Positions 1 through 64,000 of a stretch of 64,000 nt of DNA are shown piece by piece (position 1 is the first letter of the stretch; the number at the start of each line of letters is the position of its first letter). The notes below the pieces were generated by a model. The model worked only from the letters and a program-made list of their open reading frames with translations, made no database searches and had not been told where the DNA came from. The DNA is from Polaribacter sp. (GTDB lineage: Bacteria > Bacteroidota > Bacteroidia > Flavobacteriales > Flavobacteriaceae). Where the stretch lies: contig DYMN01000002.1 in assembly GCA_020740485.1 (NCBI GenBank), positions 48,994 through 112,993 of the forward strand, in the 5' to 3' direction. The position numbers and the translations under genes are program-made.

Positions 1-99
1 AGAATGAAGAATGAAGAATGAAGAATGAAGAATGAAGAATGAAGAATGAAGAATGGAAAATGCAGAATGGAAAATGCAGAATGCAGAATGGAAAACAAT
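1..99. repeat. Heptanucleotide tandem array, 14 units
   Basis: Units of exactly 7 bp run in unbroken phase: seven AGAATGA units, then GAATGGA, AAATGCA, GAATGGA, AAATGCA, GAATGCA, GAATGGA. The + strand has G and almost no C, the same polarity as arrays found just after stop codons elsewhere in the window. It may therefore follow a + strand gene that lies left of the window (inference). Confidence 0.95.
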
Positions 100-120
100 A
101 ATCAAAGTATCGAAGTGAAA

Positions 121-164
121 CGAAGATCCCGCAGGTTGAAAATCACGCATTGGCGTGGGCGGGA
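121..164. repeat. Nested palindrome, probable dispersed repeat
   Basis: An outer stem TCCCGC (127-132) pairs with GCGGGA (159-164), and an inner stem CACGC (144-148) pairs with GCGTG (153-157). A similar CCACGC-ATG-GCGTGG palindrome occurs near 16425. The pair suggests an interspersed repeat family rather than a terminator, since no T-run follows. Confidence 0.6.
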
Positions 165-180
165 CAACAAACAATAATTA

Positions 181-1617
181 ATGTCAGCAGATCAAGTCAT
201 AGACGAAAAAAAACAAGGGCAAGCACTTATTACCCTGCCCAAAATAGGAAACGCCAAAAAGGTATATATTGAGAGTTATGGTTGTCAAATGAATCTCAAT
301 GATAGCGAGATTGTAGCGTCTATTCTCTCCGAACAGGGTTTTAATACCACTTTCTTGATGGAAGAAGCCGATTTAGTGTTGGTCAATACGTGTTCTATTC
401 GCGAAAAGGCAGAACAAACCGTGCGCAAACGCTTGGAAAAATACAATGCTGTCAAAAAAATCAATCCTAAAATGAAAATCGGCGTATTGGGTTGCATGGC
501 AGAACGCCTGAAAGAAAAGTTTTTAGAAGAAGAACACATGGTTGACTTGGTAGTAGGTCCTGATGCTTACCGCGATTTGCCTCATCTCATTGAAGAAATT
601 GAAGCCGGTCGTGATGCGGTGAATGTGTTACTCTCCAAAGAAGAAACCTATGCAGACATTGCACCTGTGCGATTGAACTCTAATGGCGTGAGCGCCTTTG
701 TAAGCATTACGAGAGGTTGCGACAATATGTGTACTTTTTGCGTGGTGCCTTTCACTCGTGGACGGGAACGCAGCCGCGATCCGGAAAGCATTATCAAGGA
801 AATTCGCGATTTAGAGTTGCAAGACTTCAAAGAAGTTACACTCTTAGGTCAAAATGTAGATAGCTACCTGTGGTATGGGGGCGGTTTGAAGAAAGATTTT
901 GACAAAGCCTCTCCCGAAGCGCAAGCCCAAGCAGTAGATTTTGCTGATTTATTGGATAGATGCGCCCTATCATTTCCAAAAATGCGATTTCGTTTTTCTA
1001 CTTCCAATCCGCAAGATATGCAATTGAAAGTAATACAAACTATGGCAAACCACGAAAATATATGCAATTACATTCATTTACCGGTGCAAAGCGGCAGCAC
1101 GACCGTGTTAAAACGTATGAACCGCCAACATACGCGTGAAGAATATCTAACGTTGATTGATAACATTCGTCGTATCATTCCCGATTGTGCCATTTCACAA
1201 GATATGATTGCGGGATTTAGTGGCGAAACTGAAGCAGAACATCAAGAAACTTTGTCTTTAATGGATGAAGTGAAATACGATTTCGGATTTATGTTTGCAT
1301 ACAGCGAACGTCCCGGAACTCCAGCTGAAAAACGCATGGCAGACGATGTACCCGAAGAAATAAAAAAAAGAAGACTCAATGAGATTATTGCCAAACAGCA
1401 AGAGCATAGTTTACTTAGAATGGAACAATGGGTGGGCAAAACTATGGAAGTGCTAATCGAAGGGAACTCCAAGAAATCCGATACACATTGGATGGGACGT
1501 AATTCGCAAAATGCCGTAGTGGTATTCCCCAAAACCGGAGCAGAACAAATCGGTGACTTTGTGGTGGTCAAAACCCACGAATGTACTTCGGCTACTTTGT
1601 TAGGGGTTAGAGTTTAA
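181..1617 (+). CDS. miaB: tRNA-2-methylthio-N6-dimethylallyladenosine synthase
   Basis: Radical-SAM methylthiotransferase that adds a methylthio group to i6A37 of tRNAs reading UNN codons, acting in the cytoplasm. The N-terminal MTTase domain has three cluster cysteines (about C35, C71, C105). The radical-SAM motif CxxxCxxC is at about C180, C184 and C187 within RGCDNMCTFC. A TRAM-like tail follows from about residue 410. The length of 478 aa fits MiaB; the QMNLNDSE and NTCSIREKAE motifs favour MiaB over RimO or MtaB. The ATG directly follows an A/T-rich leader, and no Shine-Dalgarno sequence is visible. The stop codon lies inside a GTTTAAA heptad run. It is the first gene of a + strand block that leads to lptE, secG and groESL. 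Confidence 0.97.
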   Translation: MSADQVIDEKKQGQALITLPKIGNAKKVYIESYGCQMNLNDSEIVASILSEQGFNTTFLMEEADLVLVNTCSIREKAEQTVRKRLEKYNAVKKINPKMKIGVLGCMAERLKEKFLEEEHMVDLVVGPDAYRDLPHLIEEIEAGRDAVNVLLSKEETYADIAPVRLNSNGVSAFVSITRGCDNMCTFCVVPFTRGRERSRDPESIIKEIRDLELQDFKEVTLLGQNVDSYLWYGGGLKKDFDKASPEAQAQAVDFADLLDRCALSFPKMRFRFSTSNPQDMQLKVIQTMANHENICNYIHLPVQSGSTTVLKRMNRQHTREEYLTLIDNIRRIIPDCAISQDMIAGFSGETEAEHQETLSLMDEVKYDFGFMFAYSERPGTPAEKRMADDVPEEIKKRRLNEIIAKQQEHSLLRMEQWVGKTMEVLIEGNSKKSDTHWMGRNSQNAVVVFPKTGAEQIGDFVVVKTHECTSATLLGVRV

Positions 1618-1639
1618 AGTTTAATGTTTAAAGTTGAGC
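1612..1639. repeat. Heptad array overlapping the miaB stop codon
   Basis: Four units in phase: GTTTAAA, GTTTAAT, GTTTAAA, GTTGAGC. The miaB TAA is part of the first unit. The coding strand has G but almost no C. Confidence 0.8.
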
Positions 1640-1707
1640 GAAGCGAAATGACGCTTTGCGTTATTTAAAGTTGAGCGAAGCAAAATGACGCTTTGCGTTA
1701 TTTAAGG
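1627..1707. repeat. 37-bp direct tandem repeat, 2.2 copies
   Basis: Copies begin at 1627, 1664 and (partial) 1701, each with TTTAA. Full copies differ at about one base. Each contains an imperfect hairpin, GCGAAGCG against CGCTTTGC around AAATGA. It lies in the miaB to sigma-54-activator spacer, and no T-run follows, so it is unlikely to be a simple terminator. Confidence 0.85.
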
Positions 1708-1720
1708 TTAAAATTTTATG

Positions 1721-1749
1721 TTTGGAATTTGGAATTTAAATATTTGGAA
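1721..1749. repeat. Short TTTGGAA heptad array
   Basis: TTTGGAA occurs twice in phase, followed by TTTAAAT and a further TTTGGAA shifted by one base. It ends 11 bp before the next ATG. This is the one start-proximal array seen here that carries G instead of C on the coding strand. Confidence 0.6.
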
Positions 1750-1760
1750 TTTTTAATAAA

Positions 1761-2972
1761 ATGGATATACAAGCACTCAAACAAAGATTTGGCATCATCG
1801 GTAACGATGCACAACTCAATCGTGCATTGGAAAAAGCCGTAATGGTGGCTCCCACTGATATTTCGGTATTAGTTACCGGAGAAAGTGGGGTGGGCAAAGA
1901 GAACATCCCCAAGATTATTCACAACTTATCGCATCGTAAGCACGCTAAATATATCGCTGTAAACTGTGGTGCCATACCCGAAGGCACTATAGACAGCGAA
2001 CTCTTCGGACACGAAAAAGGATCCTTTACCGGCGCAGTCGGTGCGCGTCAAGGTTATTTTGAAGAAGCCGACGGTGGGACTATTTTCTTAGATGAAGTGG
2101 GCGAGTTACCATTGACTACGCAAGTGCGATTGTTGCGCGTGCTGGAAAACGGAGAATTTATCAAAGTAGGTTCTTCCAAAGTACAAAAAGCCGATGTGCG
2201 CATTGTGGCTGCTACTAATCTCAATATGTCGGAAGCCATCAAAAAAGGAAAATTTAGAGAAGATTTATATTATAGATTAAGTACGATAGAGATAGAAATG
2301 CCCCCTTTGAGAAATCGCAAGGGCGACATACATTTACTCTTTAGAAAATTTGCTTCTGATTTTGCTCAAAAATACAAAATGCCCGCTATCCAACTTACAG
2401 AAGAAGCAGTACAGATGCTCAATAGGTATCATTTTCCGGGGAATATTCGTCAGTTGCGCAATATTGCTGAACAACTTTCTGTAGTAGAAAAAGACAGATT
2501 GATTACCGGTCAAATATTAAAAGAATATCTCCCACATTATGAAAGTCAGCTTCCCAGCATTGTAAGCGGAAAAAAATCTGAATTTGATTATCAAGCTGAG
2601 CGCGAGATGATGTACAACGTCTTATTGGAATTGAGAAAAGAATTAGATGAAGTAAAAAAAGTTACCGTAGATTTAATCCATGGCAATTCAAATATTTCAA
2701 ACACAATTCCAGATATTTACAATCCAAAAGTGGATCATACTGAAAAATATATAGATGTTAAAAATCATACCATACACAATGATGAGGAGGCAGATGATTA
2801 TTACGAAGATATTGATGAAGGTCAAAGCACACAAAAAACCATTGAAGAACACGAAATTCAAATGATAAAAAATTCCTTAGCTAAACATAAAGGAAAACGT
2901 AAATTGGCTGCCAAAGAGTTGGGAATTTCCGAGAGAACCTTATATCGAAAAATAAAAGAATACAAATTATAA
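1761..2972 (+). CDS. Sigma-54-dependent transcriptional activator (AAA+, Fis HTH)
   Basis: A bacterial enhancer-binding protein that would use ATP hydrolysis to open sigma-54 promoters. The AAA+ domain begins almost at the N-terminus, with Walker A GESGVGKE (about 40-47), the sigma-54 contact loop GSFTGA (87-92) and Walker B GGTIFLDE (105-112). An acidic, probably flexible linker runs from about 270 to 365, and a Fis-type helix-turn-helix (AAKELGISERTLYRKIKEY) ends the protein. There is no N-terminal receiver, GAF or PAS domain, so activity may be set by abundance or a partner protein. GSFTGA instead of GAFTGA is a conservative variant. The target genes cannot be read from this window. It sits 28 bp before lptE. 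Confidence 0.93.
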   Translation: MDIQALKQRFGIIGNDAQLNRALEKAVMVAPTDISVLVTGESGVGKENIPKIIHNLSHRKHAKYIAVNCGAIPEGTIDSELFGHEKGSFTGAVGARQGYFEEADGGTIFLDEVGELPLTTQVRLLRVLENGEFIKVGSSKVQKADVRIVAATNLNMSEAIKKGKFREDLYYRLSTIEIEMPPLRNRKGDIHLLFRKFASDFAQKYKMPAIQLTEEAVQMLNRYHFPGNIRQLRNIAEQLSVVEKDRLITGQILKEYLPHYESQLPSIVSGKKSEFDYQAEREMMYNVLLELRKELDEVKKVTVDLIHGNSNISNTIPDIYNPKVDHTEKYIDVKNHTIHNDEEADDYYEDIDEGQSTQKTIEEHEIQMIKNSLAKHKGKRKLAAKELGISERTLYRKIKEYKL

Positions 2973-3000
2973 TTATTCCGTTATAAAACATTATTTCAAA

Positions 3001-3504
3001 ATGCATAAAGTGATAAAATACCTATTTTTTGCCTCTATTCTATTTACATTCAATAGTTGTGGCATTTACTCATTTACAGGAGTTAAAATAGATGCAAAAA
3101 CCGTGCAAGTGGATTATTTTGCGAATAATGCGCCATTGGTTGAACCCACGTTGAGTTCAAAATTTACTGAAGCATTACAAGATAAATTTATTAAGCAAAC
3201 GAACCTCACTATGGTAAGTTCCGGTGGTGAATTGCAATATGAAGGCGAAATTACTAATTACACTATCAATCCCACTGCCGCTACAGCAGATCAAACGGCT
3301 GCGATGAGCCGATTGACCGTAACAATAAAAGTTCGATTCTATAACAATTTGAACGAAGAAGATAATTTTGAAAAATCATTTTCGCATTTCTCTGATTTTG
3401 GAGCAGACCAACAATTAGTAGGAAGTGTGTTGGATGATGCTTATGCTGAAATATTCGAACGCATAACGCAAGATATTTTCAATGAATCAGTTGCAAAATG
3501 GTAA
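3001..3504 (+). CDS. LptE-like LPS-assembly lipoprotein
   Basis: Probable outer-membrane lipoprotein that plugs the LptD translocon during lipopolysaccharide export. The start is a lipoprotein signal peptide with lipobox FNSC followed by GIYSFTG; the mature Cys is near residue 20. The 167 aa length and the layout (signal, GIYSF, mixed alpha/beta with a KFTEALQDKF helix) match the Bacteroidota LptE family. The family is divergent from the E. coli protein, so the assignment rests on lipobox, length and the conserved local gene order with secG and groESL. The end of the gene carries the probable promoter of the next gene. Confidence 0.82.
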   Translation: MHKVIKYLFFASILFTFNSCGIYSFTGVKIDAKTVQVDYFANNAPLVEPTLSSKFTEALQDKFIKQTNLTMVSSGGELQYEGEITNYTINPTAATADQTAAMSRLTVTIKVRFYNNLNEEDNFEKSFSHFSDFGADQQLVGSVLDDAYAEIFERITQDIFNESVAKW

Positions 3505-3519
3505 TTTTTATTAGATTTG
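3490..3519 (+). promoter_or_regulatory. Bacteroidota-type promoter
   Basis: The -7 element TAGATTTG (3512-3519) matches TAnnTTTG. An upstream GTTG (3490-3493) lies 18 bp away and approximates the -33 TTTG. It overlaps the end of the LptE gene and would give a leader of roughly 15 nt for the acidic TPR protein. Confidence 0.55.
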
Positions 3520-3540
3520 TAAATTATTAACTCATCAAAG

Positions 3541-5997
3541 ATGGATCTGAATCGTTTTATTCAAGTACTGAACAATCCTAACGAAATGTCAAATAATGAT
3601 ACTTTTATCATTGAAGACATTGTAAATGAATTTCCTTTTTTCCAAGCAGCAAGAGCTTTACATCTCAAAGGGTTAAAAAACCAAAACAGCTTCCGATACA
3701 ATGAAGTCCTGAAAACCACAGCAGTATATACAGCGGATAGAAGTATTCTTTTCAATTTTATTACTTCAACTGATTTTGAAAACGTAACACTCAAAAATAA
3801 CGAAGCTCAGCTAATAGCAGAATTAGAATCTGTAGATGAATCAATAAAGGAAAATCTTGGACATTCTGAGCTTAATGTTACAGACGAAGAAGTTGAAAAA
3901 CTAAATCATCTTATTGAATCACATGATATTAAATCACATAAAGAACAAGAATTACCAGTATTTAATGACTTAAACGATTTTCCCAAAACCACTAATGAAA
4001 CTATTGAAAACGAAGAAATAGACCTAATTAAAGAATATGAAACAGAACAACATCATATTTCTTTTGATAATTTAGATGAAGAAGTGAAAGATGAAAAAGA
4101 AATGAGTTTTGAAGAAGAAATTGAAAAAATTGCCAATGAGTTTCTTAAAAAAATAGAATCAGAACACAAAACTTTTGAGCCCGATCCTGAATTTACATTG
4201 GAAGATACAACTGAAATTGATGAAAAATGGCAAATAAATGATATAAATATCGGAAATAAAAGTGAGGGAGCCCAAGAATTGCAACAAGAAACCTCAGATG
4301 CCTCTGAAAAATTAGATTCTTCTTTGGACTATGATGTAGAAGAAAAAATAAAAATTGAAAATGAATCTAATTTAATTATAGAAACCGAAAAATCAAAAAT
4401 TCTTGATGATAATGAAACTATTGAAAACGAAGAAATAGACCTAATTAAAGGATATGAATCAGAACAACATCATTTTTCTTTTGATAATTTAGATGAAGAA
4501 GTGAAAGATGAAAAAGAAATGAGTTTTGAAGAAGAAATTGAAAAAATTGCCAATGAGTTTCTTAAAAAAATAGAATCGGAACACAGAACTTTTGAACCCG
4601 ATCCTGAATTTAAATTGGAAGACACATCTGTAATTGATGAAAAGCGGCAAACAAATGATTTCAACATCGAAAATGAAAATAAGGAAACCCAAGAATTGCA
4701 AAAAGAAACTATAGATGCCTCTGAAAAAATAGATTCTTTTTTGAACTATGATGTAGAAGAAAAAATAAAAACAGAAATCGAAGATATTACTACAACTCCT
4801 TTCAATTCTATTGAAAATGGATCTAATTTAATTACAGAAAACGAAAAATCAAAAATTCTTGGAGATCAGCACCTCGAAGCTGAATTGATTTCTTCTTTTG
4901 AAAAATTTGAAAGCGCTGCATCTTCTGAAATTTTAAATCAAGATGAAGATGACATTGAAAAAGAAAGGAGAGAACATTTCAAAAAAATTGAAAACCAATT
5001 TATTGAAGAAATATCTACCACAATTCGAGATGATTTTGATAAAAAAAACCAAATCAAAAATGAAATTATAGACTACTTTACACATTTAGACAAAGAGGTT
5101 GTTTTAGATGATCTGTTATTTGAAAAAATGACGCACGATTTGCCGGAAGATTTGAAACAAGAGATTGAAAACGAAATTATTTTACATTTTACACAAACCT
5201 CTACACCTAAAGAAACCGAGTCAAGTGAAAAAACAGAAAACAAGCCTATAATAGATCCAATTGAAGCTGAAATGATAGCTCACTTTAGTGATCTATCATC
5301 CACTGTATCTGAAGAAACGAAAATCGAAATTCCGAATGCTCCTATTGAAGACCCCATAGAAAAAGAATTAAGGGAACATTTTGCAAAATACAATCAAAAG
5401 GAGGAAATTAATGAGCTTGAAACACCTGAAAATTTGAGTGTTCAAGAAAAAACACCACAAGTAATTACAATTGAAAATTCTGAAGAAGCTGAAGAACAAG
5501 AAGAGATCGTTTTTGAGTTGCTTCCCAATGAAATTTTTTCTCAAACCTTGTCTGATGAAAAAACCAATGTAGAGGAAAAGATTGACCTCCATTTAGATGA
5601 GGATTTCAGTCCGCCCATTCAATTTCACCGAAATGACACTCATTCTTTTAACAATTGGTTAAAACTTTCAACTTTTAAACCCATCAATAGAGAAGTAGAG
5701 CCGGAAAACACTGTTTCTATTGTAAAAAAAATGGAAATAATAGACGAATTTATAGATAAAAATCCAAAAATTGAAACTTTAAAAAATGAAGTTTCAATAT
5801 CAGAAGTTATCAATCAAAATATTGATAATGAAGAGATTATGACTGAAACTTTGGCAAGAGTTTATGTAATGCAACATAAATATTCCGATGCAATGCGCGC
5901 TTATCAAATATTAAGTTTGAAATTTCCGGAAAAAAGTAGTTTCTTTGCAGACCAAATTAAGCAGATAGAAATTATTAGAAAAAACAATTTACATTAA
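3541..5997 (+). CDS. Large acidic TPR-ended protein of unknown function with internal tandem duplication
   Basis: No known enzyme motif is visible. It has three parts. The N-terminal part (about 1-90) is globular, beginning MDLNRFIQVLNNP. The long centre is extremely Glu/Asp/Lys-rich, low-complexity and probably disordered. A TPR-like C-terminus (about 745-818) includes ETLARVYVMQHKYSDAM and a following SLKFPEKSSFFADQI helix. The centre holds a tandem repeat: residues about 152-290 are duplicated as 291-442. After that, a short motif of the type E-x-E-h-x-x-H/Y-F recurs (REHFKKIEN, NEIIDYFTHL, NEIILHFTQT, AEMIAHFSDL, KELREHFAKY). No signal peptide is seen, so it is probably cytoplasmic. It is 10 bp from secG and likely cotranscribed with it. 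Homologues in this position of Bacteroidota genomes are annotated only as TPR proteins. Confidence 0.85.
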   Translation: MDLNRFIQVLNNPNEMSNNDTFIIEDIVNEFPFFQAARALHLKGLKNQNSFRYNEVLKTTAVYTADRSILFNFITSTDFENVTLKNNEAQLIAELESVDESIKENLGHSELNVTDEEVEKLNHLIESHDIKSHKEQELPVFNDLNDFPKTTNETIENEEIDLIKEYETEQHHISFDNLDEEVKDEKEMSFEEEIEKIANEFLKKIESEHKTFEPDPEFTLEDTTEIDEKWQINDINIGNKSEGAQELQQETSDASEKLDSSLDYDVEEKIKIENESNLIIETEKSKILDDNETIENEEIDLIKGYESEQHHFSFDNLDEEVKDEKEMSFEEEIEKIANEFLKKIESEHRTFEPDPEFKLEDTSVIDEKRQTNDFNIENENKETQELQKETIDASEKIDSFLNYDVEEKIKTEIEDITTTPFNSIENGSNLITENEKSKILGDQHLEAELISSFEKFESAASSEILNQDEDDIEKERREHFKKIENQFIEEISTTIRDDFDKKNQIKNEIIDYFTHLDKEVVLDDLLFEKMTHDLPEDLKQEIENEIILHFTQTSTPKETESSEKTENKPIIDPIEAEMIAHFSDLSSTVSEETKIEIPNAPIEDPIEKELREHFAKYNQKEEINELETPENLSVQEKTPQVITIENSEEAEEQEEIVFELLPNEIFSQTLSDEKTNVEEKIDLHLDEDFSPPIQFHRNDTHSFNNWLKLSTFKPINREVEPENTVSIVKKMEIIDEFIDKNPKIETLKNEVSISEVINQNIDNEEIMTETLARVYVMQHKYSDAMRAYQILSLKFPEKSSFFADQIKQIEIIRKNNLH
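3994..4866 (+). repeat. Intragenic tandem duplication (417 bp and 456 bp copies)
   Basis: The first copy spans 3994-4410 and the second 4411-4866, abutting and in frame. Both begin AATGAAACTATTGAAAACGA and end around CAAAAATTCTTG-GAT. The second copy carries an extra 39 bp (13 codons) near its end. Synonymous and a few missense differences separate them, which suggests a fairly recent event. Confidence 0.93.
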
Positions 5998-6007
5998 TTA
6001 TAATCAA

Positions 6008-6370
6008 ATGACAACTTTCTTACTTATTGTAACATTAATTGTAGCCGTTTTATTAATACTGATCATTATGGTGCAAAACCCAAAAGGGGGAGGACTTTCA
6101 TCAACTTTTGGAGGAAGTGGAGCAACAATTGGAGGAGTTCAAAGCACCAACTCTTTTTTAGATAAAAGCACTTGGACGTTAGCAACGGTTATGGTTGGAC
6201 TGGTTTTGATTATAAATTTGAGTTTTGTTAGCAAAGGTAGCACTTCAACTAACAGTTTAGAAAACACTTTAGATGTTTCTGAAATGCCTGCTGAAAAACC
6301 AACAAATCCATCTACAAATCAGCCAACTTCGCAAAACCCAACACAACAACCGGTAACTCCGGCAAAATAA
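6008..6370 (+). CDS. secG: Preprotein translocase subunit SecG
   Basis: Small inner-membrane subunit of the SecYEG channel. Two membrane helices (about 3-22 and 53-72) flank the family loop MVQNPKGGGLSSTFGG. The C-terminal tail is Thr/Pro/Gln-rich and probably disordered. The 120 aa length is normal. It follows the acidic TPR protein by 10 bp and ends before a strong terminator, so it closes that operon. Confidence 0.95.
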   Translation: MTTFLLIVTLIVAVLLILIIMVQNPKGGGLSSTFGGSGATIGGVQSTNSFLDKSTWTLATVMVGLVLIINLSFVSKGSTSTNSLENTLDVSEMPAEKPTNPSTNQPTSQNPTQQPVTPAK

Positions 6371-6390
6371 TATTCTAATAAAAAAATTAA

Positions 6391-6426
6391 AAATGCCAAC
6401 CCCAATGACAGGTTGGCATTTTTTTT
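6391..6426 (+). terminator. Rho-independent terminator after secG
   Basis: An 11-bp perfect stem, AAATGCCAACC with GGTTGGCATTT, surrounds a 9-nt loop, followed by a T-run to 6426. It separates the secG operon from groES. Confidence 0.93.
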
Positions 6427-6521
6427 ATTAAAATATGACATAATAAAATTTAATAAAAATCTAATTTTCAACAATATAGATCTTTATTGAAATTTATTAG
6501 AATTATTGGTTCATTTTGGTC

Positions 6522-6529
6522 TAATTTTG
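6522..6529 (+). promoter_or_regulatory. Probable groES -7 element
   Basis: TAATTTTG fits TAnnTTTG and lies about 50 bp before the groES start. No convincing -33 TTTG stands at 17-23 bp upstream. No CIRCE inverted repeat is visible in the region. Confidence 0.45.
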
Positions 6530-6580
6530 GAAAAAAATCGAGCATAGAAAAATTAATGTTTAACAAAACTATTAAATAAT

Positions 6581-6856
6581 ATGAGCACAAATATTAAACC
6601 ATTAGGCGATAGAGTTCTTATAGAACCTATTGAAGCTGAAACCAAAACCGCGTCAGGCATTATCATTCCTGATTCTGCAAAAGAAAAACCTCAAAAAGGT
6701 AAAGTCGTGGCAGTTGGAAACGGAAGTAAAGATCAACCATTGACTGTGAAAGAAGGAGATAACGTTCTTTATGCAAAATATATCGGAACCGAATTAAATC
6801 ACGATGGAAAAACATACCTCATTATGCGTGAAAGCGATATATTAGCGGTTATATAA
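6581..6856 (+). CDS. groES: Co-chaperonin GroES
   Basis: Ten-kDa lid of the GroEL folding chamber in the cytoplasm. It begins with a conserved [12 protein letters not shown] strand, then has the mobile loop around residues 17-33 ([20 protein letters not shown]) and the closing RESDILAVI. At 91 aa it is slightly short, as usual in this phylum. The groEL gene follows after 59 bp, and the two are presumably cotranscribed from the promoter at 6522. Confidence 0.97.
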
Positions 6857-6878
6857 TAAAAATAAGAGCGGAGAAAAC

Positions 6879-8544
<1,666 letters not shown>

Positions 8545-8583
8545 GATAAATACCAATAAGCAATACCGATAGATATCGGAATT

Positions 8584-8625
8584 AAATTCCAAGCTTGTAT
8601 CACTACGAGTTTGGAATTTTTTTTT
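8584..8625 (+). terminator. Terminator after groEL
   Basis: AAATTCCAA (8584-8592) pairs with TTGGAATTT (8611-8619), with further weaker inner pairing, and a T-run follows to 8625. A separate small palindrome, CCGATA-GA-TATCGG (8566-8579), precedes it. Confidence 0.85.
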
Positions 8626-8644
8626 ATTTTGAAATTTATTTATG

Positions 8645-8652
8645 TAAGTTTG
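8645..8652 (+). promoter_or_regulatory. Probable -7 element of the E1 dehydrogenase gene
   Basis: TAAGTTTG fits TAnnTTTG and ends 24 bp before the ATG. The nearest upstream TTTTG is only 13 bp away, so the -33 part is not clear. Confidence 0.45.
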
Positions 8653-8676
8653 TAAATCTAAATTCAAACTAAATCC

Positions 8677-11109
8677 ATGCAAGAAAATCACTTAACTTTT
8701 GAAGATTTTAAAACAGAAATCTTAACCGATTATAAATTAGCTGTTCTCAGCAGAGAATGTAGTATAATAGGTCGTAAGGAAGTATTGATGGGGCGTGGTG
8801 CATTCGGAATTTTCGGCGATGGCAAAGAATTACCCCAAATTGCGATGGCTAAAGTATTTCAAAACGGTGATTTTCGCTCCGGTTATTATCGCGACCAAAC
8901 TTTTATGATGGCAATTGGCGTTTTGACTCCGCAACAAATATTTGCCAGCGCCTATGGAGACACAGACATCAACAACAATCCTGAATCCGGAGGCCGTCAA
9001 ATGAATAACCATTTTGCTACTCATTCGCTCCACGAAGACGGCACGTGGAAAGATTTGACAAAACAAAAAAATTCTGCCTCCGACATATCGTGTACTGCAG
9101 GGCAAATTCCCAGATTGCTTGGTTTAGCTCAAGCCTCTAAAATTTATAGAGAATTAACCGAACTCAATAATTATACTCAATTTTCTATCAATGGAGATGA
9201 AGTAGCTTGGGGCACCATAGGCAATGCCAGCACCAGTGAAGGACTTTTCTGGGAAACTATCAATGCCGCCGGTGTGCTACAAGTTCCTATGGTTATGAGT
9301 ATTTGGGATGACGAATACGGTATATCTGTTCCGGCTAAATTCCATACTACAAAAGAAAATCTATCGGAAATATTAAGTGGGTTCCAACGCACTGCGGACA
9401 AAAAAGGATTTGAAATATTCACCGTTTCCGGTTATGATTACCCTGCCTTGATAGACATTTACCAAAAAGCAGCTGTTATTGCAAGAGAAGAACACGTACC
9501 TGTAATCATTCACGTCAAAGATTTAATGCAATTTACCGGACATTCTACTTCGGGTTCGCAAGAAAGGTATAAATCAGCAGAAAGATTAGAATATGAAAAA
9601 AGTATAGACTGCAACACACGTTTCAGACAGTGGATTTTAGACTTTGAAATCAAAGACGCGGAAGGGCAATCTATAAGATTAGTAAATTCTTTAGAGGAAA
9701 TCACTGAGATAGAAAATACCGCAAAAGAAGAAGCGCGTAAAGCAAAAAGTGAAGCTTGGAATGCATTTAAAACTCCGATTAAAAAAGAAGCAGATACGCT
9801 TTTGCAAATGGTGAATGAAATTGCAAATCATTCCAAAAATGCTCCTTTTATTCAAAAATTAATTGAACCATTTAAAGAAGAAACCGACGTTCACATTAAA
9901 CATACATTGGTTTTTGCTCGAAAAGTATTCAGATTTATCGTTGATGAGAATATCCCCCAAAAAGTATTGTTAAAAAATTTTATTGATACTATCTCTGCTC
10001 AATATCAACAACGCTATTCCTCTCATTTATTTAGCGAAACAGATCGGGCAGCCTCAAAAATTGAAGAAGTAAAACCCACTTATAACGAAAATGCAGCTCA
10101 AGTAGATGCTCGAACCATTCTAAGAGATAATTTCGATGTAATTTTCTCTCGCCACTCCGAAGTATTGATTTTTGGTGAAGATGTAGGTTATATTGGCGAT
10201 GTGAACCAAGGATTGGAAGGACTGCAAAAGAAATACGGAGCAATACGCATTAGCGATACAGGCATTCGCGAAGCTACTATTGTAGGACAAGGTATAGGAT
10301 TAGCTATGCGCGGTTTTCGTCCTATCGCCGAAATTCAATATTTAGATTACATTTTATTTGCCTTGCAAACTTTGAGTGACGATTTGGCAACCTTGCACTA
10401 CAGAACAGCAGGAAGACAAAAAGCTCCTTTAATTATTCGGTCTCGTGGGCATCGGTTAGAAGGAATTTGGCACTCAGGTTCGCCTATGAGTGGTATTAAT
10501 AATTTATTAAAAGGAGTGTGTATATTAGTACCTCGAAACATGACAAAAGCAGCCGGATTCTACAACACGCTAATAGAAAGTGATGATCCTGCTTTAATTA
10601 TAGAAAACCTCAACGGCTACCGACTGAAAGAAAAACAACCCAACAATTTCGGAGAATTTAGAACTCCAATAGGCGAAGTTGAAACGCTTATGGAAGGAAA
10701 AGACATAACACTGATTTCCTATGGTTCTACTTTAAAATTAGTGCTCGAAGCAGCCTTAGAGTTGCGTCAATTCGGAATTTATGCCGAAGTAATCGATGTG
10801 CAAAGTTTGCAACCTTTTGACATCAAACACGATGTGGTTAAAAGCATCAAGAAAACCAACCGTTTAGCCATTATTGATGAAGACTATTCCGGAGGAGCTT
10901 CTGCTTATTTGTTAGATGAAGTTCTCATTAAACAAAATGCTTTCCAATATTTAGATTCAAAGCCACTAACCATCACTGCCCGCAATCATCGTCCCGCTTA
11001 TGGCACCGATGGAGATTATTTTTCCAATCCAAGCACTGAGGATATATTTGAAAAAGTATATAATCTGATGCACGAAGTGAATCCGACAAAATATCCCAAG
11101 CAATTCTAG
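8677..11109 (+). CDS. Fused E1 alpha/beta thiamine-diphosphate 2-oxoacid dehydrogenase (branched-chain type)
   Basis: Decarboxylates a 2-oxoacid, probably branched-chain, with thiamine diphosphate and passes the acyl group to the lipoyl E2. The N-terminal about 390 residues are an E1-alpha module (RDQTFMMAIG, cofactor segment about 180-216). After a helical linker, residues about 455-810 form the E1-beta transketolase-like module (FGEDVGYIGDVNQGL, RSRGHRLEGIWHSGSP, DEDYSGGASAYLLDE). Fusion of the two subunits is common in Bacteroidota. The metal-site segment reads GNAS and WDDEY, where the usual forms have an acidic first residue and NN-Y; the Asn and Asp appear exchanged. Substrate class is inferred from similarity only. 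The gene is monocistronic and converges with the next one. Confidence 0.9.
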   Translation: MQENHLTFEDFKTEILTDYKLAVLSRECSIIGRKEVLMGRGAFGIFGDGKELPQIAMAKVFQNGDFRSGYYRDQTFMMAIGVLTPQQIFASAYGDTDINNNPESGGRQMNNHFATHSLHEDGTWKDLTKQKNSASDISCTAGQIPRLLGLAQASKIYRELTELNNYTQFSINGDEVAWGTIGNASTSEGLFWETINAAGVLQVPMVMSIWDDEYGISVPAKFHTTKENLSEILSGFQRTADKKGFEIFTVSGYDYPALIDIYQKAAVIAREEHVPVIIHVKDLMQFTGHSTSGSQERYKSAERLEYEKSIDCNTRFRQWILDFEIKDAEGQSIRLVNSLEEITEIENTAKEEARKAKSEAWNAFKTPIKKEADTLLQMVNEIANHSKNAPFIQKLIEPFKEETDVHIKHTLVFARKVFRFIVDENIPQKVLLKNFIDTISAQYQQRYSSHLFSETDRAASKIEEVKPTYNENAAQVDARTILRDNFDVIFSRHSEVLIFGEDVGYIGDVNQGLEGLQKKYGAIRISDTGIREATIVGQGIGLAMRGFRPIAEIQYLDYILFALQTLSDDLATLHYRTAGRQKAPLIIRSRGHRLEGIWHSGSPMSGINNLLKGVCILVPRNMTKAAGFYNTLIESDDPALIIENLNGYRLKEKQPNNFGEFRTPIGEVETLMEGKDITLISYGSTLKLVLEAALELRQFGIYAEVIDVQSLQPFDIKHDVVKSIKKTNRLAIIDEDYSGGASAYLLDEVLIKQNAFQYLDSKPLTITARNHRPAYGTDGDYFSNPSTEDIFEKVYNLMHEVNPTKYPKQF

Positions 11110-11160
11110 TTCTCAATATTGCTTTTGGCTATTGCGTGATTTAAAAAAATTGAATTTTAT

Positions 11161-13188
11161 CTAAAAATCAAAATACCAATTATTTAAATCATATTTAAAA
11201 CCAAAATTAAACCAAGTACTTGTTTTATTTTTAAAAAGAGTATTCTCTTTGGGTGCATTAAAACTACGTACCAACAAACCTCCAAAAACTTTCAAATTGG
11301 TTGAAGGGTTTATTAAATACCCTGCCTGAAAATCACCTATTACTATTTTAGCTTTATTACCTTGGCCTGTATTTATTCCGTAATCTGCATTTCTATCAGC
11401 GTAATCACGGAAAATATCACCTCCATAGCTGTTAGTGTCTTCCGTTGAATTATAATCAAATCCTTTGAGCCCCGCTTCTATTTTGCTGTTAACAAACCAA
11501 CGTTGATATTTATAATCAACAATAAATATACCTTCTCTAAAATTGCTTCCCCAAGGATGGGCTAAAGATTGGTTGTATGTTCCATAATTGGTTTCAATAA
11601 ATTCATGAGAATAAACATAGGGTCGGACTGTATTATACTCCATTTGCAAATTAAGATTTGGAAGGTGAAAAGCATTGAAATACTTTGCCCCTAATTGAAA
11701 AGCGTATTTATTTCCCCAATATCCACTGGATGAAAACAGCTCTTTTTTGGTTATTTCGTCAAAAAGAAGTTGACTGTAAATATGTATGTCCTTTTTTAAT
11801 TTATAAGTGGTACTTAATCCTAACATTACGTTTGCGTGTTTTGAACCGATTGCATACTCAATCGGTCTGTAAAGAATTAGAGGATTGATATAATCTACAT
11901 CAAAACCTTGATTAGGAGATTTTGCCCAAATAACACTTTCAAAAAGGCTGATGTTTAATTTTTTTGTAGCATTTAAACTCAAGTGGTGTATGGCTGCAAA
12001 TTTGCGTAGAAAAATATTATCTACTGTCACTTCCCTCCTTACATCGCGCATAAACATCCACAAGTTAGTATATTGAATTTTCCAAAAATTGGTTTGAATT
12101 TTAAAAAAAGTAGACGGAGCTGTTGCATCCGACAAAAACAAAGAGCGGTAGCCATCTCCAATAAAATTCTTATCACGTCCGAATTGAAAATTAAAAGTTT
12201 TATTGGGCGAATAGGAAACATATCCCGTAGATGATTGATAATCAAAACCATTAGTGCCAAATTCTCTTGCGCTTACTTGTCCCGGAATAACGGCAGCAGA
12301 ATTTCTTCCCGGTTTGATGGAAAAGGCATAATCATTGAAATAATCCACAAAACGAGCTTGACTTTCATAGAAGGTTGAAGATAGTACAATTTTGTTCCAA
12401 AGTCCGGCATCAATTCGCGCACCACGGGTGTTATTATAAGTAAATCTATTGTCCGAATTGTCTTTACCGGCTATCACATCAAATATAGGGTTAATATTAA
12501 TCCAATAATATTTATCGGAAATTTCTACAAAGTTTTCATTCCAAAATTTTCTCCCTAACCACGTTTTTTTGTCTTTTAGAAGTGGCGTTTGGATGGAATC
12601 AAATTTGTTAGTGTCAACAGCTAAATTGTTCAAATAAGGTCTGAAACCGGTGTGAATTTGGTCTGAATTCTGATAGTTGTGAAGAGATAAGTTATCCCAA
12701 TAATTCAAATTACTTCGATAAGGACTATTTTCTTTTCTTATCTCCAAATTCTCATTTTTCAAACCATAATTTAACCCGTCTAAAGACCCCGTTTGAAGCA
12801 TTTTTTTATTATTAGGATAATAAAGTATAAACTGTTTGTCTATAGTTTGCCCATTTAAAACAGCCGGTTGAAAAGGACTTAATTCCGAAAAAACTTTCTC
12901 TACTGTTTTATTAACTGAAACACTGTTAGAGGAAACGTGAATTACATCAAATTCTCCGTTTTTATTGGCTATAAAAACCACATAAAATTCATTTTGATAA
13001 TCATTTGCATCAGTTGGTTTTACGTATTTAGAGTTAAAATCTTTTTTTACGTTTTCCAAGAAACACTTTTCCAAGTTGGCAATCGGCTGATTTTCACAAT
13101 CTTTGTAGACGGGGTAATTTTCAGCTTGTCCAAAGAGTATTACATTGAATAATAGCATGGAAAGTAAAGTAATTGTTTTTTTTAACAT
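11161..13188 (-). CDS. Wzi/RemB-like outer-membrane beta-barrel protein
   Basis: Probable outer-membrane protein. It starts with a signal peptide (MLKKTITLLSMLLFNVILFG then QAENYPVY) and a short TonB-C-like region (about 25-115). A long barrel region has many alternating aromatic strands and ends in an aromatic residue (YFDF). The segment FGRDKNFIGDGYRSLFLSD resembles the Wzi capsule-assembly and RemB gliding-associated family. I chose the ATG at 13188 because the ten extra residues from an upstream in-frame start do not fit a signal peptide. Function (capsule surface assembly or gliding) is inferred from family resemblance. The acetyltransferase gene upstream on the same strand could support a surface-polysaccharide role. 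Confidence 0.75.
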   Translation of the reverse strand: MLKKTITLLSMLLFNVILFGQAENYPVYKDCENQPIANLEKCFLENVKKDFNSKYVKPTDANDYQNEFYVVFIANKNGEFDVIHVSSNSVSVNKTVEKVFSELSPFQPAVLNGQTIDKQFILYYPNNKKMLQTGSLDGLNYGLKNENLEIRKENSPYRSNLNYWDNLSLHNYQNSDQIHTGFRPYLNNLAVDTNKFDSIQTPLLKDKKTWLGRKFWNENFVEISDKYYWININPIFDVIAGKDNSDNRFTYNNTRGARIDAGLWNKIVLSSTFYESQARFVDYFNDYAFSIKPGRNSAAVIPGQVSAREFGTNGFDYQSSTGYVSYSPNKTFNFQFGRDKNFIGDGYRSLFLSDATAPSTFFKIQTNFWKIQYTNLWMFMRDVRREVTVDNIFLRKFAAIHHLSLNATKKLNISLFESVIWAKSPNQGFDVDYINPLILYRPIEYAIGSKHANVMLGLSTTYKLKKDIHIYSQLLFDEITKKELFSSSGYWGNKYAFQLGAKYFNAFHLPNLNLQMEYNTVRPYVYSHEFIETNYGTYNQSLAHPWGSNFREGIFIVDYKYQRWFVNSKIEAGLKGFDYNSTEDTNSYGGDIFRDYADRNADYGINTGQGNKAKIVIGDFQAGYLINPSTNLKVFGGLLVRSFNAPKENTLFKNKTSTWFNFGFKYDLNNWYFDF

Positions 13189-13264
13189 AATGTAATTTTG
13201 GTTATTAGACTTCCCCACTACCCCATTTTATGCAAGGGAAACTGAGTCAGTGAACTATTTGATA

Positions 13265-13849
13265 TTATTTGTTTGATATTTTAACCACTTGATGATTAAT
13301 CAATTGATAGCGTTCTCCGCTTTCAGGACAGGTTGCAAACCCTTGATTGTCAAATTCTAATCTATGTCCATATTCACTCATCCAACCTATTTGGCGAGCC
13401 GGATTTCCCACCACCAAAGCATAGGGTTTTACTTCTTTAGTAACTACAGTACCTGCACCGATAAAAGCAAATTCACCAATATCATTACCGCAAACTATAG
13501 TGGCGTTTGCCCCAATACTGGCACCTCTTTTCACTAAAGTCTTTTCATAACTTCCTCTGCGATTTATAGCACTTCGAGGATTGGTTACATTTGTAAAAAC
13601 CATTGAGGGACCCAAAAAAACATCATCTTCGCAGATAACACCGGTATAAATAGAAACATTGTTTTGAACTTTTACATTCTTTCCTAATATTACTCCGGGT
13701 GAAACTACCACATTTTGACCAATATTACAATTTTCTCCAATTTCACAATGGGACATAATATGACTAAAATGCCAAATTTTGGTGCCACTTCCTATCTTGC
13801 ATCCTTCATCTACTACAGCTGTTTCGTGTGCAAAAAAAAGGTTTTCCAT
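13265..13849 (-). CDS. WbpD-like UDP-amino-sugar N-acetyltransferase
   Basis: Left-handed beta-helix acetyltransferase built of hexapeptide repeats (for example [42 protein letters not shown]). The protein closely resembles WbpD/WlbB, which acetylate the 3-amino group of UDP-GlcNAc(3NH2)A in surface-polysaccharide precursor synthesis with acetyl-CoA as donor. Family-typical segments are [20 protein letters not shown] and TNPRS. The 194 aa length fits. Companion WbpA/B/E genes are not in the window, so the exact sugar is uncertain. Confidence 0.85.
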
Positions 13850-13869
13850 TTTTATAAATAATTACCCGA

Positions 13870-13877
13870 CAAAAATA
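13870..13877 (-). promoter_or_regulatory. Probable -7 element of the acetyltransferase gene
   Basis: On the minus strand this reads TATTTTTG, a full TAnnTTTG match, 20 bp before the start codon. No clear -33 element was seen. Confidence 0.5.
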
Positions 13878-13950
13878 CAAAATGTTACTGAAATTGAATA
13901 GTATCTCCTCCATAATAAAAATGAATTAGTCTGTATGAAAATAAAAATAC

Positions 13951-13958
13951 TATTTTTG
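13951..13958 (+). promoter_or_regulatory. Probable -7 element of the RND exporter gene
   Basis: TATTTTTG is a full TAnnTTTG match. It ends 14 bp before the chosen ATG at 13973 and overlaps an in-frame GTG at 13958, which argues against that GTG as the start. Confidence 0.6.
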
Positions 13959-13972
13959 TGGAAATTTTTTTT

Positions 13973-16354
13973 ATGCGTTTTTGGAACTTTATTTCACGTT
14001 TAATACTCAAAAACAGACTTGTAATCTTATTAATTTTACTTGCTTTCACTGTTTTATTAGCCACCCAATTCAAAAAACTTCATTTTTCTCATACTGAAGC
14101 AAATATATTGCCCAAAGATCATCCTATCAATGTTCAGTATGATAAGTTTTTAAGCATTTTTGGTGAAGAAGGAAATTTAATCATTTTAGCAGTTAAAGAT
14201 TCAACCATTTTTACTCCAAAAAAGTTTAATGCTTGGAATGAATTAACTAAAAAATTGAAAGAAAATAAAGAAGTTGCAAGTGTCATTTCGCTAAAAGACA
14301 TTAAACAATTGGTTAAAGACACTGTAAATCAGAAATTTGCATTACAGTCTCTTTTTAAGCATCCCATAGGTTCTGTTGAAGAGGTAAATTTGATTAAAAA
14401 CACAATGTATCATGATTTACCATTTTATGAAAATTTATTGTATAACAAAAATGGAACCATCCAAACCTTAGTATATATTGACAAAAAAATTGTAAATACA
14501 CCCATTAGAAAAAAGTATGTTCTCGATGTATTAAACCCATTGATTGAAAAATTTGAAAAAGAAAATAACGTAGATGTCAGAGTATCCGGTATGCCATATA
14601 TCAGAACCATGAATGCGACAAATATTGCCGGTGAAATGAATTTGTTTATGGCTTTAGCAATGGGTGTTACTATTCTGATATTTTATTTTTTCTTCCATTC
14701 TTGGCGTGCCACACTCATCACAGCATTTGTTGTGTCGATTGGTGTAATGTGGGCTTTGGGTTATACGGCTTTGTTTGGGTTTGAAATTTCGATTCTTACC
14801 GCATTAATCCCTCCACTTATCATTGTTATTGGTGTTCCGAATGCTATTTTTTTAATCAACAAATATCAATTGGAAGTCAAAAAACACGGCAACAAAGTAA
14901 AGGCATTACACAGAGTAATCTCAAAAGTAGGAACTGCTTCGTTAATGACCAATTTGACTACCGCCATTGGTTTTGGTACATTTATTTTTACTAAAAGTCA
15001 ATTATTGAGTGAGTTTGGTTTAGTTGCAGCATTGAGTATTATGTCGTTATACGTTTTGGGTTTAACATTTATCCCAATTGCCTATAGTTATATGGCTATT
15101 CCAAATGATAAAAATTTACAACATTTAGAACGTAATTGGATGATTAAAGTAATCAATTGGTTAGAACATATTGTACGAAATCACAGATTAAGTATTTATG
15201 TGGCTGCTATTTCATTGATTATTTTTAGTATGATTGGTATTTATTTTATCAAAGTTTCAGGAAGTTTGATAGAAGATATGCCCAAAAATAAACAGTTTAC
15301 CAAAGATATTCAGTTTTTTGAAAAAGAATTTGGTGGTGTTATGGCATTGGAGTTTTTAATAGACACAAAAAAACCCAATGATGTTTATAAATTGAGTACA
15401 TTGAAAAAAATGGAAAAACTCAATGAAATGATTGATGAAATTCCCGAATTATCAAAATCAATTTCAATGGTAAATGCGGTGAAATTCTCTAAGCAAGCAT
15501 TTTATAACGGAAATCCTGAGTACTATGATTTGCCTACCAATGAAGAGAAATTGTTTATAGCCAATTATATAAAGAATTCGGCAAATAGTGCAAATTTAAT
15601 GACTTCTTATGTTGATTCAACCGGACGTTATACCCGTTTGACAACCTATATGAAAGACATTGGAACCGATAAAATGGAGCGAATTGAAGAAAGATTACAA
15701 GACAGAATTAACAATACTTTCCCTAAAGAGAAATATGAAATAACCATGACCGGAAAAGCATTGGTTTTTTTAAAAGGGACTAATTATTTGATTATAAACT
15801 TGATATTAACTTTAGGATTAACCATTTTATTGATTTCTATTTTTATGGGATGGTTATTCAGAAGTTTCCCAATGATTGCTATTTCGCTTATCCCCAATAT
15901 GTTACCATTATTGATTACTGCCAGTGTTATGGGTTATGTTGGTATTCCATTGAAACCCTCCACTATATTAGTTTTTAGTGTTGCTTTTGGAATTTCTGTG
16001 GATAATACCATACATTTTCTCACGCGTTACAGACAAGTTTTACAAACCCACAATTGGAAAGTAAACAAGTCTATTTATGCAGCATTACGAGAAACAGGAA
16101 TCAGTATGTTTTACACCTCAATTGTGTTATTCTTCGGATTCTTGGTATTTGTGGTTTCAAGTTTTGGCGGGACAAAAGCCATGGGAGGATTGATTTCAGG
16201 AACTTTGTTGGTTTCAATGTTTTCAAATTTGTTGTTGTTGCCTGCTTTGTTAGTCTCATTAGAAAAAAGAATAGCCAACAAAAATGTATTAAAAGAACCA
16301 ACTGTAGATGTTTGGGCTGAAGATGAGGACGATGAAATCAATTCTAAACCTTAA
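13973..16354 (+). CDS. RND-superfamily (MMPL/Patched-like) exporter
   Basis: Inner-membrane protein of the 'predicted exporter of the RND superfamily' type. An N-terminal helix (about 10-30) precedes a periplasmic domain. A helix bundle (about 215-375) contains the PPLIIVIGVPNAIFLINKY segment. A second periplasmic domain and a second bundle (about 600-775) follow, with SVAFGISVDNTIHFLTRYR; the acidic residues there resemble the proton-relay site. About 12 membrane helices are expected. Unlike the AcrB-type pump at 22 kb it has no adaptor or TolC partner nearby. The cargo is unknown; related proteins move lipids or hopanoids. The C-terminal tail is acidic. Confidence 0.85.
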   Translation: MRFWNFISRLILKNRLVILLILLAFTVLLATQFKKLHFSHTEANILPKDHPINVQYDKFLSIFGEEGNLIILAVKDSTIFTPKKFNAWNELTKKLKENKEVASVISLKDIKQLVKDTVNQKFALQSLFKHPIGSVEEVNLIKNTMYHDLPFYENLLYNKNGTIQTLVYIDKKIVNTPIRKKYVLDVLNPLIEKFEKENNVDVRVSGMPYIRTMNATNIAGEMNLFMALAMGVTILIFYFFFHSWRATLITAFVVSIGVMWALGYTALFGFEISILTALIPPLIIVIGVPNAIFLINKYQLEVKKHGNKVKALHRVISKVGTASLMTNLTTAIGFGTFIFTKSQLLSEFGLVAALSIMSLYVLGLTFIPIAYSYMAIPNDKNLQHLERNWMIKVINWLEHIVRNHRLSIYVAAISLIIFSMIGIYFIKVSGSLIEDMPKNKQFTKDIQFFEKEFGGVMALEFLIDTKKPNDVYKLSTLKKMEKLNEMIDEIPELSKSISMVNAVKFSKQAFYNGNPEYYDLPTNEEKLFIANYIKNSANSANLMTSYVDSTGRYTRLTTYMKDIGTDKMERIEERLQDRINNTFPKEKYEITMTGKALVFLKGTNYLIINLILTLGLTILLISIFMGWLFRSFPMIAISLIPNMLPLLITASVMGYVGIPLKPSTILVFSVAFGISVDNTIHFLTRYRQVLQTHNWKVNKSIYAALRETGISMFYTSIVLFFGFLVFVVSSFGGTKAMGGLISGTLLVSMFSNLLLLPALLVSLEKRIANKNVLKEPTVDVWAEDEDDEINSKP

Positions 16355-16409
16355 TAAATTAGATTTACGATTTACGTTCCGATACCATGCTTTTAATTCT
16401 GTCATCCAA

Positions 16410-16445
16410 TCCGATAGACCTGCCACGCATGGCGTGGTATAGAAT
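16410..16445. repeat. Palindromic element CCACGC-ATG-GCGTGG
   Basis: A perfect 6-bp inverted repeat with a 3-nt centre lies inside a segment starting ATAGACCTGC. It resembles the CACGC-ATTG-GCGTG palindrome at 144-157, so both may belong to one interspersed family. Confidence 0.6.
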
Positions 16446-16536
16446 TGAAAATCAAGATTTGGTGTGAGCATGATTGACAGGATTATCGGAATATAAATTA
16501 TGAATAATTGAATAAAACCAAAATATTGCTCCACAA

Positions 16537-16592
16537 CTAATAATCAATAACTAATAATCAATAACTAATAATCAATAACTAATAATCAATAA
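16537..16592. repeat. 14-bp tandem repeat, four copies
   Basis: Four perfect copies of CTAATAATCAATAA (16537, 16551, 16565, 16579). Each copy is two related heptads. After an interrupting segment the theme resumes (AACCCAATAACCAATAAT and so on) up to the rfbA start. There is no G on the coding strand. Confidence 0.93.
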
Positions 16593-16700
16593 CCCAATAA
16601 CCAACGTTTCAACTTCATTTCGACTACGCTCAATGACCACGCTAAACGACCGATTATCAATAACCCAATAACCAATAATCCAATAATCAATAACCTAACC

Positions 16701-17564
16701 ATGAAAGGAATCATATTAGCAGGAGGAAGCGGCACAAGATTGCACCCATTAACATTGGCTGTGAGCAAACAATTAATGCCCATTTACAACAAACCCATGA
16801 TATATTATCCGTTGTCAACCTTGTTGATGGCAGGAATTCGTGAAGTTTTGATCATCTCAACGCCACAAGATTTGCCTCTGTTTGAAAAATTATTAGGCGA
16901 TGGAGCTTCATTGGGTTGTAGATTTGAATATGCAGAGCAAGCTATTCCCAATGGATTAGCTCAAGCCTTTGTGATTGGAGCAGATTTTATTGGAAATGAT
17001 GCAGCGACCTTAGTGTTGGGTGATAATATATTTTATGGTTCTCAATTAGAGAAAACCCTCAAAAGAGCATCTGAAAGAAAATCAGGAGCAACCGTTTTTG
17101 CTTACCATGTAAATGATCCGGAACGTTATGGAGTGGTGGCTTTTGACCAAAATCAAACCGCTATCAGTATTGAAGAAAAGCCAAAATTACCTAAATCCAA
17201 TTATGCTGTTCCCGGCATTTATTTTTATGACAACCAAGTGGTGGAAATTGCTAAAAATTTGCAACCAAGTGCTCGTGGAGAGTATGAAATAACGGACGTA
17301 AATAACGTGTATTTGCAAAAAGGACAATTGCAAGTTGAAATTTTGGACACAGGTACTGCATGGTTAGACACCGGTACTTTTCATTCTTTGGCTCAAGCCA
17401 CTCAATTTGTGCAAGTGATTGAAGAACGTCAAGGAATAATGATAGGTTGTTTAGAAGAGATTGCCTTCAAAAATGGATTTATTGATGCTAAACAATTACA
17501 AAAATTAGCGGAACCTTTACTGAAAAGCGGTTATGGAGAATATCTAATGCAACTTATAAAATAA
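16701..17564 (+). CDS. rfbA: Glucose-1-phosphate thymidylyltransferase
   Basis: First enzyme of dTDP-L-rhamnose synthesis: glucose-1-phosphate plus dTTP gives dTDP-glucose. The nucleotidyltransferase signature GGSGTRLHP is at about residues 8-16. [15 protein letters not shown] and the catalytic-metal segment LGDNIFYG (about 106-113, Asp108) follow, then [20 protein letters not shown] and [16 protein letters not shown]. The 287 aa length is standard. rfbB, C and D are not in the window. It likely forms one transcript with the thioesterase gene 4 bp downstream. Confidence 0.96.
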
Positions 17565-17568
17565 GACA

Positions 17569-18003
17569 ATGAATAAGTATTTTTACGAAGGTCAAGTGAT
17601 TTGGTCGCAAGTGGATGCCAATCAGCACATGCGGCATTCTGCTTATGCTGATTTTGCGGCGCAAGCAAGAGTAGAATTGTTGGATTTAATGGGACTTTCA
17701 GCAAAATACCTGCATGCACACAAAATAGGTCCTGTTTTATTAAAGGAAGAATTAACTTACTACAAAGAAGTAAATTTAAGTGAGAGGATTAAAGTAAGTT
17801 GCGAATTAATTTCTTGTAAATCAGATGCTTCACGATGGCGTATCCAGCACGAAATATTCAAACAAAATGGCGTAAAGGCAGCTAATGTATTCGTAGAAGG
17901 AGCTTGGATAGATATGACCAAAAGAAAATTAACGGCTTTAGGGGGTGAAATGTTGGCAACTTTCTTAACTGCACCTAAAAGTTTAGATTTTATTACAGAG
18001 TAG
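17569..18003 (+). CDS. Acyl-CoA thioesterase, hotdog fold
   Basis: A 144-aa 4-hydroxybenzoyl-CoA-thioesterase-like (FcbC/YbgC class) protein expected to hydrolyse acyl-CoA thioesters in the cytoplasm. The active-site segment VDANQHMRHSAYADFAAQAR has the hotdog signature, with Asp and a following N-x-H; the beta-sheet half follows (LLKEELTYYKEV, KVSCELISCK). Substrate is not predictable. It is placed 4 bp after rfbA and 14 bp before the EamA transporter, so the three are probably cotranscribed despite unrelated functions. Confidence 0.85.
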   Translation: MNKYFYEGQVIWSQVDANQHMRHSAYADFAAQARVELLDLMGLSAKYLHAHKIGPVLLKEELTYYKEVNLSERIKVSCELISCKSDASRWRIQHEIFKQNGVKAANVFVEGAWIDMTKRKLTALGGEMLATFLTAPKSLDFITE

Positions 18004-18017
18004 AAGATCAAATTAAA

Positions 18018-18941
18018 ATGACAAACGACTATAAAAAAACAAGTAAGCACTACATTATCAGCTTGGTAATGATTGCTATCGCTGCTTCATTATGGGGATT
18101 GGATGGGGTTGTTCTTACACCGCGATTATCAAATTTGCACGTTATTTTAGTGGTCTTTCTGCTACATGCCATTCCGTTTATTGCGATGAATGTGTTTCTT
18201 TTTAAACATTACAACGAACTATATAAGTTAGACCGAAAAGCTTGGTATTCTCTGATATGGGTCAGTGTTTTTGGAGGAGCAATAGGAACGATAGCTATTG
18301 TTAAAGCTTTGTTCTTAGTCAATTTTGAGCAACTTTCGGTAGTAGTATTACTACAAAAATTTCAACCTGTTTTTGCAATCATTTTAGCCGCTATTTTTTT
18401 AAAGGAAAAATTGAGTAAAGAATTTATCTTTTGGGGTATTATTGCCGTGTTTGGAGGTTATATACTCACTTTTGGATTCGATCTTCCCAGCTTTACTAGT
18501 TCGAATAATACGGAAAAAGCTGCACTCCTATCCTTGTTGGCTTCATTTTCATTTGCAAGTTCAACTGTATTTAGTAAAAATTTACTAAATAAAATTAATT
18601 TTATTTCTGCTACTTATTTTCGTTATGGTCTGACGGCATTTCTAATGTTTTTTGTCGTAATTTTTACAGGAACTTTTACTGAAATCAACAAAATAACTCA
18701 TGAAAATTGGACTATCATCGGGATCATATCCGTAACTACCGGCACCATTGCTATCTTACTTTATTACTACGGACTAAAAACAGTAAAAGCGAGTCATTCC
18801 ACCTTAGTCGAATTGTTTTTTCCTATCAGTGCTATTCTGTTAGATTATTTGGTAAATGGCGTTTTACTGTCCCCTATACAATGGTTAAGTACTGCTTTAA
18901 TGATTTTTGCCATACTCAAAGCCAGTTCTGTAAGTAAATAA
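18018..18941 (+). CDS. EamA/DMT-family transporter
   Basis: Inner-membrane drug/metabolite transporter superfamily member with about ten hydrophobic helices in two EamA repeats (about 15-145 and 165-300). Characteristic segments are ALFLVNFEQLSVVVLLQKFQPVFAIILAAIFLKEKL in the first half and KTVKASHSTLVELFFPISAILLDYL in the second. Substrate unknown. The length of 307 aa is typical. It is 22 bp before tsaB. Confidence 0.88.
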   Translation: MTNDYKKTSKHYIISLVMIAIAASLWGLDGVVLTPRLSNLHVILVVFLLHAIPFIAMNVFLFKHYNELYKLDRKAWYSLIWVSVFGGAIGTIAIVKALFLVNFEQLSVVVLLQKFQPVFAIILAAIFLKEKLSKEFIFWGIIAVFGGYILTFGFDLPSFTSSNNTEKAALLSLLASFSFASSTVFSKNLLNKINFISATYFRYGLTAFLMFFVVIFTGTFTEINKITHENWTIIGIISVTTGTIAILLYYYGLKTVKASHSTLVELFFPISAILLDYLVNGVLLSPIQWLSTALMIFAILKASSVSK

Positions 18942-18963
18942 TTTCTCCTTAGATTTTTGTAAG

Positions 18964-19632
18964 ATGTCGTACATACTAAACATTGAAACTACCACCAAAA
19001 ACTGCTCTGTATCCATAGCTGCTGATGGTAAAATTCTAGCACTTGAAGAGATCAATGATGGGAATTATGCACATGCAGAATTTCTTAACCCTTTTATTGA
19101 TGCTGTTTTAAAAAAATCAAATCTTAATTTTAAAGATTTGAATGCCATTGCAGTGAGCAAAGGGCCTGGTTCCTATACCGGCTTGCGAATTGGAGTTTCC
19201 ACAGCCAAAGGTTTGTGTTTTGCATTGAATCTGCCCTTGATTGCCGTTGATACCCTTACTGTTTTATCTAAATCAATAGCTGTTGCTGCAGGCTATATTA
19301 TTCCGATGTTAGATGCTAGAAGAATGGAAATATATAGTGCCGTTTTCAATGCAAAAAACGAAAAAATTCTACCTACTCATGCTTTGATAATAGAAGAAAA
19401 CACTTTTGATCAATGGTTGTCAACGGGAAAAGTTCATTTTGTAGGAGATGCGGTAGATAAATGCGCCACTGCAATTCATCATCCAAATGCGGTTTTTTAT
19501 AAAAACACTTTTCCTTCGGCAAAAGATATGGTTGCACTAAGTCATGTAGCTTTTCAAAATAAAAATTTTGAAGATCTTGCGTATTTTGAACCGTATTATC
19601 TCAAGGATTTTATTGTAACCAAAAAAGTTTAA
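18964..19632 (+). CDS. tsaB: tRNA threonylcarbamoyladenosine biosynthesis protein TsaB
   Basis: Non-catalytic ASKHA-fold partner of TsaD in making t6A37 of ANN-decoding tRNAs. It starts with SYILNIETTTKNCSVSIA and has the family-specific KGPGSYTGLRIGVSTAKGL block at about residues 62-80, followed by LDARRMEIYSA. The 222 aa length fits. Its stop codon overlaps the stop of the convergent patatin gene (shared bases 19629-19632). A GATTTTTG sequence just upstream is one mismatch from the -7 consensus. Confidence 0.95.
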   Translation: MSYILNIETTTKNCSVSIAADGKILALEEINDGNYAHAEFLNPFIDAVLKKSNLNFKDLNAIAVSKGPGSYTGLRIGVSTAKGLCFALNLPLIAVDTLTVLSKSIAVAAGYIIPMLDARRMEIYSAVFNAKNEKILPTHALIIEENTFDQWLSTGKVHFVGDAVDKCATAIHHPNAVFYKNTFPSAKDMVALSHVAFQNKNFEDLAYFEPYYLKDFIVTKKV

Positions 19633-21854
19633 AACCAAAATCCCAATCTAACCGAAAAAATATTGTTTTTCAATTCGGGAGAGCGTGAATACGTGATTTG
19701 AAGGGGACCTGCCAGCGATTTTATTCCGTAAAATATTCCATATCCACTTTTCACTGCGTTAGTTATTTCAAAATCTTTGATGAAATTTTCATCAACTTTA
19801 GCGACATTTCCTTCTATTCCAAGAAAATGATTTTTCATGACTTCCCATTTTAAATTCACAGCTGTTTTTCTATAAGAAGAATTCCCAAACGAAGCAAACG
19901 GATATCCGTAAAAAGTAACAAAGCTGCAAAGTTGATTGTCATTGGTTCCTCCTACATGAAAATCGAGATAGGGATTTATATTTTGGGTAAAACTCAAACC
20001 TGCTTCTGTCTTTAGTTGCACAAATAATTTCTTGAAAACAGGAAATGCATAACCAAATATTGCTTTTCCTTGTAAAAAAGGTTGAAACAAATCCCCCGTT
20101 GAAGACAGATGCCATTTGCCGGAAATATGCATCGAAAAACCATTTTTAGGAAACATCCTGTTGTCATAATTATCAAATTTTAAATAGGCATAAGGATTAA
20201 AAAAATGGCTGTTTTCTAAATTAAAACCTACCCCATTGTTATTTAAATACTTTATTTTAATATAGTTATGCTCTATTCCGGTTCCAATTGCAAAGTTATC
20301 ACGGTATACAAATTGAAAGTTTATTTTGTTAGAAATATCCAATAAATCCAAATTTTGATTGTTGATTCTACCCGGAAGTGTTGAATTTACCGTATCAAAA
20401 ACAGGTTGAAAATCAAAGTTTTGCAAGATGGATTGGATGCCTATACTTGCGTGAACCCCATTGTCTTTGATATATTGCAGGTTATATCGTATATTTTTCC
20501 CTACGACCACATCAGCAGAAAAAAGATCATTAGTTAACAGCACATTATTATCCGTCCAATTCAGCAAAACACCTGCATTAAATAGATCATCATAATTTGC
20601 TCCAATTTGAATTTTACTCTTCACCTTATTTTCTGTCAATTTGATGTAGATGTCGCCTTTATTTCCATCAATTACAACCTTATGCTGAATATTACTAAAA
20701 TTTTCCGTAGCCCACAAGCGATTGATCCCTTTGAAAAATTCATCAAAAGTGATGTATTTTTTTCTTTTAATTTGTAATTTTTCGATGATATTTCCGTAGG
20801 TAAAGTGCTGATTTCCATCGACAATAATCTTATTGATTTGAAAGGTATCAATCAATTTTACATCGGGTTTTGGAGTATATTGATGAGGATTTTGTTTGGA
20901 ATACAGCTCTTTAATTTGATCAATTTGTTCCATTGCGGTATCATAACCAAATTGGATAATTTCTTCCGCTTTATCGAAAGAAAAAGTGGTGTATTTAGAT
21001 TCATCCAAAGGATGAATATAAATATCGGCTAACTTTTTTTTGCTGACTATATCTTCATTGACCATTTGGTAACTCACCATTTGCTCCATGATTTTTACCA
21101 CAGATTGCAACTCTTTTTTATCATATAATTTGTTGGAACTTACATCTACTCCAATGATAAAATCAGCGCCCATTGCTTTTACTTCTTTTATTGGAAAATT
21201 ATTGACCAATCCACCGTCAACTAATAATTTATCGTCAATCTCTATGGGTTTTACAACCGTTGGAAAGGCAGCACTTGCTCTAATGGCTTGTGCTAAATCA
21301 CCTTTGTTGAGCAGTACTTGTTCTCCATTTTCCAAATCCGTAGCAATACAGAGAAAAGGCGTTGGCAATAAATTGAAGTCATCAATTTTACTAACGTGCT
21401 GCAAGTATTTTGAAAGCTGATTCATAACATTTTGACCATTGCTCCAACCGGAAGGTAGGGTAATTTTATTAGCAACTACCGGTAATTTTACCGCATACTT
21501 ATCGTCGTTTTCTTTTTGAAAAAAAGGTTTATCCGAGCGTGCTATTTCTGCATCCATGTATTGGTCAAAGCGCATTTCAGTTACAATTTTTTCAATTTCT
21601 TTTGCCGAATAACCTGCTGCATATAATGCCCCCACTATGGAACCCATACTGGTGCCACCAATAAAATCAATGTCGATTTCGTTTTCTTCCAAAGCCTTTA
21701 AAACGCCAATATGCGCAAAACCTTTGGCTCCACCGCCACTCAGCACTAAGCCTACTTTCAACTCTTTTTCATCCCGAAAGCTTTCGGGATCGGTTTGGGC
21801 ATAGAAAGGATAGGAAAGCAGTAAAACGAATAAGATGGAAGCAAATTTTTTCAT
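19629..21854 (-). CDS. Patatin-like phospholipase with C-terminal BamA-like barrel
   Basis: Secreted two-domain protein. A signal peptide (about 1-20, ending FYAQ) precedes a patatin domain. That domain has the oxyanion-hole motif SGGGAKG (39-45), the nucleophile elbow GTSMG (Ser69) and the dyad DGG (Asp213). A POTRA-like segment (about 335-410) and a surface-antigen barrel that ends in FWF follow. The architecture is that of PlpD-type autotransporters (type Vd), in which the barrel sits in the outer membrane. All catalytic residues are present. The leader contains a perfect 11-bp hairpin, and a -7 element lies upstream. The 741 aa length matches full-length relatives. Confidence 0.92.
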   Translation of the reverse strand: MKKFASILFVLLLSYPFYAQTDPESFRDEKELKVGLVLSGGGAKGFAHIGVLKALEENEIDIDFIGGTSMGSIVGALYAAGYSAKEIEKIVTEMRFDQYMDAEIARSDKPFFQKENDDKYAVKLPVVANKITLPSGWSNGQNVMNQLSKYLQHVSKIDDFNLLPTPFLCIATDLENGEQVLLNKGDLAQAIRASAAFPTVVKPIEIDDKLLVDGGLVNNFPIKEVKAMGADFIIGVDVSSNKLYDKKELQSVVKIMEQMVSYQMVNEDIVSKKKLADIYIHPLDESKYTTFSFDKAEEIIQFGYDTAMEQIDQIKELYSKQNPHQYTPKPDVKLIDTFQINKIIVDGNQHFTYGNIIEKLQIKRKKYITFDEFFKGINRLWATENFSNIQHKVVIDGNKGDIYIKLTENKVKSKIQIGANYDDLFNAGVLLNWTDNNVLLTNDLFSADVVVGKNIRYNLQYIKDNGVHASIGIQSILQNFDFQPVFDTVNSTLPGRINNQNLDLLDISNKINFQFVYRDNFAIGTGIEHNYIKIKYLNNNGVGFNLENSHFFNPYAYLKFDNYDNRMFPKNGFSMHISGKWHLSSTGDLFQPFLQGKAIFGYAFPVFKKLFVQLKTEAGLSFTQNINPYLDFHVGGTNDNQLCSFVTFYGYPFASFGNSSYRKTAVNLKWEVMKNHFLGIEGNVAKVDENFIKDFEITNAVKSGYGIFYGIKSLAGPLQITYSRSPELKNNIFSVRLGFWF

Positions 21855-21870
21855 TTTTTTTCTTATTAAT

Positions 21871-21897
21871 CATCCGATGACTTATAGTCATCGGATG
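21871..21897 (-). promoter_or_regulatory. Perfect 11-bp hairpin in the patatin leader
   Basis: CATCCGATGAC (21871-21881) and GTCATCGGATG (21887-21897) are exact inverted copies around TTATA. It lies between the likely -7 element (21904-21911) and the start codon. No T-run follows on the minus strand, so it is more likely a stability or translational-control element, or an operator, than a terminator. Confidence 0.7.
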
Positions 21898-21903
21898 ACT
21901 TTA

Positions 21904-21911
21904 CAAAGTTA
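21904..21911 (-). promoter_or_regulatory. Probable -7 element of the patatin gene
   Basis: It reads TAACTTTG on the minus strand (TAnnTTTG) and would give a leader of about 40-45 nt containing the hairpin. Confidence 0.5.
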
Positions 21912-22029
21912 AGTATAAACTAATGCTTTGTCAACATTTAATTCAATAAATTCTAAAAATTATAGAACAAATCTTCCGGTATCCACTTAGACTTTTTTCA
22001 ACCTGTTAGCCTTTATGTCATTCAAATTC

Positions 22030-25000
22030 TTAGTGTATATAACCTCTGTTAAACCATTTTTTTCCTTTTTCTAATGAAATCAAGAAAAATACAGGGACAA
22101 CAATTAAGGTTAAAATTGTTCCAAAAGTCAATCCGTAAATCATGGTCCAAGATAAGGGTCCCCAAAATGAAACGGAGTCACCACCAAAAAAGATATGCGG
22201 ATTAAATTCGGTAAATAGTTTGGCAAAGTCAATATTCAGACCTACTGCCAAAGGTATTAATCCTAATATTGCAGCTATGGCGGTAAGAATTACAGGAGTC
22301 ATTCTTGCTTTTCCAGCTTCCATAATAGCATCATGAGGATTTAAACCTTCTTTAAGCTTAACATCTGCAAATTCGATAAGCAAAATGCCATTACGGACCA
22401 CAATTCCTCCCAATGCCACTACACCAACACCTACCATCACAATGGAAACGTCAATACCAAAAATGGCAATTCCAAAGAAAACCCCTATCAGAGCCAGTAC
22501 AATTTCACTCATGATTATAATGGTTCTTCTAAATGAATTAAATTGAATCATTATTATAACAAACATTAATCCTATTGAAACCAAAAAGGCACCAATTAAA
22601 AATGACATTGCTTCTTGCTGTTCCTCTTGCTCACCACCCATTTTAATGCTTATTTGATCTGCTTTCTGGAAGTTATTAATTTCAGATTGAATTTGACTTA
22701 CTATTTCATTGGCATTATAACCGGTAATGACATCGCTACTTAAGGTGATAATTCGTTTACCATCTTTTCGTTTTATACCACCATAAGTTGTTTGATAATT
22801 TAAATCTATAAAAGCACTTAAAGGCACTTCTCTTATCATGCCCCCTTTTCCCATATCTCTGTATATTACAGACATGTTTTTAAGAATATCTACGTTTGTT
22901 CTTTCTTCTTTTCTCACTCTTAGATTGATAGGATAGTCTTCTTTGGCATCTCTAAAACGTGAAATTTCTTTTCCGTAAACAGCTGTCCTGAGAGCCATTG
23001 CAACTTGCCCAGTACTGATACCTTCTCTATTGATTCTTTCTCGATTCAAGTCGAATAATAATTCGGGTTTATCAGATTGAAAATCAGATCGCAATTCAGC
23101 AATTCCATCTATATTACTCTTTAAAATAAATCGTTTTAATCTATCTGATGTATTTATCAAAGTATCGAGATTGTCACCGGTAATTTCAATTACTATTGGT
23201 TTAGCGGTTGGCGGACCATTTTGTTCTTTGTTTACATTTATTTCGGCTCCGGGAACATCTTTTATCGCTTTTCTGACCTTTTCAAGTAATTCTGTCGTAG
23301 ATTTACCATGTCGCTCGGCAAATTTCACAAAAGCGATAGTAATTTTTCCTTTGTTTGGAAAGTTACCAATTTCGTAACTTTGTGGGTCAGTAGCACCTAT
23401 TGTAACATTTGAAATTATTGAAGAAACCAATCCATCTGGGTCTTTATTTGTTTTTGGATCAATTTGCAAGGCAGTATATACTTTGTCTTCCAAACCTTTG
23501 AGTACCTCGTTAGTGTATTTTTGATCAACACCCACAGGTAAATTGAGGTATACATAAGCAAAATTTGGTTCTGCATCCGGGAAAAAAACTACTTTAGGTT
23601 TACGAATTGACAATGCAACAAAAGATAGGATAAATAAAACGATAACTGAAGATACGATTATAGCTTTATGATCTAAACTCCAACGTAAACTTCTTTCATA
23701 AAATCCGGTAAATTTTGGCCATATTTTATCTTGAAAATGTAATGTTAACTTGTTAAGATAGAATTTCTTCAAAAGGAGCATTAGATATACAAAAATTGAA
23801 AAAACAGCTAAACCAATATTGCCTATCGCAAAAAATATCAATGCTAAAACTCCAAATACAATACTTAGAATGGTTGTTCCACGTGTCCATTTATCGCTTT
23901 CGTGCAATTCTTCATCATGAGTTTTCATAAAGTCAATTGCAAAGACAGGATTAATAATATAGGCAACAATTAATGATGCTAAAAGCGTGATAATCAATGT
24001 TATAGGAAGAAAAAACATAAATTTCCCAATTACACCACCCCAAAATGCCAAAGGAATAAATGGCATTAATGTGGTCAAAGTTCCTGAAAATACCGGTAAA
24101 AATACTTCATGTGTTGCTTTGAGCGCCGCTTCTTTTATAGGTACTTTTCCATTATCAAATATTCGATGCGTATTTTCTATTACAACAATTGCATCATCAA
24201 CAACAATACCCAATGCAAGCAGGAAAGCAAATAATACAATCATATTGAGAGTAAATCCAATGGTTGGGAATACAACCATTGCCAATGCAACAGATAAAGG
24301 TACCGACATGGCTACAAAAAAAGCATTATTGGCTCCCATGAAAAAAGTAAGGATAATGGTAACCAACAAAAATCCAATAATAATGGTATTGATTAAATCA
24401 TGTAAAGTAGTTCTTGTTTCTTCTGATTGATCACCCGTAATAGAAATATTCAAATCTTTAGGTAATTCTTTTTCTTGCATTTCCTTGACCAAAGCGAAAA
24501 TTTTGTCGCTTGCAATGATGAGGTTTTCGCCACCCGATTTCACGACATTGAGTGTAATTACATTTTTACCATAATATCTCGCAAAACTTTCTTGCTCTTG
24601 ATATCCATCAGTAACTTTGGCAATATCCCCTAATCTTATACTCTTCCCATGGGGATTATTTACCATAATATCAGCAATTTCTTCAGCAGATTTGAATTCT
24701 TTTTTAATACTTAACTGACGTTTTTCATCATTTAAATCTACAGTTCCTGCAGTTACGTTTAGATTTTCATATTTTATAGCCATTTCAATATCAGAAAACG
24801 AAATTTGTGCAGATTGCATTTTAAAAATATCTACTGCAATTTCAATTTCTTTTTCCGGTGCACCCACAATGTCAACCCGTTTGATTTCTTTAATTCCTTC
24901 AATGCGCCCTTCTATTTTTTCGGCATATTCTTTGAGTTTGGAAAAGTCATAATTGCCCGAAATATTAAGATACAAAATCGGAATTTCAGAGACATCTATA

Positions 25001-25416
25001 TCTGTAATGGTGGGGTCGGACGGTAAATCTGTAGGCAAATCTGTCTTCGCTTTGTCCACTGCATCTTTTACGTCTTGCTTTGCTTTTTCAACCTCAACTT
25101 CGGTTCGGAATTCAGCAATGATAACAGAGAAATCTTGAAACGAATTACTTGTAACTTTTTTGAGCCCACTTAAGTTTTTTAATTGATCTTCAATGGGTTT
25201 TGTAACTAAGTTTTCCATATTTTCCGGTGAGGTTCCGGGATATACGGTTTGGACTATTATTTGAGGCAATTTTATCTCAGGAAAATTTTCTTTCGGAATG
25301 GAATTGTATTTAGCAACACCAATAACCATCAATAAAAAAGCAAATAAATATATAGCAGTCTTATTGTTAATTGGCCATTTTGCCGGATTTATACCTCTTG
25401 ATGATTGATGACTCAT
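22030..25416 (-). CDS. RND multidrug efflux permease (AcrB/HAE-1-like)
   Basis: Inner-membrane proton-driven pump of a tripartite efflux system. It has the expected 12-helix, two-porter-domain layout: helix 1 at about 20-40, first porter domain about 45-335, a helix bundle with LALGIVVDDAIVVIENTHR (proton-relay Asp pair near 406), and a second half with VGVVALGGIVVRNGILLIEFADV. The 1128 aa length is slightly longer than AcrB because of extra hydrophobic segments around 500-560. It is the last gene of a minus-strand operon of regulator, TolC, oxidoreductase, adaptor and pump. Substrates cannot be predicted. Confidence 0.95.
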   Translation of the reverse strand: MSHQSSRGINPAKWPINNKTAIYLFAFLLMVIGVAKYNSIPKENFPEIKLPQIIVQTVYPGTSPENMENLVTKPIEDQLKNLSGLKKVTSNSFQDFSVIIAEFRTEVEVEKAKQDVKDAVDKAKTDLPTDLPSDPTITDIDVSEIPILYLNISGNYDFSKLKEYAEKIEGRIEGIKEIKRVDIVGAPEKEIEIAVDIFKMQSAQISFSDIEMAIKYENLNVTAGTVDLNDEKRQLSIKKEFKSAEEIADIMVNNPHGKSIRLGDIAKVTDGYQEQESFARYYGKNVITLNVVKSGGENLIIASDKIFALVKEMQEKELPKDLNISITGDQSEETRTTLHDLINTIIIGFLLVTIILTFFMGANNAFFVAMSVPLSVALAMVVFPTIGFTLNMIVLFAFLLALGIVVDDAIVVIENTHRIFDNGKVPIKEAALKATHEVFLPVFSGTLTTLMPFIPLAFWGGVIGKFMFFLPITLIITLLASLIVAYIINPVFAIDFMKTHDEELHESDKWTRGTTILSIVFGVLALIFFAIGNIGLAVFSIFVYLMLLLKKFYLNKLTLHFQDKIWPKFTGFYERSLRWSLDHKAIIVSSVIVLFILSFVALSIRKPKVVFFPDAEPNFAYVYLNLPVGVDQKYTNEVLKGLEDKVYTALQIDPKTNKDPDGLVSSIISNVTIGATDPQSYEIGNFPNKGKITIAFVKFAERHGKSTTELLEKVRKAIKDVPGAEINVNKEQNGPPTAKPIVIEITGDNLDTLINTSDRLKRFILKSNIDGIAELRSDFQSDKPELLFDLNRERINREGISTGQVAMALRTAVYGKEISRFRDAKEDYPINLRVRKEERTNVDILKNMSVIYRDMGKGGMIREVPLSAFIDLNYQTTYGGIKRKDGKRIITLSSDVITGYNANEIVSQIQSEINNFQKADQISIKMGGEQEEQQEAMSFLIGAFLVSIGLMFVIIMIQFNSFRRTIIIMSEIVLALIGVFFGIAIFGIDVSIVMVGVGVVALGGIVVRNGILLIEFADVKLKEGLNPHDAIMEAGKARMTPVILTAIAAILGLIPLAVGLNIDFAKLFTEFNPHIFFGGDSVSFWGPLSWTMIYGLTFGTILTLIVVPVFFLISLEKGKKWFNRGYIH

Positions 25417-25422
25417 ATTTTT

Positions 25423-25464
25423 GAGTTTTGAGTTATATTATTTTTAGTTTTTAGTTTTGAGTTA
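25423..25464. repeat. Heptad array in the adaptor-pump spacer
   Basis: Plus-strand units in phase: GAGTTTT, GAGTTAT, ATTATTT, TTAGTTT, TTAGTTT, TGAGTTA. It sits 6 bp upstream of the pump start codon. The coding strand carries C and almost no G. Confidence 0.85.
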
Positions 25465-25486
25465 ATGCTATTTTATAAGCAATAAT

Positions 25487-26608
25487 TTATTTATTATTTG
25501 AAACTACTTTGATTAAATCACCTTCTTGCAAACCTTGATAACCCATGGTGATGATTTGATCATTTTCATATAATCCGGATAAAATTTCAACTTGACCATT
25601 ATATTTTTCTCCGGTTTCGACTTCGGTTTTAACTAATTTTCCATCTCTGATAATCAGAATGTAATCCCCTTCTTGTCCACGTTGGACTATACCGGATGCA
25701 ACTACCAATGCCTTAGGATTAGAATAACCGGCGATTTTTAATTCAGCAATCATATTGGGTTTATATTTATTGCTTTGAGGTAAATTAATTTCAACATTGA
25801 AGGCTCGAGAAAGTTCATCAATTGTTTTTGAAACATATTTTATTTTAGTTTTCAAAGAATCTTTTAAATCCGGAAAAGTAACTAAAACTTCGTCTCCATT
25901 ATTGACCAAATTTGCATAACTCTCTCCGATTTTAGCTTGTACTTTCAAATTTTTATCGCTTATAATTCTGATACCATAAGGAACCCCGGGACTAGCCATT
26001 TGACCAATTTTTATACTGATGTCATCTACAATTCCATTGATAGGTGATTTGATAGTGTATAGATTTCTTTGTGCTAAAGTGGTGTTTTTCTTTTTGATAA
26101 GTGATTCATAATTATTTTTTGCACTTAAGTATTGAACTTCAGTTCCAATTTTTTGATCCCAAAGATTTTTTTGTTTCATATAAATATCATTTGCAAAAGC
26201 AATTTGTTGATCCAATTCTTTGATTCCTTCAGAAATTACATGATCATCCAATCTTGCCAATATTTGACCTACTGCAACACGCTGACCGGTTTTAACTAAA
26301 ATACTCTTCACAATACCAGGAGATTCTGAATTGGCAACAATATTGTTTTCTGCATCTACAGACCCTTGTAAGGTTATATATTTAGTGAATTTAGTATATT
26401 TTATACTATCTATATAGACGGATTTTTCAATTTTATTGTCTCCAATGGTATTATCAACAATTTTTTCTAGTGAATCTATCTGTTTTTGCATGAGTTTTTG
26501 CTCATTTTTCAATTTCGTTAATAATTGTTTAGGGTCTTCTTGTTTTTTGCAACTTACAATGAAAATTATTGCAGTGAGCAGTAGTGAAATTAAATTTAGT
26601 TTTTTCAT
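25487..26608 (-). CDS. Efflux RND periplasmic adaptor lipoprotein
   Basis: Membrane-fusion protein linking the pump to TolC. A lipoprotein signal (MKKLNLISLL...IVSC, Cys20) anchors it to a membrane. A short coiled coil (about 30-55), a biotinyl-lipoyl half-motif (about 85-115), a helical hairpin (about 120-170), the second lipoyl half (about 175-205) and beta-barrel plus membrane-proximal domains follow. The 373 aa length is typical. It is in the same operon as the TolC-type channel and the pump. Confidence 0.93.
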   Translation of the reverse strand: MKKLNLISLLLTAIIFIVSCKKQEDPKQLLTKLKNEQKLMQKQIDSLEKIVDNTIGDNKIEKSVYIDSIKYTKFTKYITLQGSVDAENNIVANSESPGIVKSILVKTGQRVAVGQILARLDDHVISEGIKELDQQIAFANDIYMKQKNLWDQKIGTEVQYLSAKNNYESLIKKKNTTLAQRNLYTIKSPINGIVDDISIKIGQMASPGVPYGIRIISDKNLKVQAKIGESYANLVNNGDEVLVTFPDLKDSLKTKIKYVSKTIDELSRAFNVEINLPQSNKYKPNMIAELKIAGYSNPKALVVASGIVQRGQEGDYILIIRDGKLVKTEVETGEKYNGQVEILSGLYENDQIITMGYQGLQEGDLIKVVSNNK

Positions 26609-26670
26609 TTTTAAATTAGATTTGTGGTATTTTTATAGTTTGATTTGTAAAGAATTAAATTATTATTTGA

Positions 26671-27249
26671 TTAAATAAGATTTTTCCCAAGTTTTTTAAC
26701 TTCCTCTAACCATTCATTTCTTTTATTCTCATTAGAGAGTTTTACGGAACCAAAATAGGTTTGTTTTTTTAGTTTAATACCACAAAAACTCAATGTGGTT
26801 TTCATGGCTTTTCCACCCGGATTCCCAATAAACAATTTATAGAAAAAAGGTGGCGCATCCATTGTGGATATGATGTGAGCCGTTTTACCTTTCAGGAAAC
26901 TGTCCCAAGCCACGCGGTTTGGATTTTCTTTATACTTAAACGCAAATCCCGGTAGAAAAACATGTTCAATAAATGCTTTTACATTTGCAGGTGGTAAATA
27001 CCACCAAGTTGGATAGACGAAAACAAAATGCTCGTTTTCGGAGATTAGATTTTGAACATATTTTAAATCAATTGCTTCATTTTTGGTTTTAAAACCATGT
27101 AAAAAAGGACTTCCAAAATCCAAATCGACTATATGAATCAAATTCACTTCTGCACCAGCACTTATAGCCCCTTTTTGATAGGCTTCAGCCAATGCTAAAG
27201 AAAAACTTTCTTTTGCAGGATGACCGTTAATGATTAGAATTTTTCTCAT
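26671..27249 (-). CDS. NAD(P)H-dependent flavodoxin-fold oxidoreductase
   Basis: Cytoplasmic flavin-dependent reductase of the NQO1/KefF/MdaB superfamily, likely a quinone or xenobiotic reductase. The opening strand-loop ILIINGHPAKESFSLALAEAY binds FMN/FAD phosphates. VFVYPTWWYLPPANVKAFIEHVFLPGFAFKY is the family-diagnostic segment. The 192 aa length fits. It is inserted between tolC and the adaptor gene of the efflux operon, so it may reduce compounds related to those exported; this is inference from context. Confidence 0.9.
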   Translation of the reverse strand: MRKILIINGHPAKESFSLALAEAYQKGAISAGAEVNLIHIVDLDFGSPFLHGFKTKNEAIDLKYVQNLISENEHFVFVYPTWWYLPPANVKAFIEHVFLPGFAFKYKENPNRVAWDSFLKGKTAHIISTMDAPPFFYKLFIGNPGGKAMKTTLSFCGIKLKKQTYFGSVKLSNENKRNEWLEEVKKLGKNLI

Positions 27250-27284
27250 TTTAGATAATTAGGTTATTAATTATTATTTATTGT
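27250..27284. repeat. Heptad array upstream of the oxidoreductase start
   Basis: Plus-strand units in phase: TTTAGAT, AATTAGG, TTATTAA, TTATTAT, TTATTGT. It begins immediately upstream of the start codon. The coding strand has almost no G. Confidence 0.65.
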
Positions 27285-27313
27285 TTCTTCTTTTGTAAAA
27301 CATAATACTTGTA

Positions 27314-27348
27314 ACCTTAAACTTTAAACTTTAAACGTGAAACCTATT
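27314..27348. repeat. Heptad array overlapping the tolC stop
   Basis: Plus-strand units: ACCTTAA, ACTTTAA, ACTTTAA, ACGTGAA, ACCTATT. The tolC stop codon lies in the last unit. The coding strand is rich in G/T (TTAAAGT type). Confidence 0.85.
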
Positions 27349-28672
27349 TTCCCATCGCATTTTCCAATGCTGCTTTTTTACTTATCAAACTGAAGACAGA
27401 TTGTAAATATTCTTGTTGCTTGCCGTACAATTGAATTTGTGCATTATTAAGTTCAAAACTCCCTGATATCCCTTCTTTGAATTTAATATTTTCTTTTCTC
27501 TCAATTCTTTCAGCCAAACTGAGACTTTCTTTTGATGTGTTGTAGGTTTCTAATGCGTTTTCATATCCTATTTTTGCATTTTGATAGGCTAAATTCAATT
27601 TTTCGATAGTTTCAGTTTGATTTCTATTGGCTTTTTCCAAACCTATTTTGGCTTGTTGCACACGCGAGGTTCTTTCCAAACTACTGAAAATGGGGATATT
27701 CATTTGCACACCAAATACAGAACTACCCAACCATTTTTGTTCGCTATTGAAAAATTTGAATTGCTCGTTATAGGCGTTCACACCATAATTTACGAAAGCG
27801 GCTAAGGAAGGCAAAGCCTTACTTTGTTCCAATTTAGTTAGCAATTCACCCGCTTTTACAGAATTTTCTGACATTTTAAAATCAATATGCTTACTATAAT
27901 CAAAGGGGTTGTTGAGCAAAGTTAAATCGTTTTGGGTTGTCAAAAGTCCTTCCAATTCGTCTGTTAGTAAAATGGGTTTTTCAATTGGAATTCCCATCAC
28001 ATATTTCAACATATTGACATTATAACTTTCCAATCTCTGAAGGTTTTTCAATTGATTTTCAATGGTAATGAGAGTAATTGCCAATTGTTCAGCATCTTGC
28101 TCTTCAGCAAATCCATTTTTGATAACTTCACGCGTTTCAAAGAGCAATTTTTCAATATTTTGCTTGTTTTTCTTTAAAATCTCAATTCCTTCACGTGTCA
28201 TCAAAATCCCTGCATAGGCATTGATAACGCCTTCTTTGATGGCAATATCAGTTTTTTCTTTGATGCTTTCACTGATTTGAAGATATACTTTTGACGATTG
28301 TAAACCCACCAAATACGAACCGTTAAAAATGAGTTGGCTCAAAGTAGCCGAAGCAGAAACATTGTGCTTAGTCCCAAAAGAAATTTCAGCAAATTGTCCG
28401 GGTTGTCCCCCAAAAAATTCAGCAGGAATCAAGGAAATTGGTTTTTTAAGAAAGTTTTGATAATTTACACTCCCATTGATTTGGGGTAAACCCATAGTGG
28501 TGGTTTCCCATACTCTTTTCTTAGCAATTTCAATATCATCATTGGCATTTTGCATTGCATAAGAATTCAATTTTGCATAAGCAATTGCTTCTTCTAAGGT
28601 GAAATCAGTTTTTTCTTGTGCAAAAACCCAACTTATTGTGAAAAAAGAAAGTATAAAAAGTTTTAGTTGCAT
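27344..28672 (-). CDS. TolC-family outer-membrane efflux channel
   Basis: Outer-membrane/periplasmic tunnel protein. A signal peptide (MQLKLFILSFFTISWVFA, then QEKTDF) is followed by two repeats of the OEP domain with long alpha-helical hairpins rich in Leu/Ala/Gln/Asn (for example RVQQAKIGLEKANRNQTETI and YQNAKIGYENALETYNTSKE). At 442 aa it is normal length. It is second in the operon after the TetR gene, and its partners are the adaptor and pump downstream. Confidence 0.94.
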   Translation of the reverse strand: MQLKLFILSFFTISWVFAQEKTDFTLEEAIAYAKLNSYAMQNANDDIEIAKKRVWETTTMGLPQINGSVNYQNFLKKPISLIPAEFFGGQPGQFAEISFGTKHNVSASATLSQLIFNGSYLVGLQSSKVYLQISESIKEKTDIAIKEGVINAYAGILMTREGIEILKKNKQNIEKLLFETREVIKNGFAEEQDAEQLAITLITIENQLKNLQRLESYNVNMLKYVMGIPIEKPILLTDELEGLLTTQNDLTLLNNPFDYSKHIDFKMSENSVKAGELLTKLEQSKALPSLAAFVNYGVNAYNEQFKFFNSEQKWLGSSVFGVQMNIPIFSSLERTSRVQQAKIGLEKANRNQTETIEKLNLAYQNAKIGYENALETYNTSKESLSLAERIERKENIKFKEGISGSFELNNAQIQLYGKQQEYLQSVFSLISKKAALENAMGK

Positions 28673-28717
28673 AATTTTTAATTGATTTTTGAATTTGTAG
28701 TTTTTAATTGATTTTTA

Positions 28718-29329
28718 TTACAGGTTTTTATCATTCTTTTTCAAATAATTTTCCAACTTCTTTATTCCTTTATCAGTGGCAATAGCACGAATGTGATAAA
28801 TAAGATACTGGTCAAGGAGTTGACTCAGTTTAAAATGGTCTTGCGGAAATAAATCTCTGTTTTTCAAAGTCCCTTGACCTATGAAATAAAATCGCGCAAT
28901 GACTGGAACATCTATATCTTTTCTATATAAACCGTGTTCAATCCCAATTTCCAAATTTTCGGTAATTCCTTCAATGACTACTTTAAATTTTTTATCGGAT
29001 ATTTCCTCATAAATATCGGGATAATATTTTTGTAATTGGAATTCCGTATTACTGTCTTCGTTAAGACGTTGGTTGACATATCTATTGATTTCAAATAAAT
29101 TTTTTATGGGCGAGGTTTTATCTTTATCACATATTTCGTTGATTTCATCCATTATTTTCTCAAACAAATATTCAGTAGTGGCTTTGATTAAATCATACTT
29201 GTTTGGGTAAAATTCATAAATGGTCTTTTTAGAAATAGCCATTTTTTCGGCTAAATCATCCATAGTTACACTCTTCACACCTAATGTAATGAAAAGTTCG
29301 CTGGCTTTATGTAGGATTTTGTCTTTCAA
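28718..29329 (-). CDS. TetR/AcrR-family regulator of the efflux operon
   Basis: A 203-aa transcriptional repressor. The N-terminal helix-turn-helix (about 20-46) reads VTMDDLAEKMAISKKTIYEFYPNKYDLIKA, a clear TetR_N domain. The C-terminal ligand-binding domain (about 60-195) is all-helical. As the first gene of the efflux operon it probably represses its own transcript. A full-consensus promoter 100 bp upstream, with a 7-bp inverted repeat over its -33 region, is the likely operator. The inducer is unknown. Confidence 0.92.
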   Translation of the reverse strand: MKDKILHKASELFITLGVKSVTMDDLAEKMAISKKTIYEFYPNKYDLIKATTEYLFEKIMDEINEICDKDKTSPIKNLFEINRYVNQRLNEDSNTEFQLQKYYPDIYEEISDKKFKVVIEGITENLEIGIEHGLYRKDIDVPVIARFYFIGQGTLKNRDLFPQDHFKLSQLLDQYLIYHIRAIATDKGIKKLENYLKKNDKNL

Positions 29330-29339
29330 ATTAATTTAA

Positions 29340-29395
29340 AGTATTAAGATATGAGATATTAGTATTGAGAAATGAGTATTGAGAAAAGAGTAATA
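29340..29395. repeat. Heptad array in the tetR leader, eight units
   Basis: Eight plus-strand units all beginning AG in exact phase: AGTATTA, AGATATG, AGATATT, AGTATTG, AGAAATG, AGTATTG, AGAAAAG, AGTAATA. The minus (coding) strand has C and hardly any G. Confidence 0.92.
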
Positions 29396-29431
29396 CACTT
29401 GGGATTTATATGAAATTATATTTATAAATTG

Positions 29432-29462
29432 CAAAGATATCATTGGAAACTTAAAAAACAAA
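29432..29462 (-). promoter_or_regulatory. Full-consensus promoter of the efflux operon
   Basis: On the minus strand, TTTG (29462-29459), a 19-bp spacer and TATCTTTG (29439-29432) match the Bacteroidota -33/-7 consensus completely. The predicted leader is about 95 nt and contains the heptad array. Confidence 0.75.
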
Positions 29463-29473
29463 TATAGTTTCCA
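29444..29473. promoter_or_regulatory. Candidate TetR operator
   Basis: TGGAAAC (29444-29450) and GTTTCCA (29467-29473) are perfect 7-bp inverted repeats, 16 bp apart, enclosing the spacer and -33 part of the tetR promoter. Placement suits a repressor that blocks RNA polymerase; the link to this TetR is inference. Confidence 0.6.
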
Positions 29474-29535
29474 TAGTTTTTTCTTATATTAACATAAATT
29501 TAATGTGTAATTCTGCAAATCCGCTTATTAGCATA

Positions 29536-29674
29536 CTTCGACACTTCGACAGGCTCAGCTCAGGCAGGCTCAGTGCATCGCATTTGCAAATTAGTAAATT
29601 AGAATATTGGCACATTAACACATTCGCACACTTCGACACTTCGACAGGCTCAGTGCAGGCAGACTCAGTGCATT
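29536..29674. repeat. Two copies of a dispersed CTTCGACACTTCGACAGG repeat
   Basis: CTTCGACACTTCGACAGG-CTCAG segments at 29536 and 29631 (95 bp apart) are followed by variants of CAGGCAG-CTCAGTGCA. Similar sequence is familiar to me as an interspersed repeat in Bacteroidota genomes. It is relatively GC-rich compared with the surroundings. Confidence 0.75.
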
Positions 29675-29759
29675 GCATCAGCAAATTGTCACATTATCAC
29701 ATTAGCACATTAGCACATTGGCTAATTAACTAATTTGCTAATTAGCTAATTATTAATTA
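29585..29759. repeat. Octanucleotide tandem array, interrupted
   Basis: Period is 8 here. Units at 29585-29648 run TGCAAATT, AGTAAATT, AGAATATT, GGCACATT, AACACATT, CGCACACT, TCGACACT, TCGACAGG. At 29688-29759 they run GTCACATT, ATCACATT, AGCACATT twice, GGCTAATT, AACTAATT, TGCTAATT, AGCTAATT, ATTAATTA. The GACAGG repeat interrupts it in phase with the octads. Confidence 0.88.
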
Positions 29760-29780
29760 ATTTTACCCAAAACATTTTTG

Positions 29781-30758
29781 ATGAGTTTAAAAGATTATAT
29801 CATTCTATTTACCAAATATTTAGAAGAAAAAAATACAGCTGTTGAGCCTAAAAATCTCTATGAACCCATGCAATATATTTTGCAATTGGGTGGCAAGCGG
29901 TTACGTCCGGTTTTGACCTTGGTTGCTACGGAAGGTTATGGTCGTACAGTCAATAAAGGGTTTTCTGCGGCGATGGCAATTGAAATTTTTCACAATTTTA
30001 CCTTATTGCACGATGATGTTATGGACAGAGCCGATGTGCGTAGGGGACAACCTACCGTGCATAATAAATGGAATCAAAACACCGCTATTCTCTCCGGCGA
30101 TGTGATGATGATCAAAGCCTATCAATATCTTAATTCATATGAAGCAGATGTTTTTAAACACTTAACCCAACTATTATCACAAACTGCGATTGAAGTATGT
30201 GAAGGGCAACAATATGACATGGATTTTGAAAACAAAGATGAAGTGTCATTACCTGAATATTTAGAAATGATACGTTTGAAAACAGCCGTTTTAATCGGGG
30301 CTGCGCTCAAAATGGGTGGAATTGTTGCCGGTATTGATGCCATTGAATTGGAAAAATTATATGATTTTGGTATTCAAACCGGATTGGCTTTTCAGATGCA
30401 AGACGATTATTTAGACACTTTTGGCGATGTAGCTACATTTGGAAAAGAAATTGGCGGAGACATCAAGGAAAATAAAAAAACGTGGTTATACCTGAAAACT
30501 TTGGAATTGGCTGATGAAAATGATCAAATGCGTTTGATAGAACTGTATTCCGAATTTGGTACTGAAAGTAATAGAGACAATAAATATGAGTTAGTGAAAA
30601 ATTTATACCTAAAGTATGATGTCCCCAATCTGATTCAGCGCGAAATGCAACATTATTCAACAAAAGCGACCCAAATTCTCAACGAGTTGAAAATGAATCC
30701 GATTCAAAAATCTATTCTACAAGATTTATTATTAGCACTTCAATACAGAAATAATTAA
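29781..30758 (+). CDS. Polyprenyl (trans-isoprenyl) diphosphate synthase
   Basis: Condenses isopentenyl diphosphate with allylic diphosphates for quinone or carrier-lipid side chains. The first aspartate-rich motif DDVMD is at about residues 78-82, and the second, DDYLD, at about 208-212. The lysine/arginine substrate motif GGKRLRP is at about 38-44. Phe at the fifth position before the first motif is compatible with a short-to-medium product, but chain length cannot be fixed. An in-frame TTG three bases earlier is less likely than the ATG chosen. The stop overlaps the start of the next gene (TAATG), so the two are translationally coupled. Confidence 0.93.
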   Translation: MSLKDYIILFTKYLEEKNTAVEPKNLYEPMQYILQLGGKRLRPVLTLVATEGYGRTVNKGFSAAMAIEIFHNFTLLHDDVMDRADVRRGQPTVHNKWNQNTAILSGDVMMIKAYQYLNSYEADVFKHLTQLLSQTAIEVCEGQQYDMDFENKDEVSLPEYLEMIRLKTAVLIGAALKMGGIVAGIDAIELEKLYDFGIQTGLAFQMQDDYLDTFGDVATFGKEIGGDIKENKKTWLYLKTLELADENDQMRLIELYSEFGTESNRDNKYELVKNLYLKYDVPNLIQREMQHYSTKATQILNELKMNPIQKSILQDLLLALQYRNN

Positions 30759-31108
30759 TGTTACCAATTCCTGAAAAATATGCTTGGTTATCGTTGGTTA
30801 CAGATGAAAAAATATATACCCAATTAATTAACCAAGTCAGAAAAGACTTTGAACTTACCGGTTTGAGCATTGCTATAAACGAAACAACAACACCCGAAAC
30901 TTTAGTGAATGAAGTAGCCAATGAACTTTATCATTTAATACAATACCGTTTTGATGTTTTTATGCAATTGCTTTATAGAGTGGATGTTGCCGAGAGAATA
31001 ATGCAAACTGACGATGTGGAAACATCTGAAGTGTTAGCTCAAAAGGCAACTTATGAATTACTGAAAAGAGAGTGGCAAAAGGTGGAGCTCAGGATGAAAT
31101 ACCAATAG
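30758..31108 (+). CDS. Conserved small protein of unknown function, coupled to the prenyl synthase gene
   Basis: I do not recognise a family. The protein is 116 aa, soluble, and mostly helical in appearance, with a strongly amphipathic centre (NEVANELYHLIQYRFDVFMQLLYRVDVAERIMQ) and a charged end (LLKREWQKVELRMKYQ). No signal peptide or membrane helix is seen. The start codon shares one base with the preceding stop, which supports translation and a linked role. Codon use resembles the neighbours. Confidence 0.8.
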   Translation: MLPIPEKYAWLSLVTDEKIYTQLINQVRKDFELTGLSIAINETTTPETLVNEVANELYHLIQYRFDVFMQLLYRVDVAERIMQTDDVETSEVLAQKATYELLKREWQKVELRMKYQ

Positions 31109-31159
31109 GAAAATACAAAAATTACAAATTGCAAATTTCACTCGCTTTTGGGATAAATT

Positions 31160-31230
31160 CTTAATGAGATTAAAGAAGCAAAAATCTGTGAAAATCTACT
31201 AAATCTATGTTTCCATCACGCAACAAGTGT
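31160..31230. repeat. Possible dispersed intergenic repeat
   Basis: The convergent spacer contains AAAATCTGTGAAAATCTACT followed by AAATCTATG and GTGTGGATCAGTG. This theme looks like Bacteroidota intergenic repeat debris that I remember from other genomes. It occurs only once in this window, so the call is weak. Confidence 0.35.
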
Positions 31231-31246
31231 GGATCAGTGTGCTATT

Positions 31247-31711
31247 TCAAAACCCTATTTGTCTATCGATTTGCTGATCGAGAGAGATAAAGGTTTCTGT
31301 ACGTGAAACGCCTTTGATGGCTTGTATTTGGTTGTTTAGCACTTTCATCAGATGTTCGTTGTCTTTACAGAGGATTTTAATGAAAATAGCATAATTCCCT
31401 GTAGTATAATGGCTTTCAATAACTTCCGGAATGGATTTTAGTTTTTCGATTGCTTCTTTATACATACCGGCACTATCTAAAAAAATCCCTACAAACGCCA
31501 AAGTTTTATAGCCTAATACTTTGCTATTAATTACAAATTTCGATTCTTTCAACAAGCCTGTTGCTTCTAATTTTTTTAAACGTTGATGTATAGCTGCCCC
31601 TGAAATGCCTACAACTTTAGCAATACTTAAGATAGGTGTTCTAGCATCTTGCATCAGTTTTTGCAAGATGATCTTATCAATACCGTCAATATGTAATTCG
31701 TTATCTTTCAT
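31247..31711 (-). CDS. Lrp/AsnC-family transcriptional regulator
   Basis: A 154-aa feast/famine regulator. An N-terminal winged helix-turn-helix (about 8-55) includes LQKLMQDARTPILSIAKVVGISGAAIHQRLKKLE. A RAM/AsnC effector domain follows (about 70-150; IPEVIESHYTTGNYAIFIKI). It lies next to the acetyl-CoA carboxylase genes but has its own promoter element and is separated from accC by a terminator, so co-regulation is not shown. The ligand is probably an amino acid (family knowledge). Confidence 0.93.
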   Translation of the reverse strand: MKDNELHIDGIDKIILQKLMQDARTPILSIAKVVGISGAAIHQRLKKLEATGLLKESKFVINSKVLGYKTLAFVGIFLDSAGMYKEAIEKLKSIPEVIESHYTTGNYAIFIKILCKDNEHLMKVLNNQIQAIKGVSRTETFISLDQQIDRQIGF

Positions 31712-31715
31712 TATT

Positions 31716-31723
31716 CAAAAGTA
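31716..31723 (-). promoter_or_regulatory. -7 element directly before the Lrp gene start
   Basis: The minus strand reads TACTTTTG, then four bases, then ATG. The same spacing is seen before bamD. Transcription would begin at or beside the start codon. No -33 match is clear because the accC terminator occupies that region. Confidence 0.5.
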
Positions 31724-31724
31724 G

Positions 31725-31751
31725 AAAAAAAGCGAGAATAAATCTCGCTTT
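31725..31751 (-). terminator. Terminator of the acc operon
   Basis: AAAGCGAGA (31729-31737) and TCTCGCTTT (31743-31751) form a perfect 9-bp stem with loop ATAAA. On the minus strand a T-run follows, overlapping the Lrp -7 region. Confidence 0.9.
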
Positions 31752-31782
31752 CTTTTCGGTTTTTTTTGAAAAGTAATTAGTA

Positions 31783-31838
31783 AAATTTTAAATTTTACAT
31801 TTTAAATTTTACCTTTTACATTTTACCTTTTGACTTTA
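31783..31838. repeat. Heptad array after accC, eight units
   Basis: Plus-strand units in phase: AAATTTT, AAATTTT, ACATTTT, AAATTTT, ACCTTTT, ACATTTT, ACCTTTT, GACTTTA, ending at the accC stop codon. The coding strand carries G with almost no C. Confidence 0.92.
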
Positions 31839-33182
31839 TTAATCTTCCATACTGAAATTCTCCAAAAACTTCGTAGTGTAATTTCCGGACACAAAATCAG
31901 GATGTTCCATTAATTTTTTATGAAATGGAATGGTTGTTTTAATTCCTTCAATATAAAATTCATCCAACGCACGACTCATTTTAGCAATGGCTTCCGGTCG
32001 GGTTTCTGCGGTTACAATGAGTTTTGCAATCATAGAATCATAATTTGGCGGAATGGTATAACCCGAATAAACGTGTGTATCTACCCGCACACCATGTCCA
32101 CCCGGCATATGAAGTTCTATAATTTTTCCGGGACTTGGTCTGAAATCATTGTATGGATCTTCTGCATTGATACGACATTCTATGGAATGCATTTTAGGAA
32201 AATAGTTTTTACCCGAAATAGGTACTCCTGCAGCCACTTTAATTTGCTCATTAATTAAGTCATAATTAACGATGACTTGTTCTGTAATGGGATGTTCTAC
32301 TTGAATACGGGTGTTCATTTCCATAAAATAGAAATTTCGGTGTTTGTCAACTAAAAATTCTACAGTTCCGGCACCTTCATATTTGATAGATTCAGCAGCT
32401 TTGATGGCTGCTTCTCCCATTTTTTTTCGTAAAGCATCTGTCATAAAAGGAGAAGGAGATTCTTCAGCCAATTTTTGATGACGACGTTGAATAGAGCAAT
32501 CTCTTTCAGACAAATGACAAGCTCGTCCTGTGGAATCGCCTACAATTTGAATTTCTATATGTCGTGGTTCTTCAATGAGTTTTTCCATGTACATCCCATC
32601 GTTTCCAAAGGAGGCAAAAGCTTCTTGTTTTGCTTTTTCCCAAGAATCTTTCAATTCTTCTTTTTTCCAAATGGCACGCATCCCTTTACCACCACCACCG
32701 GCAGTAGCTTTGATCATCACAGGATAACCTGTTTCTTCTGCTATTTTTTCAGCTTCTTCATAAGTGTCAATTATTCCTTCGGAACCAGGAATAGTGGGAA
32801 CCCCTGCTGCTTTCATAGTAGCTTTAGCCGAGGCTTTATCACCCATTTTGGAAATCATTTCCGGTGATGCACCGATAAATTTGATACCATGGTCTTCACA
32901 TAATTTTGAAAATTTGGCATTTTCAGATAGAAAACCATAACCCGGATGTATAGCATCAGCATTGGTTATTTCTGCTGCCGCAATGATATTCGACATTTTA
33001 AGATACGAATCTTTGCTGGCAGGTGGTCCTATACAAACCGCTTCATCAGCGTATTTTACGTGGAGACTGTCTTTGTCGGCAGTAGAATATACGGCAACAG
33101 ATTTTACACCTATTTCTCGACAAGTCCTGATTACTCTAAGAGCAATTTCTCCTCGATTGGCTATTAATATTTTTTTAAACAT
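31839..33182 (-). CDS. accC: Acetyl-CoA carboxylase, biotin carboxylase subunit
   Basis: Carboxylates biotin on BCCP using ATP and bicarbonate in fatty-acid synthesis. It has the N-terminal domain ([22 protein letters not shown]), the ATP-grasp glycine loop [12 protein letters not shown] (about 160-170), the catalytic [12 protein letters not shown] region (about 225-240) and [14 protein letters not shown] (about 290-305). The 447 aa length fits a stand-alone subunit. accB lies 90 bp upstream in the same direction, so the pair is probably one transcript. Confidence 0.97.
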
Positions 33183-33272
33183 AAGATAAATTCAATGTTA
33201 GAAATCAAATTAATAAGATAGTTTAATCTATTATTATTAATTCTGTAAATAAAATTAACCTTCTATGAAGCT

Positions 33273-33752
33273 TTAAGCAGGTTCTACTAAAAATAAGGGT
33301 TGGCCAAATTCAACAGGCATTGCATCATCAACTAATACTTTTACAATTTTACCACTTACTTCCGATTCTATTTCATTGAAAAGTTTCATCGCTTCTATGA
33401 TACACACAGGACTTCCTACGGAAACCATATCACCAATATTTACAAAAACAGGTTTATCAGGAGCCGGTTTTCTGTAGAAAGTACCTATCATAGGTGAAGT
33501 GATGGTTAGATAATTCGAATTATCTTCGGTAGTAGCTGCTTCTTTTTGAGTAGCGTTTACATTCGAAGCTGCTGCTTCATTTGCACCTTGTGGCATTTGA
33601 ATGTATTGTGGTGCGGTAGTGATCATTGGCGCACCATTATAGTCAGGTGCGGTTTTTATACTGATTTTAAAATCTTTTGTTTCTAATTTTACTTCATTTA
33701 CACCGGCTTTAGAAACAAATTTAATTAGGTTTTGAATTTCACGTAGATCCAT
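33273..33752 (-). CDS. accB: Acetyl-CoA carboxylase biotin carboxyl carrier protein
   Basis: Carries biotin between carboxylase and transferase. The N-terminal part (about 1-35) is followed by an Ala/Pro/Gln-rich flexible linker (about 36-80) and a biotinyl domain with EAMKLFNEIE; Lys123 is the attachment residue. The 159 aa length is standard. It is 33 bp after fabH and precedes accC. Confidence 0.96.
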   Translation of the reverse strand: MDLREIQNLIKFVSKAGVNEVKLETKDFKISIKTAPDYNGAPMITTAPQYIQMPQGANEAAASNVNATQKEAATTEDNSNYLTITSPMIGTFYRKPAPDKPVFVNIGDMVSVGSPVCIIEAMKLFNEIESEVSGKIVKVLVDDAMPVEFGQPLFLVEPA

Positions 33753-33785
33753 AATATTTGGAGATTTGATTAATGATTCAATTTA

Positions 33786-34775
33786 TTAATAGGCCCATTT
33801 CATATAAATAGCACCCCATGAAAATCCACCCCCAAAAGCTGCAAAAATAATTTTATCGCCTTTTTTGAGTTGATTTTCGTAATCAGCCAGCAATAGGGGT
33901 AGCGTGGCTGAAGTTGTATTTCCGTATTTTTCGATATTTATCATTACTTTTTCTTCCGGAAGTCCGATTCGGGAAGCGGTGGCATCCACAATACGTCTGT
34001 TGGCTTGATGTGTAGCTAACCAATCAATATTTTCTTTAGACAATTCGTTGCGTTCTAGTATTTTATCGGCCACTTCAGCCATTTTTGAAACAGCGTATTT
34101 GAATACGGTTTTTCCGTCTTGATACACAAAGTGTTTTTTTTGCTCAACTGTTTCCTTGGTTGCGGGCATCCATGAACCTCCGGCGGGAACTTGAAGAAAC
34201 TCACGTCCATTTCCATCGGTTTGATGCACTTCGTCTATTAACCCATATCCTTCTTCATTAGGTTCAAATAATACGGCTCCGGCTCCATCCCCAAAAATGA
34301 TACAGGTGGCTCTATCTGTATAGTCAATCATGGATGAATTCATGTCTGAACCAATTAGCATCACTTTTTTATAACGTCCTGATTCTATATATCTCGCAGC
34401 AGTTGACATTCCGTAAAGAAAACTGGAGCATGCTGAAATTAAGTCAAATGTAAAAGCATTGGTAGCTCCAATTTTGGTAGCTGTATAAGCAGCTGTTGAG
34501 GCGGCTTGCATATCCGGTGTGGCAGTAGAAACTATGACTAAATCAATTTCAAGTGGATTTAACCCTTTCTTTTCGATTAAATTTTTTGCAGCTTCAATAG
34601 CCATGAAAGAAGAACCTAAATTCTCCCCTTTCAAAATTCTGCGTTCCTTAATACCGGTGCGAGTAGTAATCCATTCGTCATTGGTATCAACCATTTTTTC
34701 TAACATAGCATTGGAAAGTATAAACTCGGGTAAATATTTACCTACAGCTGTAATTGCAGCAGTAATTTTGGTCAT
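33786..34775 (-). CDS. fabH: 3-oxoacyl-ACP synthase III
   Basis: Starts fatty-acid chains by condensing acyl-CoA with malonyl-ACP. The catalytic Cys116 lies in DLISACSSFLYG; the His and Asn sit in WLATHQANRRI and KYGNTTSATLP. The 329 aa length is typical. It heads a fabH-accB-accC group that lies after rpmF. plsX, which often lies between rpmF and fabH in other bacteria, is absent. A near-match TTACTTTG (34840-34833, minus) could be its -7 element. Confidence 0.96.
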   Translation of the reverse strand: MTKITAAITAVGKYLPEFILSNAMLEKMVDTNDEWITTRTGIKERRILKGENLGSSFMAIEAAKNLIEKKGLNPLEIDLVIVSTATPDMQAASTAAYTATKIGATNAFTFDLISACSSFLYGMSTAARYIESGRYKKVMLIGSDMNSSMIDYTDRATCIIFGDGAGAVLFEPNEEGYGLIDEVHQTDGNGREFLQVPAGGSWMPATKETVEQKKHFVYQDGKTVFKYAVSKMAEVADKILERNELSKENIDWLATHQANRRIVDATASRIGLPEEKVMINIEKYGNTTSATLPLLLADYENQLKKGDKIIFAAFGGGFSWGAIYMKWAY

Positions 34776-34908
34776 ATAAAAAGGCTAAAGTTGATTAAAA
34801 AAGATACCACTTTCCGGTATTCAACGTAAAAGCAAAGTAAATCATTTTTTTTAAAAAAAAGGGCAAAAACAACAAAATATTGCTCTATTTTGATAAAAAA
34901 TAAACAAA

Positions 34909-34930
34909 AAAACCCTCTTTTGAGGGTTTT
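34909..34930 (-). terminator. Terminator after rpmF
   Basis: AAAACCCTC and GAGGGTTTT form a 9-bp stem around TTTT. On the minus strand a T-rich tail follows. It separates the DUF177-rpmF unit from fabH. Confidence 0.9.
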
Positions 34931-34951
34931 AATGAGTTTTGTAAATTACAA

Positions 34952-35143
34952 TTATTCGGCTGTAACGGGATCAATTAGGACTTGACCTTTGTAATAAAGT
35001 TTCCCTTCATGCCAATGCGCTCTATGATAAAGATGTGCTTCACCGGTAGTTGTATCAATTGCTACCTGTGGTAAAGTAGCCTTGTAATGCGTTCTTCTTT
35101 TGTCTCTTCTGGTCTTCGAGGTTTTTCTCTTAGGATGTGCCAT
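34952..35143 (-). CDS. rpmF: Ribosomal protein L32
   Basis: A 63-aa large-subunit protein with the classic basic N-terminus [20 protein letters not shown]. It has none of the four zinc-binding cysteines, so it is the zinc-independent form. It is separated by one base from the DUF177 gene upstream, the usual pairing. Confidence 0.97.
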
Positions 35144-35144
35144 C

Positions 35145-35669
35145 TTATGTGTTTTTCTGTGTTAATAATTGATTTAATGCTTCCCAACGCGGGTCTTTTT
35201 CTTTTTTTTCGTGAATCTCATATTCTTTGAGTTTTTCTAACGTTTCAGATTTTAGCGTACCATCTGCAATACCGGGATGTACTTTTTTAAAGGGTATAGA
35301 CAATACTACAACTTCATAGAGGTACTGGGCAACATTGATTTGAAAAGCTTCATGGGGTAAGATTAGTATTTCATCGTTATCGTTAAAATCATCACCAAAT
35401 TTAACAATTAAATCGAGTGTGTTTTCTATATTCTGATCAAATGTTTCGCTTGACACATCACATACTAAAGTTGCAGTCCCTGTCACTTTAAATTTTAATT
35501 CAAATAATGTAGATTTTTTATTAAAATCTAAATTAACTTGACATTTAATATCTTCAAATTCTGAATAGTTAAATAAGCTAAAGAACTTTTTGTCTAAGTC
35601 ATATTTAAAATAATGTGTCCCGATACTTAACCCCAAAAAGGGAATATTATATTCATTTAAAGGATTCAT
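35145..35669 (-). CDS. DUF177 (YceD-like) protein
   Basis: A 174-aa cytoplasmic protein of the DUF177/YceD family, which in plants and bacteria is linked to 23S rRNA accumulation. The core segment [16 protein letters not shown] resembles the family's small-Cys strand motif but has one Cys where two are often seen. The region [14 protein letters not shown] follows. The strict pairing with rpmF supports the call. A -7 element lies about 26 bp upstream. Confidence 0.85.
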
Positions 35670-35695
35670 ATTCTAAACTTTAGAATTAGAGCGTG

Positions 35696-35703
35696 CAAAG
35701 ATA
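35696..35703 (-). promoter_or_regulatory. Probable -7 element of the DUF177-rpmF unit
   Basis: TATCTTTG on the minus strand matches TAnnTTTG; no clear -33. Confidence 0.5.
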
Positions 35704-35837
35704 TACAATTTTCCATAAAACGAAATCTTTTCAATAAAAAATTTCAAAGACAGATTCAATTTCCACCCATCTTAATATTAATTGAAAACTTATCTCAAGT
35801 AAAATACAAAAAAATCACAGTCAATACAGTTTTCGTC

Positions 35838-36800
35838 CTATTCCGATTGTTTTCTACTTAATACTTTTTTGGCTGCTAAAATAATATTTTCAGCGTGTAA
35901 ACCATAATTTTTCATCAATTCTTCCGGAGTCCCTGATTGTCCGAATTGATCTTTTACCGCTACAAATTCTTGGGGTGCAGGATAGTTTCGAGCCAATGCG
36001 CCAGCAACGCTTTCTCCTAATCCTCCCAACATATTGTGTTCTTCAGCAGTAACTACACATCCTGTTTTTTTCAAAGATGCAATTATCGCAGTTTCATCAA
36101 GGGGTTTGATTGTATGGATATTAATCACTTCTGCTTGTATTCCTATTTCTTCTAACTTTTCTGCAGCTTGCAAAGCTTCCCACACTAAATGTCCGGTAGC
36201 GATGATGGTAACATCTTTTCCTTCTTGAAGCGTAATGGCTTTACCAATTTCAAATTTTTGGTCTGTCGGCATAAATACCGGTACTTTTGGACGTCCGAAA
36301 CGCAGGTAAACCGGTCCTACATACTCTGCAGCAGCAAAGGTTGCCGCTTTGGTTTGGTTGTAATCACAAGGATTGATCACCACCATGCCAGGTAACATTT
36401 TCATCAGACCTATATCTTCTAAGGTTTGGTGCGTAGCCCCATCTTCGCCCACGGTCAATCCGGCATGCGAAGCGGCAATTTTTACGTTTTTCCCTGAATA
36501 AGCTATACTTTGACGAACTTGATCATATACACGGGCTGAAGCAAAATTAGCAAAAGTGCCGGCAAAGGGTATTTTACCGTTTAAGGACATCCCTGCGGCC
36601 ATCCCCATCATATTTGCTTCGGCAATACCCACTTGAAAAAATCGTTCCGGATGATTTTTGGAAAATTCATTCATTTTTAATGAAGTGGTTAAATCGGCTG
36701 TTAATGCTACCACATTAGGATTAGTTTTTCCCAATTCAGTTAAAGCATCTCCAAACCCTGAACGCGTGTCTTTCATCTCGGAATAGGTATATTTTGGCAT
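35838..36800 (-). CDS. Transketolase, C-terminal (pyrimidine-binding plus C) subunit
   Basis: A 320-aa half-transketolase. It matches the pyrimidine-binding and C-terminal domains of a split transketolase of the pentose-phosphate pathway (ALTADLTTSLKMNEF, RFFQVGIAEANMMGMAAGMSL, SHAGLTVGEDGATHQ, GGLGESVAGALA). In many Bacteroidota the N-terminal, thiamine-phosphate-binding half is encoded beside it. Here the upstream neighbour is a divergent nuclease gene, so the partner must be elsewhere. All features of the half itself are intact. Confidence 0.92.
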   Translation of the reverse strand: MPKYTYSEMKDTRSGFGDALTELGKTNPNVVALTADLTTSLKMNEFSKNHPERFFQVGIAEANMMGMAAGMSLNGKIPFAGTFANFASARVYDQVRQSIAYSGKNVKIAASHAGLTVGEDGATHQTLEDIGLMKMLPGMVVINPCDYNQTKAATFAAAEYVGPVYLRFGRPKVPVFMPTDQKFEIGKAITLQEGKDVTIIATGHLVWEALQAAEKLEEIGIQAEVINIHTIKPLDETAIIASLKKTGCVVTAEEHNMLGGLGESVAGALARNYPAPQEFVAVKDQFGQSGTPEELMKNYGLHAENIILAAKKVLSRKQSE

Positions 36801-36822
36801 TGCATTGTATTTTGATGTTTTG

Positions 36823-36830
36823 CAAAAATA
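36823..36830 (-). promoter_or_regulatory. -7 element of the transketolase gene
   Basis: The minus strand reads TATTTTTG, 22 bp before the start codon. Confidence 0.55.
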
Positions 36831-36882
36831 GAATAATTCTGAGTTTTTATCAAAAATTCTTTTTAGTAAAATGTAAAATAGC

Positions 36883-36890
36883 TATTTTTG
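36883..36890 (+). promoter_or_regulatory. -7 element of the nuclease gene
   Basis: TATTTTTG, a full TAnnTTTG match, overlaps an in-frame TTG and supports the start further right at 36906. The spacing to the start copies that seen at the RND exporter gene. Confidence 0.6.
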
Positions 36891-36905
36891 CCCAAAAATA
36901 ATAAA

Positions 36906-37421
36906 GTGCGAATTTTTACAATCATTCTTGTTTTTCATTTTATATTTTTACAATCGTGTGAAAAAGTAAAAAAGGATAATTTTAATTTCAAAAAAGAAAA
37001 TTTCATACAAGGCAAAGTCATCGCTATTTATGACGGTGACACTTACAGTCTTTTGACATTGGATAATAAAACTTTAAAAGTTAGGATGGAAGGGATTGAT
37101 GCACCGGAGAGAGAAATGCCTTTTTACAAGGCTTCTCGAAAAAAGTTGAGCGACCTCATTTACAAAAAAAGAGTATATTTTGATAAAACCGGCGAAGATA
37201 TTCACGGAAGGTCATTGGGCTTTACCTATTTAGAAGACGGAACTGATGTAGATATTGAGATGTTAAAAGCTGGAATGGTTTGGCATTTTAAAAGATATAA
37301 CGATAATCCGGATTATGCAGATGCAGAAGACTTAGCAAGAGATCAAAAAGTTGGTTTATGGCAAGATGCATATCCTGAAGCGCCCTGGACCTATAGACGA
37401 AATAACAGAAACAATTTTTAA
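36906..37421 (+). CDS. Thermonuclease-family (SNase) lipoprotein
   Basis: Secreted nuclease with a staphylococcal-nuclease fold. From the GTG chosen here, a lipoprotein signal ends in LQSC (Cys18). The OB-fold core holds GKVIAIYDGDTYSLL, the catalytic Arg region RMEGIDAPE and GRSLGFTYLEDGTDVD, and the protein ends with MLKAGMVWHFKRYN. GTG is preferred because an upstream in-frame TTG lies inside the -7 element. The mature protein is probably membrane-anchored. mtgA follows after 6 bp. Confidence 0.9.
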   Translation: MRIFTIILVFHFIFLQSCEKVKKDNFNFKKENFIQGKVIAIYDGDTYSLLTLDNKTLKVRMEGIDAPEREMPFYKASRKKLSDLIYKKRVYFDKTGEDIHGRSLGFTYLEDGTDVDIEMLKAGMVWHFKRYNDNPDYADAEDLARDQKVGLWQDAYPEAPWTYRRNNRNNF

Positions 37422-37427
37422 AAATAG

Positions 37428-38138
37428 ATGTTTAAAAAGTTACTCACATTTATCAAGAAAGCTATCATTTGGTTCTTTATCATCTCCGTTGGGTTAGTCA
37501 TCCTTTTTAAATGGGTGCCTGTTCCATTTACTTTTACCATGATTTCTCGAAGTGTAAATATGATAATTGACGGTGAAAAAGTAGTTTGGCAACACGACTG
37601 GAAACCGATTGAAAACATTTCGCCTAATTTAGTTCAAGCCGTTGTGAGTAGCGAGGATAATCTTTTTCTCACCCACAATGGTTTTGACATTGAAGCAATG
37701 AAAAAAGCCTATAAAAACAATCAAAAAGGTAAACGTATTAAGGGCGGAAGCACTATTTCACAACAAACTGCCAAAAACGTTTTTTTGTGGCAAGGAAGAA
37801 ATTACATACGTAAAGGCTTAGAAGTCTATTTTACCGGTTTGATTGAATTATTATGGAGCAAAAAACGCATTATGGAAGTATATCTCAATTCTATTGAAAT
37901 GGGTAATGGTATATATGGTGCTGAGGCAGCTTCTCGTTATTGGTATCAAAAATCAGCTCAACGGTTGTCTGCGAGAGAAGCAGCAGGTATTGCGGCAATA
38001 TTACCTAATCCAAGAAAATATAAAGCATCCAATTCTTCATCTTATATCAATAGAAGAAAAGCTAAAATTCAAAATCTGATGTATAAAATAGGTCCTGCGG
38101 ATTTTGATAATGTAGTAGAAAAAGCAAATAAAAAATAA
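37428..38138 (+). CDS. mtgA: Monofunctional peptidoglycan glycosyltransferase
   Basis: Polymerises lipid II into glycan strands without a transpeptidase domain. One N-terminal membrane helix (about 12-30) precedes a GT51 domain with the catalytic Glu region VVSSEDNLFLTHNGFD, then GGSTISQQTAKNVFLW, KRIMEVYLNSIEMGNGIYGAEAASRYW and AAILPNP. All GT51 motifs are present. The 236 aa length is standard. Likely cotranscribed with the nuclease gene. Confidence 0.96.
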   Translation: MFKKLLTFIKKAIIWFFIISVGLVILFKWVPVPFTFTMISRSVNMIIDGEKVVWQHDWKPIENISPNLVQAVVSSEDNLFLTHNGFDIEAMKKAYKNNQKGKRIKGGSTISQQTAKNVFLWQGRNYIRKGLEVYFTGLIELLWSKKRIMEVYLNSIEMGNGIYGAEAASRYWYQKSAQRLSAREAAGIAAILPNPRKYKASNSSSYINRRKAKIQNLMYKIGPADFDNVVEKANKK

Positions 38139-38307
38139 TGATTTTCTTGCCTACAGGTAGATTCATTACGACATCGTTTTGATAATTATTTATTAAATTT
38201 ACAATTTACTCCCTCATTTGCATCTTCTTTTTTGGATATATTAATAAAACGCTCTTTTTTGTTGCGAAAAATTTACTATTTTAAAGATATCATTTGTTTG
38301 TATTTTG

Positions 38308-38315
38308 TATTTTTG
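38308..38315 (+). promoter_or_regulatory. -7 element of gcvP
   Basis: TATTTTTG, 18 bp before the gcvP start codon. Confidence 0.55.
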
Positions 38316-38333
38316 TAGTCTCAATTTTATATT

Positions 38334-41180
38334 ATGCAAACCGATTCATTTCAAATCAGACATATAGGTCCCAATACATTAGAAAAAGAAAAAATGTTAC
38401 AATCCATCGGAGTTTCTTCGTTAGATGAATTGATTGATAAAACCATTCCAAAGGACATCAGAAATCCTAAATCACTCGATCTTTCTGAACCCATGAGCGA
38501 ACAAGAATACCTTTCGCACATATCGGAAATAGAAAAAAAGAATAAAATTTTCAAAACGTATATTGGTTTAGGTTATCATCCTACCATATTGCCATCCGTT
38601 ATCCAACGAAATATATTAGAAAATCCGGGATGGTACACTGCTTATACGCCTTATCAAGCGGAAATCTCTCAAGGCAGATTAGAAGCTTTACTCAATTATC
38701 AAACAATGATTTCCGATTTGACCGGAATGGAATTGACTAACGCCTCTTTATTAGACGAAGGCACCGCCGCAGCAGAAGCTATGGGCATGTTGTTCAGTAC
38801 CCGCAGTCGTCAACAAAAAGCAGATAATGTCTCCAAATTTTACGTATCAGATGAGGTGTTACCACAAACTATTTCCGTATTACAAACGCGAGCTGTTCCG
38901 TTTGGAATTGAATTAGAAATTGGTGCTACTCGTGATTTTGTACCTTCCAATGCCTATTTTGGGATTATGCTTCAATATCCTACCAAATACGGAAGTATAG
39001 AGAATTATAGCGATTTAGTCGAAAAATGGCATAGCAGCGAAATTCGGGTTGTGGTAGCTGCAGACTTGTTAAGTCTAACTTTATTAACGCCTCCGGGCGA
39101 ATGGGGCGCCGATGTAGTAGTGGGAACCACTCAAAGGTTTGGTATTCCTATGGGTTATGGAGGTCCACATGCCGCTTATTTTTCTACTAAAGATCAATAC
39201 AAACGTGATATTCCGGGCAGAATTATTGGAATTACACAAGATGCTGCCGGCAACAGAGCTTTACGTATGGCACTGCAAACGCGTGAACAACATATCAAAA
39301 GAGAAAAAGCCACTTCCAACATCTGTACGGCTCAAGTTTTGTTAGCCGTAATGGCGGGAATGTACGGCGTTTATCACGGACCTGAAGGTTTGAAATACAT
39401 AGCCAAAAAAATTCACCATCTAACGGCAACCTTAGATCGAGGACTTAAAAATTTGGGAATTGAGCAATTAAATTCAAGTTTTTTTGACACCTTATTAATC
39501 AAAGTAAATGATACGGCTTTTGTAAAATCATTAGCTGAAAGTAAAGGAATCAACTTTTGGTATATTGATGCACATCACATCACAATATCGCTCAATGAAG
39601 TCACCACTTTGGCAGATGTCAATGATATACTTGGCGTTTTCAGTGAAGCTGAAAAGAAGCAATCCCAAGCTTTTTCAGAAGTACTAAAAGAATGTAAAAT
39701 TAATACAGATGTAATGAGAACATCTGATTTTATGAAGCACGATGTGTTTCATCTTTACCATTCAGAAACGGAAATGATGCGTTATATCAAAAAGCTGGAA
39801 AATAGAGATTTAGCAATGAATCATTCTATGATATCCTTGGGTTCTTGTACAATGAAACTCAATTCGGCTGCTTCTATGTTTCCCATCAGTTGGGCGAGTT
39901 TTGGAAATATTCACCCCTTCGTACCAGTTGAACAAGCCGAAGGTTACCATTTGATAATCAAAGATTTGGAAAAATCTTTAAATGAAATTACCGGTTTTGC
40001 CGCTACTTCTTTACAACCTAATTCAGGTGCTCAAGGCGAATATTCCGGTTTGAGGGTCATCAAAGCTTATCAAAAATCCATAGGTCAAGGGCACCGAAAA
40101 TTAATATTAATTCCGGCATCTGCACATGGCACCAATCCAGCAAGTGCCGTAATGGCGGGCTTTGATGTAGTGGTCATAAAAACTACAGAAAACGGAGAAA
40201 TAGATATTCAGGATTTAAAAGAAAAAGCAAAAATCCATCAAGCAAATTTGGTGGGCTTAATGGTAACTTATCCTTCTACGCACGGCGTATTTGAAGCGGA
40301 AATAAAGCTAATAATTGAAATCATTCACAATGCAGGTGGCTTGGTGTATATGGACGGTGCCAACATGAATGCACAAGTAGGATTAACAAGTCCCGGCTTA
40401 ATAGGAGCAGATGTTTGTCATTTAAATTTGCATAAAACTTTTGCCATTCCACATGGAGGTGGTGGACCTGGTATAGGTCCTATCTGCTGCACAGCTGCTT
40501 TAGCTCCTTTTTTACCAACCAATCCAGTGATAAAAACCGGAGGTGACCAAGGAATTACCGCCGTCTCTTCTGCACCTTATGGCTCAGCATTGGTAACGCT
40601 CATTTCCTATGCCTATATAAAAATGTTAGGCGCTGAAGGTTTGACTGAGAGTACAAAATATGCTATATTAAATGCAAATTATCTGAAAGCAGAGTTAGAG
40701 AAACATTATCCGGTATTATTTTCCGGTGAAAATGGATTTGTCGCTCACGAAATGATAGTTGATTTCAGAGCTTTTAAGAAAAATGGAGTAGAAGTTACAG
40801 ATGTAGCCAAACGCTTGATGGATTATGGATATCATGCGCCTACGGTTTCTTTTCCGGTAGCCGGCACTTTGATGATTGAACCTACAGAGAGTGAAAACAA
40901 AGCAGAGTTAGACAGGTTTATTGCCGCTTTGGTTAAAATAAAATCCGAAATAGACCGCAATTCAACGGAAACGAAAGACTCTATCCTCAAAAACGCACCA
41001 CACACCCAAGAAATGATCACTTCAGACGATTGGAAATACAGCTATTCTCGTCAAGCGGCTGCTTTTCCTTTAGATTACATCAGGGAAAACAAATTTTGGC
41101 CCTATGTACGTCGCGTGGATGATGCCTATGGGGATAGGAATTTAGTATGTACTTGTGACCCCATTGAGGATTATATCTAG
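38334..41180 (+). CDS. gcvP: Glycine dehydrogenase (decarboxylating), P protein
   Basis: PLP enzyme of the glycine-cleavage system, releasing CO2 and passing aminomethyl to the H protein. The single 948-aa chain is the fused homodimeric form. Two aminotransferase-like halves are visible: about 1-430, with the ARTAGMGM-like region replaced by EAMGMLFSTR, and about 445-948. The PLP lysine lies in LNLHKTFAIPHGGGGPG near residue 701. It ends with CTCDPIEDY. No gcvT or gcvH is nearby, which is common in this phylum. Confidence 0.97.
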   Translation: MQTDSFQIRHIGPNTLEKEKMLQSIGVSSLDELIDKTIPKDIRNPKSLDLSEPMSEQEYLSHISEIEKKNKIFKTYIGLGYHPTILPSVIQRNILENPGWYTAYTPYQAEISQGRLEALLNYQTMISDLTGMELTNASLLDEGTAAAEAMGMLFSTRSRQQKADNVSKFYVSDEVLPQTISVLQTRAVPFGIELEIGATRDFVPSNAYFGIMLQYPTKYGSIENYSDLVEKWHSSEIRVVVAADLLSLTLLTPPGEWGADVVVGTTQRFGIPMGYGGPHAAYFSTKDQYKRDIPGRIIGITQDAAGNRALRMALQTREQHIKREKATSNICTAQVLLAVMAGMYGVYHGPEGLKYIAKKIHHLTATLDRGLKNLGIEQLNSSFFDTLLIKVNDTAFVKSLAESKGINFWYIDAHHITISLNEVTTLADVNDILGVFSEAEKKQSQAFSEVLKECKINTDVMRTSDFMKHDVFHLYHSETEMMRYIKKLENRDLAMNHSMISLGSCTMKLNSAASMFPISWASFGNIHPFVPVEQAEGYHLIIKDLEKSLNEITGFAATSLQPNSGAQGEYSGLRVIKAYQKSIGQGHRKLILIPASAHGTNPASAVMAGFDVVVIKTTENGEIDIQDLKEKAKIHQANLVGLMVTYPSTHGVFEAEIKLIIEIIHNAGGLVYMDGANMNAQVGLTSPGLIGADVCHLNLHKTFAIPHGGGGPGIGPICCTAALAPFLPTNPVIKTGGDQGITAVSSAPYGSALVTLISYAYIKMLGAEGLTESTKYAILNANYLKAELEKHYPVLFSGENGFVAHEMIVDFRAFKKNGVEVTDVAKRLMDYGYHAPTVSFPVAGTLMIEPTESENKAELDRFIAALVKIKSEIDRNSTETKDSILKNAPHTQEMITSDDWKYSYSRQAAAFPLDYIRENKFWPYVRRVDDAYGDRNLVCTCDPIEDYI

Positions 41181-41210
41181 AAATTAGTTCGATTGGAAGT
41201 TTTGAATAGA

Positions 41211-42866
41211 CTATTTATTCACTTCTTCTAACAAAACGATTTCAAAGGGGGTATCCAATTTTACTTTTCCTTTGTCTACTTTCATTTCTATACCGGAATA
41301 GGCATCTCTTAATTTGGTGCCATCGGCAAAAAGATCGCCTACAGTGATTTCTTTGTCCCAAGCGGGTGCGTCCAAAACTATTATTACTTTGTCGTCATTT
41401 AAAGTGCGACTAAAAGTATAATAAGGCGCTGCAATATCTTCGTGTTTTCCTGCTCCTACAGCCGGATGATTTTTGCGAAACTGTCCTAATTTCTGATAAT
41501 GATTGAGGATTTTTTGTGCGCTTTCGTTATTCTTTAAGTCAATCCAATTCATAGGCGAACGCAAATTGGCATCTCCGATGGCTCCATCAATAACCAAAGG
41601 TCTGGCAGTTTCATCACCATAATATATTTGAGCAATTCCGGGCGTTAATAATAGCTTGGTTCCTCCTTCAATGGCTTTTTCTCTTTTGCGGTCATAGGGA
41701 CCGCTGTCGTCATGCGATGAAATATAATTCATTACACTTTTACCCTTCAACTCGTTTTGCAAGATTTGGTTGTAATCATTAAAAAGAGTTTTATAGTTTT
41801 TATTTGCATCTCCTTTAAAATCAAAATTAATGAGATTATCAAAGCCATTTGCAAAATAGTCAACTTTTCGATCTCCAAAATCATAAATACGTTTACCGTG
41901 AAGTCCATAACCATAAACTTCTCCTAATAAATAAAAATCAGCATCATCTAATACTTTGTCCGGATGATTTTTCTTGTATTCTTTAAAAACTTCATTAGTT
42001 AAGTTAGCAAATTCAGCCCACACATCTTCAGTTACATGTTTGGCAGTATCAACTCTATAACCGTCAATACCATAATCAGTAATATAATCACTCAACCATT
42101 TCATGATGTAATATTTGGGAGCTCTTGGAGATCCTGTTTTTACAAAAAAATCATTTAATTCTCTGATTTCTTGATCATAACGGCCTTCTTTTTCCCATTT
42201 TTCAACCAAAAAAGGAGGAAGACTGACTTCTTGATTACTTTCAGTCAAAACATCCGGTAAGTTTTCAACTAAAGTACAATCAATGTAATTATTATAAGAA
42301 TCGTAAGTGCACTTTGGTTTGGTACGGACCCAATCCTCAGGATAAGCCGGATCTAGATCAGTAACCGGTCCTGTATGGTTTATAACTGCATCGAGCATTA
42401 TGCGGATTCCTTTTTGGTGTGCTTTTTCTACCAATTCTTTTAAATCTTCTTTTGTCCCAAAATTAGGGTCAATTGCAGTCCAATCTTTGGTCCAGTAGCC
42501 GTGATAACCATAGGTATTCCCCGTGCCTTCATCTACAGAACCGTGAATTTGTTCTACCACAGGCGTCATCCAAATTACATTAACTCCTAATTTATCAAAA
42601 TAACCTTCATCCAATTTCTGGATGATTCCTTTTAAATCTCCTCCCATAAAGTCCCGGTATTTACCTGTGGGATTATTGCGATGCAGGAGATTATCATTGG
42701 TTGTATCACCGTTGTTAAAGCGGTCAATCATCAAAAAGTACAAATTAGCCCCTTCCCAAACAAAATCTTTGGTCTTGTGTTGTGTAGCATCGTAGGAAAC
42801 TGTTTGCTTCGTACTATTGCAAGAAAACAAAAAAACAGAGAGTATGACAAATAATATTCTATTCAT
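41211..42866 (-). CDS. Alpha-amylase family lipoprotein (GH13)
   Basis: Secreted GH13 glycosidase for alpha-glucans. A lipoprotein signal with lipobox FSCN (Cys16) is followed by the (beta/alpha)8 barrel. Conserved regions are DAVINHTG, DGYRVDTAKHV (nucleophile Asp near 272), LGEVYG (acid/base Glu near 314) and YISSHDDSG (transition-state Asp near 385). A short beta C-domain ends the 551-aa chain. Subfamily (amylase or cyclomaltodextrinase) is uncertain. The glycogen-synthesis genes at 48-51 kb suggest the organism both stores and degrades alpha-glucan. It converges with gcvP, 30 bp apart. Confidence 0.92.
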   Translation of the reverse strand: MNRILFVILSVFLFSCNSTKQTVSYDATQHKTKDFVWEGANLYFLMIDRFNNGDTTNDNLLHRNNPTGKYRDFMGGDLKGIIQKLDEGYFDKLGVNVIWMTPVVEQIHGSVDEGTGNTYGYHGYWTKDWTAIDPNFGTKEDLKELVEKAHQKGIRIMLDAVINHTGPVTDLDPAYPEDWVRTKPKCTYDSYNNYIDCTLVENLPDVLTESNQEVSLPPFLVEKWEKEGRYDQEIRELNDFFVKTGSPRAPKYYIMKWLSDYITDYGIDGYRVDTAKHVTEDVWAEFANLTNEVFKEYKKNHPDKVLDDADFYLLGEVYGYGLHGKRIYDFGDRKVDYFANGFDNLINFDFKGDANKNYKTLFNDYNQILQNELKGKSVMNYISSHDDSGPYDRKREKAIEGGTKLLLTPGIAQIYYGDETARPLVIDGAIGDANLRSPMNWIDLKNNESAQKILNHYQKLGQFRKNHPAVGAGKHEDIAAPYYTFSRTLNDDKVIIVLDAPAWDKEITVGDLFADGTKLRDAYSGIEMKVDKGKVKLDTPFEIVLLEEVNK

Positions 42867-42892
42867 TGTATAGGTGATTTAAAAAGATAAAG

Positions 42893-42900
42893 CAAAAATA
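42893..42900 (-). promoter_or_regulatory. -7 element of the amylase gene
   Basis: The minus strand reads TATTTTTG, 26 bp upstream of the start codon. Confidence 0.5.
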
Positions 42901-43037
42901 GGAAATAATGCTGAATGAGGTAAACAATGATATTTTTTAAAGCTTCTATAATCATGTAAACTATTCCCAATACGCTTGGCTACGCCAAAGATGTTTGAGA
43001 ACTAACTTCAATATAAAAGCTTCAAGTATATCAATAC

Positions 43038-44300
43038 TCAAGTTTTCAATTCTTTTTTCTTGGCAGCAGGGAATAGAACATTGTTAAGAATCAGTCTATA
43101 ACCGGGTGAAGTGGGGTGTAATTCCAATTCCGTTCGTGGATCTCCCACATGATGTTGATAATCTTCCGGATCATGTCCGCCGTAAAAAGTCCACATTCCT
43201 TTTCCTTTAATCCCATGAATATAACGTGCTTCCCCATTGAGCTTGTTTTCACCCATAATAAGAACGTCAGGTTTAATGGTATTAGGGTCAAAAGCGGTTG
43301 ATTGCCCCATAAAGCCCTTAATCAATGTAGTGTGATTTTGACATAACATGGCAGGAATCGGATCCCATTTAGCAGAGAAATTCATCAAGGTGAAATAATC
43401 TGATGTACGTGGCATTTCTGCTCTCTTTAAAGTCATATCAATACTGGAAAACTCGTAGACTAACGGACTCCTTTCGAGTGTGAAATCTTGAAAAGCAAAT
43501 GTTTTAGTAAAATCTAACTTATTCTGATAATCAGGTTCGCTTGGGTCGCCATCAAACATGCTTTCGCAGATATCCACCCCTTCGGCAGCTAATGCAATAT
43601 CAAAACTATCAGTAGCCGAACACATGGCAAACATAAATCCACCTCCAATTACAAAATCACGTATTTTTTTTGATACAGCTAATTTGGCTTGTGAAACTTT
43701 GTCAAAACCCAATTTAGTAGCTAGCGCTTCGGCTTCTTTCTTTTGTTCAATATACCAAGGGTAGGTTCTAAAATTAGCGTAGAATTTTCCGTATTGCCCG
43801 GTAAAATCTTCGTGATGCAAGTGTAACCAATCGTAAAGAAGTAATTTATCTGAAAGCACTTCTTCATCATACACTACATCATAGGGAATTTCTGCATAGT
43901 TAAGAACCATCGTTACTGCATCGTCCCATGGTTGTTTACTTTTTGGAGAATATACGGCTATTTTAGGTGCTTTTTCCAAGACCACAGCTTCCATATTCTG
44001 AGAGGGACTGGAAATAAATTCAAGTAATTGCAAAGTTTGAGTGTCAGATAAGATTTCGTAAGTTACTCCTCGTATTTGACATTCTTTTTCAGTTTCGGGT
44101 GTATTCACTAAGAGAAACGAACCACCTTCATAATTAAGTAACCATTGTACTTTTTCGCCTTTGGAAAGCGCCCAATAGGTAATACCATATGCCTTTAGGT
44201 GCTCTTTTTGTTTTACATCATCCATAGGGAGCAAAATAAATCCCGCAAATAACGGGAAGCTCCATAAAAATAAAAATAATATGGTGAAAAGGTTTCGCAA
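43038..44300 (-). CDS. Secreted protein of unknown function, often mislabelled asparagine synthetase B
   Basis: A 420-aa protein with a signal peptide (MRNLFTILFLFLWSFPLFA). An N-terminal segment LLPMDDVKQKEHLKAYGITYWAL is followed by a larger domain with LLLYDWLHLHHEDFTGQYGKF, GGGFMFAMCSATDSFDIALAAEG, GMWTFYGGHDPED and LNNVLFPAAKKK. The second part resembles glutamine-amidotransferase-like or cell-surface ThuA-like folds (uncertain). Bacteroidota homologues carry the label asparagine synthetase B, but no AsnB glutaminase Cys at position 2 or ATP-pyrophosphatase loop is present, and the protein is exported. It ends the bamD-rpoZ-coaBC-DUF4835 operon, 14 bp after DUF4835. Confidence 0.7.
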   Translation of the reverse strand: MRNLFTILFLFLWSFPLFAGFILLPMDDVKQKEHLKAYGITYWALSKGEKVQWLLNYEGGSFLLVNTPETEKECQIRGVTYEILSDTQTLQLLEFISSPSQNMEAVVLEKAPKIAVYSPKSKQPWDDAVTMVLNYAEIPYDVVYDEEVLSDKLLLYDWLHLHHEDFTGQYGKFYANFRTYPWYIEQKKEAEALATKLGFDKVSQAKLAVSKKIRDFVIGGGFMFAMCSATDSFDIALAAEGVDICESMFDGDPSEPDYQNKLDFTKTFAFQDFTLERSPLVYEFSSIDMTLKRAEMPRTSDYFTLMNFSAKWDPIPAMLCQNHTTLIKGFMGQSTAFDPNTIKPDVLIMGENKLNGEARYIHGIKGKGMWTFYGGHDPEDYQHHVGDPRTELELHPTSPGYRLILNNVLFPAAKKKELKT

Positions 44301-44314
44301 TTCAAAAAATTTTA

Positions 44315-45211
44315 TTATTGTTCAATTTTTTCCCATTTGTTTGCCATAGTAGGTGCAATTACATACAGTGCCTGAACTAAATCATCGGTATCCATTTGAG
44401 GCCCTTCGGTAAAAATATTTGTAATTTCATCTGCTTTTGCATCCATAAAAATGCGCGATAACTGTGTCCCCATGGTTATTTCTGCAACTTTTTCCAGACC
44501 CATAATAGCAATTTTAATGTTATTTTTAGCTTCAATCTGATTGTCAGCCATCCCGTCCATACCTTTTAGGTGATAATTATAATAAGTACTTCTAAAATTA
44601 TCATAAGTTGGTGATAATATTTTGTTTATCAAATGAAATCTATTAAACTTATTGGTATTGGACTGCCATGCTTTTTTATCATTGGGGCTATCAACTTGAT
44701 CCATAATATTTTGACAAATATTAAAATATTCATCTCCACCGTTAAGGTCAAAAGTATCGGCATCCATTCCAATAATTAAATACACAAAATAGGATAAGGT
44801 AGAGATTAATTCTGATTGATAGGCATTGACGTCATATTGTAAAGGTTCAAATTCAATGTAAGAAAAAGACAAATTATCATCTTTATAATTTAAAACAGGA
44901 GTGTTGTAAATAGAATTAAATACCGGTCTGGAAGATTGCACTTGAATACTTCCGCTGTAAAAGTTACTTCCTGTTTTTTCATTTAAGGTCAACACAATTG
45001 AACATTCAATACGTTCTTCAGGTTCAAACTCCTTTTGGGTCCATTTGGTTTGGTTTACAAATTCATCAATGGCGCGTTCTAAGGTTTTAAAAACTTTTGG
45101 GTCGGCGTCTACTATTTTATCAGTGCTTACCACCACACTGCAATTCAGTTCTTGAGCTGACAAATTCAGATAAAGGCTGAGCAATACTATTAAAAAAATT
45201 GTTTTTTTCAT
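44315..45211 (-). CDS. DUF4835 family protein
   Basis: A 298-aa secreted protein with a clear signal peptide ([20 protein letters not shown]). The family is conserved in Bacteroidota next to coaBC, and its function is unknown. Visible features are LNCSVVVSTDKI at the mature N-terminus, a beta-rich middle (YSGSIQVQSSRPVFNS), LPLQYDVNAYQSE-like FEPLQYDVNAYQSELISTL, and YIAP-like VIAPTMANKW near the end. Its start overlaps the coaBC stop by 4 bp (ATGA), indicating coupling. Confidence 0.88.
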   Translation of the reverse strand: MKKTIFLIVLLSLYLNLSAQELNCSVVVSTDKIVDADPKVFKTLERAIDEFVNQTKWTQKEFEPEERIECSIVLTLNEKTGSNFYSGSIQVQSSRPVFNSIYNTPVLNYKDDNLSFSYIEFEPLQYDVNAYQSELISTLSYFVYLIIGMDADTFDLNGGDEYFNICQNIMDQVDSPNDKKAWQSNTNKFNRFHLINKILSPTYDNFRSTYYNYHLKGMDGMADNQIEAKNNIKIAIMGLEKVAEITMGTQLSRIFMDAKADEITNIFTEGPQMDTDDLVQALYVIAPTMANKWEKIEQ

Positions 45212-46419
45212 TTGAAGTTTTTTACAATCATATTTAAAATGTTTTTTGCAACCTCTTTTTTAGTTTGTAGTGTAAATTCAGTAATACAGTCGAACTTGTC
45301 AATTATAGTTATTTTATTTGTGTCCGTTTTAAAGCCTGCACCTGGATCTTGGAGCGAATTTAACACGATAAAATCTAAATTCTTTTTTATAAGTTTAGAT
45401 TGTGCATTAGCTAATTCATTTTCAGTTTCTAAAGCAAATCCAACCAAAAACTGATTTTTCTTTTCTTTCCCCATCCCGGCAAGAATGTCCGGATTTTTCA
45501 CTAATTTAATACTCAAGGTTTCATCCGATTTTTTAATTTTTTGATCAGCTACATTTTCCGGTCTGTAATCGGCGACAGCAGCGGCAGCTATAGCAATATC
45601 TACACCCGCATAACTTTGGAAAACAGAATCATACATGTTTTGAGCACTCATTACATCTACGCGCTTTATTTGGGTGTATCCCTCTATACTTTGATGAGAA
45701 GGTCCTGAGATCAAAATGACTTCGGCTCCAAAATCAGCGGCTGCTTTTGCCAATTCAAAACCCATTTTACCGGAAGATAAATTACCTATAAAACGTACAG
45801 GATCTATTAATTCGTATGTGGGACCTGCAGTTATTAAGACTTTTTTTCCAAATAAAGGTAATTTTTGCACAAGGTGCTGTTCTATAAATGCTACTATAGT
45901 TTCAGGTTCAGCCATCCTGCCTTCACCTATTAATCCGCTGGCGAGTTCTCCACTTTCAGCAGGAATAATCACATTTCCAAAAGAAGATAAAGCATCTAAA
46001 TTATCGCGAGTAGAAGGATGCCTATACATATCCAAATCCATGGCCGGAGCAACATATACAGGACATTTAGCAGAAAGATATGTGGCAATAAGCAGATTGT
46101 CAGCAGTACCCTTAACCATTTTAGAAATAGTATTTGCAGTTGCAGGCGCTATAATATAATAATCAGCCCAAAGACCTAACTCCACGTGGCTATTCCACAT
46201 TTCTTTTTCAGCATCGTGGTTTATAAATTCATAAACAACCGGATTTTTAGAAAGTGTCGATAAGGTAAGAGGGGTAACAAACTCAACTGCTCTGGGAGTC
46301 ATAACGACCCTCACTTGAGCGCCTGCTTTAATAAGTAAGCGAGTCAGGTGAGCGGTTTTATATGCAGCAATGCCTGCGGTAACGCCCAATAGGATATTTT
46401 TACCGCTAAGAACAGACAT
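45208..46419 (-). CDS. coaBC: Bifunctional phosphopantothenoylcysteine decarboxylase / phosphopantothenate-cysteine ligase
   Basis: Catalyses two steps of coenzyme A synthesis. The N-terminal CoaC flavoprotein domain (about 1-180) has [14 protein letters not shown], the catalytic His-bearing [21 protein letters not shown] region and [11 protein letters not shown]. The C-terminal CoaB domain (about 185-403) has [34 protein letters not shown] and the KKNPD-like VKNPDIL. I chose the inner ATG 2 bp after the rpoZ stop, because the 20 extra residues of the longer frame are basic, not conserved-looking and overlap rpoZ. Confidence 0.95.
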
Positions 46420-46421
46420 TA

Positions 46422-46754
46422 TTATTCGTTGTTTTCTTCGTCTAAAGTGTTTCTGTAGTACATTTTTCCATTTAGCCATTCTTCTATGGCTAAAGCAGTA
46501 GCTTTGGGAAACCTCTCATAGAATTTGGAAATTTCTATTTGTTCTTTGTTTTCAAATATTTCTTCCAAACCCTCATTGTGGGTCTCAAATTCTTTCAGCT
46601 TATTGGTCAATTCATCTTTTAGATCCAAGTTGAGTTGATCTGATCTTTTAGCTATGATACTGATGGCTTCAAACAAGTTTCCTACCGGTTTGGCAATTTC
46701 ATCACGGTTGTAGGTAATAGTGGTTTTTGGCGCTTTAGAATCTTTTAGTTCCAT
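46422..46754 (-). CDS. rpoZ: RNA polymerase omega subunit (Bacteroidota Rpb6-like form)
   Basis: A 110-aa RNA-polymerase assembly subunit. The Bacteroidota form differs from proteobacterial omega but keeps the ITYNRDEIAKPVGNLFEAISIIAKRSDQL helix region equivalent to the omega/Rpb6 core. A charged coiled segment follows (LKDELTNKLKEFETHNEGLEEIFENKEQ), then KFYERFPKATALAIEEWLNGKMYYRN. Placement between bamD and coaBC is the usual one in this phylum. Confidence 0.9.
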   Translation of the reverse strand: MELKDSKAPKTTITYNRDEIAKPVGNLFEAISIIAKRSDQLNLDLKDELTNKLKEFETHNEGLEEIFENKEQIEISKFYERFPKATALAIEEWLNGKMYYRNTLDEENNE

Positions 46755-46817
46755 GTATTGAGTTTGTAAAATATTAATATTTATTTAAGGATAAAGGAAG
46801 TTATTTTAAAAATATTA

Positions 46818-47633
46818 CTAGTTTTGGGTAACACTTTTTAACAAATTTTGTTCCTCTATGAGTTTATTTCTCATTTTTTCAATTTCATTTTTATATTTAG
46901 ATTCTTTGTAATTTCTCTCAAATTTTTCAATAGCTATAATTGCCTCTTTAATCCTTTCCTCTTTTTTGTTTAGTACGGAATTTATAGCCAAGTCATTTGA
47001 CGCTTTAGCTCTATAATAAAGAGCATCTTCTTTAAAAGAAGTGCCGAGGTTATCAGATAAAAAATTATCAAATGCAACGATGGCAGATTTATATTGTTCT
47101 GTATGGTAGTATTGGTAAGCTATATCAAATGCCTTTTTTTCCAATTTCATTTGTAACTCCTTGACATACTGATTGGCTTCTGCTATTTTATCGGAATTTG
47201 GATATTTATCTATAAATTTTTGAAATGATTCAATCGCTTTGAAAGTATCCGTTTGATCTAAGCTGGAACGAGGTGTTGACAAATAATAACTCAAAGCCGT
47301 TTTAAAACTTGCTTCCTCTTTTTTAGTACTTTTCGGATAGTTTTTCGTAAAACGATCATAGTGATAGGCAGCCAACAGATAATCTTTGGTCTGAAAATAG
47401 GAATCAGATTTCATATACTGAATCCGTTCCATCTGCCCTTTCCCAGTAAAATCAGGTGTAATTTTTTCAAATAACACAAGAGCTTTAGCATATTTTCCGG
47501 CATCATATAATGTTGTAGCCATATTAAGCTGTTCTGCTGACGTTCCTTTGTTAAGCACTTTCGAATATTCCGAACAAGCCGTAGTCGATAGAATGATTAT
47601 CAACAAATAGAATGATTTTCTGATTTTTAACAT
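46818..47633 (-). CDS. bamD: Outer-membrane assembly lipoprotein BamD
   Basis: TPR lipoprotein of the BAM complex, which inserts beta-barrel proteins into the outer membrane. The start at 47633 gives a lipoprotein signal with lipobox TTAC (Cys20) followed by SEYSKVLNKG. Five TPR-like repeats follow, including KYAKALVLFEKI, YLLAAYHYDRFTKNYPKSTKKEEASF and TFKAIESFQKFIDKYPNS. A longer frame from 47681 would bury the signal peptide behind 16 residues and is disfavoured. A -7 element stands four bases before this start. Confidence 0.93.
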   Translation of the reverse strand: MLKIRKSFYLLIIILSTTACSEYSKVLNKGTSAEQLNMATTLYDAGKYAKALVLFEKITPDFTGKGQMERIQYMKSDSYFQTKDYLLAAYHYDRFTKNYPKSTKKEEASFKTALSYYLSTPRSSLDQTDTFKAIESFQKFIDKYPNSDKIAEANQYVKELQMKLEKKAFDIAYQYYHTEQYKSAIVAFDNFLSDNLGTSFKEDALYYRAKASNDLAINSVLNKKEERIKEAIIAIEKFERNYKESKYKNEIEKMRNKLIEEQNLLKSVTQN

Positions 47634-48013
47634 GCTGCAAAAGTAAAAATAATATTCTAATTTTAAAATTATTGAGGTCAATTTGTAATTTAAACAAAAG
47701 TAATGTAATCCATTTGTTGAAATTTTGAAAATGTACTAAATGTTTGTTAATGTTTTAAACTACAATAATAGTTTAATTTCTCCATTTGGAATAAGAATTT
47801 AATTTTAAAAAAATACATAAAAAAAAACTTGTTCAATATAAGAAAACACACTATCTTTATAGTGTTTTACACAAAGTAAATTGCTTGTGTGCAATGACAT
47901 TGAAGCAAATCTCGTTATTTGGATAAGTTCAACTCGCAAGTAACTCTTTTTCAATTAACTAATTTTTTTTTTAATTAAAATATAATCTCTATCAAAAAAC
48001 TAATTTCTGTAAA
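47634..48013. other. 380-bp divergent spacer between bamD and glgA
   Basis: No gene is supported. It contains the bamD -7 element at its left edge, a CACTAT-CTTT-ATAGTG palindrome (47848-47863) and an interrupted palindrome ACACAA-N10-TTGTGT (47868-47889). An A/T-rich leader for glgA follows. These palindromes could be regulator sites for glycogen genes, but no known box is recognised and no clear glgA promoter was found. Confidence 0.6.
47638..47645 (-). promoter_or_regulatory. -7 element directly before bamD
   Basis: The minus strand reads TACTTTTG, four bases, ATG. Spacing and sequence are identical to those at the Lrp gene, predicting a nearly leaderless mRNA. Confidence 0.5.
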
Positions 48014-49450
48014 ATGAACATCTTTCATGTAAGTGCCGAGTGTTACCCTATTGCAAAAGTAGGAGGATTGGCTGACGTAGTGGGGGCACTGCCCAAATAT
48101 CAAAAACTTTTAAAAAATGAGGTTCAAGTAATCGTACCTGCGTATCAAACTTCTTTTGTTAAAAATCAAAAGTTCAACACTGTATTTAGGGGAAAAACTT
48201 ATCTTGGAAATCAGAAAATTGATTTTTCAGTCCTAACACTTCAAGAAAATAACTTAGGATTTAACTTGTATTTAATTAAAGTAGGCGATTTTTTTGATTC
48301 TGCGGATGTTTATCAATTCCCCGCAGATGTAGAAAGGTTTATAGCTTTTCAGCTCAGTTTTTTAAGTTGGATCAAAGAAACCAATCAAATTCCCGATCTG
48401 TTGCATGTTCATGACCATCACACGGGCTTTATCCCTTTTTTAGTAAAATACACGAAAGAGTATGCTCCTAAATTAGCAAATGTTCCAACTTTTTTAACCA
48501 TACATAATGCACAATATCACGGTGATTTCGGGTTTGATAAATTACATTTGCTCCCGGAATTTGATCATTTTAAAATAGGCTTATTAGAATGGAATGGTCG
48601 AATTAACCCATTGGCAACAGCCATCAAATGTGCTTGGAAGGTAAGCACAGTATCGCCGACCTATTTAGAAGAAATGTCTTTAGCTGCTAATGGACTTGAA
48701 GACTTATTGCGTAACGAACGTCCAAAATCTATAGGAATTTTAAATGGTATTGACATCGAAATTTGGAATCCTCAAACAGATTACAATATAGAATATCATT
48801 ACTCCCCCAGAGACGTGAGCAAAGGCAAAGATGCAAACAAAAAGCAACTTTGCGAAATCTACGGATTTGATGAGAAAAAGCCCCTCTTTGCATACATTGG
48901 TAGATTAGCAGGAGAGAAAGGAGCCGATTTACTCCCACATGCCATTAGTATAGCACTCAACAAATTTAAAGGAGACATAAATATTTTGATTTTAGGTTCC
49001 GGCGATACAACAGTGGAAAACCATTTAAAAGACTTAATCCCATTTTACAAATCATCATACAATGCGCACATTGGTTATGACGAAAAATTAGCTCATTTAA
49101 TTTATGCAGGAGCTGATTTTTTATTGATGCCTTCACGGGTAGAACCATGTGGCTTGAATCAAATGTATGCTATGCGTTATGGAACTATACCACTAGTAAG
49201 ACGCACAGGTGGACTTAAAGATACGGTTATTGATATTGGAGATGGCGGTTTTGGAATCTGCCATGACCAAGCTTCCGTAGAAGATATTGTTTTCTCTATT
49301 GGAAGAGCATTTGGTCTGTATCAAGATAAAACCCTAATGAGCAAAGTAATAAAAATGGAAATGAAACGCAATAATTCTTGGGAACAATCTGCTGAAATGT
49401 ATTTAAAAGTCTATCAAGAACTTATAAAAATGACAGGTGATGTGTGGTAG
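48014..49450 (+). CDS. glgA: Glycogen synthase
   Basis: Family GT5 enzyme that extends alpha-1,4-glucan from ADP-glucose. The N-terminal donor motif AKVGGLADVVGALPK is at about 15-29. HVHDHHTGFIPFL and THNAQYHG follow, and the GT-B second half has FAYIGRLAGEKGADLL and the catalytic PSRVEPCGLNQMYAMRYGTIPLVRRTGGL. The 478 aa length is standard. glgC follows after 106 bp, so the two genes supply ADP-glucose and polymerise it. Confidence 0.96.
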   Translation: MNIFHVSAECYPIAKVGGLADVVGALPKYQKLLKNEVQVIVPAYQTSFVKNQKFNTVFRGKTYLGNQKIDFSVLTLQENNLGFNLYLIKVGDFFDSADVYQFPADVERFIAFQLSFLSWIKETNQIPDLLHVHDHHTGFIPFLVKYTKEYAPKLANVPTFLTIHNAQYHGDFGFDKLHLLPEFDHFKIGLLEWNGRINPLATAIKCAWKVSTVSPTYLEEMSLAANGLEDLLRNERPKSIGILNGIDIEIWNPQTDYNIEYHYSPRDVSKGKDANKKQLCEIYGFDEKKPLFAYIGRLAGEKGADLLPHAISIALNKFKGDINILILGSGDTTVENHLKDLIPFYKSSYNAHIGYDEKLAHLIYAGADFLLMPSRVEPCGLNQMYAMRYGTIPLVRRTGGLKDTVIDIGDGGFGICHDQASVEDIVFSIGRAFGLYQDKTLMSKVIKMEMKRNNSWEQSAEMYLKVYQELIKMTGDVW

Positions 49451-49556
49451 AACTCTGGCAATTTAAAGTTGGACTTAAAGTAAATATATTAGTTAGCTCT
49501 AAGCCGTTTTTAAAAGTAAATTACATAAAAACAACACCTATAAACCAACAAAAAAA

Positions 49557-50831
49557 ATGAATCATAAAACCTTAGCCATTATTTTAGGAGGGGGAGCCGG
49601 AAGTCGCTTGTATCCACTCACTCAGAGCCGCTCTAAACCGGCTGTTCCTATCGCAGGGAAATACAGATTAGTAGATATTCCTATTTCTAATTGTATTAAT
49701 TCCAATATCAAACGCATGTTTGTATTGACACAGTTTAATTCCGCCTCTCTCAATCAGCACATCAAAAACACTTATCATTTTAGCCATTTTGACGATGCAT
49801 TTGTCGATATCTTGGCAGCGGAACAAACCCCTGATAATTCAGGTTGGTTCCAAGGAACTGCTGATGCTGTCCGTCAATGTATGCCTCATTTTAAAAATCA
49901 CGCTTTTGAATATGCATTAATATTATCGGGAGATCAATTGTATCAAATGGATTTTACAAAAATGCTTTCTGAACATATTAAGAGCAAAGCTGCCATCTCT
50001 ATTGCTACACTGCCTGTAACGGCAAAAGACGCAACAGAGTTTGGTATTATGAAAACTGATAAGAAATCAATTGTAACTTCATTTATTGAAAAACCAAAAA
50101 CAGAACTTCTAAACGATTGGTCATCTGAAGTTAGTGATGAAATGAAAGCTGAAAATCGGATTTATCTCGCATCTATGGGTATTTATATTTTCAACAAAGA
50201 GGTCTTACAAACTTTAATGGATGATGATTCTACTAAAGATTTTGGAAAAGAAATCATCCCACAATCTATTCACAAACACAAAGTAATGAGTTATCAATAT
50301 GAAGGTTACTGGACAGATATAGGTAATATTGGCTCTTTTTTTGAAGCCAATATAGGTTTGACGGATAATATTCCTAAATTTAATCTGTTTGACAACGCAC
50401 AAAAGGTTTATACGCGTTCTCGTGTATTACCACCAACAAAAATATCAGGAACTACGACGATTGATAAGTCTATTATAACTGAAGGTTGTATCATCAACGG
50501 ATCTAGAATACACAATTCTGTAATTGGTATTCGTAGCAGAATAGGCCAAAGTACAACGATTAGTGATTCGTATTTAATGGGTAGCGATAATTATGAAAAC
50601 TTAGAAGACTTACGCACTAATTGGGATAACGGCATCATTAACATAGGAATTGGAGAACGTTGTCATATTCAAAATACCATCATCGATAAAAACTGCCGAA
50701 TTGGTAATGATGTAAAACTTTTAGGTGGAAAACATCTAAGTGATATTAATAATGATTTGTACACAATTAAAGAGGGTATTATTGTACTGAAAAAGGGTAT
50801 CACTTTGCCCAATGGATTTTCAGTAGTGTAA
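49557..50831 (+). CDS. glgC: Glucose-1-phosphate adenylyltransferase
   Basis: Makes ADP-glucose for glycogen. The nucleotidyltransferase domain has GGGAGSRLYPLTQSRSKPAVP (allosteric and catalytic loop, from about residue 12), QGTADAVRQC, LSGDQLYQMD and FIEKPKTE. A left-handed beta-helix C-domain (about 290-424) carries the hexapeptides. The 424 aa length fits. A bidirectional terminator follows. Confidence 0.96.
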   Translation: MNHKTLAIILGGGAGSRLYPLTQSRSKPAVPIAGKYRLVDIPISNCINSNIKRMFVLTQFNSASLNQHIKNTYHFSHFDDAFVDILAAEQTPDNSGWFQGTADAVRQCMPHFKNHAFEYALILSGDQLYQMDFTKMLSEHIKSKAAISIATLPVTAKDATEFGIMKTDKKSIVTSFIEKPKTELLNDWSSEVSDEMKAENRIYLASMGIYIFNKEVLQTLMDDDSTKDFGKEIIPQSIHKHKVMSYQYEGYWTDIGNIGSFFEANIGLTDNIPKFNLFDNAQKVYTRSRVLPPTKISGTTTIDKSIITEGCIINGSRIHNSVIGIRSRIGQSTTISDSYLMGSDNYENLEDLRTNWDNGIINIGIGERCHIQNTIIDKNCRIGNDVKLLGGKHLSDINNDLYTIKEGIIVLKKGITLPNGFSVV

Positions 50832-50862
50832 CAGATATAGATTTTTTAATGAAAAGCAATAA

Positions 50863-50895
50863 AAAAGCGTGTATTCAAAATGTATACACGCTTTT
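50863..50895. terminator. Bidirectional terminator between glgC and the nuo operon
   Basis: AAAAGCGTGTAT and ATACACGCTTTT form a 12-bp stem around a 9-nt loop, with A- and T-rich flanks on both sides. It serves glgC (+) and the end of the nuo operon (-). Confidence 0.92.
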
Positions 50896-50914
50896 ATAAT
50901 ATAACTAAGCTAAA

Positions 50915-51247
50915 TTAAAATTTACTTTCGAAGTACTGTGGTTTAGTCTCTTCTGTTTTTTGATTCCAATAATCTTGGGTCACTTTTCTACCATCCAAGG
51001 TGTGTAGTCTTCTTTGAAAAATCCAAATGGTTGGATTGAAAACCATATCGGTAACACCCACAATATAAAAGGTTGGGTCTTCTTCAGATTTTTTCTTATC
51101 CTCAGCAACAATTACTTCAAAGCCGTTGTGTTTCAGAAGCTTTTCTAAAAAATCGGCACGTTCTTTTGAAACGCCTTTATCCACAAAAGTTACTCTTTTT
51201 TCGTTTAATTCACCAAAGGTGTGTTTTCCTGATAATGTAGATCCCAT
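50915..51247 (-). CDS. Conserved small protein of unknown function at the end of the nuo operon
   Basis: A 110-aa soluble protein, one base after nuoN, so it is surely cotranscribed. It has an alpha/beta look: KRVTFVDKGVSKERADFLEKLLKHNGFEVIVAEDKK (helix then strand) followed by FYIVGVTDMVFNPTIWIFQRRLHTLDGRKVTQDYW. I know of no characterised relative; similar genes occur in this place in other Bacteroidota (from memory). No cysteines, signal or membrane helix. It might assist complex I assembly; that is only context. Confidence 0.8.
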   Translation of the reverse strand: MGSTLSGKHTFGELNEKRVTFVDKGVSKERADFLEKLLKHNGFEVIVAEDKKKSEEDPTFYIVGVTDMVFNPTIWIFQRRLHTLDGRKVTQDYWNQKTEETKPQYFESKF

Positions 51248-51248
51248 A

Positions 51249-52673
51249 TTACAACAACTTACTTAATTCAACAATATAATTATAAATAGGACTGTATAAT
51301 CCAATGACAAAGATACCTGCTACAGCCAATAGTAAACCTAATCTCATAGGCCAATTACTTTTAAAATAGGGAATAGCGTCATCACTTTTTCTCAAAAACA
51401 TGGCTCTAACCGGTAATAAATAATAGTACAACGAAATAGTTACATTGACGACAGCAAGGAAAACAAGTAGATAATATCCTTTTTCAGCCGCTGCAGTATA
51501 CAAAAAGAATTTACCGAAAAATCCTGCAACCGGTGGAATTCCGGCTAATGAAAACAACGCCATCAACATTACTAATGATAGTTTAGGGTTGGTTCTATAA
51601 AGTCCGACATAATCGTCCATATTTTCTTTTCCGGTGGCGGATGAAATGGCTTGTACCACACCAAAAGCCCCTAAATTAGAAAAAATGTAAATCATTACAA
51701 AATAGATGATAGACGTTGCGCCAAACGCGTCTCCATTAATAACCCCCATCAGTATAAAACCGGCTTGTGCTATGGAAGAAAAGGCTAAAAAGCGCTTCAT
51801 ATTTTGTTGACGCAATGCAAATAAATTACCGATGAACATAGTCAATACGGCTACACCCCAAACTATATATTTCCAATAATCAGATAATACCGGAAGGACT
51901 TTAAACAAAATGGTAGTAAGAATAAAGATGGCAGCTCCTTTAGATATTACAGACAAATAAGAAGTAATCCCGATGGGGGCTCCTTCGTAAACATCTGCTG
52001 TCCAAAAGTGGAAAGGGGCTAATGAAATTTTAAATGCCACTCCCGAGAAGAAAAACACTAATCCCATAATTGCCAAAGGCGAAACCTGTAATTGGTATGA
52101 GATCATATTGAAGAATAGAGAACCTCCGGTAGCGTATAGCATCGTCATCCCAAAAAGAGATATAGCTGAAGCTAAAGCCGCTGTCATAATTAACTTCACA
52201 GCTGCCTCAGTTCCTTTGATGTCTGCAGAGTTATAGGCAACTAAAGCCACTAATGGTAAAGTCGATAATTCCAATCCTATATAGAACATTAAGAAATCGC
52301 CTGATGAAATCATAAAGTACATTCCTATCAAGGATGAGAATAATAAAATGAAAAATTCAGGAATTTTATTAAGGTGGGCCACTTTATCTCTTAACCAATC
52401 GGTAGATTGTAATAAAATAATTAACACCCCTACGTTTAACACATTTTTAAAAAAATGGATTAATGGATTGGTTCGGAATGATCCACCAAATAATTGTCCA
52501 TCAGTGGTTTGAAAAAAACCTGTGATGGTATGTATGGCAAACAACCCTAAAGCCAAATAGATTAATGACTTTTTTTGTTCGGTTTTAGTGAAAATTTCAA
52601 AAACCAACAAAATTAAAATCAATACTAATAGTATGATTTCGTGGCGCATTATCAGGTAATCAGTTATATTCAT
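51249..52673 (-). CDS. nuoN: NADH-quinone oxidoreductase subunit N
   Basis: Antiporter-like membrane subunit of complex I with about 14 helices in 474 aa. Characteristic segments are MYFMISSGDFLMFYIGLELSTLPLVALVAY (the Glu in GLELS corresponds to the conserved proton-channel Glu), FKISLAPFHFWTADVYEGAP and the Lys-bearing SSIAQAGFILMG. Its upstream spacer to nuoM has no G on the plus strand for about 65 bp and a degenerate 7-bp rhythm. Confidence 0.96.
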   Translation of the reverse strand: MNITDYLIMRHEIILLVLILILLVFEIFTKTEQKKSLIYLALGLFAIHTITGFFQTTDGQLFGGSFRTNPLIHFFKNVLNVGVLIILLQSTDWLRDKVAHLNKIPEFFILLFSSLIGMYFMISSGDFLMFYIGLELSTLPLVALVAYNSADIKGTEAAVKLIMTAALASAISLFGMTMLYATGGSLFFNMISYQLQVSPLAIMGLVFFFSGVAFKISLAPFHFWTADVYEGAPIGITSYLSVISKGAAIFILTTILFKVLPVLSDYWKYIVWGVAVLTMFIGNLFALRQQNMKRFLAFSSIAQAGFILMGVINGDAFGATSIIYFVMIYIFSNLGAFGVVQAISSATGKENMDDYVGLYRTNPKLSLVMLMALFSLAGIPPVAGFFGKFFLYTAAAEKGYYLLVFLAVVNVTISLYYYLLPVRAMFLRKSDDAIPYFKSNWPMRLGLLLAVAGIFVIGLYSPIYNYIVELSKLL

Positions 52674-52740
52674 ATTTTAAAAAATAACAAAAATCAAATT
52701 TCAAAACTTATTTCTCTATTCACAATTCAAAATTTTCCTC
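52674..52740. repeat. Degenerate heptad-like spacer between nuoM and nuoN
   Basis: The 67-bp spacer contains no G on the plus strand. In part it has 7-bp spacing (ATTCACA, ATTCAAA, ATTTTCC and AAAATCA, AATTTCA, AAACTTA), with one phase shift. It agrees with the stop-side polarity of the other arrays. Confidence 0.5.
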
Positions 52741-54228
52741 TTACAATAATCTTTGGATAAACGGATCCAAGCTACTCATAATCATATTACTCAACCATAA
52801 AGGTAACATCCCAATTCCAACAATGGGTATCATTAACAAGTATATTCCCGCTCTTTCGTACCAAGTATCTTTAGGTAGATGTTCAAAATGGGAATCCGTA
52901 ATGGGTCCCATTAACATCATCCCTACTACTCTTAATATATAAACCGCTGTGACAACAATTGCGGAAACAGTCAAAATACTTATTATTCTGTGAAATAAAT
53001 CAGGATGTTGAAATGCTCCGGCAAATATGTTCATCTCTGCCACAAACCCGCTCATCCCCGGTAATCCTAATGAAGCTAAACCGGCAATTACATAAATCAT
53101 AGAAATAAAGGGTAGTGTTTTCAATAATCCACCCATTTTAGTTGCATCTCTCGTATGGGTTCGTCCGTAGATCATCCCGATTAGCGCAAAGAAAAGTGCG
53201 GTCATAAATCCGTGAGATAAAGATTGAAGTATTGCACCATTCCAAGCGGTTTTATTCATCATTAGCAAAGCTACCAATACCATCCCCAAGTGACTCACCG
53301 ATGAATAGGCATTGATGTACTTTAAATCAGTTTGTTTGATGGCTGCAAATGCGCCATAAACTACTCCGATAACGGCTAATACCAAAAAGAAATTAGACCA
53401 ATGTTTGGCACCTTCGGGCAATAAAAACATAGCCACTCTGAAAACACCATAACCTCCTAACTTCATCAAAACGCCGGCGTGTAACATAGAAACGGCAGTA
53501 GGCGCAGATGCGTGACCATCAGGAGACCAAGTATGAAATGGGAAAAAGGCACCAATTACTGCGAAACCAATAAAGGTAAATGGGAAAAATAATTTTTGGG
53601 CTTCAATTGGAATATTCACTTTACCTATTTCTAATATATTAAAAGTCAATGCTCCACCATCGGCGTTTGAATTGAAATAAATGCCCAAAATACCGATTAA
53701 TAACAAGGCAGATGCCCCCATCAACATCAAAGTCAGTTTCATTGCAGCATATTCACGCGGACCACTACCCCAAATACCTATCAATAAATACATCGGGATA
53801 ACGGCAATTTCATAAAAAACAAAAAGAGTGAATAAATCTACTGAAATAAACACACCATAAACTCCGGCAGATAATATAACTAAAGTTACGAAAAACTCTT
53901 TGGGTAAATCATCAATTTTCCAGGAAATAAAAACACCTGCTAAAACCACAACGGAGGTCAAAATAATTAATGCTACTGATATCCCATCTACCCCAATACT
54001 ATAGTGGATATTTAATGATTCAAACCAAGTTAAATCACGCGTAAAAAGCATTATACTTGCATTTACAGCTCTTTCACGAAAATAGGCAAACAATAAGTTG
54101 ATAGCCATTCCCAATTGGACTATACTCCCAATCATGGTAATGAATCTAGATTGTTTTAAATCTTTGGTAAAAAGTAATGCAATTACCGTCAGAACGGGAA
54201 CTACAACTAAAAGTGTTAAGATATCCAT
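52741..54228 (-). CDS. nuoM: NADH-quinone oxidoreductase subunit M
   Basis: Antiporter-like proton-pumping subunit, 495 aa, about 14 helices. Key segments are FVFYEIAVIPMYLLIGIWG with the conserved membrane Glu, FPFHTWSPDGHASAPTAVSMLHAGVLMKLGGYGVFR, and KYINAYSSVSHLGMVLVALL. It is one base away from nuoL, in the usual L-M-N order. Confidence 0.97.
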   Translation of the reverse strand: MDILTLLVVVPVLTVIALLFTKDLKQSRFITMIGSIVQLGMAINLLFAYFRERAVNASIMLFTRDLTWFESLNIHYSIGVDGISVALIILTSVVVLAGVFISWKIDDLPKEFFVTLVILSAGVYGVFISVDLFTLFVFYEIAVIPMYLLIGIWGSGPREYAAMKLTLMLMGASALLLIGILGIYFNSNADGGALTFNILEIGKVNIPIEAQKLFFPFTFIGFAVIGAFFPFHTWSPDGHASAPTAVSMLHAGVLMKLGGYGVFRVAMFLLPEGAKHWSNFFLVLAVIGVVYGAFAAIKQTDLKYINAYSSVSHLGMVLVALLMMNKTAWNGAILQSLSHGFMTALFFALIGMIYGRTHTRDATKMGGLLKTLPFISMIYVIAGLASLGLPGMSGFVAEMNIFAGAFQHPDLFHRIISILTVSAIVVTAVYILRVVGMMLMGPITDSHFEHLPKDTWYERAGIYLLMIPIVGIGMLPLWLSNMIMSSLDPFIQRLL

Positions 54229-54229
54229 A

Positions 54230-56143
54230 TTACAACATGTAAATTACTACGATTACTAAAATAATTACGCCACCCACAAAAGCAAAAGCATAATCTTGAA
54301 CTTTACCCGATTGTACACCTTTAATAGCTTCGGAACCGACAACGGTTGAATTTCCTATGAGATTCATGGTGCCATCCACAACTTTCTTGTCAAACCAAGC
54401 AAAAGAACCGGAAATATATTTGAAAATGATGTTTCTTGTTACAAACAAATATAATTCGTCTATGTAAAATTTATTTTTGGTCCAAACATAAAAAGTTCCG
54501 AATGCCGCACTAATTTTGGCGGGATAATCGGTGGGTTTAAAATAAAAGAAATATGCCAAACCTATTCCTAAAACACCTACCGTAGTGGCAATGGAAGCCA
54601 TCATCGGGTCAATGTGTCCGTGGAAACCAACTTTATCCGGTGTTACCCATTCTGTAAATGGAAAATAACCGGGAACAATACTCATAATTGCAAGAAAAAC
54701 TAATGGTATTGTCATGGTTAATGGCGATTCGTGCGGAGTGTGATGATAATGTGTTTTTTTGTTCCAAAATATACTGAAATACAAACGAAACATATAGAAT
54801 GCGGTCAATCCGGCAACAAACAACGTGATGTAAAAAATAGGTCTATTATGATGGAAGGTGGCTATCAAAATTTCATCTTTGCTAAAAAATCCTGAAAACC
54901 CGGGAAAACCGGCAATAGATAGAGCAGCTATCAAGAAAGTGATACTTGTGATTTTCATATATTTATGCAAACCTCCCATATCTTGCATCAAATTACTATG
55001 CACTGCGTGAATGACTGACCCGGCTCCAAGAAACAACAAGCCTTTAAACATAGCATGTGTAAATAAATGCCACATTGAAGCCATGTATCCGACTCCTTCG
55101 TGCCCATCATATCCTGAAACCCCCAATGCCAACATCATATAACCGATTTGTGACATAGTAGAAAAAGCCAACACCCGCTTAATGTCAAATTGGGTCAAGG
55201 CAATAATAGCTGCAATCAGAGTTGAAATAGCTCCTACCCAAGCCACTATGTGTAATGCACTTCCGTGGTCTACAAAATTAAACATGGGAAACATTCGAGC
55301 TACTAAATAAACCCCTGCAACCACCATAGTAGCGGCGTGAATCAAAGCTGAAACCGGAGTAGGTCCTTCCATGGCATCAGGAAGCCAAATATGTAATGGA
55401 AACATAGCCGATTTTCCGGCTCCACCCATAAACATCAACACCAAAGCTAGTCCTATAACTGAAAATCCCATAAATATGGAACCAAATTTTTGCGCAGCAG
55501 CAATTCCTTCCGGACCATTCAAATATTGAAAATCAAATGAACCTAAATAATACCCTACCAATAATATACCTACTAAAAATCCAAAATCAGCAAAACGCGT
55601 AACAATAAATGCCTTTTTGGCGGCTGCAACTGCGGATGGCTTTTCATAATAATATCCAATTAAAAGAAATGAAGAAACCCCAACCAACTCCCAAAATATA
55701 TAAATTTGGAATAAGTTTGTGGCTAACACCAATCCCATCATTGAGAAGGTAAACAGAGAAAGAAAAGCATAAAATTTAGTAAACCCTCTGTCCCCGTGCA
55801 TATATCCCATACTATAAATATGTACCATCAACGAAATGGTAGAAACCACAACCAACATCATCACAGAGATAGGATCTATTAACACGCCCATATCAACTTT
55901 GAGTGTATCAGTAAAATTCATCCAATTAACACTGTAAACAAAGGTTTGAAATTTTCCATCCAATTTTGGGGTATGATAAAAGTACTGAATTGCCGTATAA
56001 TACGACAAAACAGCAACGGATGTGAGTCCTGCTACACCAATCCAACCAGAAATATTTTCTTTAATTCGGTTATAAAAAAATCCCAGAAAAATAAATACTG
56101 CAAAGGGTATTAATGGAACTAAAAATGTATAACTAAAATTCAT
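54230..56143 (-). CDS. nuoL: NADH-quinone oxidoreductase subunit L
   Basis: Largest antiporter-like subunit, 637 aa, with about 16 helices. The C-terminal part carries the lateral amphipathic helix and final anchor (KFYIDELYLFVTRNIIFKYISGSFAWFDKKVVDG ...). Conserved segments are FWELVGVSSFLLIGYYYEKPSA, FPLHIWLPDAMEGPTPVSALIHAATMVVAGVYL and FSTMSQIGYMMLALG. Its leader is occupied by a nine-unit heptad array. Confidence 0.97.
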   Translation of the reverse strand: MNFSYTFLVPLIPFAVFIFLGFFYNRIKENISGWIGVAGLTSVAVLSYYTAIQYFYHTPKLDGKFQTFVYSVNWMNFTDTLKVDMGVLIDPISVMMLVVVSTISLMVHIYSMGYMHGDRGFTKFYAFLSLFTFSMMGLVLATNLFQIYIFWELVGVSSFLLIGYYYEKPSAVAAAKKAFIVTRFADFGFLVGILLVGYYLGSFDFQYLNGPEGIAAAQKFGSIFMGFSVIGLALVLMFMGGAGKSAMFPLHIWLPDAMEGPTPVSALIHAATMVVAGVYLVARMFPMFNFVDHGSALHIVAWVGAISTLIAAIIALTQFDIKRVLAFSTMSQIGYMMLALGVSGYDGHEGVGYMASMWHLFTHAMFKGLLFLGAGSVIHAVHSNLMQDMGGLHKYMKITSITFLIAALSIAGFPGFSGFFSKDEILIATFHHNRPIFYITLFVAGLTAFYMFRLYFSIFWNKKTHYHHTPHESPLTMTIPLVFLAIMSIVPGYFPFTEWVTPDKVGFHGHIDPMMASIATTVGVLGIGLAYFFYFKPTDYPAKISAAFGTFYVWTKNKFYIDELYLFVTRNIIFKYISGSFAWFDKKVVDGTMNLIGNSTVVGSEAIKGVQSGKVQDYAFAFVGGVIILVIVVIYML

Positions 56144-56157
56144 AATTACTTAGTGTT

Positions 56158-56220
56158 GAGTATCGAGTAGTGAGTATTGAGTAATTAGTATTGACTAGAT
56201 TGAATCGAGAATAGAGATTA
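56158..56220. repeat. Heptad array before nuoL, nine units
   Basis: Plus-strand units in phase: GAGTATC, GAGTAGT, GAGTATT, GAGTAAT, TAGTATT, GACTAGA, TTGAATC, GAGAATA, GAGATTA. On the coding strand it is C-containing and G-poor. It is followed further upstream by an array of opposite polarity. Confidence 0.93.
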
Positions 56221-56254
56221 AATTAATATTAAATATTTATTAACTCGAAGCGCC

Positions 56255-56289
56255 TACTCATTCCTTATATCTCATATTTCATTACTCCT
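56255..56289. repeat. Heptad array after nuoK, five units
   Basis: Plus-strand units in phase: TACTCAT, TCCTTAT, ATCTCAT, ATTTCAT, TACTCCT. It ends 7 bp from the nuoK stop. The coding strand contains G but no C, and ATGAGTA here is complementary to the TACTCA-type units before nuoL. Confidence 0.88.
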
Positions 56290-56296
56290 ATCGTTT

Positions 56297-56614
56297 TTAA
56301 TATTTCATTGTTTCAGTTTTATCAACATTTACAGAGACTTTCAATCTGTATAAATTGATGATAATTGATATAGCCAAAGCCGTTTCGGATGCAGCCACAG
56401 CGATAATAAAAATCGAAAAATACACGCCCTGTAAAAAGTCAGGAAACATATATTTGTTGATTACCACAAAATTAATCACCGACGCATTGAGCAATAGTTC
56501 GATACTCATCAACAAGGTAATTAAATTTTTACGAGTCAAGAAACCATACAACCCTATGAAAAACAATAAGGTTGACACGGTCAAAATTTCATATATACTT
56601 ACGTTTGCTATCAT
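56297..56614 (-). CDS. nuoK: NADH-quinone oxidoreductase subunit K
   Basis: Three-helix membrane subunit, 105 aa. Conserved membrane glutamates are in LLMSIELLLNASVINFV and in AASETALAISIIINLYR. It lies between nuoL and the four-helix-bundle gene instead of directly after nuoJ. Confidence 0.97.
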   Translation of the reverse strand: MIANVSIYEILTVSTLLFFIGLYGFLTRKNLITLLMSIELLLNASVINFVVINKYMFPDFLQGVYFSIFIIAVAASETALAISIIINLYRLKVSVNVDKTETMKY

Positions 56615-56620
56615 AAACTG

Positions 56621-56655
56621 GTTTAAAGTTTAAGGTTTAAAGTTTAAGGTTCAAT
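56621..56655. repeat. Left inverted heptad array of the four-helix-bundle cassette
   Basis: Plus-strand units in phase: GTTTAAA, GTTTAAG, GTTTAAA, GTTTAAG, GTTCAAT. It starts 6 bp from the nuoK start codon and contains the stop codon of the four-helix-bundle gene. It is the reverse complement in theme of the array at 57053. Confidence 0.95.
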
Positions 56656-57046
56656 GTTTTATGAACTTATTTCCTTTGAAATCATTTTTACTTAAATATA
56701 TCATCATTGATGCTATTTTCCTTGATATAACAATTGTTTTTTCTTTTAAAATTTCAAATTCGTCTTGATTTATATACTTTCTATCGAAAACTCTATATAG
56801 TTGCGATCTTGTTTCTCCACAAGAACCTTTTGCAATTGATAGAAAATTATTAAATTCATTATTTCCATCTCTTTCAAATCCTTCTGCAATATTGTCCATA
56901 ATAGAACCGGATGATCCGTTAATTTGGTCTTTAAGTTTATAGTCTTGATTAAGGTCTGTATTTTTTATAATTTTATCAATATCATCACATATAACTCTAG
57001 CTAATTGCCAAGATTCTAAATCCTCAAAATTCTTAATTGTAGCCAT
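56651..57046 (-). CDS. Four-helix-bundle protein (S23/TIGR02436 family)
   Basis: A 131-aa soluble helical protein. The family signature is complete: NFEDLESWQLARVICDDID, YKLKDQINGSSGSIMDNIAEGFERDGNNEFNNFLSIAKGSCGETRSQL and a C-terminal helix ending in MMIYL. Relatives are encoded in 23S rRNA intervening sequences, as DGR Avd proteins, and as orphan genes in environmental bacteria. No rRNA or DGR reverse transcriptase is near. I chose the ATG at 57046; a GTG two codons upstream is possible. It splits nuoJ from nuoK and is bounded on both sides by inverted heptad arrays. Confidence 0.95.
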   Translation of the reverse strand: MATIKNFEDLESWQLARVICDDIDKIIKNTDLNQDYKLKDQINGSSGSIMDNIAEGFERDGNNEFNNFLSIAKGSCGETRSQLYRVFDRKYINQDEFEILKEKTIVISRKIASMMIYLSKNDFKGNKFIKH

Positions 57047-57052
57047 AACCAC

Positions 57053-57087
57053 AAACTTTAAACTTTAAACTTTAAACTTTAAACTAT
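57053..57087. repeat. Right inverted heptad array of the four-helix-bundle cassette
   Basis: Plus-strand units: four perfect AAACTTT and one AAACTAT. The nuoJ stop codon is within the last unit, and the four-helix-bundle start is 6 bp to the left. Confidence 0.95.
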
Positions 57088-57590
57088 ACATTCTTACGTC
57101 CTTTTGATATAATAATAGCGCCAATCATGGCGGCTAATAAGAGAATTGAAATAACTTCAAATGGCAAGATAAATCCACCGGATTCATAACTTAACAATCC
57201 TTTACCTATTTCGCTGACTTCTGTTGATTTTGCAGAAGCATTGACGGTTACAAAATTATGATTTAAGATAATGGAGATAACTACTCCAAATCCTAATAAA
57301 CTCGCACTTCCCATTAATAGGCGACGCATCATTGTAGGTTGTTCTAATTCACCTTCCACATGATGTACTAATAATACAGAGAAAATGAATAGAATAATGA
57401 TACCACCAGCATAAACAGCCATTTGTATTGCTCCCAAAAAGGTATAATCCATCATAAAATAAAGGGCTGCAATACCGAGCAATGAAAATAATAGATAAAT
57501 CACCGCTCTCAATATTTTATGGCTCATCACAGATGCTAATGCAAATACAATGATGATGCTTGCGAAAAGATAAAAAAATATACGTTCCAT
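57084..57590 (-). CDS. nuoJ: NADH-quinone oxidoreductase subunit J
   Basis: Five-helix membrane subunit, 168 aa. HKILRAVIYLLFSLLGIAALYFMMDYTFLGAIQMAVYAGGIIILFIFSVLL is diagnostic (pi-bulge helix TM3). A loop then a last helix FEVISILLLAAMIGAIIISKGRK follow. It is one base from nuoI. Confidence 0.97.
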   Translation of the reverse strand: MERIFFYLFASIIIVFALASVMSHKILRAVIYLLFSLLGIAALYFMMDYTFLGAIQMAVYAGGIIILFIFSVLLVHHVEGELEQPTMMRRLLMGSASLLGFGVVISIILNHNFVTVNASAKSTEVSEIGKGLLSYESGGFILPFEVISILLLAAMIGAIIISKGRKNV

Positions 57591-57591
57591 A

Positions 57592-58068
57592 TTACTCTTT
57601 TACGTCCGGATGTACTTTCGATCCGGGTTTGTTTAATACTTTAGTTAATTGCGTTCTGTCGTACACAGAATTTTCAAAATTTTGAGCCATCACAATAGCA
57701 TTAGTAGGACAAGCTTGAACACACAAATTACACAAGGTGCACATTGAAAGGTGATAAATATGTTTATCAATCACTTTCACTTTCTTTCCAGTTGTTTCAT
57801 CTACTACTCTATCCCAAATAATTTCAATACTTCCATTGGGACAAGCAATTTCACATGATTGGCATCCTGTACAACGATGCAAGTTGTTCTCATCGTGTGG
57901 CATCACTACTTCACCTCGAAAACGATCAAACATTTTCAACGTATCACGATTGTCAGGATAATATTGTGTAATGGTTCCCCAAGGAGCTTTCACGAAGTAC
58001 TTTCCGGTAACACTCATACCGGTTAGCAACGATTTAATCCCGTAATATATATTTGAAAAATAACTCAT
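57592..58068 (-). CDS. nuoI: NADH-quinone oxidoreductase subunit I
   Basis: Peripheral subunit with two [4Fe-4S] clusters (N6a/N6b): CTGCQSCEIACP and CTLCNLCVQACP, at about residues 66-77 and 111-122. The 158 aa length fits. It passes electrons toward NuoB. In complexes lacking NuoEFG this subunit is a possible ferredoxin entry point (family knowledge, applied by inference). Confidence 0.97.
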   Translation of the reverse strand: MSYFSNIYYGIKSLLTGMSVTGKYFVKAPWGTITQYYPDNRDTLKMFDRFRGEVVMPHDENNLHRCTGCQSCEIACPNGSIEIIWDRVVDETTGKKVKVIDKHIYHLSMCTLCNLCVQACPTNAIVMAQNFENSVYDRTQLTKVLNKPGSKVHPDVKE

Positions 58069-58153
58069 AATTTAAAAATTAACTCACTTATTTACAATTT
58101 CATCAAATGTGCTCGTTGATTACTTTGTAATTCCAAATTAGAAAATATCCAAT

Positions 58154-58188
58154 ACTTTTTACCTTTTACCCTTTACCTTTTAACTTTA
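58154..58188. repeat. Heptad array at the nuoH stop
   Basis: Plus-strand units in phase: ACTTTTT, ACCTTTT, ACCCTTT, ACCTTTT, AACTTTA. The nuoH stop codon is inside the last unit. The coding strand contains G and no C. Confidence 0.9.
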
Positions 58189-59244
58189 CAAAGTCCAACC
58201 TAATAAAATAATTATTGCCATAATAACAATATTCACCAGATTAATGGGCAATAAATACTTCCACTCTAAGGTTAATATTTGATCAATACGCAAACGTGGA
58301 AACGTCCAACGGAACCACATCATCAATAAAATAATACCACCTACTTTAGCTAAGAACCACACGGGTTGCAACCAAATGATATGATCCGTAATTCCGAATG
58401 GAGATAACCATCCGCCAAAAAAGATAGTTACGGCAATGGCAGCCACTAAAAACATATTGATAAATTCTGCCAAGAAATAATAAGCAAATTTCATCCCTGA
58501 ATATTCAGTGTGATAACCCGCTCCTAATTCTGATTCGGCTTCTACTAAGTCAAATGGAGTTCTATTGGTTTCAGCAGTACCTGCAATCATATAAATCATA
58601 AAAGCAATAATCGCCGGAATATGACCTTGTAATATTAACCATCCTCCGGTACGTTGCACTTCAATAATTTGTGATAATTGTAAACTTCCGGTCAGCAAAA
58701 CCATAGTCAAGAGCGACAATCCTACAGATAATTCGTAACTTACCACTTGAACGCCGCTTCGCATAGCCCCAATCAATGAATATTTGTTATTACTAGCCCA
58801 ACCGCCAAGTAAAATCCCTATAACGCCTATTGAAGAAACTGATATAATAAAGAATATTCCAATATTAACATCATAAGCTTGAATTGTAGATGAAAATGCC
58901 AATACTGAAAGCACAATCAAGGCGGATACAATTGGAAAATAGGGTGCTAAATTGTATAAAAACATATCAGCTTTGATAGTTCCCGTTAATTCTTTAGATA
59001 CCAACTTCAAAGCATCGGCTATGGTTTGGAAAACACCTCCCGGACCTACACGGTTTGGACCTCTACGTAACTGTATCCAAGCTGCAATCCATCTTTCCAA
59101 AAGAACTAAAAACAACCCTGCTACCGCAAAAAAGGCTAAATACCCTACGGCAATTAACACCATCTCTACAATTTTTGCCCAAATTTCGGGCATCATACTG
59201 TAAAGCCAATCGTGTATGGTGGTTAAAAACAATGGTAATCTCAT
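58186..59244 (-). CDS. nuoH: NADH-quinone oxidoreductase subunit H
   Basis: Membrane subunit forming the quinone chamber with NuoB and NuoD, 352 aa, about eight helices. Signature loops are ERWIAAWIQLRRGPNRVGPGGVFQTIADALKLVSKE, AETNRTPFDLVEAESELGAGYHTEYSGMKFA and RWTFPRLRIDQILTLEWK. In 14-subunit operons nuoE, F and G precede it; here only a 235-bp repeat-bearing gap separates it from nuoD. Confidence 0.97.
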   Translation of the reverse strand: MRLPLFLTTIHDWLYSMMPEIWAKIVEMVLIAVGYLAFFAVAGLFLVLLERWIAAWIQLRRGPNRVGPGGVFQTIADALKLVSKELTGTIKADMFLYNLAPYFPIVSALIVLSVLAFSSTIQAYDVNIGIFFIISVSSIGVIGILLGGWASNNKYSLIGAMRSGVQVVSYELSVGLSLLTMVLLTGSLQLSQIIEVQRTGGWLILQGHIPAIIAFMIYMIAGTAETNRTPFDLVEAESELGAGYHTEYSGMKFAYYFLAEFINMFLVAAIAVTIFFGGWLSPFGITDHIIWLQPVWFLAKVGGIILLMMWFRWTFPRLRIDQILTLEWKYLLPINLVNIVIMAIIILLGWTL

Positions 59245-59267
59245 TTGTATAATATTTGATTTCTAAT

Positions 59268-59366
59268 ATTCTACCAACATTTAGTCTCTACGAGACTTTA
59301 TCGGAATCTTTATTTTTATTCTACCAACATTCAGTCTCTAACGAGACATTGTCGGAATTTTTAATT
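59268..59366. repeat. Tandem 50-bp repeat with internal hairpins, nuoD-nuoH spacer
   Basis: Copies start at 59268 and 59318, each with ATTCTACCAACAT, then AGTCTCTA(A)CGAGAC (a small hairpin GTCTC/GAGAC) and TCGGAAT. A degraded third GTCTAAAAGAGAC follows at about 59377. I recognise the theme as an interspersed repeat in this phylum, from memory. Confidence 0.85.
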
Positions 59367-59458
59367 ATCAATATATTGTCTAAAAGAGACATTTATATAA
59401 ATAACAATTAACTTTTTACTTTTAATACAGAAGCAAGCATTGCGTCACTCCTCCTTCC

Positions 59459-59479
59459 AACTTCAAACTTCAAACTTTA
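59459..59479. repeat. Heptad array at the nuoD stop
   Basis: AACTTCA, AACTTCA, AACTTTA, ending exactly at the nuoD stop codon. On the coding strand: G and almost no C. Confidence 0.75.
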
Positions 59480-60604
59480 CTATCGGTCAATATCCGGAAT
59501 CACATAATCAAATGACGCCATGATAGCCACTAAATCTCCAATTTTATATCCTCTTGAAAGGTGATCTAAAATCGAAAGATTTGAAAATCCCGGTGAACGG
59601 AATTTTACACGATAGGGATTTTTATTTCCATCGCTATTGATGTAAACACCTAATTCGCCACGTGCCGTTTCTACTCTTTGGTAAAACTCTCCTTTAGGCA
59701 GTTTAATCACGGCTTTAGTTGGCACTTTAAAGTCTCCATCGGGAATATTATCAATCAATTGTTCGATGATAGAAAGGGATTCCCACATTTCAGCAATCCT
59801 TACTTTATAGCGAGAATACACATCGCCGTCTGTAAAGGTCGGGATATTAAAATTAACTTTGTCGTAAGCTGAATAAGGGTGGGTTTTTCTTGTATCAATT
59901 GCAACGCCTGAACCTCTTAATCCCGGACCGGTTACACCAAAATTGATAGCGTCGGCTGCGGTCATTAATCCAATCCCTTTAGTACGTTTTTGGAAAATGA
60001 TGTTCCCGGTCAATAATGAATCGTATTCGGGTAACTTGGTTTTGAAATGTTTGACAAATGCTTTTACTCTATTCACAAAATTCGGATGAATATCAAACAT
60101 CAAACCTCCAGGAACGTTGTAGTTCATTGTCAAACGAGCACCACAAGTTTCTTCAAAAATATCATTAATCATCTCACGGTCACGGAAGGCATAGAAATAG
60201 GTAGTCAACGCCCCGATATCCATTCCGAAAACTCCCCACCACAATTGATGTGAAGCTAAACGAGTCAACTCTCCAACGATAGTACGAATGACTTTTACAC
60301 GGTCAGGCACTTCCAATTCAAGTGCTTTTTCAACTGTCAAACACACGGCTTCGTTGTTGATGTGTGATGACAAATAATCCATTCTATCTGTAAGATGCAC
60401 TATTTGTTGATAGGTGTCATATTCACACATTTTCTCGATAGAACGGTGAATGTAGCCTAAATCGGGTTCAACTTTTTTTATGATTTCTCCGTCAATAGTT
60501 AAAAGCAAACGAAGTACACCATGGGTCGCTGGGTGTTGCGGGCCCATATTGATCATGTATTCCTCTGTTTTAAACGGATCTTGAACTAGATACTCTTGTT
60601 GCAT
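59480..60604 (-). CDS. nuoD: NADH-quinone oxidoreductase subunit D
   Basis: Hydrogenase-like 49-kDa subunit at the quinone site, 374 aa. MNMGPQHPATHGVLRLLLTIDGE-type start (INMGPQHPATHGVLR), then VEPDLGYIHRSIEKMCE, DRMDYLSSHINNEAVC, TYFYAFRDREMINDIFEETCGARLTMNY and the terminal GDLVAIMASFDYVIPDIDR. It is encoded separately from nuoC, unlike the fused NuoCD of Bacteroides. Confidence 0.97.
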   Translation of the reverse strand: MQQEYLVQDPFKTEEYMINMGPQHPATHGVLRLLLTIDGEIIKKVEPDLGYIHRSIEKMCEYDTYQQIVHLTDRMDYLSSHINNEAVCLTVEKALELEVPDRVKVIRTIVGELTRLASHQLWWGVFGMDIGALTTYFYAFRDREMINDIFEETCGARLTMNYNVPGGLMFDIHPNFVNRVKAFVKHFKTKLPEYDSLLTGNIIFQKRTKGIGLMTAADAINFGVTGPGLRGSGVAIDTRKTHPYSAYDKVNFNIPTFTDGDVYSRYKVRIAEMWESLSIIEQLIDNIPDGDFKVPTKAVIKLPKGEFYQRVETARGELGVYINSDGNKNPYRVKFRSPGFSNLSILDHLSRGYKIGDLVAIMASFDYVIPDIDR

Positions 60605-60646
60605 ATTGTGAAAATTCTCGCAAAGTCGCTAAGACGTCCTTGCATT

Positions 60647-61108
60647 TTATCTAATAATCATATTTACCGGATCGTCATAATCCTTACGTAATGGATAACC
60701 TTCCCAACCTTCCGGTAAAATCAACACTTGCATATTGGGATGATTGTTAAAATAAATGCCAAACAAATCGTGAATTTCTCTTTCGTGAAACTCAGCTGTT
60801 CTCCAAATATCGCTAACGGTATCAATATTTGCATTTTCTCTATCGGAAGTGTTGACTTTTACCACCATTTCGTGTCCAAATTTGGTAGAGCGTAGGTGAT
60901 AAATCACGCCCAAATCGGTACCATAATCCATACCTGTTACACAAAAAAGATAATCAAAATCTAACTCAGGTGTAAATTTGAGTTTTTGGGCAATTTTATA
61001 CCAATCTTCTTTTGCAACGGTCAATGTTAAAAATTCAGTGGCTTCTTCCGTAAATGTAAATTCCGGATTCCAAGTACTGATGCTATTTTGTAATTCTGCG
61101 TTTGTCAT
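60647..61108 (-). CDS. nuoC: NADH-quinone oxidoreductase subunit C
   Basis: 30-kDa subunit, 153 aa. Motifs LTVAKEDWYKIAQKLK, YLFCVTGMDYG and the signature WRTAEFHEREIHDLFGIYFNNHPNMQVLILPEGWEGYPLRKDYD are complete. It follows nuoB after a 76-bp spacer made of inverted heptad arrays. Confidence 0.97.
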   Translation of the reverse strand: MTNAELQNSISTWNPEFTFTEEATEFLTLTVAKEDWYKIAQKLKFTPELDFDYLFCVTGMDYGTDLGVIYHLRSTKFGHEMVVKVNTSDRENANIDTVSDIWRTAEFHEREIHDLFGIYFNNHPNMQVLILPEGWEGYPLRKDYDDPVNMIIR

Positions 61109-61125
61109 TATTTTATTGTTTCAGG

Positions 61126-61188
61126 TTTTATATTTCAAGTTTCAAGTTATTGAACAATAAACATGAAACGTGAAACGTGAAACTTTAT
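61126..61188. repeat. Polarity-switching heptad array, nuoB-nuoC spacer
   Basis: Plus-strand units in one phase: TTTATAT, TTTCAAG, TTTCAAG, TTATTGA, ACAATAA, ACATGAA, ACGTGAA, ACGTGAA, ACTTTAT. The left TTTCAAG units are inverted relative to the right ACGTGAA units around a TTATTGAACAATAA centre, so a stem-loop can form. The nuoB stop lies in the last unit. Confidence 0.93.
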
Positions 61189-61787
61189 TTACCTTGATCA
61201 AATCCATCAATAGGATTGTTTTTCTTCATATCCTTGATGCTATTGGTATTCATGATTTTTTCTTGTAACATGATCATACCTTGTAATAAAGCTTCCGGAC
61301 GTGGTGGACAGCCTGGAACATAAACATCAACCGGAATCACGTGGTCTGCTCCTTTTACCACAGAATAAGTATTATAATAGAAAGGTCCTCCTGATATAGC
61401 GCAAGCTCCCATAGCTATTACATATTTAGGTTCTGCCATTTGATCGTAAAGGCGTCTTAACACAGGTGCCATTTTATTCACAATAGTTCCTGCTATGATA
61501 ATTAAGTCTGCTTGACGGGGGGAAGGCCTTGCTACCTCAAATCCAAAACGGCTGTAATCATGGCGCGCTGCTCCAGTCTGCATCATTTCTATTGCACAAC
61601 AACTCGTTCCAAAATACAATGACCAAAGAGAATTTTTACGTCCCCAATTGATAACATCGTCCAATTTGGTAACTACTATATTACCCCCATTGCCACCAGG
61701 TATGATTTGTCCCGGAAAATCTGCCGGAACTTCCTGCGTAACTGTTTTTATATCGTTTACTCCCATTTTAACGCTTGTTTTTTCCAT
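61185..61787 (-). CDS. nuoB: NADH-quinone oxidoreductase subunit B
   Basis: Carries cluster N2, the last before quinone. The cysteines are in [10 protein letters not shown], then MGACAISGG and [11 protein letters not shown]. The 200 aa length includes a basic C-terminal tail. The start used here overlaps nuoA by 31 bp; the inner ATG at 61766 would cut that to 10 bp and is also plausible. Confidence 0.96.
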
Positions 61788-62107
61788 GCATATACTAATC
61801 CTAGACCAAGTATCAGCAAGAAGATTAAAATTTCAATCAATGCAACCCATCCTACTTCCTTAAACACTACAGCCCAAGGTACCAAAAAGGCAACTTCCAC
61901 GTCAAAAACCAAGAAAATAATGGCATATAAATAGTAACCCACTTTAAACTGAACCCAAGTGGATCCCTTGGTTACCATTCCACTTTCATAAGGTTCTCTT
62001 TTTTGAGAGTTGTCCGATTTTGGTGAAATTAAATTGGATAAAGCATTGGCTCCGGCTATTAATACCACACCGGATAGTAAAAAAACAATGATTGCTATAT
62101 TGCCCAT
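61757..62107 (-). CDS. nuoA: NADH-quinone oxidoreductase subunit A
   Basis: Three-helix membrane subunit, 116 aa. Signature: [49 protein letters not shown], where the usual conserved Cys after the first loop is replaced by S-G (ESG). It is the first gene of the nuo operon, with a long leader. Confidence 0.97.
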
Positions 62108-62113
62108 CTTTAA

Positions 62114-62134
62114 GTTAGAAGTTAGAAGTTAGAA
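62114..62134. repeat. Heptad array before nuoA
   Basis: Three perfect GTTAGAA units on the plus strand, 6 bp upstream of the nuoA start. The coding strand (TTCTAAC) has C and no G. Confidence 0.85.
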
Positions 62135-62262
62135 GTGTGTTACAATTAATGAATGTTATTAAACATCATCTTTTAACCTCAATTTAAAATTTATTATAAA
62201 TCTAATTAACAAATTAATTATTGACGATTTTAAGTTAAATAATATACTGACCTAAAATAAAT

Positions 62263-62277
62263 TTATCAATTTGATAA
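62263..62277. promoter_or_regulatory. 15-bp perfect palindrome in the nuo leader region
   Basis: TTATCAA-T-TTGATAA. It lies between the predicted nuo transcription start (about 62319) and nuoA. It could bind a dimeric regulator; it does not match a box I can name. Confidence 0.45.
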
Positions 62278-62325
62278 TTAAACACTTAATTCTTCAGTGA
62301 TAATTACATTTTTCTAATCAATGTG

Positions 62326-62333
62326 CAAAATTA
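62326..62333 (-). promoter_or_regulatory. Candidate nuo operon -7 element
   Basis: TAATTTTG on the minus strand matches TAnnTTTG; no -33 is clear. It stands just after the korB terminator and would give a leader of about 210 nt. Confidence 0.4.
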
Positions 62334-62347
62334 TTTATATAAAATAA

Positions 62348-62377
62348 AAAAAAGGATGACATTTCTCATCCTTTTTT
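62348..62377 (-). terminator. Terminator after korB
   Basis: A GGATGA and TCATCC stem, extended by A/T pairs on both sides, with loop CATTTC and a U-run in either direction. It ends the korAB unit and separates it from nuo. Confidence 0.9.
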
Positions 62378-62382
62378 CAATA

Positions 62383-63387
62383 TTATTTAACTTCATAGGT
62401 TTCTCCTGAAAAGAAGAGCTCGTCAACCGTTTTAAATTTGGCATTGGCTTTCACTTTTTCTTCCAATGTAGCATCTACCTCTTCGTAGGTAGCATCTTCT
62501 ACTGCTCTGATTATACCCGTTGCCAAAGGGTATTTCAAACGGGCTAACATTAAATGCATGGTTGGATCTGACTCTTTAGCATCGTGAACCAAAATATTTG
62601 CTTCAGTTACACCATTTTCACCTAAAGTTACCACTTCCAATTTTAAACCTTTCAACACCAAACCTTTGTTTTTTTCTTTGCCAAACAACATGGGTTTGCC
62701 GTGCTCCAAAAGGATTTGAACATCGTCTTTTACTTCTTTGTCAGTATATTTGGTATAACATCCATCATTAAAAATTACACAATTTTGCAATACTTCAATT
62801 AAGGCAGTCCCTTTAAATTTTTCGGCTTGAATAAACAATTCAGTTTGTTCTTTGGGCACATTTCCACCAATTCTGGCAAAAAATCGTGCACTGGAACCAA
62901 TAGCCAATTCTCCCGGATTGAAAGGAGGCTGGATATTACCATAAGGCGAAGTTTTTGTTTTTTGACCTAATAATGAAGTAGGTGAAAACTGACCTTTGGT
63001 CAAGCCATAAATTTCATTATTGAAAAGTATAATCTTGATATTTAAGTTTCTTCTCAATAAATGGATAAAGTGATTTCCACCAATCGCCATAGCATCACCA
63101 TCGCCGGTTGCCACCCACACACTTAAATTAGGATTGGCTAATTTTACGCCACTTGCTATGGCAGCAGCACGCCCGTGTATAGTGTGCATGCCATAAGTAT
63201 CAACGTAATAAGGAAAACGAGAAGAACATCCTATTCCGGAGATAAAGACGAAATCTTCCTTGTTTCTTCCCATTTCAGGGAGCGCTTTTTGCATGGCACG
63301 CAACACTACGTAATCATCACATCCTGGGCACCAACGCACTTCTTGGTTACTTTGAAAATCTTTGAAGGTATATTGTTTTACTTCCAT
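62383..63387 (-). CDS. korB: 2-oxoacid (2-oxoglutarate-type) ferredoxin oxidoreductase, beta subunit
   Basis: Thiamine-diphosphate subunit of an enzyme that oxidises a 2-oxoacid with CoA and reduces ferredoxin. CPGCDDYVVLRA gives cluster/cofactor cysteines. The TPP motif GDGDAMAIGGNHFIHLLRRNLNIKIILFNNEIYGLTKGQFSPT is complete, with Asp and Asn ligands. The 334 aa length is typical for KorB. Substrate assignment to 2-oxoglutarate follows the family and is likely, not proven. Confidence 0.93.
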   Translation of the reverse strand: MEVKQYTFKDFQSNQEVRWCPGCDDYVVLRAMQKALPEMGRNKEDFVFISGIGCSSRFPYYVDTYGMHTIHGRAAAIASGVKLANPNLSVWVATGDGDAMAIGGNHFIHLLRRNLNIKIILFNNEIYGLTKGQFSPTSLLGQKTKTSPYGNIQPPFNPGELAIGSSARFFARIGGNVPKEQTELFIQAEKFKGTALIEVLQNCVIFNDGCYTKYTDKEVKDDVQILLEHGKPMLFGKEKNKGLVLKGLKLEVVTLGENGVTEANILVHDAKESDPTMHLMLARLKYPLATGIIRAVEDATYEEVDATLEEKVKANAKFKTVDELFFSGETYEVK

Positions 63388-63397
63388 TTTTATTATT

Positions 63398-63432
63398 GTT
63401 TTTTGTTTTTTGTTTTTTGTTTGTTGTTTTTG
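63398..63432. repeat. Heptad array before korB
   Basis: GTTTTTT three times, then GTTTGTT, GTTTTTG on the plus strand. The coding strand consists of A and C only (AAAAAAC). It lies 11 bp upstream of the korB start. Confidence 0.9.
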
Positions 63433-63459
63433 TTGATTTTTTTATAAATACTATATTCA

Positions 63460-63494
63460 ACATGAAACATCAAACTTGAAACTTAAAACAATTT
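63460..63494. repeat. Heptad array after korA
   Basis: Plus-strand units in phase: ACATGAA, ACATCAA, ACTTGAA, ACTTAAA, ACAATTT, ending in the korA stop codon. The coding strand is G-containing and C-poor. Confidence 0.9.
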
Positions 63495-64000
63495 AGATTA
63501 ATTCTTTAAATCTATCGGTTAATTCTACAGTAGTGAATGGGAATCCTTGAATTTTGTTATACTGATGAAATTGGAATTCAGGGAAATTGATTCTAAATAC
63601 TTTTGCCATCTGACCTGTATTTAACTCACAAACTACTAATTTTTTGAATTTTTTCATAATGTCTACTACATTTTTAGGTAGCGGATTGATATAATTCAAA
63701 TGCATGTGTCCTACTTTGTAGCCTTCTTTATTGATTTGGTGTACAGCTGCACTCAAATTTCCATAAGTACCTCCCCAACCTATTACCAATAAATCGCCTT
63801 CTTCTTGATATTCTGTCTTTAATAAAGGAATTTCATTTTGCACTCTTTGCACTTTTTCTTCTCGAATTTGGACCATTAATTCATGATTTTCCGGCACGTA
63901 AGATATGTTACCGGTTGATTTGTCTTTTTCCAATCCACCGAGTCGATGTTCCATATTTGGAGTTCCGGGATAAGCCAATGAGCGTGCTAACGTCTTTTCA
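63493..64000 (-). CDS. korA: 2-oxoacid ferredoxin oxidoreductase, alpha subunit (3' part only)
   Basis: The frame stays open to the window edge, so the gene is cut and only the C-terminal 168 residues are present. SLAYPGTPNMEHRLGGLEKD near the edge and LLVIGWGGTYGNLSAAVHQINKEGYKVGHMHLNYINPLPKNVVDIMKKFKKLVVCELNTGQ are KorA hallmarks (CoA-binding and transketolase-C-like domains). An apparent start at 63978 is an internal TTG and not real. It pairs with korB downstream. Confidence 0.92.
   Translation of the reverse strand, partial: EKTLARSLAYPGTPNMEHRLGGLEKDKSTGNISYVPENHELMVQIREEKVQRVQNEIPLLKTEYQEEGDLLVIGWGGTYGNLSAAVHQINKEGYKVGHMHLNYINPLPKNVVDIMKKFKKLVVCELNTGQMAKVFRINFPEFQFHQYNKIQGFPFTTVELTDRFKELI

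Follow-up and report, generated by a model that had tools for sequence, protein, structure and literature searches.

An IVS-like element with inverted heptad arms of its own between nuoJ and nuoK of Polaribacter sp., and possibly a wider class behind it

Introduction

The closest described systems are the intervening sequences (IVS) of 23S rRNA that encode S23p in Coxiella, Leptospira and others, which the part of the source available to us portrays as selfish and sporadic (PMC4990558). The same partial account gives an IVS of 428 nt with an open reading frame (ORF) in a long stem of terminal complementary sequences, and describes PF05635-type proteins as being without known function (PMC4990558). 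Another related system is that of Avd, the accessory protein of diversity-generating retroelements (DGRs), which, in the portion of the literature at hand, is essential to retrohoming and whose structure (4DWL) is homologous to 2GSC (PMC10053308). Intergenic heptads, on the other side, have been described as TAACTGA units in Beggiatoaceae and cyanobacteria (PMC4679880, available in part), and as GGGAATC and GGGGA(C/T)T units in Xanthomonas and Nostoc, with convergent inverted pairs numbering 75 in X. axonopodis (PMC4692102, likewise available in part). The terms 'S23' and 'four helix' have 0 occurrences in the main texts of these two papers (PMC4679880, PMC4692102). Among the matches listed in a literature search, none linked four-helix-bundle or S23 genes outside rRNA to inverted heptad arrays. 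MITEs, REPIN-RAYT elements and insertion sequences are short, have terminal inverted repeats and occur with and without a gene. The unit described here differs from them in that it has no transposase, its arms vary in sequence from site to site and are tandem-repetitive and no clear target duplication could be seen by eye.

Here we analyse a four-helix-bundle (4HB) gene in a stretch of 64,000 nt from a Polaribacter sp., hereafter the window, whose source genome (G000) has 2.18 Mb in 40 contigs and is 84.6% complete. We read the gene and its surroundings as an IVS-like element located in a protein-coding operon and equipped with inverted heptad arms of its own, behind which a wider class may stand.

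The element between nuoJ and nuoK

The nuo operon lies on the minus strand of the window and, in coding-strand order, nuoJ is followed by an array, the 4HB gene, an inverted array and nuoK (Table 1). An earlier note on this DNA had pointed to reverse-complementary heptad units on two sides of the gene and had placed the stops of nuoJ and of the 4HB gene within these arrays, both of which proved correct, the stops (57084-57086 and 56651-56653, respectively) being in the arrays or at their edge. The duplex between the arrays is predicted at -28.3 kcal/mol, while 200 shuffles give a mean of -9.4 (SD 2.8, minimum -17.5), and 25 bp are paired between the arms in the predicted minimum-energy RNA fold. 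The likeness to the nuoB-nuoC spacer, which the same note had called 'polarity-switching', was not borne out, since that spacer (61109-61184) is absent from the 11 hairpins scoring at least 14 among 173 spacers of 45-300 nt.

Table 1. Coordinates of the nuoJ-nuoK element and its neighbours in the window, and loci of the GxxExxY genes
Feature	Position	Strand	Remarks
Upstream arm, (AAAGTTT)n on coding strand	57053..57085	-	4.7 copies, 100% matches; overlaps nuoJ stop codon
4HB gene	56651..57052	-	133 aa (GTG start, 57052) or 131 aa (ATG start, 57046)
Downstream arm, AAACTTT/AAACCTT on coding strand	56620..56659	-	reverse complement of upstream arm; holds 4HB stop
nuoJ, upstream neighbour	57084..57590	-	insertion site, outside cassette
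nuoK, downstream neighbour	56297..56614	-	insertion site, outside cassette
GxxExxY (PD-(D/E)XK-like) loci	L116 10860-11231; L120 596-994; L122 1226-1597; L242-L271		

The encoded protein matches PF05635, the '23S rRNA intervening sequence protein' family, with an E-value of 1.3e-31 (109.4 bits, cut-off 33.8) and TIGR02436 with 99.2 bits (curated cut-off 24), its nearest solved relatives by sequence being 2gsc and 2rld. The element measures 466 nt from array edge to array edge and has an S23p-type ORF inside complementary termini, as expected of an IVS. As far as the available part of the IVS account goes, it thus resembles an IVS in its protein family, in the location of the ORF inside a terminal-complementary stem and in its size (466 vs 428 nt). 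It is unlike an IVS, however, in lying between protein genes of an operon, outside any rRNA gene and with no Rfam match in 56000-57700, and in having arms made of tandem 7-nt units. With the heptameric intergenic repeats, as partially documented, it shares degenerate intergenic heptads and inverted pairs, but its inverted arrays enclose one particular gene. With the Avd protein of DGRs, as covered by the available part of that account, it has in common a homologous four-helix bundle, 2GSC being the nearest solved relative of the window protein by sequence. The Avd profile (NCBIfam NF033474) picks up two 4HB relatives with an E-value of about 1e-6 (28.5 and 26.8 bits, below the cut-off of 80) and has no match to the window protein at E 0.001. 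In contrast to a DGR, the window unit holds neither reverse transcriptase nor template repeat, and no transposase of its own was found, the 4HB gene being the only ORF of at least 80 aa between the arrays.

Other gaps in the operon region also have heptad arrays, with differing units (window 56152-56194, 58153-58187, 59454-59477, 61159-61183, 62112-62136 and 63396-63431). Elsewhere in the window (3993-4771) there is a tandem repeat of 417 bp in 1.9 copies with 91% matches.

Copies in the genus and in Bacteroidota

Three PF05635 matches were found in G000, namely the nuoJ-nuoK copy, a copy between atpA and atpG (L003) with a GAAGTTT array upstream and an AACTTCC array downstream, and a decayed copy with three in-frame stops (L002), whose neighbours we read as sugar-nucleotide/SDR type genes. 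When flank complementarity was scored for 316 ORFs of at least 60 aa in 417,377 bp of this genome (the window and 20 stretches, a few of them slightly overlapping), the 4HB gene of the window (24) and the other intact 4HB gene (18) had the two highest scores, followed by a GC-rich terminator-like palindrome (16) and a score of 15, the remainder being at most 13. Four genomes of the genus have 3, 0, 4 and 6 matches, and inverted flanks scoring at least 14 are present at 12 of the 13 loci of this genus set, which includes L002 and L003 (both outside the pooled set below) and in which L009 scores 8, compared with 31 when 300-nt flanks are used. The repeat units differ at nearly every site, as illustrated by AGGCAAT, GTAAAGTTT, GGTGATG, TTATTGAG, AATTCCA, TTTTAGA and GAAATTA.

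PF05635 is present in 113/149 genomes of the family and in 193/247 sampled genomes of the phylum, with up to 16 copies. In non-random samples made up mostly of best-scoring copies, flank scores of at least 13 were obtained for 13/30 family loci (mispaired, 58/870), 15/29 phylum loci (mispaired, 23/812) and 56/86 pooled loci (mispaired, 52/1,020), the pooled set being what was left of 94 HMM matches after dropping duplicates and short flanks. Since two loci lack one or both neighbours, 84 could be assigned to sites, of which 39 are distinct. With one locus per site, the own-pair mean is 16.4 vs 8.6 for cross pairs, and the observed mean was reached in 0/10,000 permutations; scores of at least 13 are seen for 25/39 own pairs (14/39 sites being below 13) vs 25/1,482 cross pairs. 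Among the 27 sites that include a locus scoring at least 13, 19 have arms with a period of 7 and four have arms with a period of 8, and G outnumbers C in the upstream arm at 25.

The insertion sites, named according to our reading of their neighbour proteins, include groS-groL, gmk-nadD, panB-rluD, pheS-radA, atpA-atpG and the fad operon. An order guanylate kinase, four helix bundle, nicotinate-nucleotide adenylyltransferase is given for Flavobacterium columnare in the available part of a published report (PMC5524665). The gmk-nadD spacer of G000 (L160) itself has several tandem GACGCACGGAAATGCGTC-type palindromes that were not seen in the G002/G003 spacer. The 4HB gene is co-directional with both neighbours at 34/39 sites (binomial p 0.004 vs 114/170). 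The base rates were 152/275 and 114/170 genes, and that of g128 may contain up to four unmasked 4HB genes, those of the 12-kb loci L111, L114, L119 and L122 that the duplicate filter left unmasked; three unmasked 4HB genes appear as 'other' in the g128 reverse test and one adjoins a counted spacer. A tie between arms and protein clade was also considered and is weak (Spearman 0.13, reached by 9/500 permutations of non-orthologous pairs); clear arm sharing is limited to the two non-orthologous pairs with more than 70% identity, and much of the AGTATTG clade is one orthologous fad site.

Plasmids, other phyla and 23S rRNA

Eleven of 32 plasmid records with a 4HB relative were fetched, and flank scores of at least 13 were found at 9/11 loci (mispaired, 10/110), two of which are a single locus carried on two plasmids of the same Calothrix. 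These results bear on another explanation, in which common heptad arrays of opposite polarity meet by accident or through misassembly in draft genomes. Unipolar heptad arrays are indeed frequent in the window and G000-G003 are incomplete drafts, but the reverse tests and permutations refute chance for the pattern as a whole and the architecture recurs in named isolates and in these plasmid records, which are labelled complete, making such an artefact extremely improbable.

Nine plasmid loci are annotated. Five share the direction of their neighbours, two of these being one locus that recurs on two plasmids of a single strain; three (L272, L274 and L277) are antisense to the genes on both sides and one (L276) is mixed. 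The orientation bias of Bacteroidota therefore does not carry over, and co-directionality, which may reflect selection after insertion, was dropped as a general rule. In Nostoc edaphicum a 4HB gene with TAGGGAG heptads lies between nrdB and nrdA, antisense to both, and the heptads of Nostoc C052 are ACAGGGA. Anabaena 90 and Pseudanabaena have a co-directional cas6-4HB-cas4 order with CAGGTGA and TAGCTTT heptads, whereas the arms in Gemmatirosa are octads. The cas6-4HB-cas4 loci (L273 and L275, on plasmids of Pseudanabaena galeata and Anabaena sp. 90) are part of CRISPR operons, a type I-D Cas1 being annotated in L275.

A 23S rRNA gene of Azospirillum lipoferum (Rfam RF02541, 283-3330 in L281) contains a 4HB copy that has CAGAGGA CGGATGA heptads on both sides. 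The flanks of this insertion are, we assume from the E. coli sequence, those of helix 45. Being located in 23S rRNA and having heptad arms, this copy links the IVS and the operon elements, and we read the latter as elements of the rRNA-IVS type that have spread into protein operons. The same organisation is found again at many sites, mostly co-directional with the host operon in the Bacteroidota sample, and within a 23S rRNA gene.

Empty sites and a relocation

The nuoJ-nuoK spacer of G002 and of both G003 copies is 18-19 nt long, with neither gene nor arrays. The site is also empty in nine nuo-bearing relatives from other genera: five have overlapping nuoJ and nuoK, and the remaining four have gaps of 12-54 nt between them, of which the longest (L016) has a unipolar heptad array. 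The check for empty sites in relatives, proposed at the outset, thus gave a positive answer, and so did that of the other 4HB copies, most of which have inverted arrays. The nuoI-nuoJ spacer is 1 nt long in G000 and both G003 copies, and in G002 this gap is occupied by a different 4HB gene with AATTCC / GGAATTT inverted heptads. The nuoH-nuoI spacer is short and lacks the array of the window in G002 and both G003 copies.

A second comparison involves L007 (in G003, before tsaB) and L008 (in G002, before yjbR), which are identical at 490/569 aligned nt. Their homology begins within the upstream array and ends within the downstream array, and beyond it the two sequences show no relation (flank scores 9.8 and 10.8). 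No element is present before tsaB in G002 and G000, nor before yjbR in G003, and no arrays could be seen by eye at these empty sites; the yjbR homologue of G000 has another upstream context and is uninformative. Because the homology includes the arrays, the flanks are unrelated and the reciprocal sites are empty, the moving unit consists of array, gene and array. The only reciprocal pair resolved to both empty sites comes from incomplete drafts (as are all of G000-G003). Two further copies in G003, L009 and L010, are 72% identical and lie at different sites with arms in common. The comparison of the sister genomes thus shows that the array-gene-array unit is present or absent at intercistronic sites, and that one unit occupies different sites in two species, each empty in the other.

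The 4HB is the sole recognisable gene in the relocated unit of about 570 nt, which has no transposase, and no clear target duplication was seen by eye between filled and empty sites, where the whole spacer differs. With neither transposase nor reverse transcriptase in the unit and no target duplication established, mobility is read from comparison only. An origin of the arms from the target, suggested by an L002 arm that extends into the final codons of the gene upstream, was rejected since L007 and L008 share arms at unrelated sites and since units of the AAGAGCC type, like those of L002, are also present elsewhere in a hairpin that lacks the gene (G347).

Gene-less hairpins

Hairpins of this type also exist without the gene. 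At atpA-atpG, where G000 has arms and gene, the spacer of G003 holds an inverted-heptad hairpin whose loop is tiny, and that of G001 is roughly 200 nt long and lacks the gene (N runs unmasked). At the FEENWN-MINL site of g128, 11/14 genomes have the gene, which is intact in nine, has an in-frame stop in G363 and is decayed in G300; the three others have spacers of 80-99 nt, two of which show clear hairpins by eye. At gmk-nadD, 3/17 have the gene, and octad-like hairpins without it are visible by eye in at least six others. Hairpins with a period of 7 or 8 nt (>=0.5) were found in 11/116 spacers of g128, one more having been excluded as it adjoins a 4HB gene, and periodic gene-less hairpins in 3/173 spacers of G000. 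Such hairpins may be scars of deletion, relatives of the cassette that lack the gene, or residents of their sites.

The last possibility can be extended to the whole pattern: heptad or octad hairpins would be residents of intercistronic gaps, and 4HB genes would insert into their loops or be lost from them, much as IVS do in hairpin helices of 23S rRNA. The three sites just described and the 11/116 spacers of g128 speak for it. However, the empty nuoJ-nuoK, nuoI-nuoJ, tsaB and yjbR sites have no arrays, the relocated element brings its own and gene-less periodic hairpins are rare in G000, which leaves this explanation rather unlikely. Since the arrays travelled with the gene between tsaB and yjbR, that relocation is accounted for by a cassette with hairpin arms of its own and not by the capture of a gene in a resident hairpin. 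Accordingly, the initial suggestion of a small cassette inserted in, or captured by, a hairpin stands as far as insertion is concerned, on the strength of that one resolved case, while capture is kept for some sites where gene-less hairpins occur.

Selection and age of the copies

The 4HB protein is under purifying selection, with dN/dS of 0.03-0.27 at the orthologous FEENWN site of g128 (28/45 pairs, dS <1.6) and of 0.05-0.25 for the 13 usable pairs at the fad site, out of 15 close ones picked by hand. The arms behave differently at these two sites. At the FEENWN site they vary between species and yet own arms pair better (16.2 vs 12.2 for cross pairs), whereas co-variation is absent at the fad site (11.6 vs 11.8; 70 loci), where several copies keep the gene without arms. 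The fadJ-fadA insertion is common to many genera of Flavobacteriaceae (70/80 fetched loci, all 80 being co-directional). Decayed copies are L002 and the one in G300, and in-frame stops are also found in the family and phylum samples.

Could the 4HB gene then be a normal member of its operon, inherited vertically and with a local role in regulation, its arrays being regulatory or terminator sequences? A dN/dS of about 0.1 and the wide occurrence of the fadJ-fadA insertion would fit. Nevertheless, presence or absence in sisters, reciprocal empty sites, the variety of arms and operons in one genus and decayed copies contradict it for young copies, and we consider it very unlikely. The values of dN/dS, arm loss at fad, empty sites and decay taken together therefore suggest that young copies act as mobile elements, while old copies are retained genes.

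Selection on RNA pairing found no support in a test for G-U bias: mismatches between arms show no excess of wobble-type transitions (40, vs 66 of the non-wobble type), a result that tells against selection for pairing in the coding-strand RNA.

Other genes with inverted flanks

In the genus g128, inverted flanks are not entirely confined to 4HB genes, since the reverse test (200 ORFs, neighbours of masked 4HB genes excluded) also flags KdpD (25.5), which lies between heptad spacers, two short-chain-dehydrogenase-like genes (19.5 and 15.0) and three GxxExxY genes. The dehydrogenase-like genes (L123 8094-8891 and L114 3265-4017) have CGGAACGATCGTTCCG-type self-palindromes on both sides that are operator-like. 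The flagged GxxExxY genes match PF13366 and, for the one tested, TIGR04256. GxxExxY loci have inverted flanks of at least 13 in 23/30 cases (mispaired, 70/870), and the best period of their arms is 9 or 10 in 14/23. There could be a broad class of transposase-free mobile hairpin cassettes, with arms of 7-8 nt around 4HB genes and of 9-10 nt around GxxExxY genes, that enter gaps of essential operons, possibly via RNA and an Avd-like factor, and of which the rRNA IVS would be one branch; we put this forward tentatively, being slightly inclined to doubt it.

Proposed mechanism and implications

Taken together, the 4HB gene is probably the cargo of a small mobile cassette, composed of an inverted array, the gene and the reverse-complementary array, that would fold and be copied with help from its protein and an enzyme acting in trans, and would become resident at old sites. 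In such a scheme, units of degenerate 7- (or 8-) nt repeats placed around one 4HB gene would be transcribed as part of the host operon, and the transcript would fold into a long stem with the gene in its loop. The 4HB protein, a relative of a pentamer-forming protein and of Avd, may bind this stem, and copying into new intergenic gaps would proceed via an RNA or hairpin-DNA intermediate, the enzyme being supplied in trans. Given the lack of G-U support and the antisense copies, a hairpin DNA intermediate is as open as RNA. At old sites the cassette would end up as a retained resident under purifying selection.

If the 4HB gene is indeed the cargo of a mobile cassette, this would unite S23p genes in rRNA IVS, intergenic degenerate heptad arrays and orphan 4HB genes in essential operons, and young insertions with their empty sites would represent defined material for testing transposase-free mobility.
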